A DNA stretch of 40,263 nucleotides from Opitutaceae bacterium (GTDB lineage: Bacteria; Verrucomicrobiota; Verrucomicrobiia; Opitutales; Opitutaceae): positions 1 through 40,263 of the forward strand of contig JANYCF010000230.1 of the NCBI GenBank assembly GCA_025360455.1, written 5' to 3'. The notes beneath the pieces were generated by a model. The model was not told the DNA's origin, did no database searches, and was given only the letters and a program-made list of their open reading frames with translations. This document shows, in pieces, positions 1-40,263 of the stretch. The position numbers and the translations under genes are program-made. Within the stretch, counting starts at the first letter, position 1. The number at the start of each line of letters is the position of its first letter.

Positions 1-438
1 TGGTGCGGACTTGGTCGTGGCGGTCAGGCTTCTGGTGAAAGTCTGACCGGGAACAGTGACAATTACCGTCGATGTGATGGTCGGTGTGTTCCCAAGATAG
101 TCGGATACGAGTATGGTGATGATTCCGGTAGCGCCATCGCCCAACTGCAAGTCGGTCCATTCTTCTTTTCGGTCCAGTTTGCCGTCGCCGTCTAGATCGG
201 TGACGGGCAAAGTCCAAGTCCCTAAGGTCCAGTTATTGTTATTCAGTGACCACAACGCTTCCTCCAATCCCGTCTCGGCGAGCTGGCGTGCTTTACTGAC
301 ATTGACCGTGCGGGTGCTGAGTAAGAGCGATTGCCGACAGAGTGCGAGATAACTGGCCAAGGAAATGCCGATCACCACCGCGAGTGTGAGTGCGACGAGC
401 GTGATGGACCCGCAGGAGTTTTTCCAAGTAGTGCGCAT
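1..438 (-). CDS. PilX-like pilus assembly protein, 3' end missing
   Basis: Probable minor pilin-associated protein of a type IV pilus or type II secretion-like system. The frame opens with ATG at 438 and stays open for 146 codons to the window edge, so the C-terminus is missing. The N-terminus has a short polar stretch and then a hydrophobic helix at about residues 11-32 (GSITLVALTLAVVIGISLAS), followed by a region containing KARQLAETGLEEALW, the pattern of the PilX N-terminal domain. No FTxxE prepilin site is present, which fits PilX. The start lies two bases after the stop of the upstream prepilin gene, so it is the third gene of one transcript. Family call by pattern only; the substrate and the assembled structure cannot be told. 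Confidence 0.6.
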   Translation of the reverse strand, partial: MRTTWKNSCGSITLVALTLAVVIGISLASYLALCRQSLLLSTRTVNVSKARQLAETGLEEALWSLNNNNWTLGTWTLPVTDLDGDGKLDRKEEWTDLQLGDGATGIITILVSDYLGNTPTITSTVIVTVPGQTFTRSLTATTKSAP

Positions 439-440
439 GG

Positions 441-1022
441 CTAGGTGCCGTCGGGCAGTTGGCGATTGATGAGCGGCATTTTGCCTGAGGCGACCGGATA
501 CTCACTGAACGTGCCTTGCTGCCCTTCGATGGCAGCGGTGCCCGCCTGCAGGGTGAAGTTAATGGCCACTTGCTTGATGCTCATAAGGGTGGGCATGGGA
601 TCGCCGCCACTGGTGGTGTAATATTGAAAACTGAAAATCGGCATGGCAACCGGCAGGATCGTAGGCTTGATATCGTAATTCAGCAATACAGGTGAAGCGA
701 TTCCAGGGCCATCCGGGTCGCGGGTGAGTTTGCTGGCGTTGTAGAGATATGTCACCGTGCTCCCATCAATCATGGCTAAGGAGAGGTCAGTGGACGACGC
801 ACTCAAGATGGATTTGGTCTTTCGAATATCGGTGGTGAGAGTAGTCAGGATTTTGCGGCTCTGGCTTTCCATGACGGTTCGGTAGGATAATCGAGTGAGA
901 TTGCGCCCGAGATAAAGGTAGGTGCTGAAGACCGCAGCCATCACAATCATGGCCAGACTCATGCTGATCAGCACTTCGACGAGAGTGAAACCACGATGGG
1001 AAACCTGTGGGCGTCTCGTCAT
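441..1022 (-). CDS. Prepilin-type minor pilin, PilW-like
   Basis: Minor pilin or pseudopilin of 193 residues. Near the N-terminus is a class III prepilin leader, RGFTLVEVLIS: cleavage after Gly11, Phe12 as the mature first residue and Glu at mature position 5, followed by a hydrophobic helix to about residue 33. The rest is a soluble beta-rich domain typical of PilW/PilJ-like subunits. The ATG at 1022 overlaps the upstream gene stop in an ATGA arrangement, which fixes this start over an in-frame TTG at 1208 and implies translational coupling. It would be processed by a prepilin peptidase not present here. Sure of the prepilin class, less sure of the PilW assignment. Confidence 0.8.
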   Translation of the reverse strand: MTRRPQVSHRGFTLVEVLISMSLAMIVMAAVFSTYLYLGRNLTRLSYRTVMESQSRKILTTLTTDIRKTKSILSASSTDLSLAMIDGSTVTYLYNASKLTRDPDGPGIASPVLLNYDIKPTILPVAMPIFSFQYYTTSGGDPMPTLMSIKQVAINFTLQAGTAAIEGQQGTFSEYPVASGKMPLINRQLPDGT

Positions 1023-1543
1023 TTCTGGTAGGATAGATGCAGTCCGTTCTGACCGAAGTAGGCTACTCCGGTCCGAGTGTGCGTGCGGCCCGTGGTCCCA
1101 GTCCAAGTCACTTGATAAGTGAGCGAGAGAAAGTTGACGGTGCTGGCACTGGCTGAGGCCGGCCGAAGGTAGGAAGGTGTCGTGGATGCTGGCGGGACTA
1201 TCTGGCAACCAAATCCTTTGGCTTGGAGCATCAAGTTGGGGTTGCTGGCGAGTTGTTTGAAGTGCGTGGCATCACTGAGCAATGTGCCCGTGGCATCTAC
1301 CGTGGTCGTGTAGGCGGTGCCATCAGCCAGATTTTTAATGATGCTCCAGTCGCCAAGGCGCAGATAGCTGATCTCTCCTTCAATAATTTGCTGGGCGATC
1401 TGCTGTTTGCGCGCGGTGTCGATCATCTCGGCGCCCATCGTTACGGCTTGGATCACCGCCGTGAAGCTCACCGCCAGTATCGTTATCGCCATCAATACTT
1501 CGATAATGGTAAAGGCTTTTTGATTGGCGGGGGCGCGTTGCAT
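1019..1543 (-). CDS. Prepilin-type minor pilin, PilV-like
   Basis: First gene of the three-gene pilin cluster, 174 residues. The leader reads NQKAFTIIEVLMAI: the residue before the cleavage site is Ala instead of the usual Gly, Phe is +1 and Glu is +5, followed by the standard hydrophobic helix (ITILAVSFTAVIQAV). Position -1 Ala is tolerated by some prepilin peptidases, so the site is probably still used, but it is unusual. The soluble part has no recognisable enzyme motif. ATG at 1543 was chosen because it sits just before the leader; no Shine-Dalgarno sequence precedes it. The stop overlaps the next start by four bases (ATGA). Order and sizes match PilV-PilW-PilX minor pilin operons. Confidence 0.8.
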   Translation of the reverse strand: MQRAPANQKAFTIIEVLMAITILAVSFTAVIQAVTMGAEMIDTARKQQIAQQIIEGEISYLRLGDWSIIKNLADGTAYTTTVDATGTLLSDATHFKQLASNPNLMLQAKGFGCQIVPPASTTPSYLRPASASASTVNFLSLTYQVTWTGTTGRTHTRTGVAYFGQNGLHLSYQK

Positions 1544-2130
1544 GGAGCGGGGTGAGGTGGGCTACTGACGAAGTTTGGATATCGATGGTGAGTCAGCTCC
1601 GGGCAAAGTCAGTATGACGCATACAAATTTGTCTGCCGCAGAGGTCAACGTCCTAGAAGCCCGGCTTGTTAGTAGCCGGTAAAAAGTGGTGTTGTGCCCG
1701 GTTTTTCGGACTTAAGTCATGAGAATTCTTGGGACACAGAGGACACGGAAGAGGCTCACAGAGGTCACCGAGCGAGGCATGGCAGCCAAGCTGCGGTCAA
1801 ATTCAATCCGTGAACAGGAACAGTGTGACTTGTTCGATTCCTCGCTGTTTCCGATGGATGAGGGCCGAGGGATATTCTGCCCGAGCCCAAGTCAGATGAG
1901 GTAACTACCAACCCAATTCAGCAGCTGCAACCGATCAAATTTACCACGGATTGCACGCAGGACCACGGATACAAAAAGTAATCCAAGGAGAAAACCCTGA
2001 TCAATCCGATGCAGTTTCGAGGTGAAGCCCCCGATTTCTTATCCGCGAAAATTCGCGTTATCGGTGGAGAATATTCCCGGCATCTAATCCCCGCCTTGCA
2101 GTCCATCGGCTGCGCTTTATCTCTATTGCT
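1544..2130. other. Intergenic region with degraded repeat fragments
   Basis: No convincing gene in about 590 bases between the divergent pilin cluster and the flavin reductase gene. It must hold the promoters of both, but no clear -35/-10 pair was recognised. Two fragments resemble dispersed intergenic repeats. One at about 1729-1776 repeats GGACACAGAGGACACGG-like words. The other, about 1941-2075, combines ACCACGGATTGCACGC with CGCGAAAATTCGCG. Short frames here translate only these repeats and are not called. Confidence 0.5.
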
Positions 2131-2739
2131 ATGACGCTTGATTTCACGTCCCTCTCGCCGCGCGATGCTTATAACTGGATGATCAACGCGATTACGCCGC
2201 GGCCCATCGCGTGGGTTTCCACGATCTCGGCCGAGGGGAAAACTAATCTCGCGCCATTTTCGTTTTTTCAGGGCGCGTGCGCGAATCCACCGACGTTACT
2301 CTTCATCGGGGCCAATGACCGCACCGGCAAAAAGAAGGATAGCGTGATCAACGTGGAGCAAGTGCCTGAATTTGTGGTGAACCTTGTCCCCTTCGCTCTG
2401 CGCGAGCCGATGAACCAGACTGCGGCACCACTCCCGCATGGTGAGAGTGAGTTTGAAAAATTCAACATCGCGACCGCTCCTTCACTGAAAGTCCGTCCGC
2501 CCCGGGTGGCCGCCGCCCCGGTGGCCTTCGAGTGCAAGTTGGACCGCATTGTTAATATCGGCGCGGGTCCGCTCGCTTCCAATGTCGTGTTCGGCACGAT
2601 CATTTGTGCGCATATTAGCGAGTCGGTGCTCGGGGCTGATGGGACGATCGATCAACACAAACTTGATACGATTGGCCGGATGGGCGGAGATTATTACACG
2701 CGTACCACCGAGCTGTTCACGATTGAACGGCCAAGATGA
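2131..2739 (+). CDS. Flavin reductase-like FMN-binding split-barrel protein
   Basis: Protein of 202 residues of the flavin reductase-like (DIM6/NTAB) family, a cytoplasmic FMN-binding split beta-barrel. Visible family signatures are ITPRPIAWVSTISAEGKTNLAPFSFF near residues 21-50, the start of the flavin-binding core, and KDSVINVEQVPEFVVNLV, where FMN phosphate contacts are usual. The C-terminal GRMGGDYYTR is typical of this branch. It probably reduces or uses FMN; the partner oxidase or substrate is not shown by the neighbours. It is a single gene, convergent with the dehydrogenase gene downstream, with a palindromic repeat between them. No Shine-Dalgarno sequence precedes the ATG. Confidence 0.85.
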   Translation: MTLDFTSLSPRDAYNWMINAITPRPIAWVSTISAEGKTNLAPFSFFQGACANPPTLLFIGANDRTGKKKDSVINVEQVPEFVVNLVPFALREPMNQTAAPLPHGESEFEKFNIATAPSLKVRPPRVAAAPVAFECKLDRIVNIGAGPLASNVVFGTIICAHISESVLGADGTIDQHKLDTIGRMGGDYYTRTTELFTIERPR

Positions 2740-2770
2740 ACGGTAGAGGGAATAGTTGGATCGATTGTCT

Positions 2771-2850
2771 TTGTAGGAGCCTGCTTGCAGGCGACTCAGT
2801 GCGCGATTTGGCCGCTTATGTTCGTGGCGCCTGCAAGCAGGCTCCTACAA
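2771..2850. repeat. Palindromic repeat, GTAGGAGCCTGC family
   Basis: An 80-base inverted repeat whose outer arms are TTGTAGGAGCCTGCTTGCAG and its near-perfect reverse complement ending GGCTCCTACAA. It lies between two convergent genes and could act as a bidirectional terminator-like hairpin, although no T-tract follows. Similar GTAGGAGC arms recur at 29918-30000, and a GCAGGAGC variant at 37196-37292. Confidence 0.85.
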
Positions 2851-2862
2851 ATGAAGCAGACC

Positions 2863-5800
2863 TCACTCCTTTGCTGTACGCAGCGCTCGGATTGTGGCTG
2901 CGGTGTTGGGCGTGAATGGGGTCTTGAGTGCAGCGAGGCCTTCGACCAGGTCGCGGATTTCCGCCTTGGTCAGTACCAAGGCGGCGATCTCGGGCATGGC
3001 GGAAGGTGCGGAGACGATGCTCTTGATGTCAGCTTGCGGAATCTCGGTCACGTCGGATTCGCCCGAGCGCAGCCGCACCAATTTATCGTCGCGGTAAGCG
3101 AGGGTGCCGACGATGGCTTCGCCGTTTTTCTTGGTGATCGTGACGATTTCAAACCCGGCGGCAATTTTCGCGCTGGGCTTGATGATGGATTCCAAAATGT
3201 ATTCGCGCGTAGCACGGGCACCGATGCCTCCGAGATTCGGGCCAGCCTCGCCGCCGGCAAACTCACCGACGCTATGGCAGCGCATACATTGCATCACGGG
3301 ATGACTCATGAAGGTTTTCCTGCTTGCCTCGGCATTGCCGCCTTCAAGACAAATCCGAAAAGCAGCGAGTGGATCGGGATCTTTGGCGAGAGCGGCGTCG
3401 CGACCGGCCAAGGCTTGCTTGATGCGTGGATTGGTACGGAGAGCCGCGGCATCGAGCAATTCGAGTTGGGCGCTCGGGGCTATTTTACCGGTGGCGAGCA
3501 GAGAGAGCTGAGCGAGCAAAATGGCGTCAGCGGCGGAGTCTTTGGATTCCCCGAGGGATTGGAAAACAGCGCGTTGTTCCAGCGCCGTGCCGTGGTCGAG
3601 CAGCTTGGTCAAAGTGGTGATCGCTGATTCAGGATGGAGCCGGCTGGAGAGAGGGAGAGCGGCGAGACGTAGCTCCGGGGCTTCGGCGGCGAGTGCGATT
3701 CCCACTGCTGAGGATAATTGCGGATCGGCCAGCTTATCCAAAGTAGTGAGGGCGGCGATGCGCACTGCGGCTGAGGCGCTGTTATTCGCGATGACGGTTT
3801 GAAGGGCGGGCGAGGCAGCGGATATTTTTAAGGAGTTTATCGCAGTGATCGTGGCGGCTTGGACGGATTCCGGGGTGGAGCCAGACATCAATGCGCTGAT
3901 TTGAGGAACAAGAGCTTGGATCGCGACTGCTGCCGGGCGGGATTTCTCGGCGAGAGGACGGTAAATGCCGACCAAACGGTCGCGAGCGGGCGGTGCCGGC
4001 CACAGGGCCAACAGCGTGAGCGCTTCTTTGCGCAGGGCTTCAGGTGCGGCGGTATTTGCGGCGTAAGCGGCGAGGGCGGCGGCATTTTCTGGAGTGCCGA
4101 GACGGAAGTGAACATTGAGTACGCGCAACATAATCGGCGCATCAGTGAGAGGCTGGGTGATGAGGGCCGCGAGCGCGGAATAACTGGCGACGATAGGCGC
4201 GTCGTTGATGGCTTCGGCTGTTTCGCGTACGATGAGCGGATCGGTATCGGTCAGGAATTTCGCGATCTCGGCGCTGCCTTGTCGACGCAGTGCGAGCACG
4301 GCAGCGAGGCGTACGGAGCGAGACTCATCTTTGGTGGTGGTGGCGAGTTGCTCAGACGTGGCGCAGCCAACAAGGCCCATGACGAGGGCGTGGCGAAGGT
4401 AGGGGTCGGTGTCGTTGTTGGTGCGGATCGCGGTGAGGAGGGCGGGAGTGGCGGCGGCGATTTTTAGTTTACCGAGCGATTGAGCCGCGAAGAATTTCAC
4501 GCGAGGTGCCGGGTCGTTCAAGGCGGCGAGGAGGGCTTCGGCCGAGTTGGCATCGTGGTGGTCGCCGAGTTGTTTGGCGGCTTGGGCACGGACTTCGTCA
4601 TCGGTTGATTTCAACAACGGGCGAATAGCTTCAATGGTGGCGGGATTTCTTTCGGTCAACTGGCCGAGCCCCCAGACCGCGTGGCGACGGGCGAGAGTGA
4701 AGACATCTTTATCCTGAGAGGAGAGAATTTGGTTAAATGCTTTGATACCGTCAGCCCCGCGTTCAGCGAGGGCGGATTGGGCGTCGAGACGGACGCGCCA
4801 ATCGGCGTGAGCGAGGAGCGCGACAAGTTCCTTGTCAGTTTTCTTCGTGTAGTCCGAGGCGATGAGCTGTTGGGTTTCCTTGATGAGCGGATCGTTCGCA
4901 AACTTCGGATCTGAAATCGCGTAGATGCGGCCTTTGCGGGACTTCGGCCAGCCTTCGGCCCAGTCGGAATAGTAGAGGCGGCCATCGGGGGCGAAGCGGA
5001 CGTCGGTGGGGAGAGCGTTCGTTAAGAAGGGGGCGGCATCTTCGATTGCATAGGTAGCACCGGCGGGCTTCACTTTGTAGCGGTAGATGCCGGAGCGGGT
5101 GATAGAGCCTTTGAAGTGGGTGATGAAAATATTGCCGACATACGCGGGCGTTAGGCCGGTGCCGGGATAGTACGCGATGCCGGACGGGCCGTCCTCAATA
5201 TTGCAGATCGGTGGGAGCAGGTATGCGGGCTGCTGCTTGTGACGTGGCAGCCAAAGTTTCTCGGCGTTCCATGGGCCGGCGTTGCCTTGCGGGGCATGTT
5301 GGTAACCGACGCGCCAACCGCTGTCACCGTTTTCGACGATGTGCACGAGGCGTTCTTCGTCGCCTTGATCGCTGTCGTTGTCGCCGGTGAAAAGATCGCC
5401 GTATTCATTAAACAAGAGCGACTCGGGATTGCGCAGGCCGGTGGCGAAGAGTTCGAGGTGGGAGCCGTCGGGGAAGCAGCGGAACACGGAGCCGGTGTCC
5501 GGGGTTTCGATCATCGTGCCTTCCTTGGTGGCGACGCTGGCACCGCGATCACCGATGCTGAAGTAGATGCGGCCATCCGGTCCGAAAATCAGGCCGTGGA
5601 AATCGTGGCCGGTGAAACTGAAGCGTACGCCGAAGCCTTGGAACAGTTCGGTGCGGGTCTCGGCCTTGTCCCGGCCGGTGAATTTCCAGAGCGACGGGAT
5701 ATTGGTGAACCAGACCTCGCCGTGGCGGGCCATCACGCCGGAGGCGATCCCGTCGAGCGGGGTGCGGAAGTTGTCGGCATAGACGCTGGATTTGTCGGCC

Positions 5801-6318
5801 ACGCCGGCGCCCTTCGTATCCTCGATGAGGACGATTCGTTCGGATTCCTTGGAAAGATCCTTCACGCCGGCTTCACCGAAGTTGCGGTGGAGGGAGGCCA
5901 TGAAATCGGCCTGATTACGGTCGGCGAGATCGTCCTCCAGCATCCACATGTAATCGCGGATATCGAGCGTGCTGGTGCGGTAGCGATGGGTTTCCGAAAC
6001 GAAAACCCGGCCGAGTTCGTCGAAATTAAAGGCCACGGGATTGGCCAGCATGGGCTCGGCGGCCCAGAGGGAGGCGGTGAGGCCGGCGGGCAGCTTCATG
6101 CGCGTGAGCGCTTGCTTGCCTTCATCGGAGGCGGGCGCGACATCGGCAGCGAGTTGGCGGTCGGCAGGCTTGAGTTTGCCGCGGGCACCGTGAAGATCGG
6201 TTTCCATTTCCACGACTTCGGCGCCGTGCAAGCGGGAGGTGAAAGAAGCGAGAATGAGGAGGGTGACGACCAGCAGTGCGCAGCGACCCGGGGTGGAACG
6301 AACGGAAGGAGAAAACAT
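2863..6318 (-). CDS. PVC-type membrane-bound dehydrogenase with HEAT repeats and cytochrome c domain
   Basis: Exported protein of 1151 residues with the architecture common in Planctomycetes and Verrucomicrobia. It has a signal peptide (residues about 12-32, ALLVVTLLILASF), then an N-terminal beta-propeller dehydrogenase-like domain (GLTASLWAAEPMLANPVAFNFDELGRVFVSE onward, with NPESLLFNEYGDLFTGDNDSDQGDE). HEAT-like helical repeats follow from about residue 490 to 950. A C-terminal heme-binding domain carries CMRCH at 1011-1015 and a probable axial Met near 1108 (PSAMPE). Such proteins probably oxidise sugars or alcohols in the periplasm and pass electrons to the attached heme; the substrate is unknown. 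ATG at 6318 preferred over an in-frame TTG at 6327. It appears monocistronic. Family call firm; activity inferred. Confidence 0.9.
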   Translation of the reverse strand: MFSPSVRSTPGRCALLVVTLLILASFTSRLHGAEVVEMETDLHGARGKLKPADRQLAADVAPASDEGKQALTRMKLPAGLTASLWAAEPMLANPVAFNFDELGRVFVSETHRYRTSTLDIRDYMWMLEDDLADRNQADFMASLHRNFGEAGVKDLSKESERIVLIEDTKGAGVADKSSVYADNFRTPLDGIASGVMARHGEVWFTNIPSLWKFTGRDKAETRTELFQGFGVRFSFTGHDFHGLIFGPDGRIYFSIGDRGASVATKEGTMIETPDTGSVFRCFPDGSHLELFATGLRNPESLLFNEYGDLFTGDNDSDQGDEERLVHIVENGDSGWRVGYQHAPQGNAGPWNAEKLWLPRHKQQPAYLLPPICNIEDGPSGIAYYPGTGLTPAYVGNIFITHFKGSITRSGIYRYKVKPAGATYAIEDAAPFLTNALPTDVRFAPDGRLYYSDWAEGWPKSRKGRIYAISDPKFANDPLIKETQQLIASDYTKKTDKELVALLAHADWRVRLDAQSALAERGADGIKAFNQILSSQDKDVFTLARRHAVWGLGQLTERNPATIEAIRPLLKSTDDEVRAQAAKQLGDHHDANSAEALLAALNDPAPRVKFFAAQSLGKLKIAAATPALLTAIRTNNDTDPYLRHALVMGLVGCATSEQLATTTKDESRSVRLAAVLALRRQGSAEIAKFLTDTDPLIVRETAEAINDAPIVASYSALAALITQPLTDAPIMLRVLNVHFRLGTPENAAALAAYAANTAAPEALRKEALTLLALWPAPPARDRLVGIYRPLAEKSRPAAVAIQALVPQISALMSGSTPESVQAATITAINSLKISAASPALQTVIANNSASAAVRIAALTTLDKLADPQLSSAVGIALAAEAPELRLAALPLSSRLHPESAITTLTKLLDHGTALEQRAVFQSLGESKDSAADAILLAQLSLLATGKIAPSAQLELLDAAALRTNPRIKQALAGRDAALAKDPDPLAAFRICLEGGNAEASRKTFMSHPVMQCMRCHSVGEFAGGEAGPNLGGIGARATREYILESIIKPSAKIAAGFEIVTITKKNGEAIVGTLAYRDDKLVRLRSGESDVTEIPQADIKSIVSAPSAMPEIAALVLTKAEIRDLVEGLAALKTPFTPNTAATIRALRTAKE

Positions 6319-6416
6319 GCGGTTCAAAAACTAGCCCGTGTACTTTGAAAGGCAAGGCGAGGACTGTACTTACTGAAGAAAAATCGCGCGGGCTAAGTTG
6401 CGACAGGTTTACCGCT

Positions 6417-6474
6417 GTAGCGCAGGCTTCCAGCCTGCTTTCCCTGCACAGAGCAGGCAGGATGCCTGCGCTAC
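6417..6474. repeat. Palindromic repeat, GTAGCGCAGGC family
   Basis: Inverted repeat with outer arms GTAGCGCAGGC and GCCTGCGCTAC and an inner pair around CAGCCTGC/GCAGGCAGG. Copies of the same family are at 13227-13283, 16116-16170 and 20406-20447. It lies in the 265-base gap upstream of the PVC dehydrogenase gene and downstream of the DUF3999 gene. Confidence 0.85.
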
Positions 6475-6499
6475 TTTTAGACAAAACGCATTTTGTAGA

Positions 6500-6557
6500 T
6501 GGCCGGCCCTTGTGGCCGTGCCGTGCTTGAAGAAGGCGCGGCCACAAGGGACGGCCC
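6500..6557. repeat. Palindromic repeat, GGCCCTTGTGGCC family
   Basis: Inverted repeat with arms GGCCCTTGTGGCCGTGCC and GGCGCGGCCACAAGGGACGGCC, directly after the preceding repeat. A related element at 19337-19409 shares the CCACAAGGGCC arm. Confidence 0.75.
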
Positions 6558-6583
6558 TGCTATGCAGCGTGCTTCGCTATCGC

Positions 6584-8716
6584 TCAACCCGTCGGTGGCT
6601 TCGGCAGCAGCTTCGCTACGACCACGAGTAGCACCACCACGACGAGGGCGAGGGCGGCCCAGAAAATGTGGGTGTTGTCGATGCCGGGGAAAATAGCCTT
6701 CGAGTCGGCATTCACGGTTTTCGGCATGTCGGCGGGCAACTGCGCGACTTGGCGGCTGGCGGTGAGAAGCTTCACGGCGACGAGGCTGAGATCGTAGCGC
6801 GGGGCGTGGGCCTGCTTGTTACCGTAGGCGAGGGTGAAGCCGTCGGTCTCGGCAGTTTTGAAAACCAAACGCACGACCGGATAAACCACTTGGATTGGGT
6901 TGAGTGCGATGGCGGGGTTGTCGCCATTGTCGGTTTCGATCCAGAGGGTGTCGCTGCTGGGCTGCTCGGATAATTCGAAGATACGATTCTCGGGCACGCC
7001 TGGTTCGGGCGTACGGCTCCACGGGCCGCCGGCGAGAGTCGTTTCGCGGACCACACCGTTTTGGTTGGTGAGCTTTTCGTAGAGACGGAATTGACGTTGA
7101 AACAGCGGCGTAGACGAAGCGAGGACGAGGCGGCGCAGGGGCAAACTGGCTTGCGGGAGCGAAAGACACCACACACTGACGGTCGGACGTTTGGCGTCGG
7201 GTGCGGCGACGGGCGTGAGGGTCAGCGAGCGGGCGAGGGCAGGTTGCTCAAGTACGTAGGGAATCTGGTTGCCGGCGTGAAGCAGGCGCAGATCGGAAAA
7301 ATCGGGCTGGGCTTGCGCGAGGGCGGTGAGGTTGAGCTCCAGTTCCTGCACTCCGACGCGGGTGATTTGGATCGGTTGACGATGGGTCCACTCTTTCGTG
7401 TCGAGCGGCGCGCCAGTCAGGGGCACGTCGGGCAGCGGGGCGGGACCGGGTGATTCGCCCGGACGGTAATTGGGCATCGCTTCCAGCGGACCGGGAGTAA
7501 CGGCGGCGGCCGTAGTGCCGCGCATTTCTCCGGCGAAAGCCGCGAGGTCGTAGCGTGGGGCCGCGACTTGCGGGTTGCCGGAGAGGAGCGTGTAATTGCC
7601 GGCCGCCGGGGCCATGAAGAGCAAGTTGATCGGGTGTTGCCGGGCTTGCACGCCGTCGATGGTCAGCGGTGGAGAATCGCCGTTGTGGAAATGCACGAGC
7701 AATTCGCGGGTGAGCGGAGTGAACTCAATCGGCAGTTCCAGTTGGGCGCGGACGGGTGCGCCGTTGAGGGCGACGCGGTAAAGGGTGCCGGAGCCCACCG
7801 TGTGTTCGGTAGAAACAGTGCCGTGGACTTCGCGCACCGCGACGGTGACGCGGCGCATGAACAAGGGATCTTTGGTGGCGAAAGTGAGCGCTGCCAGCGG
7901 CACGTGGCGGCCGTCAAGCGTGACGGTGAGGACGGTCTCGCCCGCAAATTCATCGCGGCGGGTGATGGTGGCGCCGAGCGGTACGAGCGGGGGCGGACTG
8001 GCCTCGGCGGGTGTGCGGAGTATGCGGGCACCGGTAAAAGTCACGGGGCGGGAGCGGGAATCATCCAGTGTCACGCGGACGAACGCGGCGGGTTGACCGT
8101 TGAGCGCGAGGCGCAGTTGTTCCGCGCCGAATTGGCGAAACAGCGGTACGGCGGCACCGAGCGATTGCCATTCTTTACCGTCGGTGGAGATATCGATATG
8201 CGCGGCTTTCAGGAAGAAGGGCGCGGATGACTCGAGATCGACGGCTTCAATTCTCTCCGTGGTGCCGGTCGTGATCATGATTTCGCTCGCGTCATCTCCG
8301 CCGAGAGTGGTCACAAAGGACTGCGGGCGGTGAGAACGGGTTTGTCGTTCCTCTTCTCCGAGGAGCGGAGGCGTATCCAGCAAAAAAGGCAGTTCCTGGC
8401 CGGCGGCATCGATCAGTCGCAGATCGGAGAGGCCGGGCAAATTGGCGTCGAAGGTGGTCGCGGGTACGGCGACTTTGACGAGTCCGGAGGTGGCGACGGG
8501 AAGGGATTGCCGTTGCGACCACTCGGTGGGCGCGAGGGCGCTGAAGCCGCTGGTGGCGGCGCAGAGAGTGAGAAGCAGCGTTAAGAGGGAAAGGTGGAAC
8601 CCGGCCTCCGGACGGGTTTCTTGCTGCGGGTATTTTGAAAACTCGTCCAGAGGCCGAGTTCCACCTAAAGAAACGAGATCGCGCATATTACGGTTGGGGT
8701 GGAGAAGATTTTTCAT
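6584..8716 (-). CDS. DUF3999 domain protein with repeat-derived N-terminus
   Basis: Envelope protein of the DUF3999 family, 710 residues, function unknown. The body starts with a signal peptide-like segment (residues about 43-61, SLLTLLLTLCAATSGFSALA), contains long beta-rich regions with two similar halves (each opening near TEWSQRQSLPV or TKEWTHRQPIQI), and ends with one membrane helix (FWAALALVVVVLLVVVAKLL). It follows the DUF2339 gene with overlap, the usual pairing of these two families. Oddity: residues about 17-42 are translated from a palindromic repeat (8592-8666), so the signal peptide sits 42 residues from the ATG at 8716. A second ATG at 8686 also lies upstream of the repeat, and no usable start exists between the repeat and the hydrophobic segment. 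Confidence 0.8.
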   Translation of the reverse strand: MKNLLHPNRNMRDLVSLGGTRPLDEFSKYPQQETRPEAGFHLSLLTLLLTLCAATSGFSALAPTEWSQRQSLPVATSGLVKVAVPATTFDANLPGLSDLRLIDAAGQELPFLLDTPPLLGEEERQTRSHRPQSFVTTLGGDDASEIMITTGTTERIEAVDLESSAPFFLKAAHIDISTDGKEWQSLGAAVPLFRQFGAEQLRLALNGQPAAFVRVTLDDSRSRPVTFTGARILRTPAEASPPPLVPLGATITRRDEFAGETVLTVTLDGRHVPLAALTFATKDPLFMRRVTVAVREVHGTVSTEHTVGSGTLYRVALNGAPVRAQLELPIEFTPLTRELLVHFHNGDSPPLTIDGVQARQHPINLLFMAPAAGNYTLLSGNPQVAAPRYDLAAFAGEMRGTTAAAVTPGPLEAMPNYRPGESPGPAPLPDVPLTGAPLDTKEWTHRQPIQITRVGVQELELNLTALAQAQPDFSDLRLLHAGNQIPYVLEQPALARSLTLTPVAAPDAKRPTVSVWCLSLPQASLPLRRLVLASSTPLFQRQFRLYEKLTNQNGVVRETTLAGGPWSRTPEPGVPENRIFELSEQPSSDTLWIETDNGDNPAIALNPIQVVYPVVRLVFKTAETDGFTLAYGNKQAHAPRYDLSLVAVKLLTASRQVAQLPADMPKTVNADSKAIFPGIDNTHIFWAALALVVVVLLVVVAKLLPKPPTG
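8592..8666. repeat. Palindromic repeat, AGGTGGAACCCGG family, inside a gene
   Basis: Inverted repeat with arms AGGTGGAACCCGGCCTCCGG and CCAGAGGCCGAGTTCCACCT. Copies of the same family are intergenic at 14982-15056 and 30195-30268. Here it is read in frame near the 5' end of the DUF3999 gene and gives the peptide GGTRPLDEF...RPEAGFH. Confidence 0.9.
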
Positions 8717-11700
8717 GGCTGGGCAAAAAGCGTTGGTAGGCGAAGGAGGCGAGGAAGGCGATGACGCCCACCACGACGAGGGCGCCGACGAGATAGAGGG
8801 TTTCGAGATGCTTCAGATCGTGGAAGAAAAGTTTCAGCAGGGCGATGCAGAGCAGGGTGATCGCGGCGTAACGGGCGGTGCGTTGTTGCTTGGCGATGCC
8901 GGCGGTGAGCAAGCCGAGGGCAAAGAGCGCCCACGCGATAGTGTAGGTCATGTCACGACCGAGATCACCGGAGAACTTGAAGGCGAGGGAGCGAGCACCG
9001 GGGGCGGTGAAGTAATCCGCGATTTCAATGTTGAGCAGCATGAAGGCGAGGATGACGCCGAGAGTGTTGAGGATCGGAGGAGCGTTGAGGCCCAGCACAC
9101 GCTCGCGCGGTGCGGCAATCAGTTTCGCGCCGAGGAAGAGCGCGGCGGTGGCGAGGCCGTAGGCATAGAGATACCAATTGAAAATCGCGGTGTCGCTGCG
9201 GATATGATAATTTAAAACGGCGGGATTCAGCGCGAGGCGGGCAAAGGCGGTGAAGAGCAGCACCACGCCGGTAGCGCGCAGTCCCGGATGCGGCACACGA
9301 ATGAACAGCCACAGCAGGGCGGCACCTTCGAGCGCCCACGCGACGGTGAGCCACTGACGTTCGAACTGGATTGGAAAAATCAGCGTGATGAAAAACAGCG
9401 CCACGCTGCCGAACCAAGCGAGTTGGTTGAGGCGTTGCGGCACATCGGCCGGAACCGTGCGCAAGATCACGACGAGGCTCGCGAGTGGGGCGAGGACGAA
9501 GAGGGTGGGCACGAAGCCGAGGATGTTTTCCGTGCTGGGCCAACCGAGTCGGATCGCTTGATAGGTCATCCAGAAATGAGCAAGTCCGCTGAGTGCGGCG
9601 ACGGCCCATGGTCCGGTGAGCTTGGCGAAATGGCGGCGGAATAGAAACGGATACGCGGCGAACACGGTGTAGAAGGTGACATACCAGACGAGGGGCAAGG
9701 TGGCGTCCTGCGGATTAAAGCGGCGGGAGTGCCAGGCGAATTCGAGCGCGGTCATGCCGGCGAGGGCGCAGGCCGGGAGCCATTCGATTTTAATAATCTG
9801 GGCCAAACCCAGCGTCAGCACCACGAGGAGAAGGCCGAGGCCAAAGACGGCCGAGGGGTCCTGAATCGGTAGCTGCAGGCACACCATGATGAGCAGCAAG
9901 AAGGGCAGCAGCGAAGAAAAGGCGGGAATTTGCGCGCGGGCATCGCCGAAGAGGGCGGCGAGTTGGCCATCGGCTTGCGGGAGTTTATCGCCGAGTTTGC
10001 GCACAAGCCAAAGACTGGCGGCGAAGAAAAATAGAGCGAAGCCACCAATGATAAAGAGGAGCGACGGGGCGAATACCACGGCGGCTACAGGCACTTTGAA
10101 AATACACAGGCCAGTGGCGAGGAGCGTGAGCACCAGCACGGTGGCGACCGCGGCGAGCGAGGCGCTCAGGACGGCGAGTGCGACCGCAATGAGATCGACG
10201 AGGAGAATTGCCGGCCAGATCAGCAGCGAGATCACCTCGAGTTTGAAAATCGGCAGCAGCATCATTAACAGCGTGAGCGGCGGGAACAGCTGGCTCCACC
10301 ACGTGGGCGCGGCATTGGGGCGTTGCCGTTGCAACAGCAGGGGAAAGGCGGTGTGGAGCGCAGCAAACAGGAGATAAATAGCGAGGGCCCACGACAGGAG
10401 TTCGGGGGTGAGTTCACTCGCAGTCCAGATCGAGAGCAGGCCGAAAACCATCAGACCGGCGACCAGATGAAGTTTGGCAAGGCGGTCGTCGAGCCACGCC
10501 AGCGCGAGGAGCAAGAGGTCGCTCACAAAGATAAACGTGAACAGCAGCCCGGGCTGCTCGCTCAAGGCATGGCGTTCGATTAAGAATAACGCAAAGGCGA
10601 GGGAGACAATGGGCAGGCCAATGGCCGACCCTAACACGGGTGGCGTGGCGCGATCCAGCCGGCGGGCGAGGAGATACACCGCGAAATACAGCGCGGAGAA
10701 AATCAAGCACACGGTCACAACGACGAGAGCTTGCTCAGGTTGGAAAGTGCTGGCGGCCCAGCGGACGAGGAGTAGAGCGGAGAAGCCCGCAGCTCCGGCG
10801 ATGAGTCCGCCGAGTTCCTCGCGCCAGGAGAGAACGAAGACGCAGACACTGGCCAAAATCACGAAGCCGAAAAACTGGGTGGTGTCGGCGGCGGCCTCCG
10901 GGTAGCCGAGAAAGAAAAAAGCAAAGCAAAAGGCGACGGCGGGCAGGACGATGGCGCAGCGGGTGACGAGAGGCGAACTGCGGCCGAGCCGGCGCGCAAC
11001 TTCGACGGCGCCGAGAAAGAGCGCGCTGAAACTGAGGCACACGATCATCGCGGTGCCGGTTTTCTCCGGCGCATAAAATTTCCCAGCCCATCCCACCATC
11101 ATGATGACCGTGCCCGTGGCACCGAGCGGCACGAGGTAGAACCAGCTGCGATGCAGAGCGACGGCGACGAGACCGATATCCAACAAAGTGAGGTAGCCGA
11201 AGAGGCCACCGGGATTATCGACGCCGGTGGAAAGCAAAATCGGCGTGAGAAATCCGCCGAGGATACCGAGGATGGCGATTACTTGGGCCTCCAGTCGCAC
11301 GGCGAGAATGAAGGCGGTCGCGGTGATCAGCGACATGAGCAGTGCCATCGCACCCGAGCCGAGGAAATTATAGTGACTGGCTCCGCAGGAAAATGTCACA
11401 GCGTAGAGTGAAAGGATGCCCGTGGCCATGAGTGATTGGGCGAGGACCGCGTAGGCTTTCCGGAATATTTTCAAACCACCAACAATGAGCCCGGCGCCAA
11501 AAACAAACCCCATGGCGACGCGCACCGAGTCGGGAATCCAGCCTTGGTCGAGCGAGTATTTGATGAAGTAAACCACGCCGAGGGCGAGGGCGATGCCACC
11601 GAGCCAGGCGAAAAGTTTCACGCCCATGAACTGTTCCCAATCAATGGTGGACAGCCAGCTGGGCTCGACGGGTGGCGGCGTGTACGGGACGCGGACGGGT

Positions 11701-12128
11701 GCAGGGGTGGGGGTGGGTTGGAATACGGGAGTGGCAGGAAGAATCGGAGGCAGAATCGCGGCTGGCAGAGGTGGTGGCAGTGCGATGGGCGCCGGTGGGA
11801 CCAAGGGTGCGGTAATTTTTTCGACGAAGATTGTCTCTGTGGGAGCAAGCAAGCTCGCTCCCACAGTTTGGGCGGGTGGAGCGATGATGGCGGTCGCTTC
11901 CGGTTTGGTGGGTGAAACTACCGGAATGTTGCGCACGGCGGTGCGTAACGTTCCGAACTCGAGCTCGAGCTGGTTGAGTTTGTTCTGCAGTCTTTGCTGG
12001 TCATTGCGCAGACCTCCGATTTTGAAGAAGGTGGTGATCGAGAGAATGATCAGAACCACGATGAGAAATAACAGCCAGAAAAGGAGTACTACCATAGGGA
12101 GAGGGGGAGGGGAGGACAGGTTTTGCAT
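8688..12128 (-). CDS. DUF2339 polytopic membrane protein
   Basis: Very large inner-membrane protein, 1146 residues, of the DUF2339 family. An N-terminal membrane helix (residues about 13-35, MVVLLFWLLFLIVVLIILS) precedes a short coiled-coil-like stretch (RNDQQRLQNKLNQLELEFG), a Pro-rich linker to about residue 155, and then some two dozen hydrophobic helices from LFAWLGGIALALGVVYFI to the C-terminus. Function unknown; the family usually travels with DUF3999, as here, and the two probably work together in the envelope. ATG at 12128 is preceded by AGAGGG about seven bases upstream, one of the few Shine-Dalgarno-like sites in this window. A 30-base palindrome is embedded in frame within the linker (11837-11866). 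Confidence 0.85.
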   Translation of the reverse strand: MQNLSSPPPLPMVVLLFWLLFLIVVLIILSITTFFKIGGLRNDQQRLQNKLNQLELEFGTLRTAVRNIPVVSPTKPEATAIIAPPAQTVGASLLAPTETIFVEKITAPLVPPAPIALPPPLPAAILPPILPATPVFQPTPTPAPVRVPYTPPPVEPSWLSTIDWEQFMGVKLFAWLGGIALALGVVYFIKYSLDQGWIPDSVRVAMGFVFGAGLIVGGLKIFRKAYAVLAQSLMATGILSLYAVTFSCGASHYNFLGSGAMALLMSLITATAFILAVRLEAQVIAILGILGGFLTPILLSTGVDNPGGLFGYLTLLDIGLVAVALHRSWFYLVPLGATGTVIMMVGWAGKFYAPEKTGTAMIVCLSFSALFLGAVEVARRLGRSSPLVTRCAIVLPAVAFCFAFFFLGYPEAAADTTQFFGFVILASVCVFVLSWREELGGLIAGAAGFSALLLVRWAASTFQPEQALVVVTVCLIFSALYFAVYLLARRLDRATPPVLGSAIGLPIVSLAFALFLIERHALSEQPGLLFTFIFVSDLLLLALAWLDDRLAKLHLVAGLMVFGLLSIWTASELTPELLSWALAIYLLFAALHTAFPLLLQRQRPNAAPTWWSQLFPPLTLLMMLLPIFKLEVISLLIWPAILLVDLIAVALAVLSASLAAVATVLVLTLLATGLCIFKVPVAAVVFAPSLLFIIGGFALFFFAASLWLVRKLGDKLPQADGQLAALFGDARAQIPAFSSLLPFLLLIMVCLQLPIQDPSAVFGLGLLLVVLTLGLAQIIKIEWLPACALAGMTALEFAWHSRRFNPQDATLPLVWYVTFYTVFAAYPFLFRRHFAKLTGPWAVAALSGLAHFWMTYQAIRLGWPSTENILGFVPTLFVLAPLASLVVILRTVPADVPQRLNQLAWFGSVALFFITLIFPIQFERQWLTVAWALEGAALLWLFIRVPHPGLRATGVVLLFTAFARLALNPAVLNYHIRSDTAIFNWYLYAYGLATAALFLGAKLIAAPRERVLGLNAPPILNTLGVILAFMLLNIEIADYFTAPGARSLAFKFSGDLGRDMTYTIAWALFALGLLTAGIAKQQRTARYAAITLLCIALLKLFFHDLKHLETLYLVGALVVVGVIAFLASFAYQRFLPSHEKSSPPQP
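11837..11866. repeat. Short palindrome read in frame within the DUF2339 gene
   Basis: A 30-base near-perfect palindrome, CTGTGGGAGC with GCTCCCACAG and an AAGCAAGCTC centre. On the minus strand it encodes TVGASLLAPT at residues about 88-98 of the DUF2339 protein, in its low-complexity linker. A shorter relative (GTGGGAGCAAGCTCGCTCGCAC) is intergenic at 13967-13988. Confidence 0.8.
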
Positions 12129-12248
12129 GACGCGCCCTCTGGCGGATGGCAAGGGCGGGAAAATCGAATGTTTGGCTTGCCGCGGAACTTACGTTTCCTA
12201 GTCATGTCCGCGTCACCTGTTGTACCAGCAAATCATTTTCACCATCTT

Positions 12249-13226
12249 ATGAGTCTCACGGTTTGGGCCAACCACGAGCTTCGTCCCGCTGCGCGCGAAT
12301 TGTTTTATGACAGTCTTGCGCGCCTCGGCTGCCGCATTATCCAATCTGACCAATCGTCGCGTTCTGTCCTCACTGAGGGCGGGTTGGATCCGGCGTTGGC
12401 GGAAGCGGACATTGCTTACGGGCAACCCGATCCGGTGGACCTGATCCGTTATCCGCGGCTGCGTTGGGTGGCGCTGTCGACGGCGGGTTATACGCGCTAT
12501 GATAATGATGAGTTTCGTGCGGCGATGCGCGCCCGAGGCACGGTGGTGACGAACGCGTCGCAGGTGTTCGCGAATCCTTGTGCGGAACATGTGCTGGCGA
12601 TGATGCTGGCGTTTAACCGCGAGTTGCCCAAATACGTTTTGAATCAGGTGGGCGCGCACGGTTGGGAATATTTGCCTGATCGCTACAGCAAGGATTTGCT
12701 CACGGGCAAAACAGTGGTGATGTTGGGCTATGGCGCGATTGGCCGGCGGTTGACGGAATTACTCGCGCCCTTCCATTGCCGATTGATCGGGGTGCGGCGG
12801 GCGCCGAAGGGGAATGAGGGGATTGAAATCGTGGGGGAGTCCGAACTGCCGAGCATGCTGCCCCTAGCGCAGCATGTGGTGAATCTGCTGCCGGATTCCC
12901 GTTCGACGCGGAATTTTTGCAATGCGCGGTTCTTTGCGAACATGGCGCAGGGCGCGTGTTTTTATAATGTCGGACGGGGAGTCACGGTTGATCAAATCGC
13001 TTTGCTTGCGGCGTTGCAGAGCGGACAGGTGGGCGGAGCATATCTCGATGCGCTCGATCCGGAGCCGTTGCCGCCGGAGCACCCGTTATGGCGTGAACCC
13101 CGCTGTCAGATTACGCCGCATGTGGCTGGCGGCCATCGCGAACAGGATGAGAATCTCGTGCGCCACTTCCTCGCCAATCTGGGAAAATTTATTCAGGCGG
13201 AGCCGTTGGTTGACCGGATTTTTTAG
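12249..13226 (+). CDS. D-2-hydroxyacid dehydrogenase, NAD-binding
   Basis: Cytoplasmic oxidoreductase of 325 residues in the D-isomer-specific 2-hydroxyacid dehydrogenase family, interconverting a 2-keto acid and a D-2-hydroxy acid with NAD(P)H. The Rossmann motif GYGAIG is at residues 160-165. The catalytic triad of the family is present: Arg243 (NVGRG), Glu272 (LDPEPLP) and His291 (TPHVAG). The substrate cannot be deduced. Start: ATG at 12249 begins at the first beta-strand; an in-frame ATG at 12204 would add 15 residues, and neither has a Shine-Dalgarno sequence. The gene is divergent from the DUF2339 gene. A palindromic repeat begins immediately after its stop codon, and the TAG itself may have been supplied by the element. 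Confidence 0.88.
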   Translation: MSLTVWANHELRPAARELFYDSLARLGCRIIQSDQSSRSVLTEGGLDPALAEADIAYGQPDPVDLIRYPRLRWVALSTAGYTRYDNDEFRAAMRARGTVVTNASQVFANPCAEHVLAMMLAFNRELPKYVLNQVGAHGWEYLPDRYSKDLLTGKTVVMLGYGAIGRRLTELLAPFHCRLIGVRRAPKGNEGIEIVGESELPSMLPLAQHVVNLLPDSRSTRNFCNARFFANMAQGACFYNVGRGVTVDQIALLAALQSGQVGGAYLDALDPEPLPPEHPLWREPRCQITPHVAGGHREQDENLVRHFLANLGKFIQAEPLVDRIF

Positions 13227-13283
13227 GAGCGCAGGCTTTCAGTCTGCATACCTCCGAAGCAGGCTGGAAGCCTGCGCTGCTCT
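13227..13283. repeat. Palindromic repeat, GTAGCGCAGGC family, abutting a stop codon
   Basis: Inverted repeat with arms GAGCGCAGGCTTTCAGTCTGC and GCAGGCTGGAAGCCTGCGCTGC. It starts at the base after the TAG of the dehydrogenase gene. The other copies start with GTAGCGCAGG, so the stop codon overlaps the expected element boundary. The remaining sequence to 13515 holds the promoter region of the bufferin operon; no -35/-10 pair was recognised with confidence. Confidence 0.8.
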
Positions 13284-13515
13284 CCCGGTTGAATTCATTC
13301 AGCGGAACCATGGTCGGTAGGAATTGTCTGGAGGCCTGCCCCACGATGTATTTAATGTCGTGCATCCGTCCTTTCCTCCCCGCCGTATATTTCAGGGAAT
13401 AAACTCCACGCCACCCCGCTCCTAACAGGACGAAACTTCAATTTCTCTTTCTCTACACCCGGCGGGCATGGTGCTTGTTGAGGTGGATGAAAGAAACCAA
13501 AACCACAAAATCCAG

Positions 13516-13860
13516 ATGAATAAATCCACCCGTACAATCCTCATGGCCGCCGCTATTGCCGGCCTTTATGCCGGTTCCCTCGCTGTCAAAGCCATGGCTA
13601 CCGAAGCCGGTAGCACTGCTCCTGCTGGCGAAAAAGCCAAGGACGCCTGCAAAGGCAAAGATGGCTGCAAGAGCAAAGATGGCTGCAAAGGCAAAGACAC
13701 CTGCAAGAGCGCCGATGGCAAAGACACCTGTCACGCCAAGGACGGCTGCAAGGGCAAGGACACCTGCAAGAGCGCCGATGGTAAGGACACCTGCCATGCC
13801 AAAGACGGTTGCAAGGGCAAGGATGGCTGCAAGGCCGCAGAACCAGCACCAGCCAAGTAA
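13516..13860 (+). CDS. Cys-rich bufferin-like RiPP precursor
   Basis: Small exported precursor of 114 residues. It has an N-terminal signal peptide (residues about 1-29, MNKSTRT then ILMAAAIAGLYAGSLAV, cleavage probably after AMA), a short spacer, and a Lys/Asp/Gly-rich domain with ten cysteines, almost all as KDGC or KDTC followed by Lys or His. A 63-base unit encoding GKDTCKSADGKDTCHAKDGCK is repeated twice in tandem (13690-13752, 13753-13815). Placed just before a DUF692 enzyme and a DUF2063 protein, it matches the precursor position of bufferin/HvfA-type operons, whose cysteines are modified by the iron enzyme and which bind or buffer metals such as copper. The modification is inferred. 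ATG at 13516 precedes the signal peptide directly. Confidence 0.8.
   Translation: MNKSTRTILMAAAIAGLYAGSLAVKAMATEAGSTAPAGEKAKDACKGKDGCKSKDGCKGKDTCKSADGKDTCHAKDGCKGKDTCKSADGKDTCHAKDGCKGKDGCKAAEPAPAK
13690..13815 (+). repeat. Tandem 63-base repeat inside the Cys-rich precursor gene
   Basis: Two adjacent 63-base units, 13690-13752 and 13753-13815. They encode the identical 21-residue peptide but differ only at synonymous third positions. Each carries four cysteines. Shorter KDGCK units precede and follow. Confidence 0.9.
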
Positions 13861-13910
13861 TTTTATCGCGGTGTTCGATTCCATGGGGAGTTGACCCACG
13901 TGAATTTCGC

Positions 13911-13946
13911 GGAGGCCGGGCCGACTGGTCCGGCCTCCTTTGTTTT
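13911..13946 (+). terminator. Rho-independent terminator or attenuator after the precursor gene
   Basis: Perfect nine-base stem GGAGGCCGG / CCGGCCTCC with an intervening loop at 13920-13929, followed by TTTGTTTT. It lies 50 bases after the precursor stop and 90 before the DUF692 start. It would make the precursor transcript more abundant than the modifying genes. Confidence 0.8.
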
Positions 13947-13966
13947 CCGATGCTTGGTTTGGTGTT

Positions 13967-13988
13967 GTGGGAGCAAGCTCGCTCGCAC
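13967..13988. repeat. Short palindrome GTGGGAGCAAGCTCGC
   Basis: Imperfect inverted repeat GTGGGAGC...GCTCGCAC between the terminator and the DUF692 gene. It is the same family as the in-gene palindrome at 11837-11866. Confidence 0.65.
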
Positions 13989-14037
13989 AAATACACCGAC
14001 AGACTTTGGTTGATCAATCGCCTTACTTTTTCTCTTC

Positions 14038-14928
14038 ATGCCTGCCAACGCGTTTAACGGTTACACGGATTATGGAATCGGTCTGGGCCTGCGGGTACCG
14101 CACTACGACCATATCCTTTCGGAAAAACCGACGGTGGATTGGTTCGAGATCATCTCGGAGACTTTCATGGTCGAGGGCGGACGGCCCTTGGAGGTGCTGG
14201 ATCGGATTCTGGCGCAGTATCGCGTCGTCCAGCACGGGGTTTCACTTTATTTCGGCTCGGCGGATGCGCCGGATCGGGCCCATTTAAAAAAGATCAAGGC
14301 GCTCACCAAGCGCACGAAGACGCCTTGGCTCACCGATCACCTGTGTTGGGGTAGCGTGGATGGCACTTTTTCCCACGACCTTTTGCCCATGCCGTACACG
14401 CATGCGGCGGCCAAGCATACGGCGGCAAAAATCCGGATGGTGCGGGATTTTCTGGAGCTGCCCATCGCCGTGGAAAATGTGAGCTCCTACACGGAGTATC
14501 ATGTCTCCGAGATGACCGAGTGGGAATTTCTTGCCGAGGTGGTCGAGCAGGCGGACTGCGGCATTCTGCTCGATGTGAACAATATTTATGTTTCCTCGAA
14601 GAATCATTCCTTCGATCCGTACGACTACTTGAACGGCGTGCCGGCCCACCGCGTCGCGCAAATCCATATTGCCGGGCACACCAAGTTCGAAAAATATCTC
14701 CTCGATACGCATGATCATCCGGTGCTCGATCCGGTGTGGAAGCTTTATGCCGAAACCATCCGCAAGTGCGGGGTGACCGCGACGCTGCTGGAATGGGACG
14801 ATAAGATTCCGTCCTTTCAAGAGGTCCACGACGAGGCGCTCAAAGCCAACGAATTCATCGCGCAAGCGCGGGAAGCGCAGGGGGCGCAAAACAAGAATCG
14901 TGTGGGCGGGGTGCCCTCACCCCGCTAA
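14038..14928 (+). CDS. bufB: DUF692 multinuclear iron-dependent oxidase (MNIO), BufB/HvfB-like
   Basis: Cytoplasmic TIM-barrel enzyme of 296 residues that modifies cysteines of RiPP precursors (MbnB, TglH, HvfB and BufB are characterised relatives). Candidate iron ligands are all visible: His22 (GLRVPHY), Glu37, His66 (QHGVSL), Asp100-His101 (TDHLCW), Glu146 (VENVSS), Asp179 and Asn181 (LLDVNNIYVSS), His190, His210 and His214 (IHIAGH), Asp223/His225/His227 (DTHDHP), Glu252 and Asp254 (LEWDDKIPS). It sits between the Cys-rich precursor and the DUF2063 partner. The start ATG has no Shine-Dalgarno sequence. The last residues, NRVGGVPSPR and the stop, lie inside a composite palindrome (14900-15130) and are probably element-derived. 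Family call firm; the exact cysteine product is unknown. Confidence 0.92.
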   Translation: MPANAFNGYTDYGIGLGLRVPHYDHILSEKPTVDWFEIISETFMVEGGRPLEVLDRILAQYRVVQHGVSLYFGSADAPDRAHLKKIKALTKRTKTPWLTDHLCWGSVDGTFSHDLLPMPYTHAAAKHTAAKIRMVRDFLELPIAVENVSSYTEYHVSEMTEWEFLAEVVEQADCGILLDVNNIYVSSKNHSFDPYDYLNGVPAHRVAQIHIAGHTKFEKYLLDTHDHPVLDPVWKLYAETIRKCGVTATLLEWDDKIPSFQEVHDEALKANEFIAQAREAQGAQNKNRVGGVPSPR

Positions 14929-15130
14929 GCTGTAACCATAGAGTTGAAATGAACTTCTCCGCACAGAATACATGCGCTGAAAGGTGGAACCCGGCCTCCG
15001 GCCGGGTTGGTTTGGCGCACGCTTTAGGAAACCCGTCCAGAGGCCGGGTTCCACCCCGTTCAACTGTATGGATACGGCTAAGGATGGACCGCGCGAATCT
15101 AAACTCGCGGCGTGGGGGAACCCCGCCCAC
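14900..15130. repeat. Composite nested palindrome between DUF692 and DUF2063 genes
   Basis: Outer arms are GTGGGCGGGGT (about 14902-14912) and ACCCCGCCCAC (15119-15129), with further partial pairing of GCTAAGC...CCATAGAGTTGAA against GTTCAACTGTATGG...GGCTAAG. Nested inside is a complete AGGTGGAACCCGG-family repeat at 14982-15056. The left outer arm overlaps the 3' end of the DUF692 gene. This fills the whole gap before the DUF2063 gene. Confidence 0.8.
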
Positions 15131-15147
15131 AAAAACTGGCTCACTTC

Positions 15148-16095
15148 ATGGCGATTAAAAAGAAAAACTCCGCGAGTACGAAAGCCCACCCGGCTCCCGT
15201 TCGCGTCGATTCGACCCGCGATCTGGCTGATTTGCAGCGTTCCGTCTGGCAGTTGATTTCGCGACCGCTGGCACCCGGCAACCGCATGCAAAAACGCGCG
15301 GCCGACGGACGCGCCACCAGCACAGTGGTGGGTGAGATTATCAAACCCAATGACCGGCTCACTTCCTTTGAGCGGCTCGAAATCTACAATCGCATGTATT
15401 GGTTTCGCGTGCTCGACAGTCTCTACGAGGATTGCCCCGGTTTGCGCGCCGTGCTCGGGGATAAACAATTTATGCGGCTCATCGAGGCGTACATGATCAA
15501 GTATCCTTCGCGTTCGTTTACGCTGCGGAATTTGCCGGACCGGTTGGCGCAGTTTATTAAAGAGGAGCCGCGTTGGACCCGGCCGCACGCCAAGCTTTGC
15601 TACGATCTGGCGCGCTTCGAGTGGGCGCAAATTGAAGTGTACGACGGCGCCGCGCTGCCGCTGTTCACGATCGACGACTTGCTCGATGCGAATCCCGAAA
15701 AATTACGCCTCAGTCTGCAACCGTATCTCCAATTGTTGGAAGTCGGCTACCCGGTGGATGATTATCTGATCACCATCAAGAAACGCGCAGCCCTGTTGCG
15801 CGGTGATGCGAGCAATGCGCCTACGGGCGTTTCGAAGAGTCGGCGCAGCCGGGTGGCCCGCCCCAAGCCGGGACGACGGCAAATCGCGGTGCACCGTTTT
15901 GGCGGGATCATTTATTTCAAGCGACTGGAGCCAGCCGCCTGCAAAGTTCTCCTCGCGATCCAGGCCGGCCAACCGCTCGCCCAAGCCTTGGCCACGGGTT
16001 TGCCGCGTTCGAACCAAGGCCGCGAAGCTTGGGCGATCAAAGTGCAAGGGTGGTTTAAAAATTGGATGGAGCTCGGCTGGTTTTGTCGGAGGTGA
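15148..16095 (+). CDS. bufC: DUF2063 / BufC-like partner of the MNIO
   Basis: Cytoplasmic protein of 315 residues that matches the DUF2063 (HvfC/BufC N-terminal) family. Characterised relatives act with the MNIO, probably by holding the precursor leader through an RRE-like fold. The helical N-terminal domain reads LADLQRSVWQLISRPL...ERLEIYNRMYWFRVLDSLYEDCPGLRAVLG, then FMRLIEAYMIKYPSRSFTLRNLPDRLAQFI, the family core. The C-terminal part contains a basic spacer (SKSRRSRVARPKPGRRQ) and a winged-helix-like end (ACKVLLAIQAGQPLAQAL...GWFKNWMELGWF). ATG at 15148 was chosen; an in-frame start at 15112 would translate the palindrome. It lies directly after bufB in the same direction. Confidence 0.85.
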   Translation: MAIKKKNSASTKAHPAPVRVDSTRDLADLQRSVWQLISRPLAPGNRMQKRAADGRATSTVVGEIIKPNDRLTSFERLEIYNRMYWFRVLDSLYEDCPGLRAVLGDKQFMRLIEAYMIKYPSRSFTLRNLPDRLAQFIKEEPRWTRPHAKLCYDLARFEWAQIEVYDGAALPLFTIDDLLDANPEKLRLSLQPYLQLLEVGYPVDDYLITIKKRAALLRGDASNAPTGVSKSRRSRVARPKPGRRQIAVHRFGGIIYFKRLEPAACKVLLAIQAGQPLAQALATGLPRSNQGREAWAIKVQGWFKNWMELGWFCRR

Positions 16096-16115
16096 TGTGG
16101 TAACATGGAAACAGC

Positions 16116-16170
16116 GTAGCGCGGGCATCCTGCCTGCCGACTGACGATGCAGGCTGGAAGCCTGCGCTAC
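16116..16170. repeat. Palindromic repeat, GTAGCGCAGGC family
   Basis: Inverted repeat with outer arms GTAGCGCGGGC and GCCTGCGCTAC and inner CATCCTGCCTGC / GCAGGCTGGAAG. It lies between the DUF2063 and DoxX genes of the bufferin operon. Confidence 0.85.
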
Positions 16171-16265
16171 TTTCCGACCTCTACGACGAAACACTATCGC
16201 ACAACTGCGTTGGAATATTACTACTCCATCATACTCTCACTTTCACTTCACCAATTAATCCCTCC

Positions 16266-16727
16266 ATGAATCCACGCTCACTCCTCGCCAAGTTCGATAC
16301 TGTCGCCTCGTTTTTCCAATCTCCGCTCCTGCTGGTGATCCGTTTGTATTGGGGGATTTCATTCGCCCAGACCGGTTGGGGCAAGCTGACGCATCTCGAC
16401 CGCACCGCCGGATACTTCGAGTCGTTGCACATTCCGCTGCCCAAGCTCAACGCCATCATGGCCGGCTCGACCGAGTGTCTGGGTGGAGCGTTGCTCGCCC
16501 TCGGGCTATTTGCGCGGCCGGCTTCGCTTCCGCTCATCGGTACGATGGCGGTCGCTTATTGGACGGCAGATCGCGAAGCGGTGATGGCGATCACGAGTGA
16601 TCCGGAGAAATTTGTCACCGCCACCCCGTTTCTGTTTTTGCTGGCTTCACTGCTTGTCCTCGTTTTCGGCCCGGGCAAGCTGTCGCTGGATGCGTTATTT
16701 TTTCGGAAAACGGCATCCGGCAAATGA
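16266..16727 (+). CDS. DoxX family membrane protein, BufD-like
   Basis: Small inner-membrane protein of 153 residues with about four hydrophobic helices (LLLVIRLYWGISFAQTGWGKL; AGSTECLGGALLALGLFA; LPLIGTMAVAYWTA; FLFLLASLLVLVFGPG) and the DoxX signature RLYWGISFAQTGWGKL near residue 26. DoxX proteins regularly accompany DUF692 and DUF2063 genes, as BufD/HvfD. Their role is not settled; a link to redox or transport of the modified product is possible. It is followed 19 bases later by the exported DUF255 gene, so the two are probably cotranscribed. Confidence 0.88.
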   Translation: MNPRSLLAKFDTVASFFQSPLLLVIRLYWGISFAQTGWGKLTHLDRTAGYFESLHIPLPKLNAIMAGSTECLGGALLALGLFARPASLPLIGTMAVAYWTADREAVMAITSDPEKFVTATPFLFLLASLLVLVFGPGKLSLDALFFRKTASGK

Positions 16728-16746
16728 TCGGCGGCGTAGTAGCGAT

Positions 16747-18531
16747 ATGATTCTAGCGCGGCTTCTGTTTTGTTTCATCTTCTTGGCCGTTGGCCGCGTC
16801 TCGGCTGCGACGGCCGAGATTACGGCTGCGATCATCTGGCAACCTTGGTCGGACGAAGTCTTCGCGCAGGCGAAGCGCGAAAACAAATTTGTCCTGCTCG
16901 ATCTGGAGGCGGTGTGGTGCCATTGGTGCCATGTGATGGAGGCGACCACTTATCGCGACCCGGCGGTGGTGGCCCTGCTGGGTGAACGCTATCTGACGGT
17001 GCGCGTGGATCAGGATTCGCGCCCCGATCTGGCGAGCCGGTACGAAGACTATGGCTGGCCGGCGACCGTCATTTATGCGCCCGACGGCACGGAGATCGTG
17101 AAAAAACAAGGCTACGTCCCGCCGACGGGCATGCGTCGACTGCTCCAGGCCGTGATCGATGATCCTTCGCCCGTCGCCACGCAAAATATCGGCCCGGATC
17201 GCGCGGCCACGGGTGAAACGGTATTGAGCCTCGAACACCGGAACCAGTTGCGCCGGCAATGGCTCGCCGGTTACGACGACCAGCAAGGCGGCTGGGGCTT
17301 CAGCCACAAATTTCTCGATGCCGATACCCTTGAGTTCGCGTTGCATGAAGCGGCGCGCGGTGACTCTCGCGTGGAGCAGATGGCGCGCGATACGTTCCGG
17401 CTCCAGCGCAAGATTCTCGATCCGGTCTGGGGTGGAGTTTACCAGTACTCTGCCGGTGGCACGTGGGATGAGCCGCATTTTGAAAAAATCATTTCCATCC
17501 AAGCCGATAATCTGCGCGCCTGTGCTTTGGCCGCCGTGCAATGGGGCGATCCTGTTTATCTTGAAACCGCCCGCGCCATTCACGGCTACCTGAAAAAATT
17601 TCTCACCAGCCCGGAGGGCGTCTCTTACGCCAGCCAGGATGTCGACCTCGTGCCCGGAGAGCACAGTGCGGATTATTTCTTACTCGATGATGCCGGTCGT
17701 CGCGCCCGCGGGGTGCCGCGTATTGATCCGCACTGCTATGCCCGGGAAAATGGTTGGTTCATCAGTGCGCTGGTTCAACTTGCGGCGGTGACGGGCGAGG
17801 CCGCTGATCGCAGCGAGGCCGAGCGTGCCGCCCACTGGGTGATCGAACATCGTGGTCTGGGCGAAGGAGGTTTTCGCCACGATGAACACGATACGGCAGG
17901 CCCGTACCTCGGCGACACCTTGGCTATGGGCCGCGCGTTTCTCGCGTTGCACCAGCTGACGCAGAATCCGGCGTGGCTCGCCCGTGCGGAAGCGGCGGCA
18001 AAATTTATCGAGACGCATTTTCGCCGGGTCGATACGGCGGGTTATACGGCCAGCGACGCGACGAAGAATAGTTTTCCCGGGCCGCGTCCGCAATTCGACG
18101 AAAATGTGAATCTCGTGCGTTTCGCCACGGGGCTGGCGCAGGTGACCGGGCAGGCAGAATGGCGGGCCATGGCGGGGCATGGTTTGCGTTGGTTGCTGGC
18201 TCCGGGGGTGACGGATAATCGCGGCTTCTATGTGGGCGGCTTATTGCTCGCCGAGGAGGAAGCGCGCACCGAGCCGGTTCATATCATGATTTTGGGCGGC
18301 AAGGACGATGAGGTGGCGCAGGCGATGTTCGCGACGGCGTTGCGGCTGCCGATCCAGCACAAACTCGTGGAGTGGTGGGACCGGCGCGAAGGCCCGCCTC
18401 CGCGCGGCGAGGCCATTTTCCCCGAGCTCGACCATGCGGCCGCGTTTCTTTGCGCCAACGGTGCCTGTTCGTCACCGCTGCTCAGTGTGGTGGCGCTGGA
18501 GAAACGGCTGGGTCGGCTCAACCGGCCATGA
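16747..18531 (+). CDS. Exported DUF255 thioredoxin-fold protein, YyaL-like
   Basis: Protein of 594 residues with a signal peptide (MILARLLFCFIFLAVGRVSA), a thioredoxin-like DUF255 domain (WQPWSDEVFAQAKRENKFVLLDLEAVWCHWCHVMEA, redox-type C58-x-x-C61, cis-Pro region YGWPATVIY), and a long alpha-helical hairpin domain (from WLAGYDDQQGGWGFSHKFLD through DENVNLVRFATGL) as in YyaL/SPATA20 proteins. Family members are mostly cytoplasmic and somewhat longer (about 680 residues); this one is exported and compact. It is the last gene of the bufferin operon, 19 bases after doxX, suggesting periplasmic thiol-disulfide handling of the Cys-rich product (inference). Its 3' end overlaps the convergent gene by 14 bases. 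Confidence 0.85.
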   Translation: MILARLLFCFIFLAVGRVSAATAEITAAIIWQPWSDEVFAQAKRENKFVLLDLEAVWCHWCHVMEATTYRDPAVVALLGERYLTVRVDQDSRPDLASRYEDYGWPATVIYAPDGTEIVKKQGYVPPTGMRRLLQAVIDDPSPVATQNIGPDRAATGETVLSLEHRNQLRRQWLAGYDDQQGGWGFSHKFLDADTLEFALHEAARGDSRVEQMARDTFRLQRKILDPVWGGVYQYSAGGTWDEPHFEKIISIQADNLRACALAAVQWGDPVYLETARAIHGYLKKFLTSPEGVSYASQDVDLVPGEHSADYFLLDDAGRRARGVPRIDPHCYARENGWFISALVQLAAVTGEAADRSEAERAAHWVIEHRGLGEGGFRHDEHDTAGPYLGDTLAMGRAFLALHQLTQNPAWLARAEAAAKFIETHFRRVDTAGYTASDATKNSFPGPRPQFDENVNLVRFATGLAQVTGQAEWRAMAGHGLRWLLAPGVTDNRGFYVGGLLLAEEEARTEPVHIMILGGKDDEVAQAMFATALRLPIQHKLVEWWDRREGPPPRGEAIFPELDHAAAFLCANGACSSPLLSVVALEKRLGRLNRP

Positions 18532-19201
18532 CCACTTTCGTGCCTGCGATCAGATCGTGCAGGCAGCGCCGGTCATCGCGGAAGATGAAGCAAGCATCAA
18601 CGAGCGAGTAGAAAGGGACGACACCGATGAAGGCGTTGACGACCGCACGGAGTAAGAAAACTTTCACGAAGCCGGGGTTGGCTTCATCATCGAAATTCAC
18701 GATTTTAATCCCGAGCATTTTTTTGCCTATCGTCTGGCCGCGGGTGACGAGCAGATAGATTTGAACCGCCAACAGGAGTAACAGGATGGCGCCCATCGCC
18801 GCAAAACCGCCGAGCATGAGCGCCGTGTTGGGATGATCTGGTGTGGAGAAAACGCCAGCTGAGGCTAAAATAACGAAGCCGGGTGAGACGCACAGACCGC
18901 CAATGACGCCATCAATGAGTCTGGCCGCGAACCGAAGCCAGCGGCTGGCGGGAGCGAGACCGAGGCTGGGATTGGCTGCAGCCGGAGCAACGGCCAGAGT
19001 AGGAATCGGGGGCGGGCCCTGATTGGCCAGCAGGGGCGGGGCGCTGAACTCGGGGAAGTCCCCGAGCGGTTTCCATTCCGTCTCGCCCTCGCGGCGGGCT
19101 TTGGTCTGCAGATTGGCGCGACCCGCGGCGATCCAGTCTGTGATATTCGCGCTCGTGACCGGTCCGTATTCTTTGCCGTCTGCTCCGATGATGGTGAACA
19201 T
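18518..19201 (-). CDS. GYF_2 domain plus RDD family membrane protein (paralogue 1)
   Basis: Protein of 227 residues: an N-terminal GYF_2 domain (MFTIIGADGKEYGPVT...ARREGETEWKPLGDFPEF), a Pro/Ala linker, and an RDD membrane domain (RFAARLIDGVIGGL...TRGQTIGKKMLGIKIV...FRDDRRCLHDLIAGTKVV) with three or four helices. Function unknown; RDD proteins are suspected transporters or membrane adaptors. ATG at 19201 was chosen because the neighbouring paralogue begins at the same point; ATGs at 19213 and 19231 are alternatives. It is a tandem paralogue of the gene at 19598-20314. Confidence 0.85.
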   Translation of the reverse strand: MFTIIGADGKEYGPVTSANITDWIAAGRANLQTKARREGETEWKPLGDFPEFSAPPLLANQGPPPIPTLAVAPAAANPSLGLAPASRWLRFAARLIDGVIGGLCVSPGFVILASAGVFSTPDHPNTALMLGGFAAMGAILLLLLAVQIYLLVTRGQTIGKKMLGIKIVNFDDEANPGFVKVFLLRAVVNAFIGVVPFYSLVDACFIFRDDRRCLHDLIAGTKVVMAG

Positions 19202-19336
19202 AGTGCTGAGCATGATGCAGGCGCTGGTCATCGGGTCAATACACGGCCAGTCTTAGCCGGAATAAATCAGCCTCGGCCGCAAAACGCGTTTTGCTTGTGA
19301 AGGGAAGAAACCGAGAGCGTCTATGCGTTGGTTTAG

Positions 19337-19409
19337 GTAGGGCCGTCGCTTGTCGACGTGCCGGTTTGCAGCGGCAATCTGTCGGCATGGCCACAAGGGC
19401 CAGCCCTAC
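19337..19409. repeat. Palindromic repeat GTAGGGCCGTC / GGCCAGCCCTAC
   Basis: Inverted repeat with outer arms GTAGGGC and GCCCTAC, in the roughly 400-base gap between the two GYF_2-RDD paralogues. It shares the CCACAAGGGCC word with 6500-6557. The rest of the gap holds no convincing gene. Confidence 0.7.
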
Positions 19410-19597
19410 GAAATGCTGTTTCCTAGGAGCCAAGAGTTGAGAGCTGACCAACCTTCACCCGGCTACGGCCCGGCAAGGAGCCCGATCCTCAGAGCGAGAG
19501 CATTTAATGAATGATACAAAAACTATGCCCCTTTTTGTCTGGCTCTGGATACTCGACCCTTTGCTCTCGACTGCGTGTTTTTGGCTTAGAGCGCACC

Positions 19598-20314
19598 TTA
19601 TTTTAACTTCACCACTTTCGTGCCGGCGAGCAGATCGTGGAGGCAGCGTTGGTCTTCGCGGAAGATGCAGAAGGAATCGACCAGCCAGAATAATTTTCCG
19701 AGGATCGGCACCTGCTCCAGCACCCAAATCGACAGGCCGCGTAGTAAATAAGCCCGGAGCGGGCCGGCGGGTTCACCGTCACGCACCGTGACAATGCGGA
19801 GACCAAAAAGGAGTTTGCCGACCGACTGACTGCGACGGCAAAGGAGAATGGTTTGGACTACAACCAGCACCGCGAGGAAGGGGAGAGATTTGCTGAATGA
19901 TTCGGCACTCGCTTGGAAAAACATCTCGAGTGACGGGGTGTCGTGATTGGCCATGCGCTCGGAAATGATGCGGGCGGCCGCAATGCTCGCGGGCATCCAG
20001 CAGAGCCACTGGAGCACGCCATCGATCATGGCCGCAGCGAAGCGGGCTCTCAAGCCGGCCAAGGGGAGGGCGGTTGGCGTGGGTTCAGCCGGAGCGAGAC
20101 TGATCGGCGGAGCCGTGAGGGAAGGCGGGGCAAAGGCGGGCGCGGTACCGGTCGGCACAAATTCCGGAAAATCAGCCAGCGTTTTCCATTCGGTGTCATC
20201 GCCTTTGCGGGCTTTGGTCGAGAGGTTGGCGCGGCCATCCCGGATCCATTCGATCACATTGCCCTGGGTAACAGGACCGTATTCTTTGCCGTCAGTGCCG
20301 AGGATTTTAAACAT
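19598..20314 (-). CDS. GYF_2 domain plus RDD family membrane protein (paralogue 2)
   Basis: Protein of 238 residues with the same build as its neighbour: GYF_2 domain (MFKILGTDGKEYGPVT...KGDDTEWKTLADFPEF), Pro-rich linker, and RDD domain (RARFAAAMIDGVLQWLCW...RRSQSVGKLLFGLRIV...FREDQRCLHDLLAGTKVV). The hallmark R/D/D positions of RDD are retained. The N-terminal domain and the C-terminal block are clearly alike between the copies while the middle helices have diverged, so this is an old tandem duplication. GYF_2 domains bind Pro-rich segments in some proteins; the Pro-rich linker here may be an internal or partner ligand (inference). Confidence 0.85.
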   Translation of the reverse strand: MFKILGTDGKEYGPVTQGNVIEWIRDGRANLSTKARKGDDTEWKTLADFPEFVPTGTAPAFAPPSLTAPPISLAPAEPTPTALPLAGLRARFAAAMIDGVLQWLCWMPASIAAARIISERMANHDTPSLEMFFQASAESFSKSLPFLAVLVVVQTILLCRRSQSVGKLLFGLRIVTVRDGEPAGPLRAYLLRGLSIWVLEQVPILGKLFWLVDSFCIFREDQRCLHDLLAGTKVVKLK

Positions 20315-20405
20315 GGAGGGGTATGTTCACTCGCAAACAGGCCTGAGGTCAACTGCGGCTTGGCTAGAAGTGGCGTGGGTCGGAGGGTATTTCACATTAT
20401 CCTGG

Positions 20406-20447
20406 GTAGCGCAGGCTTCCAGCCTGCATTTGCGAAGCCTGCGCTAC
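20406..20447. repeat. Short palindromic repeat, GTAGCGCAGGC family
   Basis: Compact copy with arms GTAGCGCAGGCTTCCAGCCTGC and GCGAAGCCTGCGCTAC, between the rsgA stop and the downstream GYF_2-RDD start. Confidence 0.85.
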
Positions 20448-20471
20448 TCTCACGACGCAGCGCGCGTTGTC

Positions 20472-21551
20472 TTATTCGTCCCCGGATTTCTCGTGCACGC
20501 GTTGCCGGAGGAACTTGTTGGCTTTTTTGACGCCTTTCTTCTTTTCCATTTCCGCGCGGCGGTCGCCGTAGGTGGGCGCTTTCACGGTGGTGAGCAGCAT
20601 GCGCTGGCAACTGTGCCAACGGGCCTTGCCGAGCTTCCCGGCCGTGATCGCGGCGAGCACCGCGCAACCGGGCTCAACCGTGTGCGAGCAGTCGCGAAAT
20701 TTGCACTGCGTCGTCAACGTCAGAATATCCGCGAAAGCCGCGCGCACGCTGGCTTCGGCCACCCACGGATTGATTTCGCGCATGCCGGGCGTGTCGATGA
20801 TGATGAAGCCGCCCGGGGCGACCAGCAGCTCCCGTTGCGTCGTGGTGTGCCGGCCTTTGCTGTCGTGCTCGCGCACTTCCTGGGTGAACTGGAGATTCTC
20901 GCCGACGAGACGGTTGATGAGCGTGGATTTGCCGACGCCGGAAGAGCCGAGGAGCGCGACGGTCTTGCCGGGTTGGAGGTAGGGGGCGAGGGCTTTCAGG
21001 CCGCGACGCGTCTGCGCGCTGACGACGAACACCGGCAAGTCCGGCGCGGCACCGGCGAGCTCGTGTTGCAAGGTTTCAGTGTCGTCGGCGAGATCGGCTT
21101 TGTTGAGTAAGATCACGGGCTGGGCGCCACTGGCAAAAGCGGCGGCGAGGTAACGCTCGACGCGGTGCAGGTGATAATTGCCATCAAACGCGCTGACTAA
21201 AAATACTGTGTCGATGTTGGCGGCGACGATCTGTTCGAGATCCTGTTCGCCGGCGGCTTTGCGGGAAAACTTCGTGCGGCGTGGTAACAACGCGTGGATG
21301 TTCATCCGGTTTTCATCACCCACTTGAGGCGAGACCGTCACCCAATCGCCGATGGCGGGAAATTCCGCGGGGTTGACCGCGGCGTTGATATATTTCCCGG
21401 TGCACTGGCCGAGCTTGGCGCCGAATTCCCCTGTCACCTCAAAGTAACCTTTCAACTCCAGCGTGATCCGCGCAGGCAGACAGCCGCTCCCGGCGTGAGG
21501 GGCGAATGCGGATGAAAAATGTTCATTCCAGCCGAGCTGGGCGAGGGTCAT
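20472..21551 (-). CDS. rsgA: Ribosome small subunit-dependent GTPase A
   Basis: Circularly permuted GTPase of 359 residues that helps late 30S ribosome maturation. An N-terminal OB-fold (CLPARITLELKGYFEVTGEFGAKLG...PAIGDWVTV) is followed by the GTPase domain in permuted order: NKAD (150-153), SAQ, P-loop GSSGVGKS (202-209), then T-rich switch GRHTTT and DTPG (253-256). A C-terminal zinc knuckle follows with Cys283, Cys288, His290 and Cys296. The basic C-terminal tail (MEKKKGVKKANKFLRQR) fits RNA contact. ATG at 21551 begins the conserved protein; a longer in-frame opening to 21782 translates divergent-promoter DNA and is rejected. Confidence 0.95.
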   Translation of the reverse strand: MTLAQLGWNEHFSSAFAPHAGSGCLPARITLELKGYFEVTGEFGAKLGQCTGKYINAAVNPAEFPAIGDWVTVSPQVGDENRMNIHALLPRRTKFSRKAAGEQDLEQIVAANIDTVFLVSAFDGNYHLHRVERYLAAAFASGAQPVILLNKADLADDTETLQHELAGAAPDLPVFVVSAQTRRGLKALAPYLQPGKTVALLGSSGVGKSTLINRLVGENLQFTQEVREHDSKGRHTTTQRELLVAPGGFIIIDTPGMREINPWVAEASVRAAFADILTLTTQCKFRDCSHTVEPGCAVLAAITAGKLGKARWHSCQRMLLTTVKAPTYGDRRAEMEKKKGVKKANKFLRQRVHEKSGDE

Positions 21552-21801
21552 TCGGACAGGTTGATCGTTTTGTCCGGCGCGGTGCAACGCTGCGTTTTGG
21601 CCAGGTCGTCGGCTTACGTAGGAATGCGTAGGCCGGAAGTAGGGGGTCTCCTTGTATTTTCTTGCTACACATCGGGCGAATCCACTTACCTCGCCGGCAT
21701 CAATTATCTGTGGCTTGTGATTTTTTCTGACCAACAACTCCCACCTCAAGCCACCCGCTGATGCTTCGCGTGCATCAACCAAAACTTATCCTCCAACGGC
21801 C

Positions 21802-23007
21802 ATGCCAACAAAACTAACGTCAGTTCTCGCTCTTGTCGTACTCGGTGCCAGCACGTTGCTCGCCGAATCCACCGCGCCCGCCAACACCACCGTTAAAACC
21901 AAAACCTACGAAGAGGGCGGCAAAACCATGACGGAGCGCACGCTCACCACCGTCGTGAAGGAAGAAGTGGCCAAGCCGACGGAGTACACTGTGGCGATCT
22001 TCGTCGCGAATCGTGCCGGCAAGATCGGCGATGCCGAGCTGGGCGCACTGGAAGATTACATCACCGCACGAGTCACGGGACTGAACGTCCACGTCATCAG
22101 CGGTGAGACGGCGTTGAATGCGGTGGGCAGCATGGCTCCCGGAGCCAAGGAAAACGCGCTCGATGCCCAACTCGCGCAAAGCACCTCGGCGGTTCGTCTC
22201 GCCCAGACCTTGGGCGCCACGCACCTCCTGCAGGTCACGTTGGCCGGCTTCGATTCCAATAAGAAGACGATCGATGCTTACGGCGTTAAGACCACGAACG
22301 ACGAGCGCACCGCGCGTGTTACCTATAAGATTCTCGATGGTACGACCGGTGGCAGTCTCGCGGCCGACACCGTACGCGTCACCAAAACTTTTCAGCAAAG
22401 CGATCAGGGTTTGGGCGAAGAACGTTCCAGCGTCTTGAACTCCCTGCTCGATGAAGCCGCGCAGAAAGTCGCCGCCAGCTTGAAAAACCAGATCGACCGC
22501 GGCCACATCACCACTTCCGCCGCGCAAGGCACGGTTGCCATCACGCTGACCACCGAACTCACCGATGTCTTCGTGCCCGATGTCCGCATCAGCGCGGAAA
22601 ACACCGTTAGTATTTCCGAAAGCAAATTCAAAGTATCGGCGCTCGCCGCGACCGTGGAAATCGACGGCATCGCGGTCGGCACCGCGCCCGGTCAACTCGA
22701 AGTCAAAGCCGGTCTTCATAAGCTCCGTGTCGTGCGGGAAGGCTTTAAGCCGTGGGAACGTACCGTTAATTTCACGAACGGCCAAAAGCTGAACGTCGGT
22801 TTGGAGATGAGCGAAGCCGGTTATGCGCGTTGGAAGGATGCCACCGCCTTTATGAACGACCTGAAGAATAACGCCAAACTCACCGACGCCGAGGTCAAGC
22901 TCCTCGAAGGCAAGGCCAAGATGTTTGAAAACAGCGGCTACAAGGTGAACAGCACACAAGGCGTCAAAACCTTGGTGGGCGGCTTACATTCCCTCTTTGA
23001 TCTCTAA
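21802..23007 (+). CDS. Exported CsgG-like protein with PEGA domain
   Basis: Periplasmic protein of 401 residues, first of a five-gene envelope cluster. Signal peptide MPTKLTSVLALVVLGASTLLAES. Residues about 60-230 form a CsgG/LpoB-like fold (YTVAIFVANRAGKI...LARTLGATHLLQVTLAGFDS...VTYKILDGTTG...LNSLLDEAAQKVAASL; the predicted sequence reads LAQTLGATHLL). A PEGA domain follows at about 285-345 (ATVEIDGIAVGTAPGQLEVKAGLHKLRVVREGFKPW), usually a cell-envelope contact module. No lipobox is seen, unlike classical CsgG. It is followed 34 bases later by a second CsgG-like gene. Role unknown; the context points to the outer-membrane or peptidoglycan interface. Confidence 0.7.
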   Translation: MPTKLTSVLALVVLGASTLLAESTAPANTTVKTKTYEEGGKTMTERTLTTVVKEEVAKPTEYTVAIFVANRAGKIGDAELGALEDYITARVTGLNVHVISGETALNAVGSMAPGAKENALDAQLAQSTSAVRLAQTLGATHLLQVTLAGFDSNKKTIDAYGVKTTNDERTARVTYKILDGTTGGSLAADTVRVTKTFQQSDQGLGEERSSVLNSLLDEAAQKVAASLKNQIDRGHITTSAAQGTVAITLTTELTDVFVPDVRISAENTVSISESKFKVSALAATVEIDGIAVGTAPGQLEVKAGLHKLRVVREGFKPWERTVNFTNGQKLNVGLEMSEAGYARWKDATAFMNDLKNNAKLTDAEVKLLEGKAKMFENSGYKVNSTQGVKTLVGGLHSLFDL

Positions 23008-23041
23008 GCCGAACTTTCGCCAACCCTCACCTATTCCCGCC

Positions 23042-23929
23042 ATGAAACCAGGACGCCTCTCCCTTCTCCTCGCCTTCACTACACTGTTGCTCGCTCCCGC
23101 CCTTCAGGCGCAGGACGCTCCCGGCAAAAAGAAACTCGCGATCACCAAGATCATCGCCACCGACGCTGTCGGTAAACGCATGAGCAAACAGGGCGTGGGC
23201 CTCTCGCTCGACAGCGTGATCGAGGCCCTCGATTCCCAAGTGTATGACCGTGTGCTCAACACCAAGCGTTTTGAAATCCTGGAGCGCTCCGATGCCGATG
23301 CTCTCGCCAAGGAAAGCTCCGCCGCCGGTGAAACTTTCGCTTTCAATAAGGCTGACTACATCCTCACGATTCGCGTCGATTCCTTCAATGACCGCATGGA
23401 AGAGCGCAAGCTCGCCGCTCTCGGCAAAACCATGCGTTCGCGTACCATCGAGCTTTCCGCCGTCGCCAAGATCACGGAAGTTTCCACTCAGCGCGCCATC
23501 GCCAGTACCAACTTCAAGGTCAAGAAACACGATTCCGAGAGCCGTTCCGAAAGTACCAATGCTCGCGTGGGCGAAGGTTCGGACGATCTGCTGATTCAGG
23601 CCGTCAGTGAGATGGCGCAGAAAATCGCCACCCGTGCCGCCGATGTCGTTTCGCCCGCCCGCGTCATTGGTAAGCGCGACAAGATGGTGACGATCAATCG
23701 CAATGACCAATCCGGCATCAAGGTCGGCCAGGTTTGGGAAGTGTTTGTCTTGGGCGACGAGATGGTCGATCCCGACACCGGCGACAAGAGCCGCGAAGAA
23801 GTCCTGGTGGGCAAGGTGAAGGTTACGCGCGTTACGCCGCAGAATTCCCAAGCCGAAGCGATCGAAGACACCGGTATCGACGTTAAAGCCATCGTCCGCC
23901 TGAAGGATGACGTCGCGGCGGAAGAGTAA
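23042..23929 (+). CDS. CsgG-like periplasmic protein
   Basis: Protein of 295 residues with a signal peptide (RLSLLLAFTTLLLAPALQAQ) and a CsgG-family body: KKLAITKIIATDAVGKRM...LSLDSVIEALDSQVYDRVLNTKRFEILERSDADALAKE...NKADYILTIRVDSF...ELSAVAKITEVSTQRAIASTNF. The final 90 residues (MVTINRNDQSGIKVGQVWEVFVLGDEMVDP...VLVGKVKVTRVTPQNSQAEAI) form the small beta-domain often found after CsgG-like domains. It lacks a lipobox Cys, so it would be soluble in the periplasm rather than a lipid-anchored secretion channel. ATG at 23042 is directly before the signal peptide; no Shine-Dalgarno sequence. Confidence 0.8.
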   Translation: MKPGRLSLLLAFTTLLLAPALQAQDAPGKKKLAITKIIATDAVGKRMSKQGVGLSLDSVIEALDSQVYDRVLNTKRFEILERSDADALAKESSAAGETFAFNKADYILTIRVDSFNDRMEERKLAALGKTMRSRTIELSAVAKITEVSTQRAIASTNFKVKKHDSESRSESTNARVGEGSDDLLIQAVSEMAQKIATRAADVVSPARVIGKRDKMVTINRNDQSGIKVGQVWEVFVLGDEMVDPDTGDKSREEVLVGKVKVTRVTPQNSQAEAIEDTGIDVKAIVRLKDDVAAEE

Positions 23930-23983
23930 GCTTCACCCGTTATCACTCTCTGTTTTTTCATCCCTCATCTCAACCCATTCAGA

Positions 23984-25537
23984 ATGAATTCCCGCTACCG
24001 TTATTTCCCCTCCGCTCAATTGTTGACCGGCAGTGCGTTTCTGCTGCTCGCCGTCACGAGTCAGGCCGCTATTTTCAAAAAGAAAGGCTCTGATTTCCCC
24101 GGTATTTATCAGTCGGGAAATATTCCTGCCGCTCTGACTTCGGTGAATAAAGAAGCCACGGTCAACGCCAACAACAAGGATACTGTGCTCTGGCGGCTCG
24201 AACAAGGGGCCACGTTGCGCACGGCCGGAATGGCTGAAACCGGGACCGTCCCGGCGATCGCTGAACCGGTCACTCCGCAGTCAGCCGAGGCCCCGGCGGC
24301 GGCGACCGATGTTTCCGGGGCTTATCTCAAACACAGTCTGCTCGCCTTTGACCAAGCCGAGGAGAAAGTGAATTCCTACGAGGAGCAGGCCAAGGTGAAG
24401 ATGGGCTCTGAAACCGCCGCCGCCCTCACGAATCTCAGCGCGTTGCCTTACCGCGGTCATGCTTACGACAAGGTCATGATGAACACCTACAAGGCGCTTA
24501 ATTATATGCAGCTGGGCAAAAAGGATAATGCCCGCGTCGAACTTAATCGCGCCCTGCAACGTCAGCGCGATGCCGTGGCCCAGAATGAAAAGCATATCCA
24601 GGAAGCGCAGGAGACCACGGAAAAAGCCAAGAAGGGCGAAGTGAAAGATGAGGAAGGCAAATCTGCCGCCTACGATGCGGACAAAGCCAAGAGCGATCCC
24701 AAGACCGGGCCCGCCTTGAGCGCCGTATTGGAAGCCTCCACAGCCAATCTCGTCAGCTATGGCGACTACGTGAATCCTTTCGCCGTGTTTCTCGACGCGA
24801 TTTTCTTCATGGCGGATGGCGAAGGCGGTTCTGATTGGGAACGTGGCCGCAAATCCATGGAGCGCGTGGCTCTCATGGTGCCGAATAATCCTTACGTGAA
24901 GGAAGACTTGGCGCTCGCGACCGCCGCAGCTGAAGGCAAAGCCCCGGAAGGCGTCACCTATGTGTTCTTCGAGACCGGCACCGGTCCTGATCGGGACGAA
25001 ACCAGAATCGATATTCCTACTTTCTTGCTCACGAGCAAGGTGGCCTACGTCGGGGCTGCGTTTCCCAAGCTGATTTTCAACACGGACTTTATTGGCGCGC
25101 TCGGCGTCAAAGCCGGTGAACAATCACTTTCTACCGCCACGCTCGCCAGCATGGATAGCGTGGTCGCCAACGATTTCAAAAACGAATGGCCCGTCGTCGT
25201 GAGCAAGACGATTGTCGCCACCGCCACCAAGGCAATCGTGCAGGCGCAGGCGCAGAAGGCGACCAACCGTATGGGCCTGATGGCTGGTCTGGCGAGCAAG
25301 GTGGCAATCACTGCCCTCAATGCCTCCACGACTCACGCCGACACCCGCGTCTGGAGCAGCCTGCCCAAGGAATTCCAGTATGCGCGAGTGAGCACACCCG
25401 CTGATCGCCAGCTCACTTTATCCGCCGGTAACCACACCCAGACGGTCACCTTGGTCCCCGGTGCGATCAATGTTGTGTTGGTGAAAAGCATTTCCTCCCA
25501 CTCCTCCCTCCTCGTCTCGCAGTTCGCTATCAAATGA
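23984..25537 (+). CDS. COG3014-like exported protein
   Basis: Exported protein of 517 residues, third gene of the cluster. The signal peptide (LLTGSAFLLLAVTSQAA) has no lipobox although relatives are often lipoproteins. The body is helical and TPR-like: ALTSVNKEATVNANNKDTVLWRLEQGATLRTAG, YDKVMMNTYKALNYMQLGKKDNARVELNRALQRQRDAV, then a charged coiled-coil-like stretch (HIQEAQETTEKAKKGEVKDEEGK), NPFAVFLDAIFFM and a beta-rich C-terminus. This pattern and its place before a YcfL-like and an LpoB-like gene match COG3014 proteins. Function unknown. Its stop overlaps the next start (ATGA), indicating coupling. Confidence 0.75.
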   Translation: MNSRYRYFPSAQLLTGSAFLLLAVTSQAAIFKKKGSDFPGIYQSGNIPAALTSVNKEATVNANNKDTVLWRLEQGATLRTAGMAETGTVPAIAEPVTPQSAEAPAAATDVSGAYLKHSLLAFDQAEEKVNSYEEQAKVKMGSETAAALTNLSALPYRGHAYDKVMMNTYKALNYMQLGKKDNARVELNRALQRQRDAVAQNEKHIQEAQETTEKAKKGEVKDEEGKSAAYDADKAKSDPKTGPALSAVLEASTANLVSYGDYVNPFAVFLDAIFFMADGEGGSDWERGRKSMERVALMVPNNPYVKEDLALATAAAEGKAPEGVTYVFFETGTGPDRDETRIDIPTFLLTSKVAYVGAAFPKLIFNTDFIGALGVKAGEQSLSTATLASMDSVVANDFKNEWPVVVSKTIVATATKAIVQAQAQKATNRMGLMAGLASKVAITALNASTTHADTRVWSSLPKEFQYARVSTPADRQLTLSAGNHTQTVTLVPGAINVVLVKSISSHSSLLVSQFAIK

Positions 25538-25965
25538 AAACCAAACTTAATCCTATTCGGGCCACCTGCAGTCTGCTGGCCGCCGGAGCCCTGCTTATTT
25601 TGGCGGGTTGCGCTACTAACGTGAACACCTATGAACGGGCCGATTCGCAAGCCACGCCGAACTACATTCCCGACAAGCGGGTGATCACCGATAACACCCT
25701 CGCCGCGACCATCCGGGTGACGGGGATCAATCAGAGCACCGTTTCGGGAAACCTGCTGAAGATTCAGGCGACAATAGAAAATCGTCGGAGTTCGCTTCAG
25801 ACGATCAACTACAAGTTCGAGTGGATCGGCGAGGATGGGATGGCGATCGATTCCCCGAATGAAACGTGGAAGATCATCTCCTTGCAGGGCCGGGAAACGG
25901 CCACTATCTCGACGGTGGCGATTTCGCCCCGTGCTGTAGATTTTAAACTAAAATTCCGCGAATAA
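25534..25965 (+). CDS. YcfL-like lipoprotein (DUF1425)
   Basis: Lipoprotein of 143 residues. The signal peptide ends in the lipobox LILAGC, so Cys at about residue 26 would be lipid-modified. The mature part is a small beta-sandwich with the YcfL/DUF1425 pattern: LAATIRVTGINQSTVSGNLLKIQATIENRRSSLQTINYKFEWIGEDGMAID, then SLQGRETATISTVAISPRAVDFKLKFRE. In Escherichia coli ycfL lies next to lpoB, as here. It starts within the stop of the preceding gene and ends 20 bases before lpoB. Role unknown. Confidence 0.85.
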   Translation: MKTKLNPIRATCSLLAAGALLILAGCATNVNTYERADSQATPNYIPDKRVITDNTLAATIRVTGINQSTVSGNLLKIQATIENRRSSLQTINYKFEWIGEDGMAIDSPNETWKIISLQGRETATISTVAISPRAVDFKLKFRE

Positions 25966-25985
25966 ACCCTCCCTCTTCACTCCTT

Positions 25986-26594
25986 ATGAAACAAAACATC
26001 TCATCCAAACTCACCGGTCTCCTTGCGGTTGGCGCCATGCTGCTGCTCTCCGGTTGCGAAACCGAAACCGACACCCGTACCGTAGATGCCAAAGGGCCGC
26101 AGGCAATCAACACCTCCGCGATCAATTCGCAGGACTGGGCGAACGCGGCGGATCAATTAATCAACTCGCTTCTTTCCGGCGGCGCTTTGGCGAATGCTCC
26201 GCGCACTCCCGCCATTCTGGCTGTGGATCGCGTGATCAATAATACCCAGCTGATGGTTGATACCGATTTGTTGATCAAAAAAATCCGCGTTGCGCTCACC
26301 CAGACCGGCAAGATCGCCATCACCAACACCCTCGGGTTGGGCGAACATGCCGTCGTGGCCAGCGAGGCGGCCGAGCTCGAGGAAATGCAGAGTGGCAAGA
26401 AAGCGAAGGTGCTCGTGCCGGATTATACGCTCTACGCGAAACTCATTCAGCAATCCGACAAGAACGGCAAGGTCACGCAAAACACCTATTCTTTCCAGAT
26501 GTCCCTGGTGCAGGTGAAAACCGGGCTGACCGTGTGGGAAGAAGAGAAGCAAATCGCCAAGCAGACCAAGGGGCCTGGCGCAATCGGTTGGTAA
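25986..26594 (+). CDS. lpoB: LpoB-like lipoprotein, penicillin-binding protein activator
   Basis: Outer-membrane lipoprotein of 202 residues in the LpoB family; in Escherichia coli LpoB spans the periplasm and activates PBP1b for peptidoglycan synthesis. The lipobox is LLLSGC (Cys at about 24). A spacer follows, then the LpoB fold: DWANAADQLINSLL, TPAILAVDRVINNTQLMVDTDLLIKKIRVALTQTGKIAITN, PDYTLYAKLIQQSDKNGKVTQNTYSFQMSLVQVKTGLTVWEEEKQIAKQ. The spacer is short. Last gene of the cluster, with a strong terminator 26 bases after the stop. Whether it activates a PBP in this lineage is inference. Confidence 0.88.
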   Translation: MKQNISSKLTGLLAVGAMLLLSGCETETDTRTVDAKGPQAINTSAINSQDWANAADQLINSLLSGGALANAPRTPAILAVDRVINNTQLMVDTDLLIKKIRVALTQTGKIAITNTLGLGEHAVVASEAAELEEMQSGKKAKVLVPDYTLYAKLIQQSDKNGKVTQNTYSFQMSLVQVKTGLTVWEEEKQIAKQTKGPGAIGW

Positions 26595-26619
26595 TCGCCC
26601 GCGCAATTCCTTTAAAGCA

Positions 26620-26650
26620 AAAGCGCCTTCCTATACGGAAGGCGCTTTTT
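26620..26650. terminator. Rho-independent terminator, bidirectional
   Basis: Perfect stem AAAGCGCCTTCC / GGAAGGCGCTTT with a five-base loop TATAC, followed by a T-run; the A-run on the left gives a T-tract for the opposite strand. It sits between the convergent lpoB-like gene and the minus-strand lipoprotein gene and can serve both. Confidence 0.92.
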
Positions 26651-26707
26651 ATTTAAAAGACAGGATAAACAAATTTTGCGTCCGCTTGGAGCTCGGGCCA
26701 ATCCGGC

Positions 26708-27055
26708 TTATGGGGCTCGTTCGATTGGCTTACCATTCTCATCAACTTCGATTTCCACCGGAATTCTAATGGTGCGTCCATCGGAGGTTTTTTCAATTCG
26801 CCAGGTGCGCACGATCCGGCGCTCATTGGTGAAGGTAGCGTGCGTCGCGGCGGCGGCTCCTTCGACGCCACCGACCACGACTCCAACCACATTGCTCCCC
26901 ACCGCTCCGACAACCGTACCTACGGCATTGCTGACCGCTGGTCCGGGCTGATTGGGATTGGTAACTCGGGCTTCAGTCCCGGCAGAAGTGCAGCCGGTGA
27001 ACAGGGCGGTCGGGAGGAGAACAGCGCAAAAAAGAGCGAGAGGGCGGTTTTTCAT
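26708..27055 (-). CDS. Small glycine-zipper lipoprotein
   Basis: Lipoprotein of 115 residues. Signal peptide with lipobox LFTGC (Cys at about 22), then a glycine-zipper-like stretch VSNAVGTVVGAVGSNVVGVVVGGVEGAAAA (about 41-70) able to enter or pack against a membrane, and a short soluble tail (TFTNERRIVRTWRIEKTSDGRTIRIPVEIEVDENG). The family is not recognised beyond the glycine-zipper class. Convergent with the lpoB-like gene across the shared terminator. ATG at 27055 lies just before the signal peptide. Confidence 0.75.
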   Translation of the reverse strand: MKNRPLALFCAVLLPTALFTGCTSAGTEARVTNPNQPGPAVSNAVGTVVGAVGSNVVGVVVGGVEGAAAATHATFTNERRIVRTWRIEKTSDGRTIRIPVEIEVDENGKPIERAP

Positions 27056-27165
27056 GATGGGTTCGATTTAAACCACCGTACTTTCGGATCATCCGTTTCG
27101 CAATTCCAGAATAAAGTGTTTAGTGGGTAATCTCCTCTCTCTCTTTGTTTCCTGTGGGTCTAAGC

Positions 27166-27282
27166 GGGCGTCTAAAAAGGGTCCATTGGGAGGGTGGGAC
27201 CGCTGGGCCCGCCGCGATTTGCCAGTGAGTGCACCCACAAAACGGCGCGCCCAGCGGTCGCGCCCTCCCTTTTTAGACGCCC
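27166..27282. repeat. Two-stage palindromic repeat, GGCGTCTAAAAAGG family
   Basis: Outer arms GGCGTCTAAAAAGG and CCTTTTTAGACGCC; inner arms GACCGCTGGGCCCGCCG and CGGCGCGCCCAGCGGTC. The loop holds GCGATTTGCCAGTGAGTGC. It lies in the roughly 380-base gap between the glycine-zipper lipoprotein gene and the YhbY gene. The remainder (27283-27434) holds another repeat-like word (CTCCTTGCTGACGCTCGTGG) and no convincing gene. Confidence 0.85.
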
Positions 27283-27434
27283 TCTAATACCTCGGAGCTT
27301 GGGTGCGGAGATCATGAGCAGGGTCGAATGGCTCCGGGCTGGGCTGGGGTCGCGGCGAGTGCCAGCGAGCAGAACGAAAGACTCCTTGCTGACGCTCGTG
27401 GCTACAAGAACAGGAGATCGGTCGCTAAGGACGC

Positions 27435-27743
27435 TCAGCTTTCCGTCAGTAACTTTGAGCCGTCGGCTCCGGCGCGCCAGAAAAGGGCGGTGTGACCCAC
27501 GCTGCCGACGCACAGGGCGGGGGCGGCGGCTTCGACTTGCGTGCACAGGGCGGCGCGGGCGTGGCGATCTTGTCCGCCAGTGAAACGGAGTTTCACCAAC
27601 TCACGGGCATCAAGCAGCCGGTTCAGTTCGAAAAGGAAAGTGGGCGTCATGCCTTCCTTGCCGAGAAGAATGCCGTCAGCCATGGTTTGGCCGAGTCCGC
27701 GCAACTTGGTTTTTTGGGCACCGGTGAGGGAAGGAAGAGTCAT
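27435..27743 (-). CDS. yhbY: YhbY-type CRM-domain RNA-binding protein
   Basis: Small cytoplasmic protein of 102 residues made of one CRS1/YhbY (CRM) domain; bacterial YhbY associates with pre-50S ribosomal particles. The family pattern is clear: SLTGAQKTKLRGLGQTMADGILLGKEGMTPTFLFELNRLLDARELVKLRF, then the C-terminal CVGSVGHTALFWRA, equivalent to the usual VGRVLVLYR strand. The GxxG-like RNA-binding loop lies around LGKEGMT. ATG at 27743 gives the standard length. The next gene upstream on the strand, an RsuA-family synthase, is also a ribosome-related function. Confidence 0.9.
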   Translation of the reverse strand: MTLPSLTGAQKTKLRGLGQTMADGILLGKEGMTPTFLFELNRLLDARELVKLRFTGGQDRHARAALCTQVEAAAPALCVGSVGHTALFWRAGADGSKLLTES

Positions 27744-27818
27744 GGCCTGTTAGAGACGCGAATTTGGGCAAATTGAAAAGAAAATATCCCTGAATCCTAT
27801 CAACGAAAAGGGAGGTCA

Positions 27819-27919
27819 CCACGGAACACACTGAATACACGGAAAATCTGCTTGGAAGGCTGTCGTTATCGATGATCACACTTAGCATAGGGTTCCGTGT
27901 GTTCTGTGTGTTCCGTGGT
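27819..27919. repeat. Inverted repeat of CACGGAACACACTGAA type
   Basis: Left arm CCACGGAACACACTGAATAC and right arm TCCGTGTGTTCTGTGTGTTC are approximate reverse complements around a loop of about 47 bases. In one frame the element translates to TTEHTEHTE, a peptide I recognise as a common spurious product of intergenic repeats in many genomes. It fills the gap between the YhbY and pseudouridine synthase genes. Confidence 0.75.
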
Positions 27920-27939
27920 TAAAAAATTCGATTGGACAG

Positions 27940-28638
27940 CTAGGTGCGGGCGAACTCTTCCAGCGGCAGCTCGCGCCATTGGCCGGCGGGGAGATCGCCT
28001 AATTCCAGATGGCCGAAGCGGCTGCGGTGGAGCGTCACGACTTCGCAACCTTGGCTGGCCAACATTCGCCGCACTTGATGATAACGGCCTTCGGTCAAGG
28101 TCAGTTCGGCTTCGCGGGGGCCGATAATTTTTAATTCGGCCGGGGCGCAGGGCTCTTTTTCGTCCTTCAGCATTAACGTGCCGCTGGCAAAAAGTGGGAT
28201 CAGCGCGGGAGATAAATCGCTGCTCACGGTCGCCCGATAGATTTTCGGCACCTTGTGCTTCGGCGAAGTCAGCCGGTGGACAAGTTCACTTTGATCGGTG
28301 AGGAGAATCAGGCCGCTCGTGTCTTTATCGAGGCGGCCGATGGAGGTGATCTGGGGATTGCGTTGACGCCAGCGGGGCGGAAGCAAGCCGTAGACGCTTG
28401 GGCCTTCCCGGCTATCGTGCGAGCAGACGAGCCCCGTGGGTTTGTGGAGCATCAGCAGCAAACCCTCCAATCGGTCGAGCGGTTCGCCATCGACCTGCAC
28501 GGTGGCGGGGTCGACTTTCTCGCCAAAGTAATCGGCGACCACCCCGGCGACCGTGACGCGGCCTCCGGCGATCCAGGCGCGCGCATCGCGGCGGGAGCAG
28601 TAACCGAGATTGGCGAGGAGTTGATCGAGTCGGCGCAT
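27940..28638 (-). CDS. RsuA/RluB family pseudouridine synthase
   Basis: Cytoplasmic rRNA pseudouridine synthase of 232 residues. N-terminal S4 RNA-binding domain (MRRLDQLLANLGYCSRRDARAWIAGGRVTVAG), then the catalytic domain with LLLMLHKPTGLVCSHD and GRLDKDTSGLILLTD, where Asp104 is the catalytic residue, and the late motif GRYHQVRRMLA. Length and the compact S4 domain favour the RsuA/RluE side over RluB, but the target uridine cannot be assigned by eye. ATG at 28638 is fixed by the S4 start; a longer opening to 28881 is only the complement of the divergent gene. Confidence 0.9.
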   Translation of the reverse strand: MRRLDQLLANLGYCSRRDARAWIAGGRVTVAGVVADYFGEKVDPATVQVDGEPLDRLEGLLLMLHKPTGLVCSHDSREGPSVYGLLPPRWRQRNPQITSIGRLDKDTSGLILLTDQSELVHRLTSPKHKVPKIYRATVSSDLSPALIPLFASGTLMLKDEKEPCAPAELKIIGPREAELTLTEGRYHQVRRMLASQGCEVVTLHRSRFGHLELGDLPAGQWRELPLEEFART

Positions 28639-28721
28639 GCCAATGGTGAAACCGCGAAACGGGCGAAAGACACGAATATTCCGGGGAAAATGTTTTGCGC
28701 CGGTTGCGTCATTCTGTGGCG

Positions 28722-29891
28722 ATGAGACGTATTTCCTCCATGAAATGGTTTTTCCTTCTCTTCGCGGCCTGTTCAGCGGCGGTTTCGCTGTTATCGTTCG
28801 TGCTCGCGCCCGACTGGCGTTGGACGTGGAAACTGGCCATCGTAGTTGGCGAATACGGCCATTGGCTGATCTTGTTTTCACTGGGCTTGGCGGGATTGGC
28901 TTGGGTGAGTACGGAGGGCGCGTGGCGCATTTCCACTTTGTTGTTTTGTGGTATGGCCACCATCGGTTTCCTTCGGCCGGTATTCAGTGCGCGAAGCATC
29001 GCCACTCGTCTGCCGAGTGAAATGCAGGCGGCGTTCGGTGGCGCCGCGCCGACTCGGTCGGGTATTGATTTTGGCCGACTTTATTTTGGTGCTGGTACCA
29101 GCGAAGTGAAGGTGACGACCGAGACATTCGCCCAGAGTGAAGGCGTGGAACTCAAGTTGGATTTCTACGCACCACCGTTGGCGAAGGACACCCGTCAGCG
29201 TCCGGCTTGCCTGATCGTGATTCATGGTGGCGGGTGGGACAGTGGTGACCGCACGCAGTTGGCCGAGTGGAATCAGCATTGGGCGGCGCAAGGCTACGCG
29301 GTGGCTGCGGTGAGTTATCGACTCGCCCCGCGCTCGATTTGGCCGGCGCAACGCGATGATGTGCTGGCGGCCATTGTCTGGTTGAAAGCGCACGCGGATA
29401 CTCTCGGGATTGACCCGACACGGTTGGTTCTCCTCGGGCGTTCGGCGGGCGGACAAATTGCGACGGCGGTGGCGTATGGCGCGAATGATCCCGCGATCCG
29501 CGGGGTAATCGCACTCTACTCGCCGCACGATATGGTGTTTACTTGGTCGGTGTCGCGGGAGGATGACACGCTGAATTCCATTCTGCTCTTGCGGCAATTG
29601 TTTGGTGGTTCGCCCGAGGAGGGGAATCGGGCGCGTTACGAATCAGCGAGTGGGCAATCGCTGGCGCGTGCCGGATCGCCACCGACACTGTTGATCCACG
29701 GCACCCACGACACGCTTGCGTGGTATCGGCACAGTGAGCGATTGACAGCCCGACTGGAGGAACTGCGCGTGCCGCATTATTATTTGCGCCTGCCGTGGGC
29801 GACGCACGGCTTCGACTATAATCGAAACGGCCCCGGCGGTCAGTTGGCGGATTATGCGATCGAGAATTTTATGAAGAGCGTGGCGCGGTGA
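28722..29891 (+). CDS. Membrane-anchored alpha/beta hydrolase, esterase-like
   Basis: Protein of 389 residues. Three hydrophobic segments at about 8-30, 36-62 and 70-90 anchor the N-terminus. From about residue 130 there is an alpha/beta hydrolase of the BD-FAE/hormone-sensitive-lipase type: oxyanion motif HGGGW (168-172), nucleophile Ser241 in GRSAGG, Asp330 (HGTHD) and His362 (WATHGFD). It probably hydrolyses esters such as acetylated or feruloylated sugars; the substrate is unproven. ATG at 28740 is an alternative start. Divergent from the pseudouridine synthase gene with an 83-base gap. The stop is followed by a palindromic repeat. Confidence 0.85.
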   Translation: MRRISSMKWFFLLFAACSAAVSLLSFVLAPDWRWTWKLAIVVGEYGHWLILFSLGLAGLAWVSTEGAWRISTLLFCGMATIGFLRPVFSARSIATRLPSEMQAAFGGAAPTRSGIDFGRLYFGAGTSEVKVTTETFAQSEGVELKLDFYAPPLAKDTRQRPACLIVIHGGGWDSGDRTQLAEWNQHWAAQGYAVAAVSYRLAPRSIWPAQRDDVLAAIVWLKAHADTLGIDPTRLVLLGRSAGGQIATAVAYGANDPAIRGVIALYSPHDMVFTWSVSREDDTLNSILLLRQLFGGSPEEGNRARYESASGQSLARAGSPPTLLIHGTHDTLAWYRHSERLTARLEELRVPHYYLRLPWATHGFDYNRNGPGGQLADYAIENFMKSVAR

Positions 29892-29917
29892 ATAGGCAGC
29901 GACGGCCAGTGCCTGAA

Positions 29918-30000
29918 CTGTAGGAGCGGCTTTATGCCGCGATTCGAACATTCAGTTGCGCCCGTGCCTATTTGATCGGGGCATAAAGCCCCTCCTACAG
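29918..30000. repeat. Palindromic repeat, GTAGGAGCGGC family
   Basis: Inverted repeat with arms CTGTAGGAGCGGCTTTATGC and GGGGCATAAAGCCCCTCCTACAG. Close relative of 37196-37292 and more distantly of 2771-2850. It lies 26 bases after the hydrolase stop, between convergent genes. Confidence 0.88.
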
Positions 30001-30009
30001 TTGGGAGAA

Positions 30010-30045
30010 CTCAGCGCCCGGCGTCCGTCGCGTTGGTTTTGATTC
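30010..30045. repeat. Direct repeat copy of the SMP-30 gene 3' end
   Basis: A 36-base exact copy (CTCAGCGCCC...GGTTTTGATTC) of 30280-30315, which encodes the last 11 residues and stop of the SMP-30 family gene. The two copies are 270 bases apart and bracket two palindromic elements. Confidence 0.9.
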
Positions 30046-30064
30046 TGACGTAGCCGCGGTGCCT

Positions 30065-30097
30065 TTCGGCTTTGCTCAAGGCCCTGAGCATATCGAA
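30065..30097. repeat. Short palindrome TTCGGCTTTGCTCAAGG...CGAA
   Basis: Imperfect inverted repeat centred on CTCAAGGCCCTGAG. The same element type (TCGACTTTGCTCGGGACC...TTGTCGAA) is found nested in the repeat at 31531-31643. Confidence 0.7.
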
Positions 30098-30194
30098 CGG
30101 GGAGCGCAGCGACAATGTGGTCGCTGGCGCAGACCACGCTTTCGCCTTCGGCTCAAGCGCGGCTACAGACATTGATCGGATGGCGTGGATGGGA

Positions 30195-30268
30195 AGGTGG
30201 AACCCGGCCTCCGGACGGGTTGGCTCGATATGCGCAGGAAAAACTCGTCCGGAGGCCGAGTTCCACCC
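30195..30268. repeat. Palindromic repeat, AGGTGGAACCCGG family
   Basis: Inverted repeat with arms AGGTGGAACCCGGCCTCCGG and CCGGAGGCCGAGTTCCACC, nearly identical to 8592-8666 and 14982-15056. It lies immediately downstream of the SMP-30 family gene. Confidence 0.9.
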
Positions 30269-30280
30269 ACGAGAACCCGC

Positions 30281-31423
30281 TCAGCGCCCGGCGTCCGTCG
30301 CGTTGGTTTTGATTCGGAGCAGCCAGTGATTCGCGGTGATGAAAAGCGTTTTGCCGTCAGCTCCGCCGAAGGCGCAGTTGGCCGTGGGCTGGCCGGTGAG
30401 GAGTGAGCCGAGGTGTTTGCCCGCCGGACTGAGAATGACCAGCCCACCGGGACCGGTCGCCCACAGATTGCCGTGCGTGTCGATTTTCATCCCGTCGAAA
30501 CCGCCGCGGCGATGAGTGCGGGCGATGAGTTCAGTAGCGTCAAAAAAGACGCGGCTGCTGGCCACCGAGCCATCGGGTTTCAGCGTGAACGCCATGATAA
30601 CTGGTTTGGGGTCGTGCGTGCTGCCGACGTAGAGCGTGCGTTCGTCGGGTGAAAGCGCGATGCCGTTGGGCCGGTCCAGCTCGCGAGTGATCACGGTGAG
30701 CTTCCCATCGGTACCTAACCGGTAGACGCCGTTGAATGCGATTTGCTGCTTCGTGTCGGAAGGCAGGCCGTAGGGCGGATCGGTGAAGAATAAATTTCCG
30801 GCGCGGTCGAAGCACAGGTCGTTCGGGCTGCTGAAGCGTTTGCCCTCGAACCGGTCCACGATCGTCGAGAAACTTTTCCCGTCCGCGGCCAGACGGGCCA
30901 CGCGGCGATCACCGTGTTGGCAAAGCACCAGTCGGCCTTGGCGATCGAAGGTGAGACCGTTGGAGCCTCGCTCCTTGCCCTTATAGATTGTGCCGGTGAA
31001 ACCGCTGGGTTCTAAAAACACGGAGATGCCGGCGCCGTCCTGCCACTGGTAAACGCGGTTCTCCGGCACGTCGCTAAATAAGAGATGAGCTGGGTCAGCG
31101 ACCCAGAGAGGGCCTTCGGACCAGGTAAATCCTTCCGCCAGTTTTTCCAAGGTCGCGTCGGCGGCGAGCAACGTGTCGAGCGCGGGGTCGAGGCGTTCGA
31201 CGGAGCCGACCGCAGGGTACGGCGCATTCAGTGAGACGATTCCGGCGGGCGGAGGCGTAGTCGTAAGCAGGACTAAGCCGAGTGGATTGTTTGCCGGGTC
31301 GTGGGGTTCGATGGCACCTGGTACCGGGCCCGCTTCTTTTATCGTGATGATCGGCGTGGGCACGTCGGCTAGCAAACCTTGGACGAGCAACAGCGAAGTC
31401 AGGGCTGCAAGGGATAATTTCAT
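30281..31423 (-). CDS. SMP-30/gluconolactonase family protein, exported
   Basis: Exported six-bladed beta-propeller of 380 residues, SMP-30/gluconolaconase/LRE family, likely a calcium-dependent lactonase in the periplasm. Signal peptide MKLSLAALTSLLLVQGLLA. Family motifs: the metal-ligand Glu in FTWSEGPLWVAD, ERGSNGLTFDRQGRLVLCQHGDRRVARL, FSSPNDLCFDRAGNLFFTDPPYG (Asn and Asp ligands), LDRPNGIALSPDERTLYVGS and GGFDGMKIDTHGNLWATGPGGLVI. An N-terminal extension of about 75 residues precedes the first blade. ATG at 31423 begins the signal peptide. Substrate unknown. The last 11 codons are duplicated downstream (30010-30045). Confidence 0.9.
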   Translation of the reverse strand: MKLSLAALTSLLLVQGLLADVPTPIITIKEAGPVPGAIEPHDPANNPLGLVLLTTTPPPAGIVSLNAPYPAVGSVERLDPALDTLLAADATLEKLAEGFTWSEGPLWVADPAHLLFSDVPENRVYQWQDGAGISVFLEPSGFTGTIYKGKERGSNGLTFDRQGRLVLCQHGDRRVARLAADGKSFSTIVDRFEGKRFSSPNDLCFDRAGNLFFTDPPYGLPSDTKQQIAFNGVYRLGTDGKLTVITRELDRPNGIALSPDERTLYVGSTHDPKPVIMAFTLKPDGSVASSRVFFDATELIARTHRRGGFDGMKIDTHGNLWATGPGGLVILSPAGKHLGSLLTGQPTANCAFGGADGKTLFITANHWLLRIKTNATDAGR

Positions 31424-31530
31424 GGGTAGAAAAGAATGAAGGAAATAAAGCACTATTCTTGACTGCGCGCAAGCCGAGGGGTGAGGGCGTTGCCCCATAG
31501 GCGCTCACTTAACACCGCATTCTATTATTT

Positions 31531-31643
31531 GTCATTGCGAGGGAAGCTTGCTGACCGTGGCAATCCAGTCTCTCGACTTTGCTCGGGACCTTGAGCTTGT
31601 CGAAACGGCTGGATTGCTTTGTCGCTGCGCTCCTCGCAATGAC
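31531..31643. repeat. Composite palindrome of GTCATTGCGAGG type with nested element
   Basis: Outer arms GTCATTGCGAGGGAAGC and GCTCCTCGCAATGAC; middle arms GCAATCCAG and CTGGATTGC. Nested within is a second palindrome, TCGACTTTGCTCGGGACC...TTGTCGA (31572-31604), of the type seen at 30065-30097. In translation the outer element gives CHCEERSDKAI, a peptide I recognise as a frequent spurious product of intergenic repeats. Confidence 0.88.
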
Positions 31644-31714
31644 AAGTGTAGTGGAGCCAGCGCTCTAAGTTAGCGCGTATCCCCGTATTTGGTTTCTTCT
31701 CAAATCTGGGCTGG

Positions 31715-31765
31715 GTAGGTGGCGCGCTGGTCGCGCCACGTTGCGAGGCAAGCTCGCAACCCACC
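31715..31765. repeat. Adjacent hairpins GTGGCGCGC...GCGCCAC and GTTGCGAG...CTCGCAAC
   Basis: Two short perfect or near-perfect hairpins in tandem, GGTGGCGCGCTGGTCGCGCCAC and GTTGCGAGGCAAGCTCGCAAC, just downstream of the TonB receptor gene. The wider gap 31424-31834 holds no gene. Confidence 0.75.
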
Positions 31766-31834
31766 AGTGCAAGCATGCGAGGCAAGTGGTCGATGTCGCT
31801 TTCACTCGGGTAACGCAACCTACGAGTGAGGCTT

Positions 31835-33952
31835 TCACCAGGTGCAACGCACGCCGCCGAGGACGAGGCGGGGCGTGCCGGTGTTCACGATCCCGTCGGG
31901 GCTGCGCCCGGTTTCAACGCGGGCGTCGGTCAGATTTTCGGCGGTGAGGAAAATCTCGCAGCCGGGGGTGAGGCGATAACTCGCGCCGAAATCAATGACG
32001 AGCGCCGCGCCGAGACGGAGGAGATTTTCGTCGTCCTCGAATTGCCGGTCGAGTGCGCGGACGCGGGGCGTGAGGGTAAGATTTTTCAGTGGCTGCCAGG
32101 AGGCACCCAAGGAAGCCGAGTGTCGCGGCACTTGGGCGAGGCGTTTGCCGATGAGTCCCGGAGCCACGCTCGCGGCTCGCACCGTGGCATCATTGTAGAG
32201 ATAATCCGCGCTGAGCGAGAGCGTGCGGGAGGGCTGCCATTTTGCGGATAGTTCGACGCCTTGCACGAGGAGGCGGTCGAGATTCAAGCGTTGACGGCCG
32301 AGGCCGCCCGCCGGAATGAAACCGACGATGGGGAAAGAGCCGGGGCCGCGGACGAGCGTGACGTTGGCGACGGCATCACGGAGATCGTTGCGGAAAATAG
32401 CCGCGCTCAAGGTCAGCGATCCTTGCGTGTAATCGGCACCGAGTTCGGCACTGGTGGCGCGTTCGGTTTTCAGGGCGGCGTTGGCTTCGGTGATGACATT
32501 GCCGACGCGAAACGGGCGGTAGAGTTCGTTGAGGGTGGGGCGACGGAATGACTGCTGGCCGGCAGCGCGGAGGCGCCAGTTGGAGGTAGGTTGCCAGACG
32601 AGGCCGGCGCTGGGCGAAAATTCGACGCCCTGCTGGTTGGGATAAAGATCGTCGCGCAATACGGCGGCGGTGGCGCGGGTGATTTCCCGGCGGTGGCCGT
32701 TCCGTTCTTGCCAAGAATCGAGGCGGGCTCCGAGGGTGCCGCGCCAGTTGTCGCCGAGCGGAAACTCGTGGAGTGCGAAGAGACCGGTGATCGCTTGCGC
32801 GCCACCGGCGATGCGCTGGCGGGTGAAATTTCCATTCGCAAAAGTGAAATATTCGCGTGTCTCGCCGCGCACCTGCCGGTAGTCGAGACCGGCGCTGGTG
32901 CGGGATTTATCAACCCCCTGCCAAACGCCCGTCCACGCCGCACCGAGCGCGGTGGCGGGCACGGCGTACTGATTGCTCGCAGGCGTCTCGGCGGTGCGGG
33001 TGGTGTTGACCGAGCTGAAGGTGCTGGCGAACGATTGATCCTGGGCGTAGGCGACCGTGGACCAGGAAAAGTTTTCCGTGGGCTGGGTGGTGAAGGCGAC
33101 AGACCCAAAATTTTCGCGGGACGAATTGCGCTGGTAGGGCGTGCCGTTGCCACGCGTCTCGGCGAAGGTGCGCGCGGAGACGGTCAGTTTGCCGTTGGCA
33201 CCGATTGCTTGGGACCAGCGCGCGGTGAGCCAGTGATGCTTGCTGGCAGCGGCGATATCGATGGGGCCGCGATCTTCGGGCGCGACGAGGGAGAAACCGT
33301 CGGTCGCAAAATCTCGTCCGGAAATTTGCAGCGTGCCTGGTCCGAGGGTTTGGGCGACGGAGAGCTCGGCGCTGCGCGTGGCGAATTCGCCGTAGTTGGC
33401 CGCGATGCGTCCGGTGTTTTCGTCGGGTCGCCGCTTGTCGGCGGACCGTTCAGACGGCGCGCCGGCAAGCGCCGGCCCTCCCTCAGCGGAGAACAGCTGC
33501 ACGACGCCACCCAGAGCGGCGTTGCCCCAGGCGGTGGCACCGCCGCCGCGTACGAGTTCCACGGAGGAGAGAGACTCGCGCGGTACTTTGCTCCAAGCGA
33601 TCCAGCCGCCGAAGGGATCATTAAGTGGTACGCCGTCGAGGAGAACGAGCGAGCGGCTGGCCCCGCTGGGGCCTAATCCGCGAAGAGACACGCCTTGCGC
33701 GGTGGGATTGGCCGTGAGGCTGCCGCTGCGGCGAAAAAGACTGAAGCCCGGGATCGAGCGCAAGGTATCGTCGAGGGTCACGGTGGGCGTGGCACGCAGC
33801 GTTTCGCCGTCGAGAACCGTAACAGAAAAAGGAATCTCGGCCGGCGCGGAGGGGGCGCGGGAGGCACTGATCACCATCGTCGGCAAGGTGACTTGGGCGG
33901 CGAGGGGCAGCGTGAGCAGGAGCGTGAGGCAGGGAAGGACGGCTGGGCGCAT
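31835..33952 (-). CDS. TonB-dependent outer-membrane receptor with repeat-derived linker
   Basis: Outer-membrane active transporter of 705 residues. Signal peptide LPCLTLLLTLPLAAQ, a TonB-box-like VTLPTMVISASR, then a plug domain (PFSVTVLDGETLRATPTVTLDDTLRSIPGFSLFRR...LVLLDGVPLNDPFGGWIAWSKVP...VELVRGGGATAWGNAALGGVVQL) and a 22-strand-type barrel ending in a terminal Trp (VRCTW), as the assembly machinery prefers. The substrate is unknown; the shape is BtuB/siderophore-like. Residues about 157-176 (GPALAGAPSERSADKRRP) come from a palindromic element at the plug-barrel junction, just before TGRIAANYGEF. ATG at 33952 precedes the signal peptide; no transport partner genes are adjacent. Confidence 0.9.
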   Translation of the reverse strand: MRPAVLPCLTLLLTLPLAAQVTLPTMVISASRAPSAPAEIPFSVTVLDGETLRATPTVTLDDTLRSIPGFSLFRRSGSLTANPTAQGVSLRGLGPSGASRSLVLLDGVPLNDPFGGWIAWSKVPRESLSSVELVRGGGATAWGNAALGGVVQLFSAEGGPALAGAPSERSADKRRPDENTGRIAANYGEFATRSAELSVAQTLGPGTLQISGRDFATDGFSLVAPEDRGPIDIAAASKHHWLTARWSQAIGANGKLTVSARTFAETRGNGTPYQRNSSRENFGSVAFTTQPTENFSWSTVAYAQDQSFASTFSSVNTTRTAETPASNQYAVPATALGAAWTGVWQGVDKSRTSAGLDYRQVRGETREYFTFANGNFTRQRIAGGAQAITGLFALHEFPLGDNWRGTLGARLDSWQERNGHRREITRATAAVLRDDLYPNQQGVEFSPSAGLVWQPTSNWRLRAAGQQSFRRPTLNELYRPFRVGNVITEANAALKTERATSAELGADYTQGSLTLSAAIFRNDLRDAVANVTLVRGPGSFPIVGFIPAGGLGRQRLNLDRLLVQGVELSAKWQPSRTLSLSADYLYNDATVRAASVAPGLIGKRLAQVPRHSASLGASWQPLKNLTLTPRVRALDRQFEDDENLLRLGAALVIDFGASYRLTPGCEIFLTAENLTDARVETGRSPDGIVNTGTPRLVLGGVRCTW
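33427..33484. repeat. Palindromic element read in frame in the TonB receptor gene
   Basis: GC-rich element with internal hairpins GGGCCGGCGCTTGCCGGC and GTCCGCCGACAAGCGGC (minus-strand reading). It preserves the reading frame and encodes GGPALAGAPSERSADKRRP. The CCGACAAGCGG word resembles the CGTCGCTTGTCGACG word at 19337-19409. Confidence 0.7.
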
Positions 33953-34068
33953 GGGTGCGGTTAGCGTGTCGGTGTTGGGGTTGAGGGCAAGTGTTCGAAA
34001 CGACATGCAGCATCGCACGAAGTTTAGTCTCGCGCAGGTGTCGGCTAGCGGGAAACCTACCCGTCCAT

Positions 34069-35760
34069 ATGGCTAACTGGGAATACAAAGTCATCAGCAG
34101 CGGCAAGGGCGGATTCGCTTCGCCGGTACTGATGGAAAAATTTATCAACGACCTCGGGCAGGGAAACTGGGAGATTATCAGCTTCCAGCAACCGCCCGAT
34201 AATGCCCTGGCCTTCACCGGCCTCGCGCGCCGCACTACGCAACAGGACTGGACACTCGAGGACGCCGTCAAGGCGGCCGCTCGCGTTGAAGCCGACAAAC
34301 TGCGCGCCGAATTTGAGGCCAAGTTTAAAGCCGCTTCCGGCGTGCCGCAACCTGCCTCTGCCGAAGAACAGGGCGAAACTTTTCTCGCTGATGAGAAGCC
34401 CGGTGCCGAAGGCAGCATCCGCCGTCTGCGTGATACCTCGCGCGACGATGATCCCGATGCGCCGGAAGACGAGAGCGGCGCCGCGCCGAAAAACGATTGG
34501 GACAAGCTCGCCTCCGAGGATGAGCTGCCGACGTTCTTCGATGCCTTGCGTCCGCATATGCGCCGCAACCAGCGCGGTCCCGGCATGAGCGTGGGCACCG
34601 ATTTCCTCGCCAAGAAGTGGCGGTTGGAAGAGTCCGACATCAAGACCGCTCTCGTGGAGTGCGGCATGCAGATCCCGGCCGATGAGAATGCGAAGCCGGT
34701 TTACGTCGAGTACGAGGGCGAACTTTATTGGGTGAACATCAATCGGCGCGGCGAGATCTGGATCAATTTGCGCGAAAAACCAGAGCCGGTTTTCCGAATT
34801 GTTCCCGGCAAACGTCTCACCGACGAAGAAGCTCCGGTGACAGAATCCGCTCCCGTGGCACCGTCGCGCGAATATTTCGTGCCCAAGTCCCAGTCGGTTC
34901 CGCCGGAGGCCGCGCAGCATCGCGAGCCAAGGCCGGCCGCACCGATGCAATCCGCGCCTCAAGCGCAGCCTCGTGAGCAGCAAGCGCCACAGACCCGCAC
35001 CTTGCTCGACAAAGTGCGCGGCATGATGCGTCGCAATCGTCGCGGCAACGGGATGTCCGGCAGTTTCCCCTTCTTGATCAAAGCGCTGAAGACGACCGAA
35101 GCCGGATTACTGGAGCAACTCGCCGCTCTTGGGTTGGTGTTGCAAGATGAGCGTGACCCGAAGCCCGCGTTTCATGAGGAAGGCGATTTTCTCTACTGGA
35201 TGAATAAAAACCAGCGCGGCGAGATCTGGATCAACGCCCGCAAGGAACGTCGCCAGACTTCCGGTGGACCTTTGGTGAATAGCGAAGCTTCGGATAATCA
35301 AAATGAAGGGGGGGCGGATGCTCCCGCTCCGTCTGACGGGGCCTCTAGTCCCGACGCCGCCACCGAAGCGTCCAGCCCAGCACCAGTGGTTGAGGCCGTG
35401 ATTGCGCCGGCGGTTTCAGCTCCGGTTGAACCACCTTCGCCCACGGGCCACACACTCGCCGCCGTGCGGTTACTCTTACAGCCGAAGAAACGCGGCGAAG
35501 GTGTCTCGGCCCTCGTGGTCGAGGTCGCACAACAACTCGGCCAGTCGCCTGAGCGTTTGGTGGAAGCACTCGCGGCCGCCGGAGTGAAAGAGCCCGCCGA
35601 TGCCGATTCGAAACCCACATTTGGCGAGAATGCCGGCGAGATTTTCTGGCTGAACCGCAATCCGAAGGGCGAGCTCTGGCTGAACGCCAAAGCCTCGAAA
35701 GCTTCGGTCGCGAAGAAAGCGCGCCCGAAGAAGAAAGATGACGCGAAGACCGGAGATTAA
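34069..35760 (+). CDS. Unrecognised protein with three copies of an 80-residue domain
   Basis: Cytoplasmic-looking protein of 563 residues; no family recognised. Residues 1-55 (MANWEYKVISSGKGG...QGNWEIISFQQPP) resemble the small DUF4177-type fold. A helical acidic stretch follows to about 150. Then three related domains at about 155-237, 310-393 and 460-543 each contain an RGxGMS-like turn (RNQRGPGMSV, RNRRGNGMSG, KKRGEGVSA), two predicted helices, an A/G-x-P-x-x-D-x-x-x-K-P motif, and a closing F/LYW(V/M)N-x-N-x-R/K-G-E-I/L-W-(I/L)N-A strand pair. Linkers are Pro/Ala/Gln-rich; the tail is basic. The layout suggests winged-helix nucleic-acid or protein-binding modules (inference). ATG at 34069; a terminator follows the gene. 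Confidence 0.8.
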   Translation: MANWEYKVISSGKGGFASPVLMEKFINDLGQGNWEIISFQQPPDNALAFTGLARRTTQQDWTLEDAVKAAARVEADKLRAEFEAKFKAASGVPQPASAEEQGETFLADEKPGAEGSIRRLRDTSRDDDPDAPEDESGAAPKNDWDKLASEDELPTFFDALRPHMRRNQRGPGMSVGTDFLAKKWRLEESDIKTALVECGMQIPADENAKPVYVEYEGELYWVNINRRGEIWINLREKPEPVFRIVPGKRLTDEEAPVTESAPVAPSREYFVPKSQSVPPEAAQHREPRPAAPMQSAPQAQPREQQAPQTRTLLDKVRGMMRRNRRGNGMSGSFPFLIKALKTTEAGLLEQLAALGLVLQDERDPKPAFHEEGDFLYWMNKNQRGEIWINARKERRQTSGGPLVNSEASDNQNEGGADAPAPSDGASSPDAATEASSPAPVVEAVIAPAVSAPVEPPSPTGHTLAAVRLLLQPKKRGEGVSALVVEVAQQLGQSPERLVEALAAAGVKEPADADSKPTFGENAGEIFWLNRNPKGELWLNAKASKASVAKKARPKKKDDAKTGD

Positions 35761-35783
35761 TCCGGTTCGATAATATTTCTTGC

Positions 35784-35815
35784 AAGGCGCAGCTCAACGG
35801 TTGCGCCTTCTTTTT
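35784..35815 (+). terminator. Rho-independent terminator
   Basis: Stem AAGGCGCA / TGCGCCTT with a ten-base loop, followed by CTTTTT, starting 24 bases after the triple-domain gene stop. Confidence 0.88.
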
Positions 35816-36108
35816 GATGCGAGTCGCATGGGTGGCTAGATGGCGCGCTGACCACGGATCGAATATCCAGGGACGATATGCCATGTGATTAGTCGGCTGA
35901 TTGGCTTCAACTTTGTCGGCTACCTTCTCCTAAAACCGGCAGTTGAAACGCGGAGAACGCGGTGGGCGAAGAGGAGAAAACGTACAACCTGGCCCCTTAT
36001 ATTTCACCACAACGCCCATTTCATGAAAGCAGTCTTAAAGGTGCCTAGCACTATAATTTAGCAGCTTTTAGATTGCTTTATGTTAAATAAATGCAGTTTA
36101 TAAGCTGC
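35816..36108. promoter_or_regulatory. Gene-free upstream region with promoter of the mobile mystery pair
   Basis: No gene seen in about 290 bases. Toward the right it becomes AT-rich, unlike the flanks. A consensus TATAAT is at 36052-36057, about 52 bases before the ATG at 36109; the matching -35 near 36029-36038 is weak (AAAGCAGTCTTAA region). Confidence 0.5.
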
Positions 36109-36110
36109 AT
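36091..36110. promoter_or_regulatory. Palindromic candidate operator over the start of the mobile mystery A gene
   Basis: ATGCAGTTTATAAGCTGCAT is a 20-base palindrome with one mismatched pair. It ends within the ATG at 36109 and lies 34 bases after TATAAT, a natural site for autorepression by the XRE-type product. Confidence 0.6.
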
Positions 36111-36519
36111 GAGAACCATAAAAGACATTGTTCGCAAGGGTCTCGACGAACGTCTTCCCCTTCTGCGGGAGGCAAGGTCTTCGGCTATCCGGCCATCGAA
36201 AGGGTGGTTGCGAGCAGTGCGAGTGGCCATCGGTGCCAAGCAGGAAGCCATCGCAAAAAAGATGAACGTCCAGCGGCAATCCTATGCGCGTATGGAGATC
36301 TCGGAAGCACGAGATTCGATCAGTCTTAGCACTCTGCAAAAAGCCGCAGGGGCGATGGATTGCGAGGTGGTCTATTACCTCGTGCCCCGGGAGTCCGTCG
36401 CGAAAAGCTATGTGGAACTCGCGCGAAGGCACGATCCGAAGTTCAAGCACCTCCAGGCCAGCGAGCATTCGATGGCGCTGGAGGACCAAGCGGTGGGCGA
36501 CCTCAAGCCAAAGCCGTGA
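36109..36519 (+). CDS. Mobile mystery protein A, XRE-type regulator
   Basis: DNA-binding protein of 136 residues. The central helix-turn-helix reads GWLRAVRVAIGAKQEAIAKKMNVQRQSYARMEISEARDSISLSTLQKAAGAMDCEVVYYLVPRE, the pattern of mobile mystery protein A: XRE-like HTH followed by the CEVVYYLVP strand. It is always found beside mobile mystery protein B, as here: the downstream GTG overlaps this stop. Start: ATG at 36109 lies after a palindrome; ATG at 36091 would put six extra residues from the palindrome itself. It probably represses its own operon. Function of the pair is unsettled; a toxin-antitoxin-like role is inferred from the Fic partner. Confidence 0.88.
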   Translation: MRTIKDIVRKGLDERLPLLREARSSAIRPSKGWLRAVRVAIGAKQEAIAKKMNVQRQSYARMEISEARDSISLSTLQKAAGAMDCEVVYYLVPRESVAKSYVELARRHDPKFKHLQASEHSMALEDQAVGDLKPKP

Positions 36520-37112
36520 GCGACCTCTTCCAAACGAAGGAGCATGAAACTCCACTCACCGAGGAGGAGAAACTCGCTCTCATACCCAGCCTTAGCACGC
36601 GGGCGGAATTAAACGAGGTGGAGCGAGCCAATATCCATGAAGCGCGGATTTGGGCGATGCGCCGGCGGACGTTAAAGCGGGAGGATCTGGCCACCGATAT
36701 TTTTGGTCGGGAATTGCACCATCGAATGTTCAAGCGAGTTTGGAAATGGGCCGGCAACTATCGGAAGACGGAACGAAATCTCGGTTGGGAGGTGCTCCGC
36801 CTGACAGAAGGAATCTACCATGCGTTCGCCGATGCCCGGGCAAGGCTGCAATACGATACCTATTCTCTGCACGAGGTCGCGGTCCGCCTGCACCACCAGT
36901 TGGTACGGGTACATCCATGGCCCAACGGCAGCGGGCGGCATGCCCGGTTGATGGCCGATGTTCTGGTACAGTCGCGCGACGGAGCCGAACTGACGTGGGG
37001 TGCCAGGGCGGACTTGGTTACGACAGGGCAACTGCGCATCCAGTATATCGCCGCGCTCTTGAAGGCCGATGCCGGAGACTTTGGTACCCTGCTCGTTTTT
37101 GCGCGCAGTTAA
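36516..37112 (+). CDS. Mobile mystery protein B, Fic-family
   Basis: Fic/DOC-fold protein of 198 residues, the constant partner of mobile mystery protein A. The GTG start at 36516 overlaps the upstream stop (GTGA), giving the usual length; a longer upstream opening only overlaps gene A. The Fic motif is HPWPNGSGRHAR (133-144), compared with HxFx(D/E)GNGRxxR in active AMP-transferases. The acidic Mg-binding position is Asn137 and the following Asn is Ser139, while catalytic His133 and Arg141/Arg144 are kept. Upstream are ALIPSLSTRAELNEVERANIHEARIWAM and FKRVWKWAGNYRKTERNLG, family-typical. It probably modifies or binds a nucleotide or protein target; activity is unproven. Confidence 0.88.
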   Translation: MSDLFQTKEHETPLTEEEKLALIPSLSTRAELNEVERANIHEARIWAMRRRTLKREDLATDIFGRELHHRMFKRVWKWAGNYRKTERNLGWEVLRLTEGIYHAFADARARLQYDTYSLHEVAVRLHHQLVRVHPWPNGSGRHARLMADVLVQSRDGAELTWGARADLVTTGQLRIQYIAALLKADAGDFGTLLVFARS

Positions 37113-37195
37113 TCCCTGCTGGGGGAAGTCGGCGAAGTTCCGCGCCTATCAGTACTTCAAAAAAATAGTGCGCGCGATCGACGCCCTCGGTTGTG

Positions 37196-37292
37196 TGCAG
37201 GAGCGGCTTTCGTGTCCTCCATAGCCTTGGAGAAGGAGTAACGCCGCGATGGTTTGTCGAATCCTGAATCGCGGCATAAAGCCGCTCCTGCA
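37196..37292. repeat. Palindromic repeat, GCAGGAGCGGC family, with an insertion in one arm
   Basis: Outer arms TGCAGGAGCGGCTTT and AAAGCCGCTCCTGCA; inner arms GCCGCGAT and ATCGCGGC. The left arm is split between these by about 30 bases (GTCCTCCATAGCCTTGGAGA...) that contain a small CTCC...GGAG hairpin, so a second element appears to have inserted into the first. Compare the undisturbed relative at 29918-30000. No gene occupies 37113-37495. Confidence 0.85.
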
Positions 37293-37473
37293 TCCCACCA
37301 AACAGCGCGAAGCCACCGCTCAGCGCCCAAGCGGACTTTGCCGAGCTTCGGCGATGGCTGGCCTGCCTTCACATGAACGCAGACCACGGACCATAAGACT
37401 ACTGACCACAGACTGTCAGTCCCGGAGAGCCTGGCGCCGGTGCGAAGCAAGAATCCGATTGACACTTTGCCCG

Positions 37474-37497
37474 ATTTATTTCGGTTTCGAAATAAAT
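37474..37497. promoter_or_regulatory. Perfect palindromic operator candidate at the marR start
   Basis: ATTTATTTCG-GTTT-CGAAATAAAT: a perfect ten-base inverted repeat with a four-base centre. Its right arm overlaps the ATG of the MarR gene. A consensus TTGACA lies at 37459-37464, so the palindrome covers the expected -10 region; no good -10 hexamer is visible inside it. MarR dimers bind such palindromes, so autorepression is likely. Confidence 0.75.
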
Positions 37498-38026
37498 GTC
37501 CACTACCCCGTTTGAGCCCCTTTCCGGAACCGTTCTGGAAGACCTGCCATTTTGCCTGGCGAGAGCGTCGCTCGGTTTCCGCCGGTTTAATGACCACACC
37601 CTGCGCGCCTTTGGCCTAAAATCCCTCGCCCCGGGATTGGCCAGCGTCCTGCACGCCTTGAAGGAGCAGGACGCCTGCAACGTCAATCGGCTGGTGGAAA
37701 TGACCCACCTGCCGAACGGAACCTTGACGGGCTTGCTGGACGAGCTGGAGAAAAACGGACAGGTCGAACGCGTCGCCAACCCGGAGGACGGGCGTTCCTG
37801 GCTGGTTCAGCTGACGCCCGCCGGCCACCGCCTTTGCGCAAAATTACAGGACCGTCATCAGCTCGTCATGGCCGCCTTCCGCGAAATGCTCTCCGAAGGG
37901 GAGCTGGTCGAATTGACCCAGCTGCTCGAAAAAGCCACCGCCGGGATGCGCACCTATGTCGCCGGAGGTGACCGGCCGAAAAAATCCATCACACGGGCGA
38001 AGTCGGCCGGCCGCAAATCGCGATAG
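37496..38026 (+). CDS. MarR family transcriptional regulator
   Basis: Winged-helix regulator of 176 residues, MarR family, expected to dimerise and bind a palindrome. The core is visible: LAPGLASVLHALKEQDACNVNRLVEMTHLPNGTLTGLLDELEKNGQVERVANPEDGRSWLVQLTPAGHRL, including the recognition helix and the DxRSxxVxLTxxG wing (NPEDGRSWLVQLTPAG). The basic tail (RPKKSITRAKSAGRKSR) is an addition. ATG at 37496 lies in a perfect palindrome with an upstream TTGACA. It is followed 26 bases later by an alpha/beta hydrolase gene, then a carboxylesterase, which it may control in response to an ester or its product (inference). Confidence 0.9.
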   Translation: MSTTPFEPLSGTVLEDLPFCLARASLGFRRFNDHTLRAFGLKSLAPGLASVLHALKEQDACNVNRLVEMTHLPNGTLTGLLDELEKNGQVERVANPEDGRSWLVQLTPAGHRLCAKLQDRHQLVMAAFREMLSEGELVELTQLLEKATAGMRTYVAGGDRPKKSITRAKSAGRKSR

Positions 38027-38052
38027 TTTACCCAATCCAAGGAACCCACACC

Positions 38053-39030
38053 ATGTACTTCATAAGACAGATTCTTCTGCTAACACTGTTGCCTGCGATC
38101 ATCTGGGCTGCTCCACCGCCGGGCATTCCTGATGGTTGGTCGGACGGTTATGTTTACGCCAACGGAATTCGCATCCACTACTATCACGCGACGCCCGCTC
38201 CCGGAAAACCGGTGATGGTCATGGTGCACGGCCTCTCGGATATCGGCCTGTCCTGGACCACGCTCACTTGGAAACTGCAGGGCGCTTACGATATCTACAT
38301 GATGGATACACGCGGTCACGGTCTGAGCGATCCGTTCACACCGAGCGACGATGGCGACACGCTGGTGAAGGACGTCGTAGCGTTCCTTCACGCGATGAAG
38401 TTCGAGAAGCCAATCCTGATGGGACATTCGATGGGCGCGGCGACGGTGATGAAGCTGGGCGCGGAGCAGCCCAACTTGGCGAAAGCGATCATCATGCTGG
38501 ATCCGATCCTGCGGCCGTTCGGTCCGCCGCCGCCGCCGCCCCCCGCGCCCGCCCCTTCGACCGCAGCCAGCGACCAACCTAAACCCTCGTCCACCCCATC
38601 TCCACCGGCACCGGCGCCCGATCGCCGTCCGGGCGGACGTTTTGGTACGCCCGAATCACTGATCGCGACGAACAACAGTTCTTTCGACGAATTGGTCGCG
38701 ACCTGTCACCGCCAAACTCCGAAGTGGGACATCGTGGACTGCCAGTACTGGGCCCTCTCGAAAAAGCAGTACCATGGCGCCTACACCACGGAAGCGCAGG
38801 AGGTCATGTCTGGCGTAATGAGGATCGGCGACTCGCTGGCGAAGATCACGGTCCCTGCCCTCATCTTGAAAGCTGACGCGACTCCTGACGTTTGCAAATT
38901 CAACGAAGAAACCGCGCGCGTGATGCAGCACGGCAAGCTCGTCCACATCGACGGCGCCGGCCACAACCTGCACCACGACGAATTGAAGCGGACGATGGAA
39001 GTGCTCAACGAGTTTTTGTCGACTCTGTAG
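38053..39030 (+). CDS. Exported alpha/beta hydrolase with Pro-rich insert
   Basis: Exported protein of 325 residues; signal peptide MYFIRQILLLTLLPAIIWA. Alpha/beta hydrolase fold: oxyanion HG at 59-60 (VMVHGLSD), GHSMG with nucleophile Ser126 (124-128), Asp275 (LKADATPD) and His304 (GAGHNLHH). At the usual lid position, residues about 158-195, there is a low-complexity Pro/Ala/Ser run beginning GPPPPPPPAPAPS, which may be a flexible lid or linker. AAGGA eight bases before the ATG is a Shine-Dalgarno site, rare in this window. Likely an esterase or peptidase-type hydrolase in an operon with the MarR gene; substrate unknown. Confidence 0.85.
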   Translation: MYFIRQILLLTLLPAIIWAAPPPGIPDGWSDGYVYANGIRIHYYHATPAPGKPVMVMVHGLSDIGLSWTTLTWKLQGAYDIYMMDTRGHGLSDPFTPSDDGDTLVKDVVAFLHAMKFEKPILMGHSMGAATVMKLGAEQPNLAKAIIMLDPILRPFGPPPPPPPAPAPSTAASDQPKPSSTPSPPAPAPDRRPGGRFGTPESLIATNNSSFDELVATCHRQTPKWDIVDCQYWALSKKQYHGAYTTEAQEVMSGVMRIGDSLAKITVPALILKADATPDVCKFNEETARVMQHGKLVHIDGAGHNLHHDELKRTMEVLNEFLSTL

Positions 39031-39109
39031 CCGGGTGACGAAGCCACCTGCCTTATCGCCACGGCGCGCTGCGCTCTCTCCCCCAGGACATCCTTTTAAA
39101 TTCTAAACC

Positions 39110-40263
39110 ATGAGACGATTCGCATCAGTGATTACGACGGCCGCATTGCTGGCCCTAATCTCCACCGTCGTCGTTCGCGCGCAGTCCCCGCAGCCAACAC
39201 CCGTCAGGACGCTAACGGGACTCGTGCAGGGCGTCGCCGAGAACGGCTTGATCGTTTATCGCGGCATTCCGTTTGCCACGCCACCGGTGGGCAATCTCCG
39301 CTGGCGCCCGCCGCAGCCCGCGGAAAAATGGGAGGGCGTGCGCCAAACGACGAAGTTCGCTCCGGATCCCATTCAAGGCGCAGGCACGGGTCCGGATATG
39401 AGCGAGGATTGTCTGTACTTGAACGTGTGGACGCCGGCTAAGACCGCCGATGAGCACTTGCCCATTCTCGTATGGATTTATGGTGGCGGCTTCAACGGCG
39501 GGGGAACGCGGTGGGATACAGGCGAGAAGCTCGCCACGAAGGGCGTTGTCTTCGTCAGCATCACTTACCGCGTCGGGCAAATTGGTTTTTTGGCCCACCC
39601 CGAACTCAGCGCAGAATCTGACCAACACGTCTCAGGCAACTACGGCCTGCTGGATCAAATCGCCGCGTTGCAATGGGTGCAGAAGAACATTGGGGCGTTT
39701 GGCGGCGATCCCGCGAAAGTCACAATCTTCGGCGAGTCGGCGGGCGGCATTTCCGTCAGCATGCTCTGCGCCTCGCCCTTGGCCAAGGGCCTCTTTCGAG
39801 GGGCCATTTCGCAGAGCGGCGGGTCGTTTGGTCCTTCGAGGCAAACCGTCTACCCGGGGGAAAATATGAAGCCCCTGCACGAGGCGGAAAAAACCGGTGA
39901 AGCGTATGCCAAAGCCGCCGGTGTAGCTTCGATCGCGGAGCTCCGAAAACTCTCGCCCGACAAACTTCCGCAAGGCCGCGAGGTCGGCTGGGGCTGGCCA
40001 AATATCGACGGGGGGCTGATTCCCGACGATCAATACAAGCTATATGAAAAAGGCCGCTACAACGACGTGAACGTGATTGTCGGGTACAACTCCGACGAAG
40101 CAGCCTACCTGTTTTCCGCGGCAACTCCCGAACAGCATATTGCCGGGGTCAAAACCCGTTACGGGAAATTCGCCGACAGTTTGCTCAAGGCGTATCCGGT
40201 CAGCTCCGATCGGGTTGACCGGTCAGCGCGCAATCTGAATCGCGACGCGGCCTTCGGCTGGCA
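39110..40263 (+). CDS. Type B carboxylesterase, exported, 3' end missing
   Basis: N-terminal 384 residues of a carboxylesterase/lipase family type B protein; the frame is open to the window edge. Signal peptide RFASVITTAALLALISTVVVRAQ. Family motifs: IVYRGIPFATPPVGNLRWRPP (about 48-68), SEDCLYLNVWTP (98-109), oxyanion YGGGF (124-128), and the nucleophile Ser210 in FGESAGG with GGDPAKVTIFG before it. The catalytic acid and His lie beyond or near the cut. It follows the hydrolase gene by 79 bases in the same direction and probably belongs to the MarR-controlled group. Typical full length is about 500-550 residues. No Shine-Dalgarno sequence precedes ATG 39110. Confidence 0.92.
   Translation, partial: MRRFASVITTAALLALISTVVVRAQSPQPTPVRTLTGLVQGVAENGLIVYRGIPFATPPVGNLRWRPPQPAEKWEGVRQTTKFAPDPIQGAGTGPDMSEDCLYLNVWTPAKTADEHLPILVWIYGGGFNGGGTRWDTGEKLATKGVVFVSITYRVGQIGFLAHPELSAESDQHVSGNYGLLDQIAALQWVQKNIGAFGGDPAKVTIFGESAGGISVSMLCASPLAKGLFRGAISQSGGSFGPSRQTVYPGENMKPLHEAEKTGEAYAKAAGVASIAELRKLSPDKLPQGREVGWGWPNIDGGLIPDDQYKLYEKGRYNDVNVIVGYNSDEAAYLFSAATPEQHIAGVKTRYGKFADSLLKAYPVSSDRVDRSARNLNRDAAFGW

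Follow-up and report, generated by a model that had tools for sequence, protein, structure and literature searches.

Gene content and organization of the cluster

The window, a stretch of 40,263 nucleotides from an Opitutaceae bacterium (contig JANYCF010000230.1), carries five open reading frames between positions 13516 and 18531, all on the plus strand, which encode a RiPP precursor, an MNIO enzyme, a DUF2063 partner, a DoxX protein and a DUF255 protein. These genes and the associated sequence elements are as follows:

13225-13281, no strand assigned: REP-like palindrome upstream of the precursor gene
13516-13860, plus strand: RiPP precursor P0001, 114 aa, with a Sec-type N-terminal signal region; looks like a diverged BufA2-type precursor
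13911-13938, plus strand: terminator-like hairpin between the precursor and MNIO genes, a consensus match only
14038-14928, plus strand: MNIO (BufB-type) P0002, 296 aa; PF05114, 349.6 bits
14983-15055, no strand assigned: palindromic repeat in the MNIO-DUF2063 gap
15148-16095, plus strand: DUF2063 partner P0003 (BufC/HvfC-like); PF09836, 49.2 bits, cut-off 27.2
16151-16168, plus strand: REP-like repeat unit in the DUF2063-doxX gap
16266-16727, plus strand: DoxX membrane protein P0004 (HvfX-like); PF07681, 81.8 bits, cut-off 23.6
16747-18531, plus strand: short DUF255 protein P0005, 594 aa, predicted to be exported; PF03190, 91.9 bits, cut-off 27

The five same-direction genes described by the sequence-only reading are borne out, with the families assigned by Pfam profiles, and the distance of 19 bases that it gave between doxX and the DUF255 gene is exact. 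The remaining gaps measure 177, 219 and 170 bases; repeat elements occupy two of these three larger gaps, and one more lies upstream of the cluster. The hairpin 3' of the precursor gene comprises 12 pairs (10 G-C) followed by a T-rich tail, and the whole scan yielded 10 terminator-like sites against a shuffle mean of 7.1 (sd 3.0). Given this hairpin and the repeats in the gaps, an operon in the sense of a single transcript is putative. The grouping itself is not a product of chance, since the precursor, MNIO and DUF2063 genes are also adjacent in relatives, where doxX mostly accompanies them.

The precursor contains ten Cys residues, eight of them followed by Lys, in KDxCK/H-like repeats, and its DNA includes 2.4 copies of a 63-base unit. 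Relatives with the same N-terminus lie upstream of MNIO. At the equivalent place, the BufA2 model NF050166 gives 83.3 bits in Bradyrhizobium (L124), 46.1 and 47.3 bits in Verrucomicrobiota (L035 and L039), 35.8 bits in Granulicella (L085) and 20.2 bits in a member of the same genus (L057), whereas the precursor of the window reaches 14.3 bits against a cut-off of 60. Judging from its sequence, it looks like a repeat-expanded relative of BufA2 (Cys-Lys) precursors by descent, too diverged for the BufA2 model. Signal peptides of the precursor and the DUF255 protein were judged by eye and from hydropathy, and export of both is predicted.

The MNIO protein passes the MNIO_BufB model NF050167 (337 bits, cut-off 310) but fails the HvfB model NF003818 (249.5 bits, cut-off 360). 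It is the sole PF05114 match found in the host genome (92.9% complete), and the Asp of its substrate site, as located by an inferred site mapping, is typical of the Cys-Lys group. Among the partner proteins, P0003 scores 43.2 bits with the HvfC model NF050145 (cut-off 142) and P0004 65 bits with NF050144 (cut-off 80). The match to the BufABCD/HvfABCD order proposed earlier stands for a bufferin-type cluster with an MNIO above the BufB cut-off; the precursor, P0003 and P0004 score below the BufA2, HvfC and NF050144 cut-offs. Two defining traits of bufferin/captophorin clusters are present, namely a Cys-rich precursor with a Sec signal (by eye) adjoining the MNIO gene and a DUF2063 (PME type 1) partner recognized by PF09836, and the locus is almost certainly such a cluster of the BufA2 (Cys-Lys) lineage.

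A sub-threshold MauE match prompted the idea of DoxX as a membrane thiol relay resembling MauE/MauD. This role was ruled out, as no conserved Cys was found among the DoxX relatives of DUF255-linked loci, and the cluster consequently encodes no obvious electron supply.

A short, predicted exported DUF255 protein

The P0005 protein consists of a signal region, a thioredoxin domain with a CHWC motif (residues 58-61), an (alpha/alpha)6 barrel and a C-terminal Cys pair, C569-x4-C574. Its structure model (pLDDT 91.5) shows the thioredoxin domain fused to the barrel, with 7tkv as the best structural match (Z 38.8, rmsd 2.9 over 511 residues, 22% identity). The DsbH disulfide reductase model NF043050 gives 19.8 bits, far below its cut-off of 190.

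Relatives were collected with the patterns A[VG]WCHWC and YEDYGWP, and the best 80 of at least 560 confirmed relatives were used. The invariance of WCHWC and YEDYGWP is partly circular, because both motifs served as search patterns. Outside these motifs, C569 and C574 are retained in all 61 alignment rows that reach them, and 63 rows show no variation at H378 and D390. A signal-like N-terminus was seen in 73 of the 79 relatives examined from the best 80 of at least 560. A large gap in scores (E 3e-170 versus 2e-41) marks this branch off. Identity with plain YyaL was ruled out by length and by this gap, not by export, as two YyaL-type proteins (L066 and L067) also possess a signal-like start together with CHWC. 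In a separate plasmid search, 12 records were obtained, one of which, from Bradyrhizobium, covers more than 80% of the query at 37% identity. Literature searches returned no function for any DUF255 protein.

Linkage and co-occurrence with MNIO

In the Verrucomicrobiota draw, a DUF255 gene was found at 6 of the 34 MNIO loci above the family cut-off. Among the best 80 of at least 560 relatives, 24 have MNIO in the fetched flanks, in five phyla and several gene orders. The flanks extended to at most 8 kb, and 22 loci with less than 4 kb on one side lie on short contigs; 32 of the same 80 loci lack MNIO although each of their two flanks spans 4 kb or more. The recurrence anticipated for Verrucomicrobiota is thereby confirmed and reaches beyond this phylum, and confinement of the arrangement to the present genome, which the sequence-only reading had named as the refuting result, did not occur. 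Its further expectation that DUF255 recurrently follows doxX was upheld in part: doxX is the recognized gene directly before DUF255 in 15 of the best 80 of at least 560 loci, in the window and in five further relatives, but elsewhere DUF255 follows DUF2063 or precedes the precursor, which rules out a strict rule. In one genome (G169), the doxX-DUF255 pair is still together about 27 kb from MNIO, and in Bradyrhizobium the two genes are neighbours. A restriction of DUF255 to BufA2-type precursors was also ruled out, since MNIO loci of unlinked genomes show EGKCG precursors (L173, L189) as well as other Cys-Lys repeat precursors.

MNIO is present somewhere in 74 of the 77 tested genomes that carry a short DUF255 gene (from the best 80 of at least 560; L075, L107 and L132 were left out), the three in which none was found being G428, G433 and G434. 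All 32 clearly unlinked genomes from this set hold MNIO elsewhere. Base rates of MNIO were measured in three genome draws. With the best few candidates per genome scored in P0005 searches, MNIO accompanies short DUF255 in 23 of 23 genomes of the pooled draws: 7 of 7 in Verrucomicrobiota (versus 28 of 380 others), 11 of 11 in Acidobacteriota (versus 56 of 236) and 5 of 5 in the Bradyrhizobium order (versus 107 of 194), an order in which MNIO is frequent in any case (112 of 199). The draw centres G000, G388 and G390 were known to hold both genes, and the counts without them are 6 of 6, 10 of 10 and 4 of 4; one genome of the third draw (G444) is that of L143 in the 80, and further overlaps are possible. 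MNIO was counted at E 1e-3, with two of 35 Verrucomicrobiota and one of 67 Acidobacteriota genomes falling below the family cut-off. Conversely, a short DUF255 gene occurs in a minority of MNIO genomes (7 of 35, 11 of 67 and 5 of 112 in the three draws), so the protein is dispensable. A member of the same genus (G181) has an otherwise matching site without DUF255.

YyaL-type proteins served as a control in the Verrucomicrobiota and Acidobacteriota draws, with Fisher tests that ignore kinship. No association with MNIO was found in Verrucomicrobiota (4 of 54 versus 24 of 326 genomes). In Acidobacteriota, MNIO occurs in 47 of 158 YyaL-only genomes versus 9 of 78 with neither protein (P 0.002), and part of the association may therefore reflect clade or genome size. 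Calculation thus establishes which families are present, that they are linked and that short DUF255 and MNIO co-occur across genomes; a functional tie between DUF255 and the MNIO product is very likely.

Neighbour families were identified by single-linkage clustering with antisense frames mixed in, which served to find candidates, and single members of a few clusters were scanned. Of the 24 linked loci (from the best 80 of at least 560), 15 also encode an exported M1/M61-like peptidase, a second unlisted companion of such clusters. A cupredoxin-like family occurs at 8 of the best 80 of at least 560 loci; the one member scanned fell below Pfam cut-offs.

Proposed role of the DUF255 protein

MNIO chemistry, copper binding and Sec export of the precursor are taken from published work on relatives. 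By analogy, the precursor would be made in the cytoplasm, where its Cys residues would be converted by MNIO and the DUF2063 partner, probably to 5-thiooxazoles, before export of the modified peptide by Sec. PMC13097082 describes modified peptides that bear free thiols and aggregate, which its authors hypothetically ascribe to disulfides. The exported DUF255 protein would then be a dedicated accessory of such peptides. Most likely it would act as a thiol-disulfide oxidoreductase, maintaining both the thiol-bearing heterocycles and the spare Cys of the peptide in a reduced, metal-competent state, with the barrel as a possible substrate-binding part. We consider the chances about even that this whole explanation is right, with the locus as a bufferin/captophorin cluster and DUF255 as a dedicated thiol oxidoreductase that acts on the exported peptide outside the cytoplasm. 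Its assignment as a reductase is more tentative, both the peptide substrate and the direction of the reaction being inferred.

An unlikely alternative is a metal-handling role without redox turnover, in which CHWCH would bind a soft metal such as Cu(I) and load it onto the exported peptide or remove it. The two Cys and two His of this motif, the second Cys pair near the C-terminus and the cupredoxin-like neighbours would suit such a role, as would the copper binding of peptide relatives reported in PMC12452194. However, the default reading of a thioredoxin-type Cys-x-x-Cys with a cis-Pro loop is a redox site, and the same CHWC occurs in the two YyaL-type proteins, a type without MNIO link in Verrucomicrobiota.

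Somewhat less probable still, the DUF255 protein may be an oxidase or isomerase that forms or shuffles disulfides in the exported peptide. This would agree with a thioredoxin fold bearing CxxC and with the single structural disulfide, from first to last Cys, that PMC12452194 reports for Buf1, but the precursor of the window is a low-complexity repeat whose ten similar Cys offer no obvious pairing scheme. Equally improbable is an enzymatic barrel whose target would be a sugar or peptide moiety of the product, with the thioredoxin domain auxiliary: sugar 2-epimerases align structurally with the barrel at Z about 30, and it has the invariant H378 and D390, but identity to the epimerases is about 8-16%, and a shared fold does not prove function. 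Finally, it is very improbable that DUF255 is a hitchhiker, an envelope protein of general function that happens to be encoded near MNIO genes in some lineages. The 32 loci without MNIO in their flanks and the weak YyaL-MNIO association in Acidobacteriota would fit this, but those 32 genomes all hold MNIO elsewhere and the linkage is repeated in different gene orders.

Returning to the oxidoreductase acting on the exported peptide, we tentatively propose that short exported DUF255 proteins are a previously unrecognized group of dedicated extracytoplasmic maturation or maintenance enzymes for MNIO thiooxazole peptides in at least five phyla, sometimes with DoxX. In many lineages they would stand beside an equally unrecognized exported M1/M61-like peptidase that may trim the peptide. 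Together, they would form a periplasmic half of the pathway outside the published four-gene core. Metal-binding peptides of the bufferin kind form a large bacterial family whose fate after export is open: the fontiphorin paper (PMC13097082) leaves unclear whether the EGKCG product undergoes further cleavage, and allows that its tests may lack additional factors for copper binding. A secreted thioredoxin-fold protein with an almost constant MNIO companion and a secreted peptidase in many of these clusters are now named candidates for such steps, testable in cultured Granulicella (such as Granulicella mallensis) and Bradyrhizobium, both represented among the relatives. If the proposal is true, one DUF255 branch gains a biological setting.

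Comparison with known systems

Our literature search, mostly of titles, abstracts and passages and with few subscription papers covered, found no description of a DUF255 or thioredoxin gene tied to MNIO clusters. The closest known system is the Buf2-type bufferin cluster (BufA2-BufB2-BufC2-DoxX), a captophorin, which shares with the window an exported Cys-Lys precursor, an MNIO above the BufB cut-off, DUF2063, DoxX and their order; the window differs in its repeat-expanded precursor, below the BufA2 cut-off, and in the additional exported DUF255 protein. The HvfABCD/HvfX and fontiphorin (EGKCG, Lys-Cys) clusters have the four core families in common with the window, whereas its precursor is Cys-Lys rather than EGKCG and its MNIO fits BufB better than HvfB. 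Lastly, YyaL/SPATA20/Thioredox_DsbH proteins, for which 7tkv is a solved structure, share the two-domain fold and CHWC with P0005, and export does not distinguish them; P0005 is shorter, at 594 residues versus 733 and 750 in the two YyaL-type frames read, and belongs to a branch that is separated by score and co-occurs with MNIO.

Gene content of the cluster and its precursor

The sequence-only reading had placed five open reading frames in the cluster (positions 13516–18531, forward strand), in the order precursor, MNIO, DUF2063 partner, DoxX and exported DUF255 protein, and all five are present where it located them. The MNIO protein passes the curated BufB cut-off (337 against 310), and the DUF2063 and DoxX proteins score over the Pfam cut-offs and below those of the NCBIfam HvfC and HvfX models. 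One PF05114 match was found in this genome; a search with the DUF255 protein (P0005) returned as its sole match P0005 itself at E 1e-20, with three of 12 candidates scored.

The precursor (P0001) contains ten cysteines, eight followed by lysine and two by histidine, and its DNA is built of repeat units of 18 and 63 bases. It scores 14.3 bits against the NCBI BufA2 model, below the cut-off of 60; those encoded at the equivalent site of relatives score 83.3 (Bradyrhizobium), 46.1 and 47.3 (two Verrucomicrobiota), 35.8 (Granulicella) and 20.2 (a species of the same genus). An N-terminal region is common to P0001 and these precursors, and identity to those of two other species of the genus (loci L050 and L051) is 62% and 67%. 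We read P0001 as a precursor of BufA2 type in which Cys-Lys repeats have taken the place of the six-cysteine domain or overgrown it. Repeats of this kind were found 5' of MNIO genes in Melainabacteria and one further bacterium (L183, L186, L188, L191), as well as in a Blastocatellia genome (L170). The window MNIO carries Asp at the position of a Phe in the solved Histophilus protein, where the alignment scores weakly. A Phe-to-Asp change in MNIO marks the Cys-Lys group in the available part of the fontiphorin paper (PMC13097082), and the two sites are presumably the same.

The first four genes are separated by 177, 219 and 170 bases. In relatives, MNIO and DUF2063 mostly overlap or nearly touch, and the precursor-MNIO and DUF2063-doxX gaps reach about 270 and 220 bases, respectively; since these other two gaps also vary widely, only the MNIO-DUF2063 gap is unusual in the window. 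Palindromes occupy the MNIO-DUF2063 and DUF2063-doxX gaps and a site upstream of the precursor. A REP-like palindromic element, AGGCTGGAAGCCTGCGCT, has four exact copies in the window (6419, 13261, 16151, 20408) and 32 genome-wide, compared with none for the reversed control. A terminator-type hairpin lies 3' of the precursor gene. A single transcript is thus possible; with such a hairpin, precursor output would exceed that of the enzymes.

Linkage of DUF255 to MNIO clusters

Among 387 Verrucomicrobiota genomes, 34 MNIO places scored over the cut-off, and all 33 outside the window were fetched. DUF255 shares a cluster with MNIO at six of the 34 (the window, L039, L045, L046, L052 and L057). 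The earlier proposal that DUF255 recurs after doxX thus holds for five of these six loci, L052 having it after DUF2063, and five other loci dispose of the case that would have spoken against it, an association confined to this genome. In G169, a seventh genome, doxX and DUF255 are paired at a distance of about 27 kb from the MNIO. In G181, from the window's genus, doxX is in place and DUF255 is cleanly missing, as far as the hairpin found 3' of DUF255 in G169; this absence between doxX and the hairpin common to the two sister species is seen on comparing L073:9800-9860 with L064:6080-8020.

The best 80 of 560 P0005 relatives from a named-genome scan belong to Verrucomicrobiota, Acidobacteriota, Pseudomonadota, Planctomycetota, Melainabacteria, Bdellovibrionota and others, the closest of known origin being from Opitutaceae and other Verrucomicrobiota, which points to Verrucomicrobiota as the probable phylum of the window. 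MNIO lies within the fetched flanks of 24 of these 80, in the named phyla except Melainabacteria. At two loci doxX adjoins DUF255 with MNIO out of reach: L075, which also has DUF2063 and meets a contig end, and L128.

Gene orders at loci with DUF255
precursor-MNIO-DUF2063-doxX-DUF255: Verrucomicrobiota
precursor-MNIO-DUF2063-DUF255: Granulicella, one Planctomycetota genome
doxX-DUF255-precursor(s)-MNIO-DUF2063: Bradyrhizobium
DUF255-precursor-MNIO-DUF2063-doxX: two Acidobacteriota
DUF255-precursor-MNIO-DUF2063: Methylobacterium
divergent gene order: L112

On a DUF255 tree of 86 sequences, built by a quick method that left 25 of 83 inner branches open, the MNIO-linkage label requires 14 changes, compared with 24.9 in shuffles (0/500 as low), and well-supported branches force at least 11 changes. 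Leaving out short-contig loci and counting doxX-only rows as linked gives 11. On this tree, linkage is clustered, yet was gained or lost many times.

Co-occurrence across genomes

MNIO was found elsewhere in the genome for all 32 unlinked DUF255 loci, in 17 of the 20 genomes tested for short-contig loci and in the L128 genome, so that, with the 24 linked loci, 74 of 77 DUF255 genomes possess it. It was not found in G428 (2.7 Mb), G433 (2.0 Mb) and G434 (6.1 Mb); we would guess that the first two assemblies are incomplete. In G433, DUF255 adjoins an exported M1/M61-like peptidase gene.

Within the Verrucomicrobiota draw, MNIO is present in 7/7 genomes with a P0005 match of at least 49% identity, in 4/54 with matches only to the longer YyaL-like branch and in 24/326 with neither. 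Genomes with a short DUF255 have MNIO in 11/11 cases in Acidobacteriota (56/236 without) and in 5/5 in the Bradyrhizobium order (107/194 without). Acidobacteriota matches fall cleanly into two sets, one of 48–53% identity near full length with E values to 3e-170 and a YyaL-like one that starts at E 2e-41; there, MNIO rates of 47/158 for YyaL-only genomes vs 9/78 for neither argue partly against a tie specific to short DUF255. Conversely, short DUF255 occurs in 7/35, 11/67 and 5/112 MNIO genomes of Verrucomicrobiota, Acidobacteriota and the Bradyrhizobium order. As most MNIO genomes do without it, DUF255 is an accessory, and the dependence is one-way.

Exported peptidase-like proteins and other neighbors

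An exported HExxH protein with a downstream Glu (alignment A4) accompanies 15 of the 24 MNIO-linked DUF255 loci, and also occurs at L095 and at MNIO loci L158 and L163. Examples are:

L089:4553-5539, HExxH protein
L123:9734-10648, HExxH protein
L124:13401-14390, HExxH protein

In L125 its frame is split in two. No match was found in Pfam (L089, L095 scanned), over the NCBIfam cut-offs (L089, L124) or among PDB sequences (L089). Its predicted structure (pLDDT 90.3) has a fold like M61 and M1 aminopeptidases, making it a candidate protease for bufferin processing. A search for it in nine genomes of the family to which the window belongs did not find it, whereas G257 has it.

A creatininase-family gene lies 3' of DUF2063 at L125:12609-13394 and, by neighbor clustering, at six further Bradyrhizobium loci; the L125 protein, the one scanned, scores 167 bits against PF02633 and 87.5, below cut-off, against MftE, a peptidase of mycofactocin, another RiPP system. 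Neighbor clustering also placed a DUF547 gene near unlinked short DUF255 at L118:9867-10796 (the one scanned) and 12 other loci, mostly Melainabacteria, and an exported cupredoxin-like protein near DUF255 at L123:14168-14836 and seven other loci, some of the loci being without nearby MNIO; the L123 protein, alone scanned, matches under Pfam cut-offs. On the Planctomycetota contig L150, an AhpC/TSA gene (462-1169) and a very Cys-rich exported ORF (3163-3576) stand beside DUF255. ECF sigma genes directly follow doxX in three Verrucomicrobiota clusters with BufA2-like precursors (L031:5774-6313, L033:5535-6095, L035:4109-4747), of which only that of L035 was scored (46.1, 60 needed). In the part of the landscape paper available, sigma genes are reported for Buf1 and not for Buf2 clusters (PMC12452194).

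The DUF255 protein and its possible role

P0005 begins with a signal-type segment, continues with a thioredoxin domain that bears WCHWCH, and ends in a long C-terminal region. A simple hydropathy rule finds a signal-like N-terminus in 73 of 79 relatives, the 80th being unreadable in its CxxC region; of the six failures, a contig end truncates one, three fall just under the threshold and two do not pass the start-codon component of the rule. Two YyaL-type proteins likewise look exported. WCHWC and GWP are invariant in 63 rows of relatives, partly because both served as search patterns. DoxX has no cysteine conserved among its relatives.

Related systems, in the parts of both papers available, convert cysteines to heterocycles by MNIO and its DUF2063 partner, and their peptides are Sec-exported and bind copper (PMC12452194; PMC13097082). 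The modified fontiphorin fragment aggregates, for which its authors hypothesise disulfides between free thiols (PMC13097082, in the part available). An exported CxxC protein in near-constant company with MNIO, such as DUF255, would suit a role in holding such thiols in a reduced state. Alternatively, the same protein may load metal onto the peptide or shuffle its disulfides. A further alternative places the activity in the barrel. The confident AlphaFold2 model (pLDDT 91.5, pTM 0.91) best matches 7tkv, an uncharacterised DUF255 protein (Z 38.8, rmsd 2.9, 511 residues, 22% identity), and the next matches of the barrel alone are sugar 2-epimerases (Z ~30); H378 and D390 are kept in 63/63 rows, and C569, C574, S575 and P577 in all 61 that reach them.

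Neither thioredoxin nor DoxX could be found in the available text of an Antarctic soil paper, which describes MNIO clusters with six-Cys precursors, and neither thioredoxin nor DUF255 in that of the fontiphorin preprint. The terms thioredoxin, DUF255 and Verrucomicrob all gave no hit in the main text of the landscape paper, as available; according to that paper, additional genes make up an extremely small share, unrelated genes being counted only if no more than 10 bases from a core gene (PMC12452194). DUF255 lies 19 bases from doxX in the window and nearer in some other loci.
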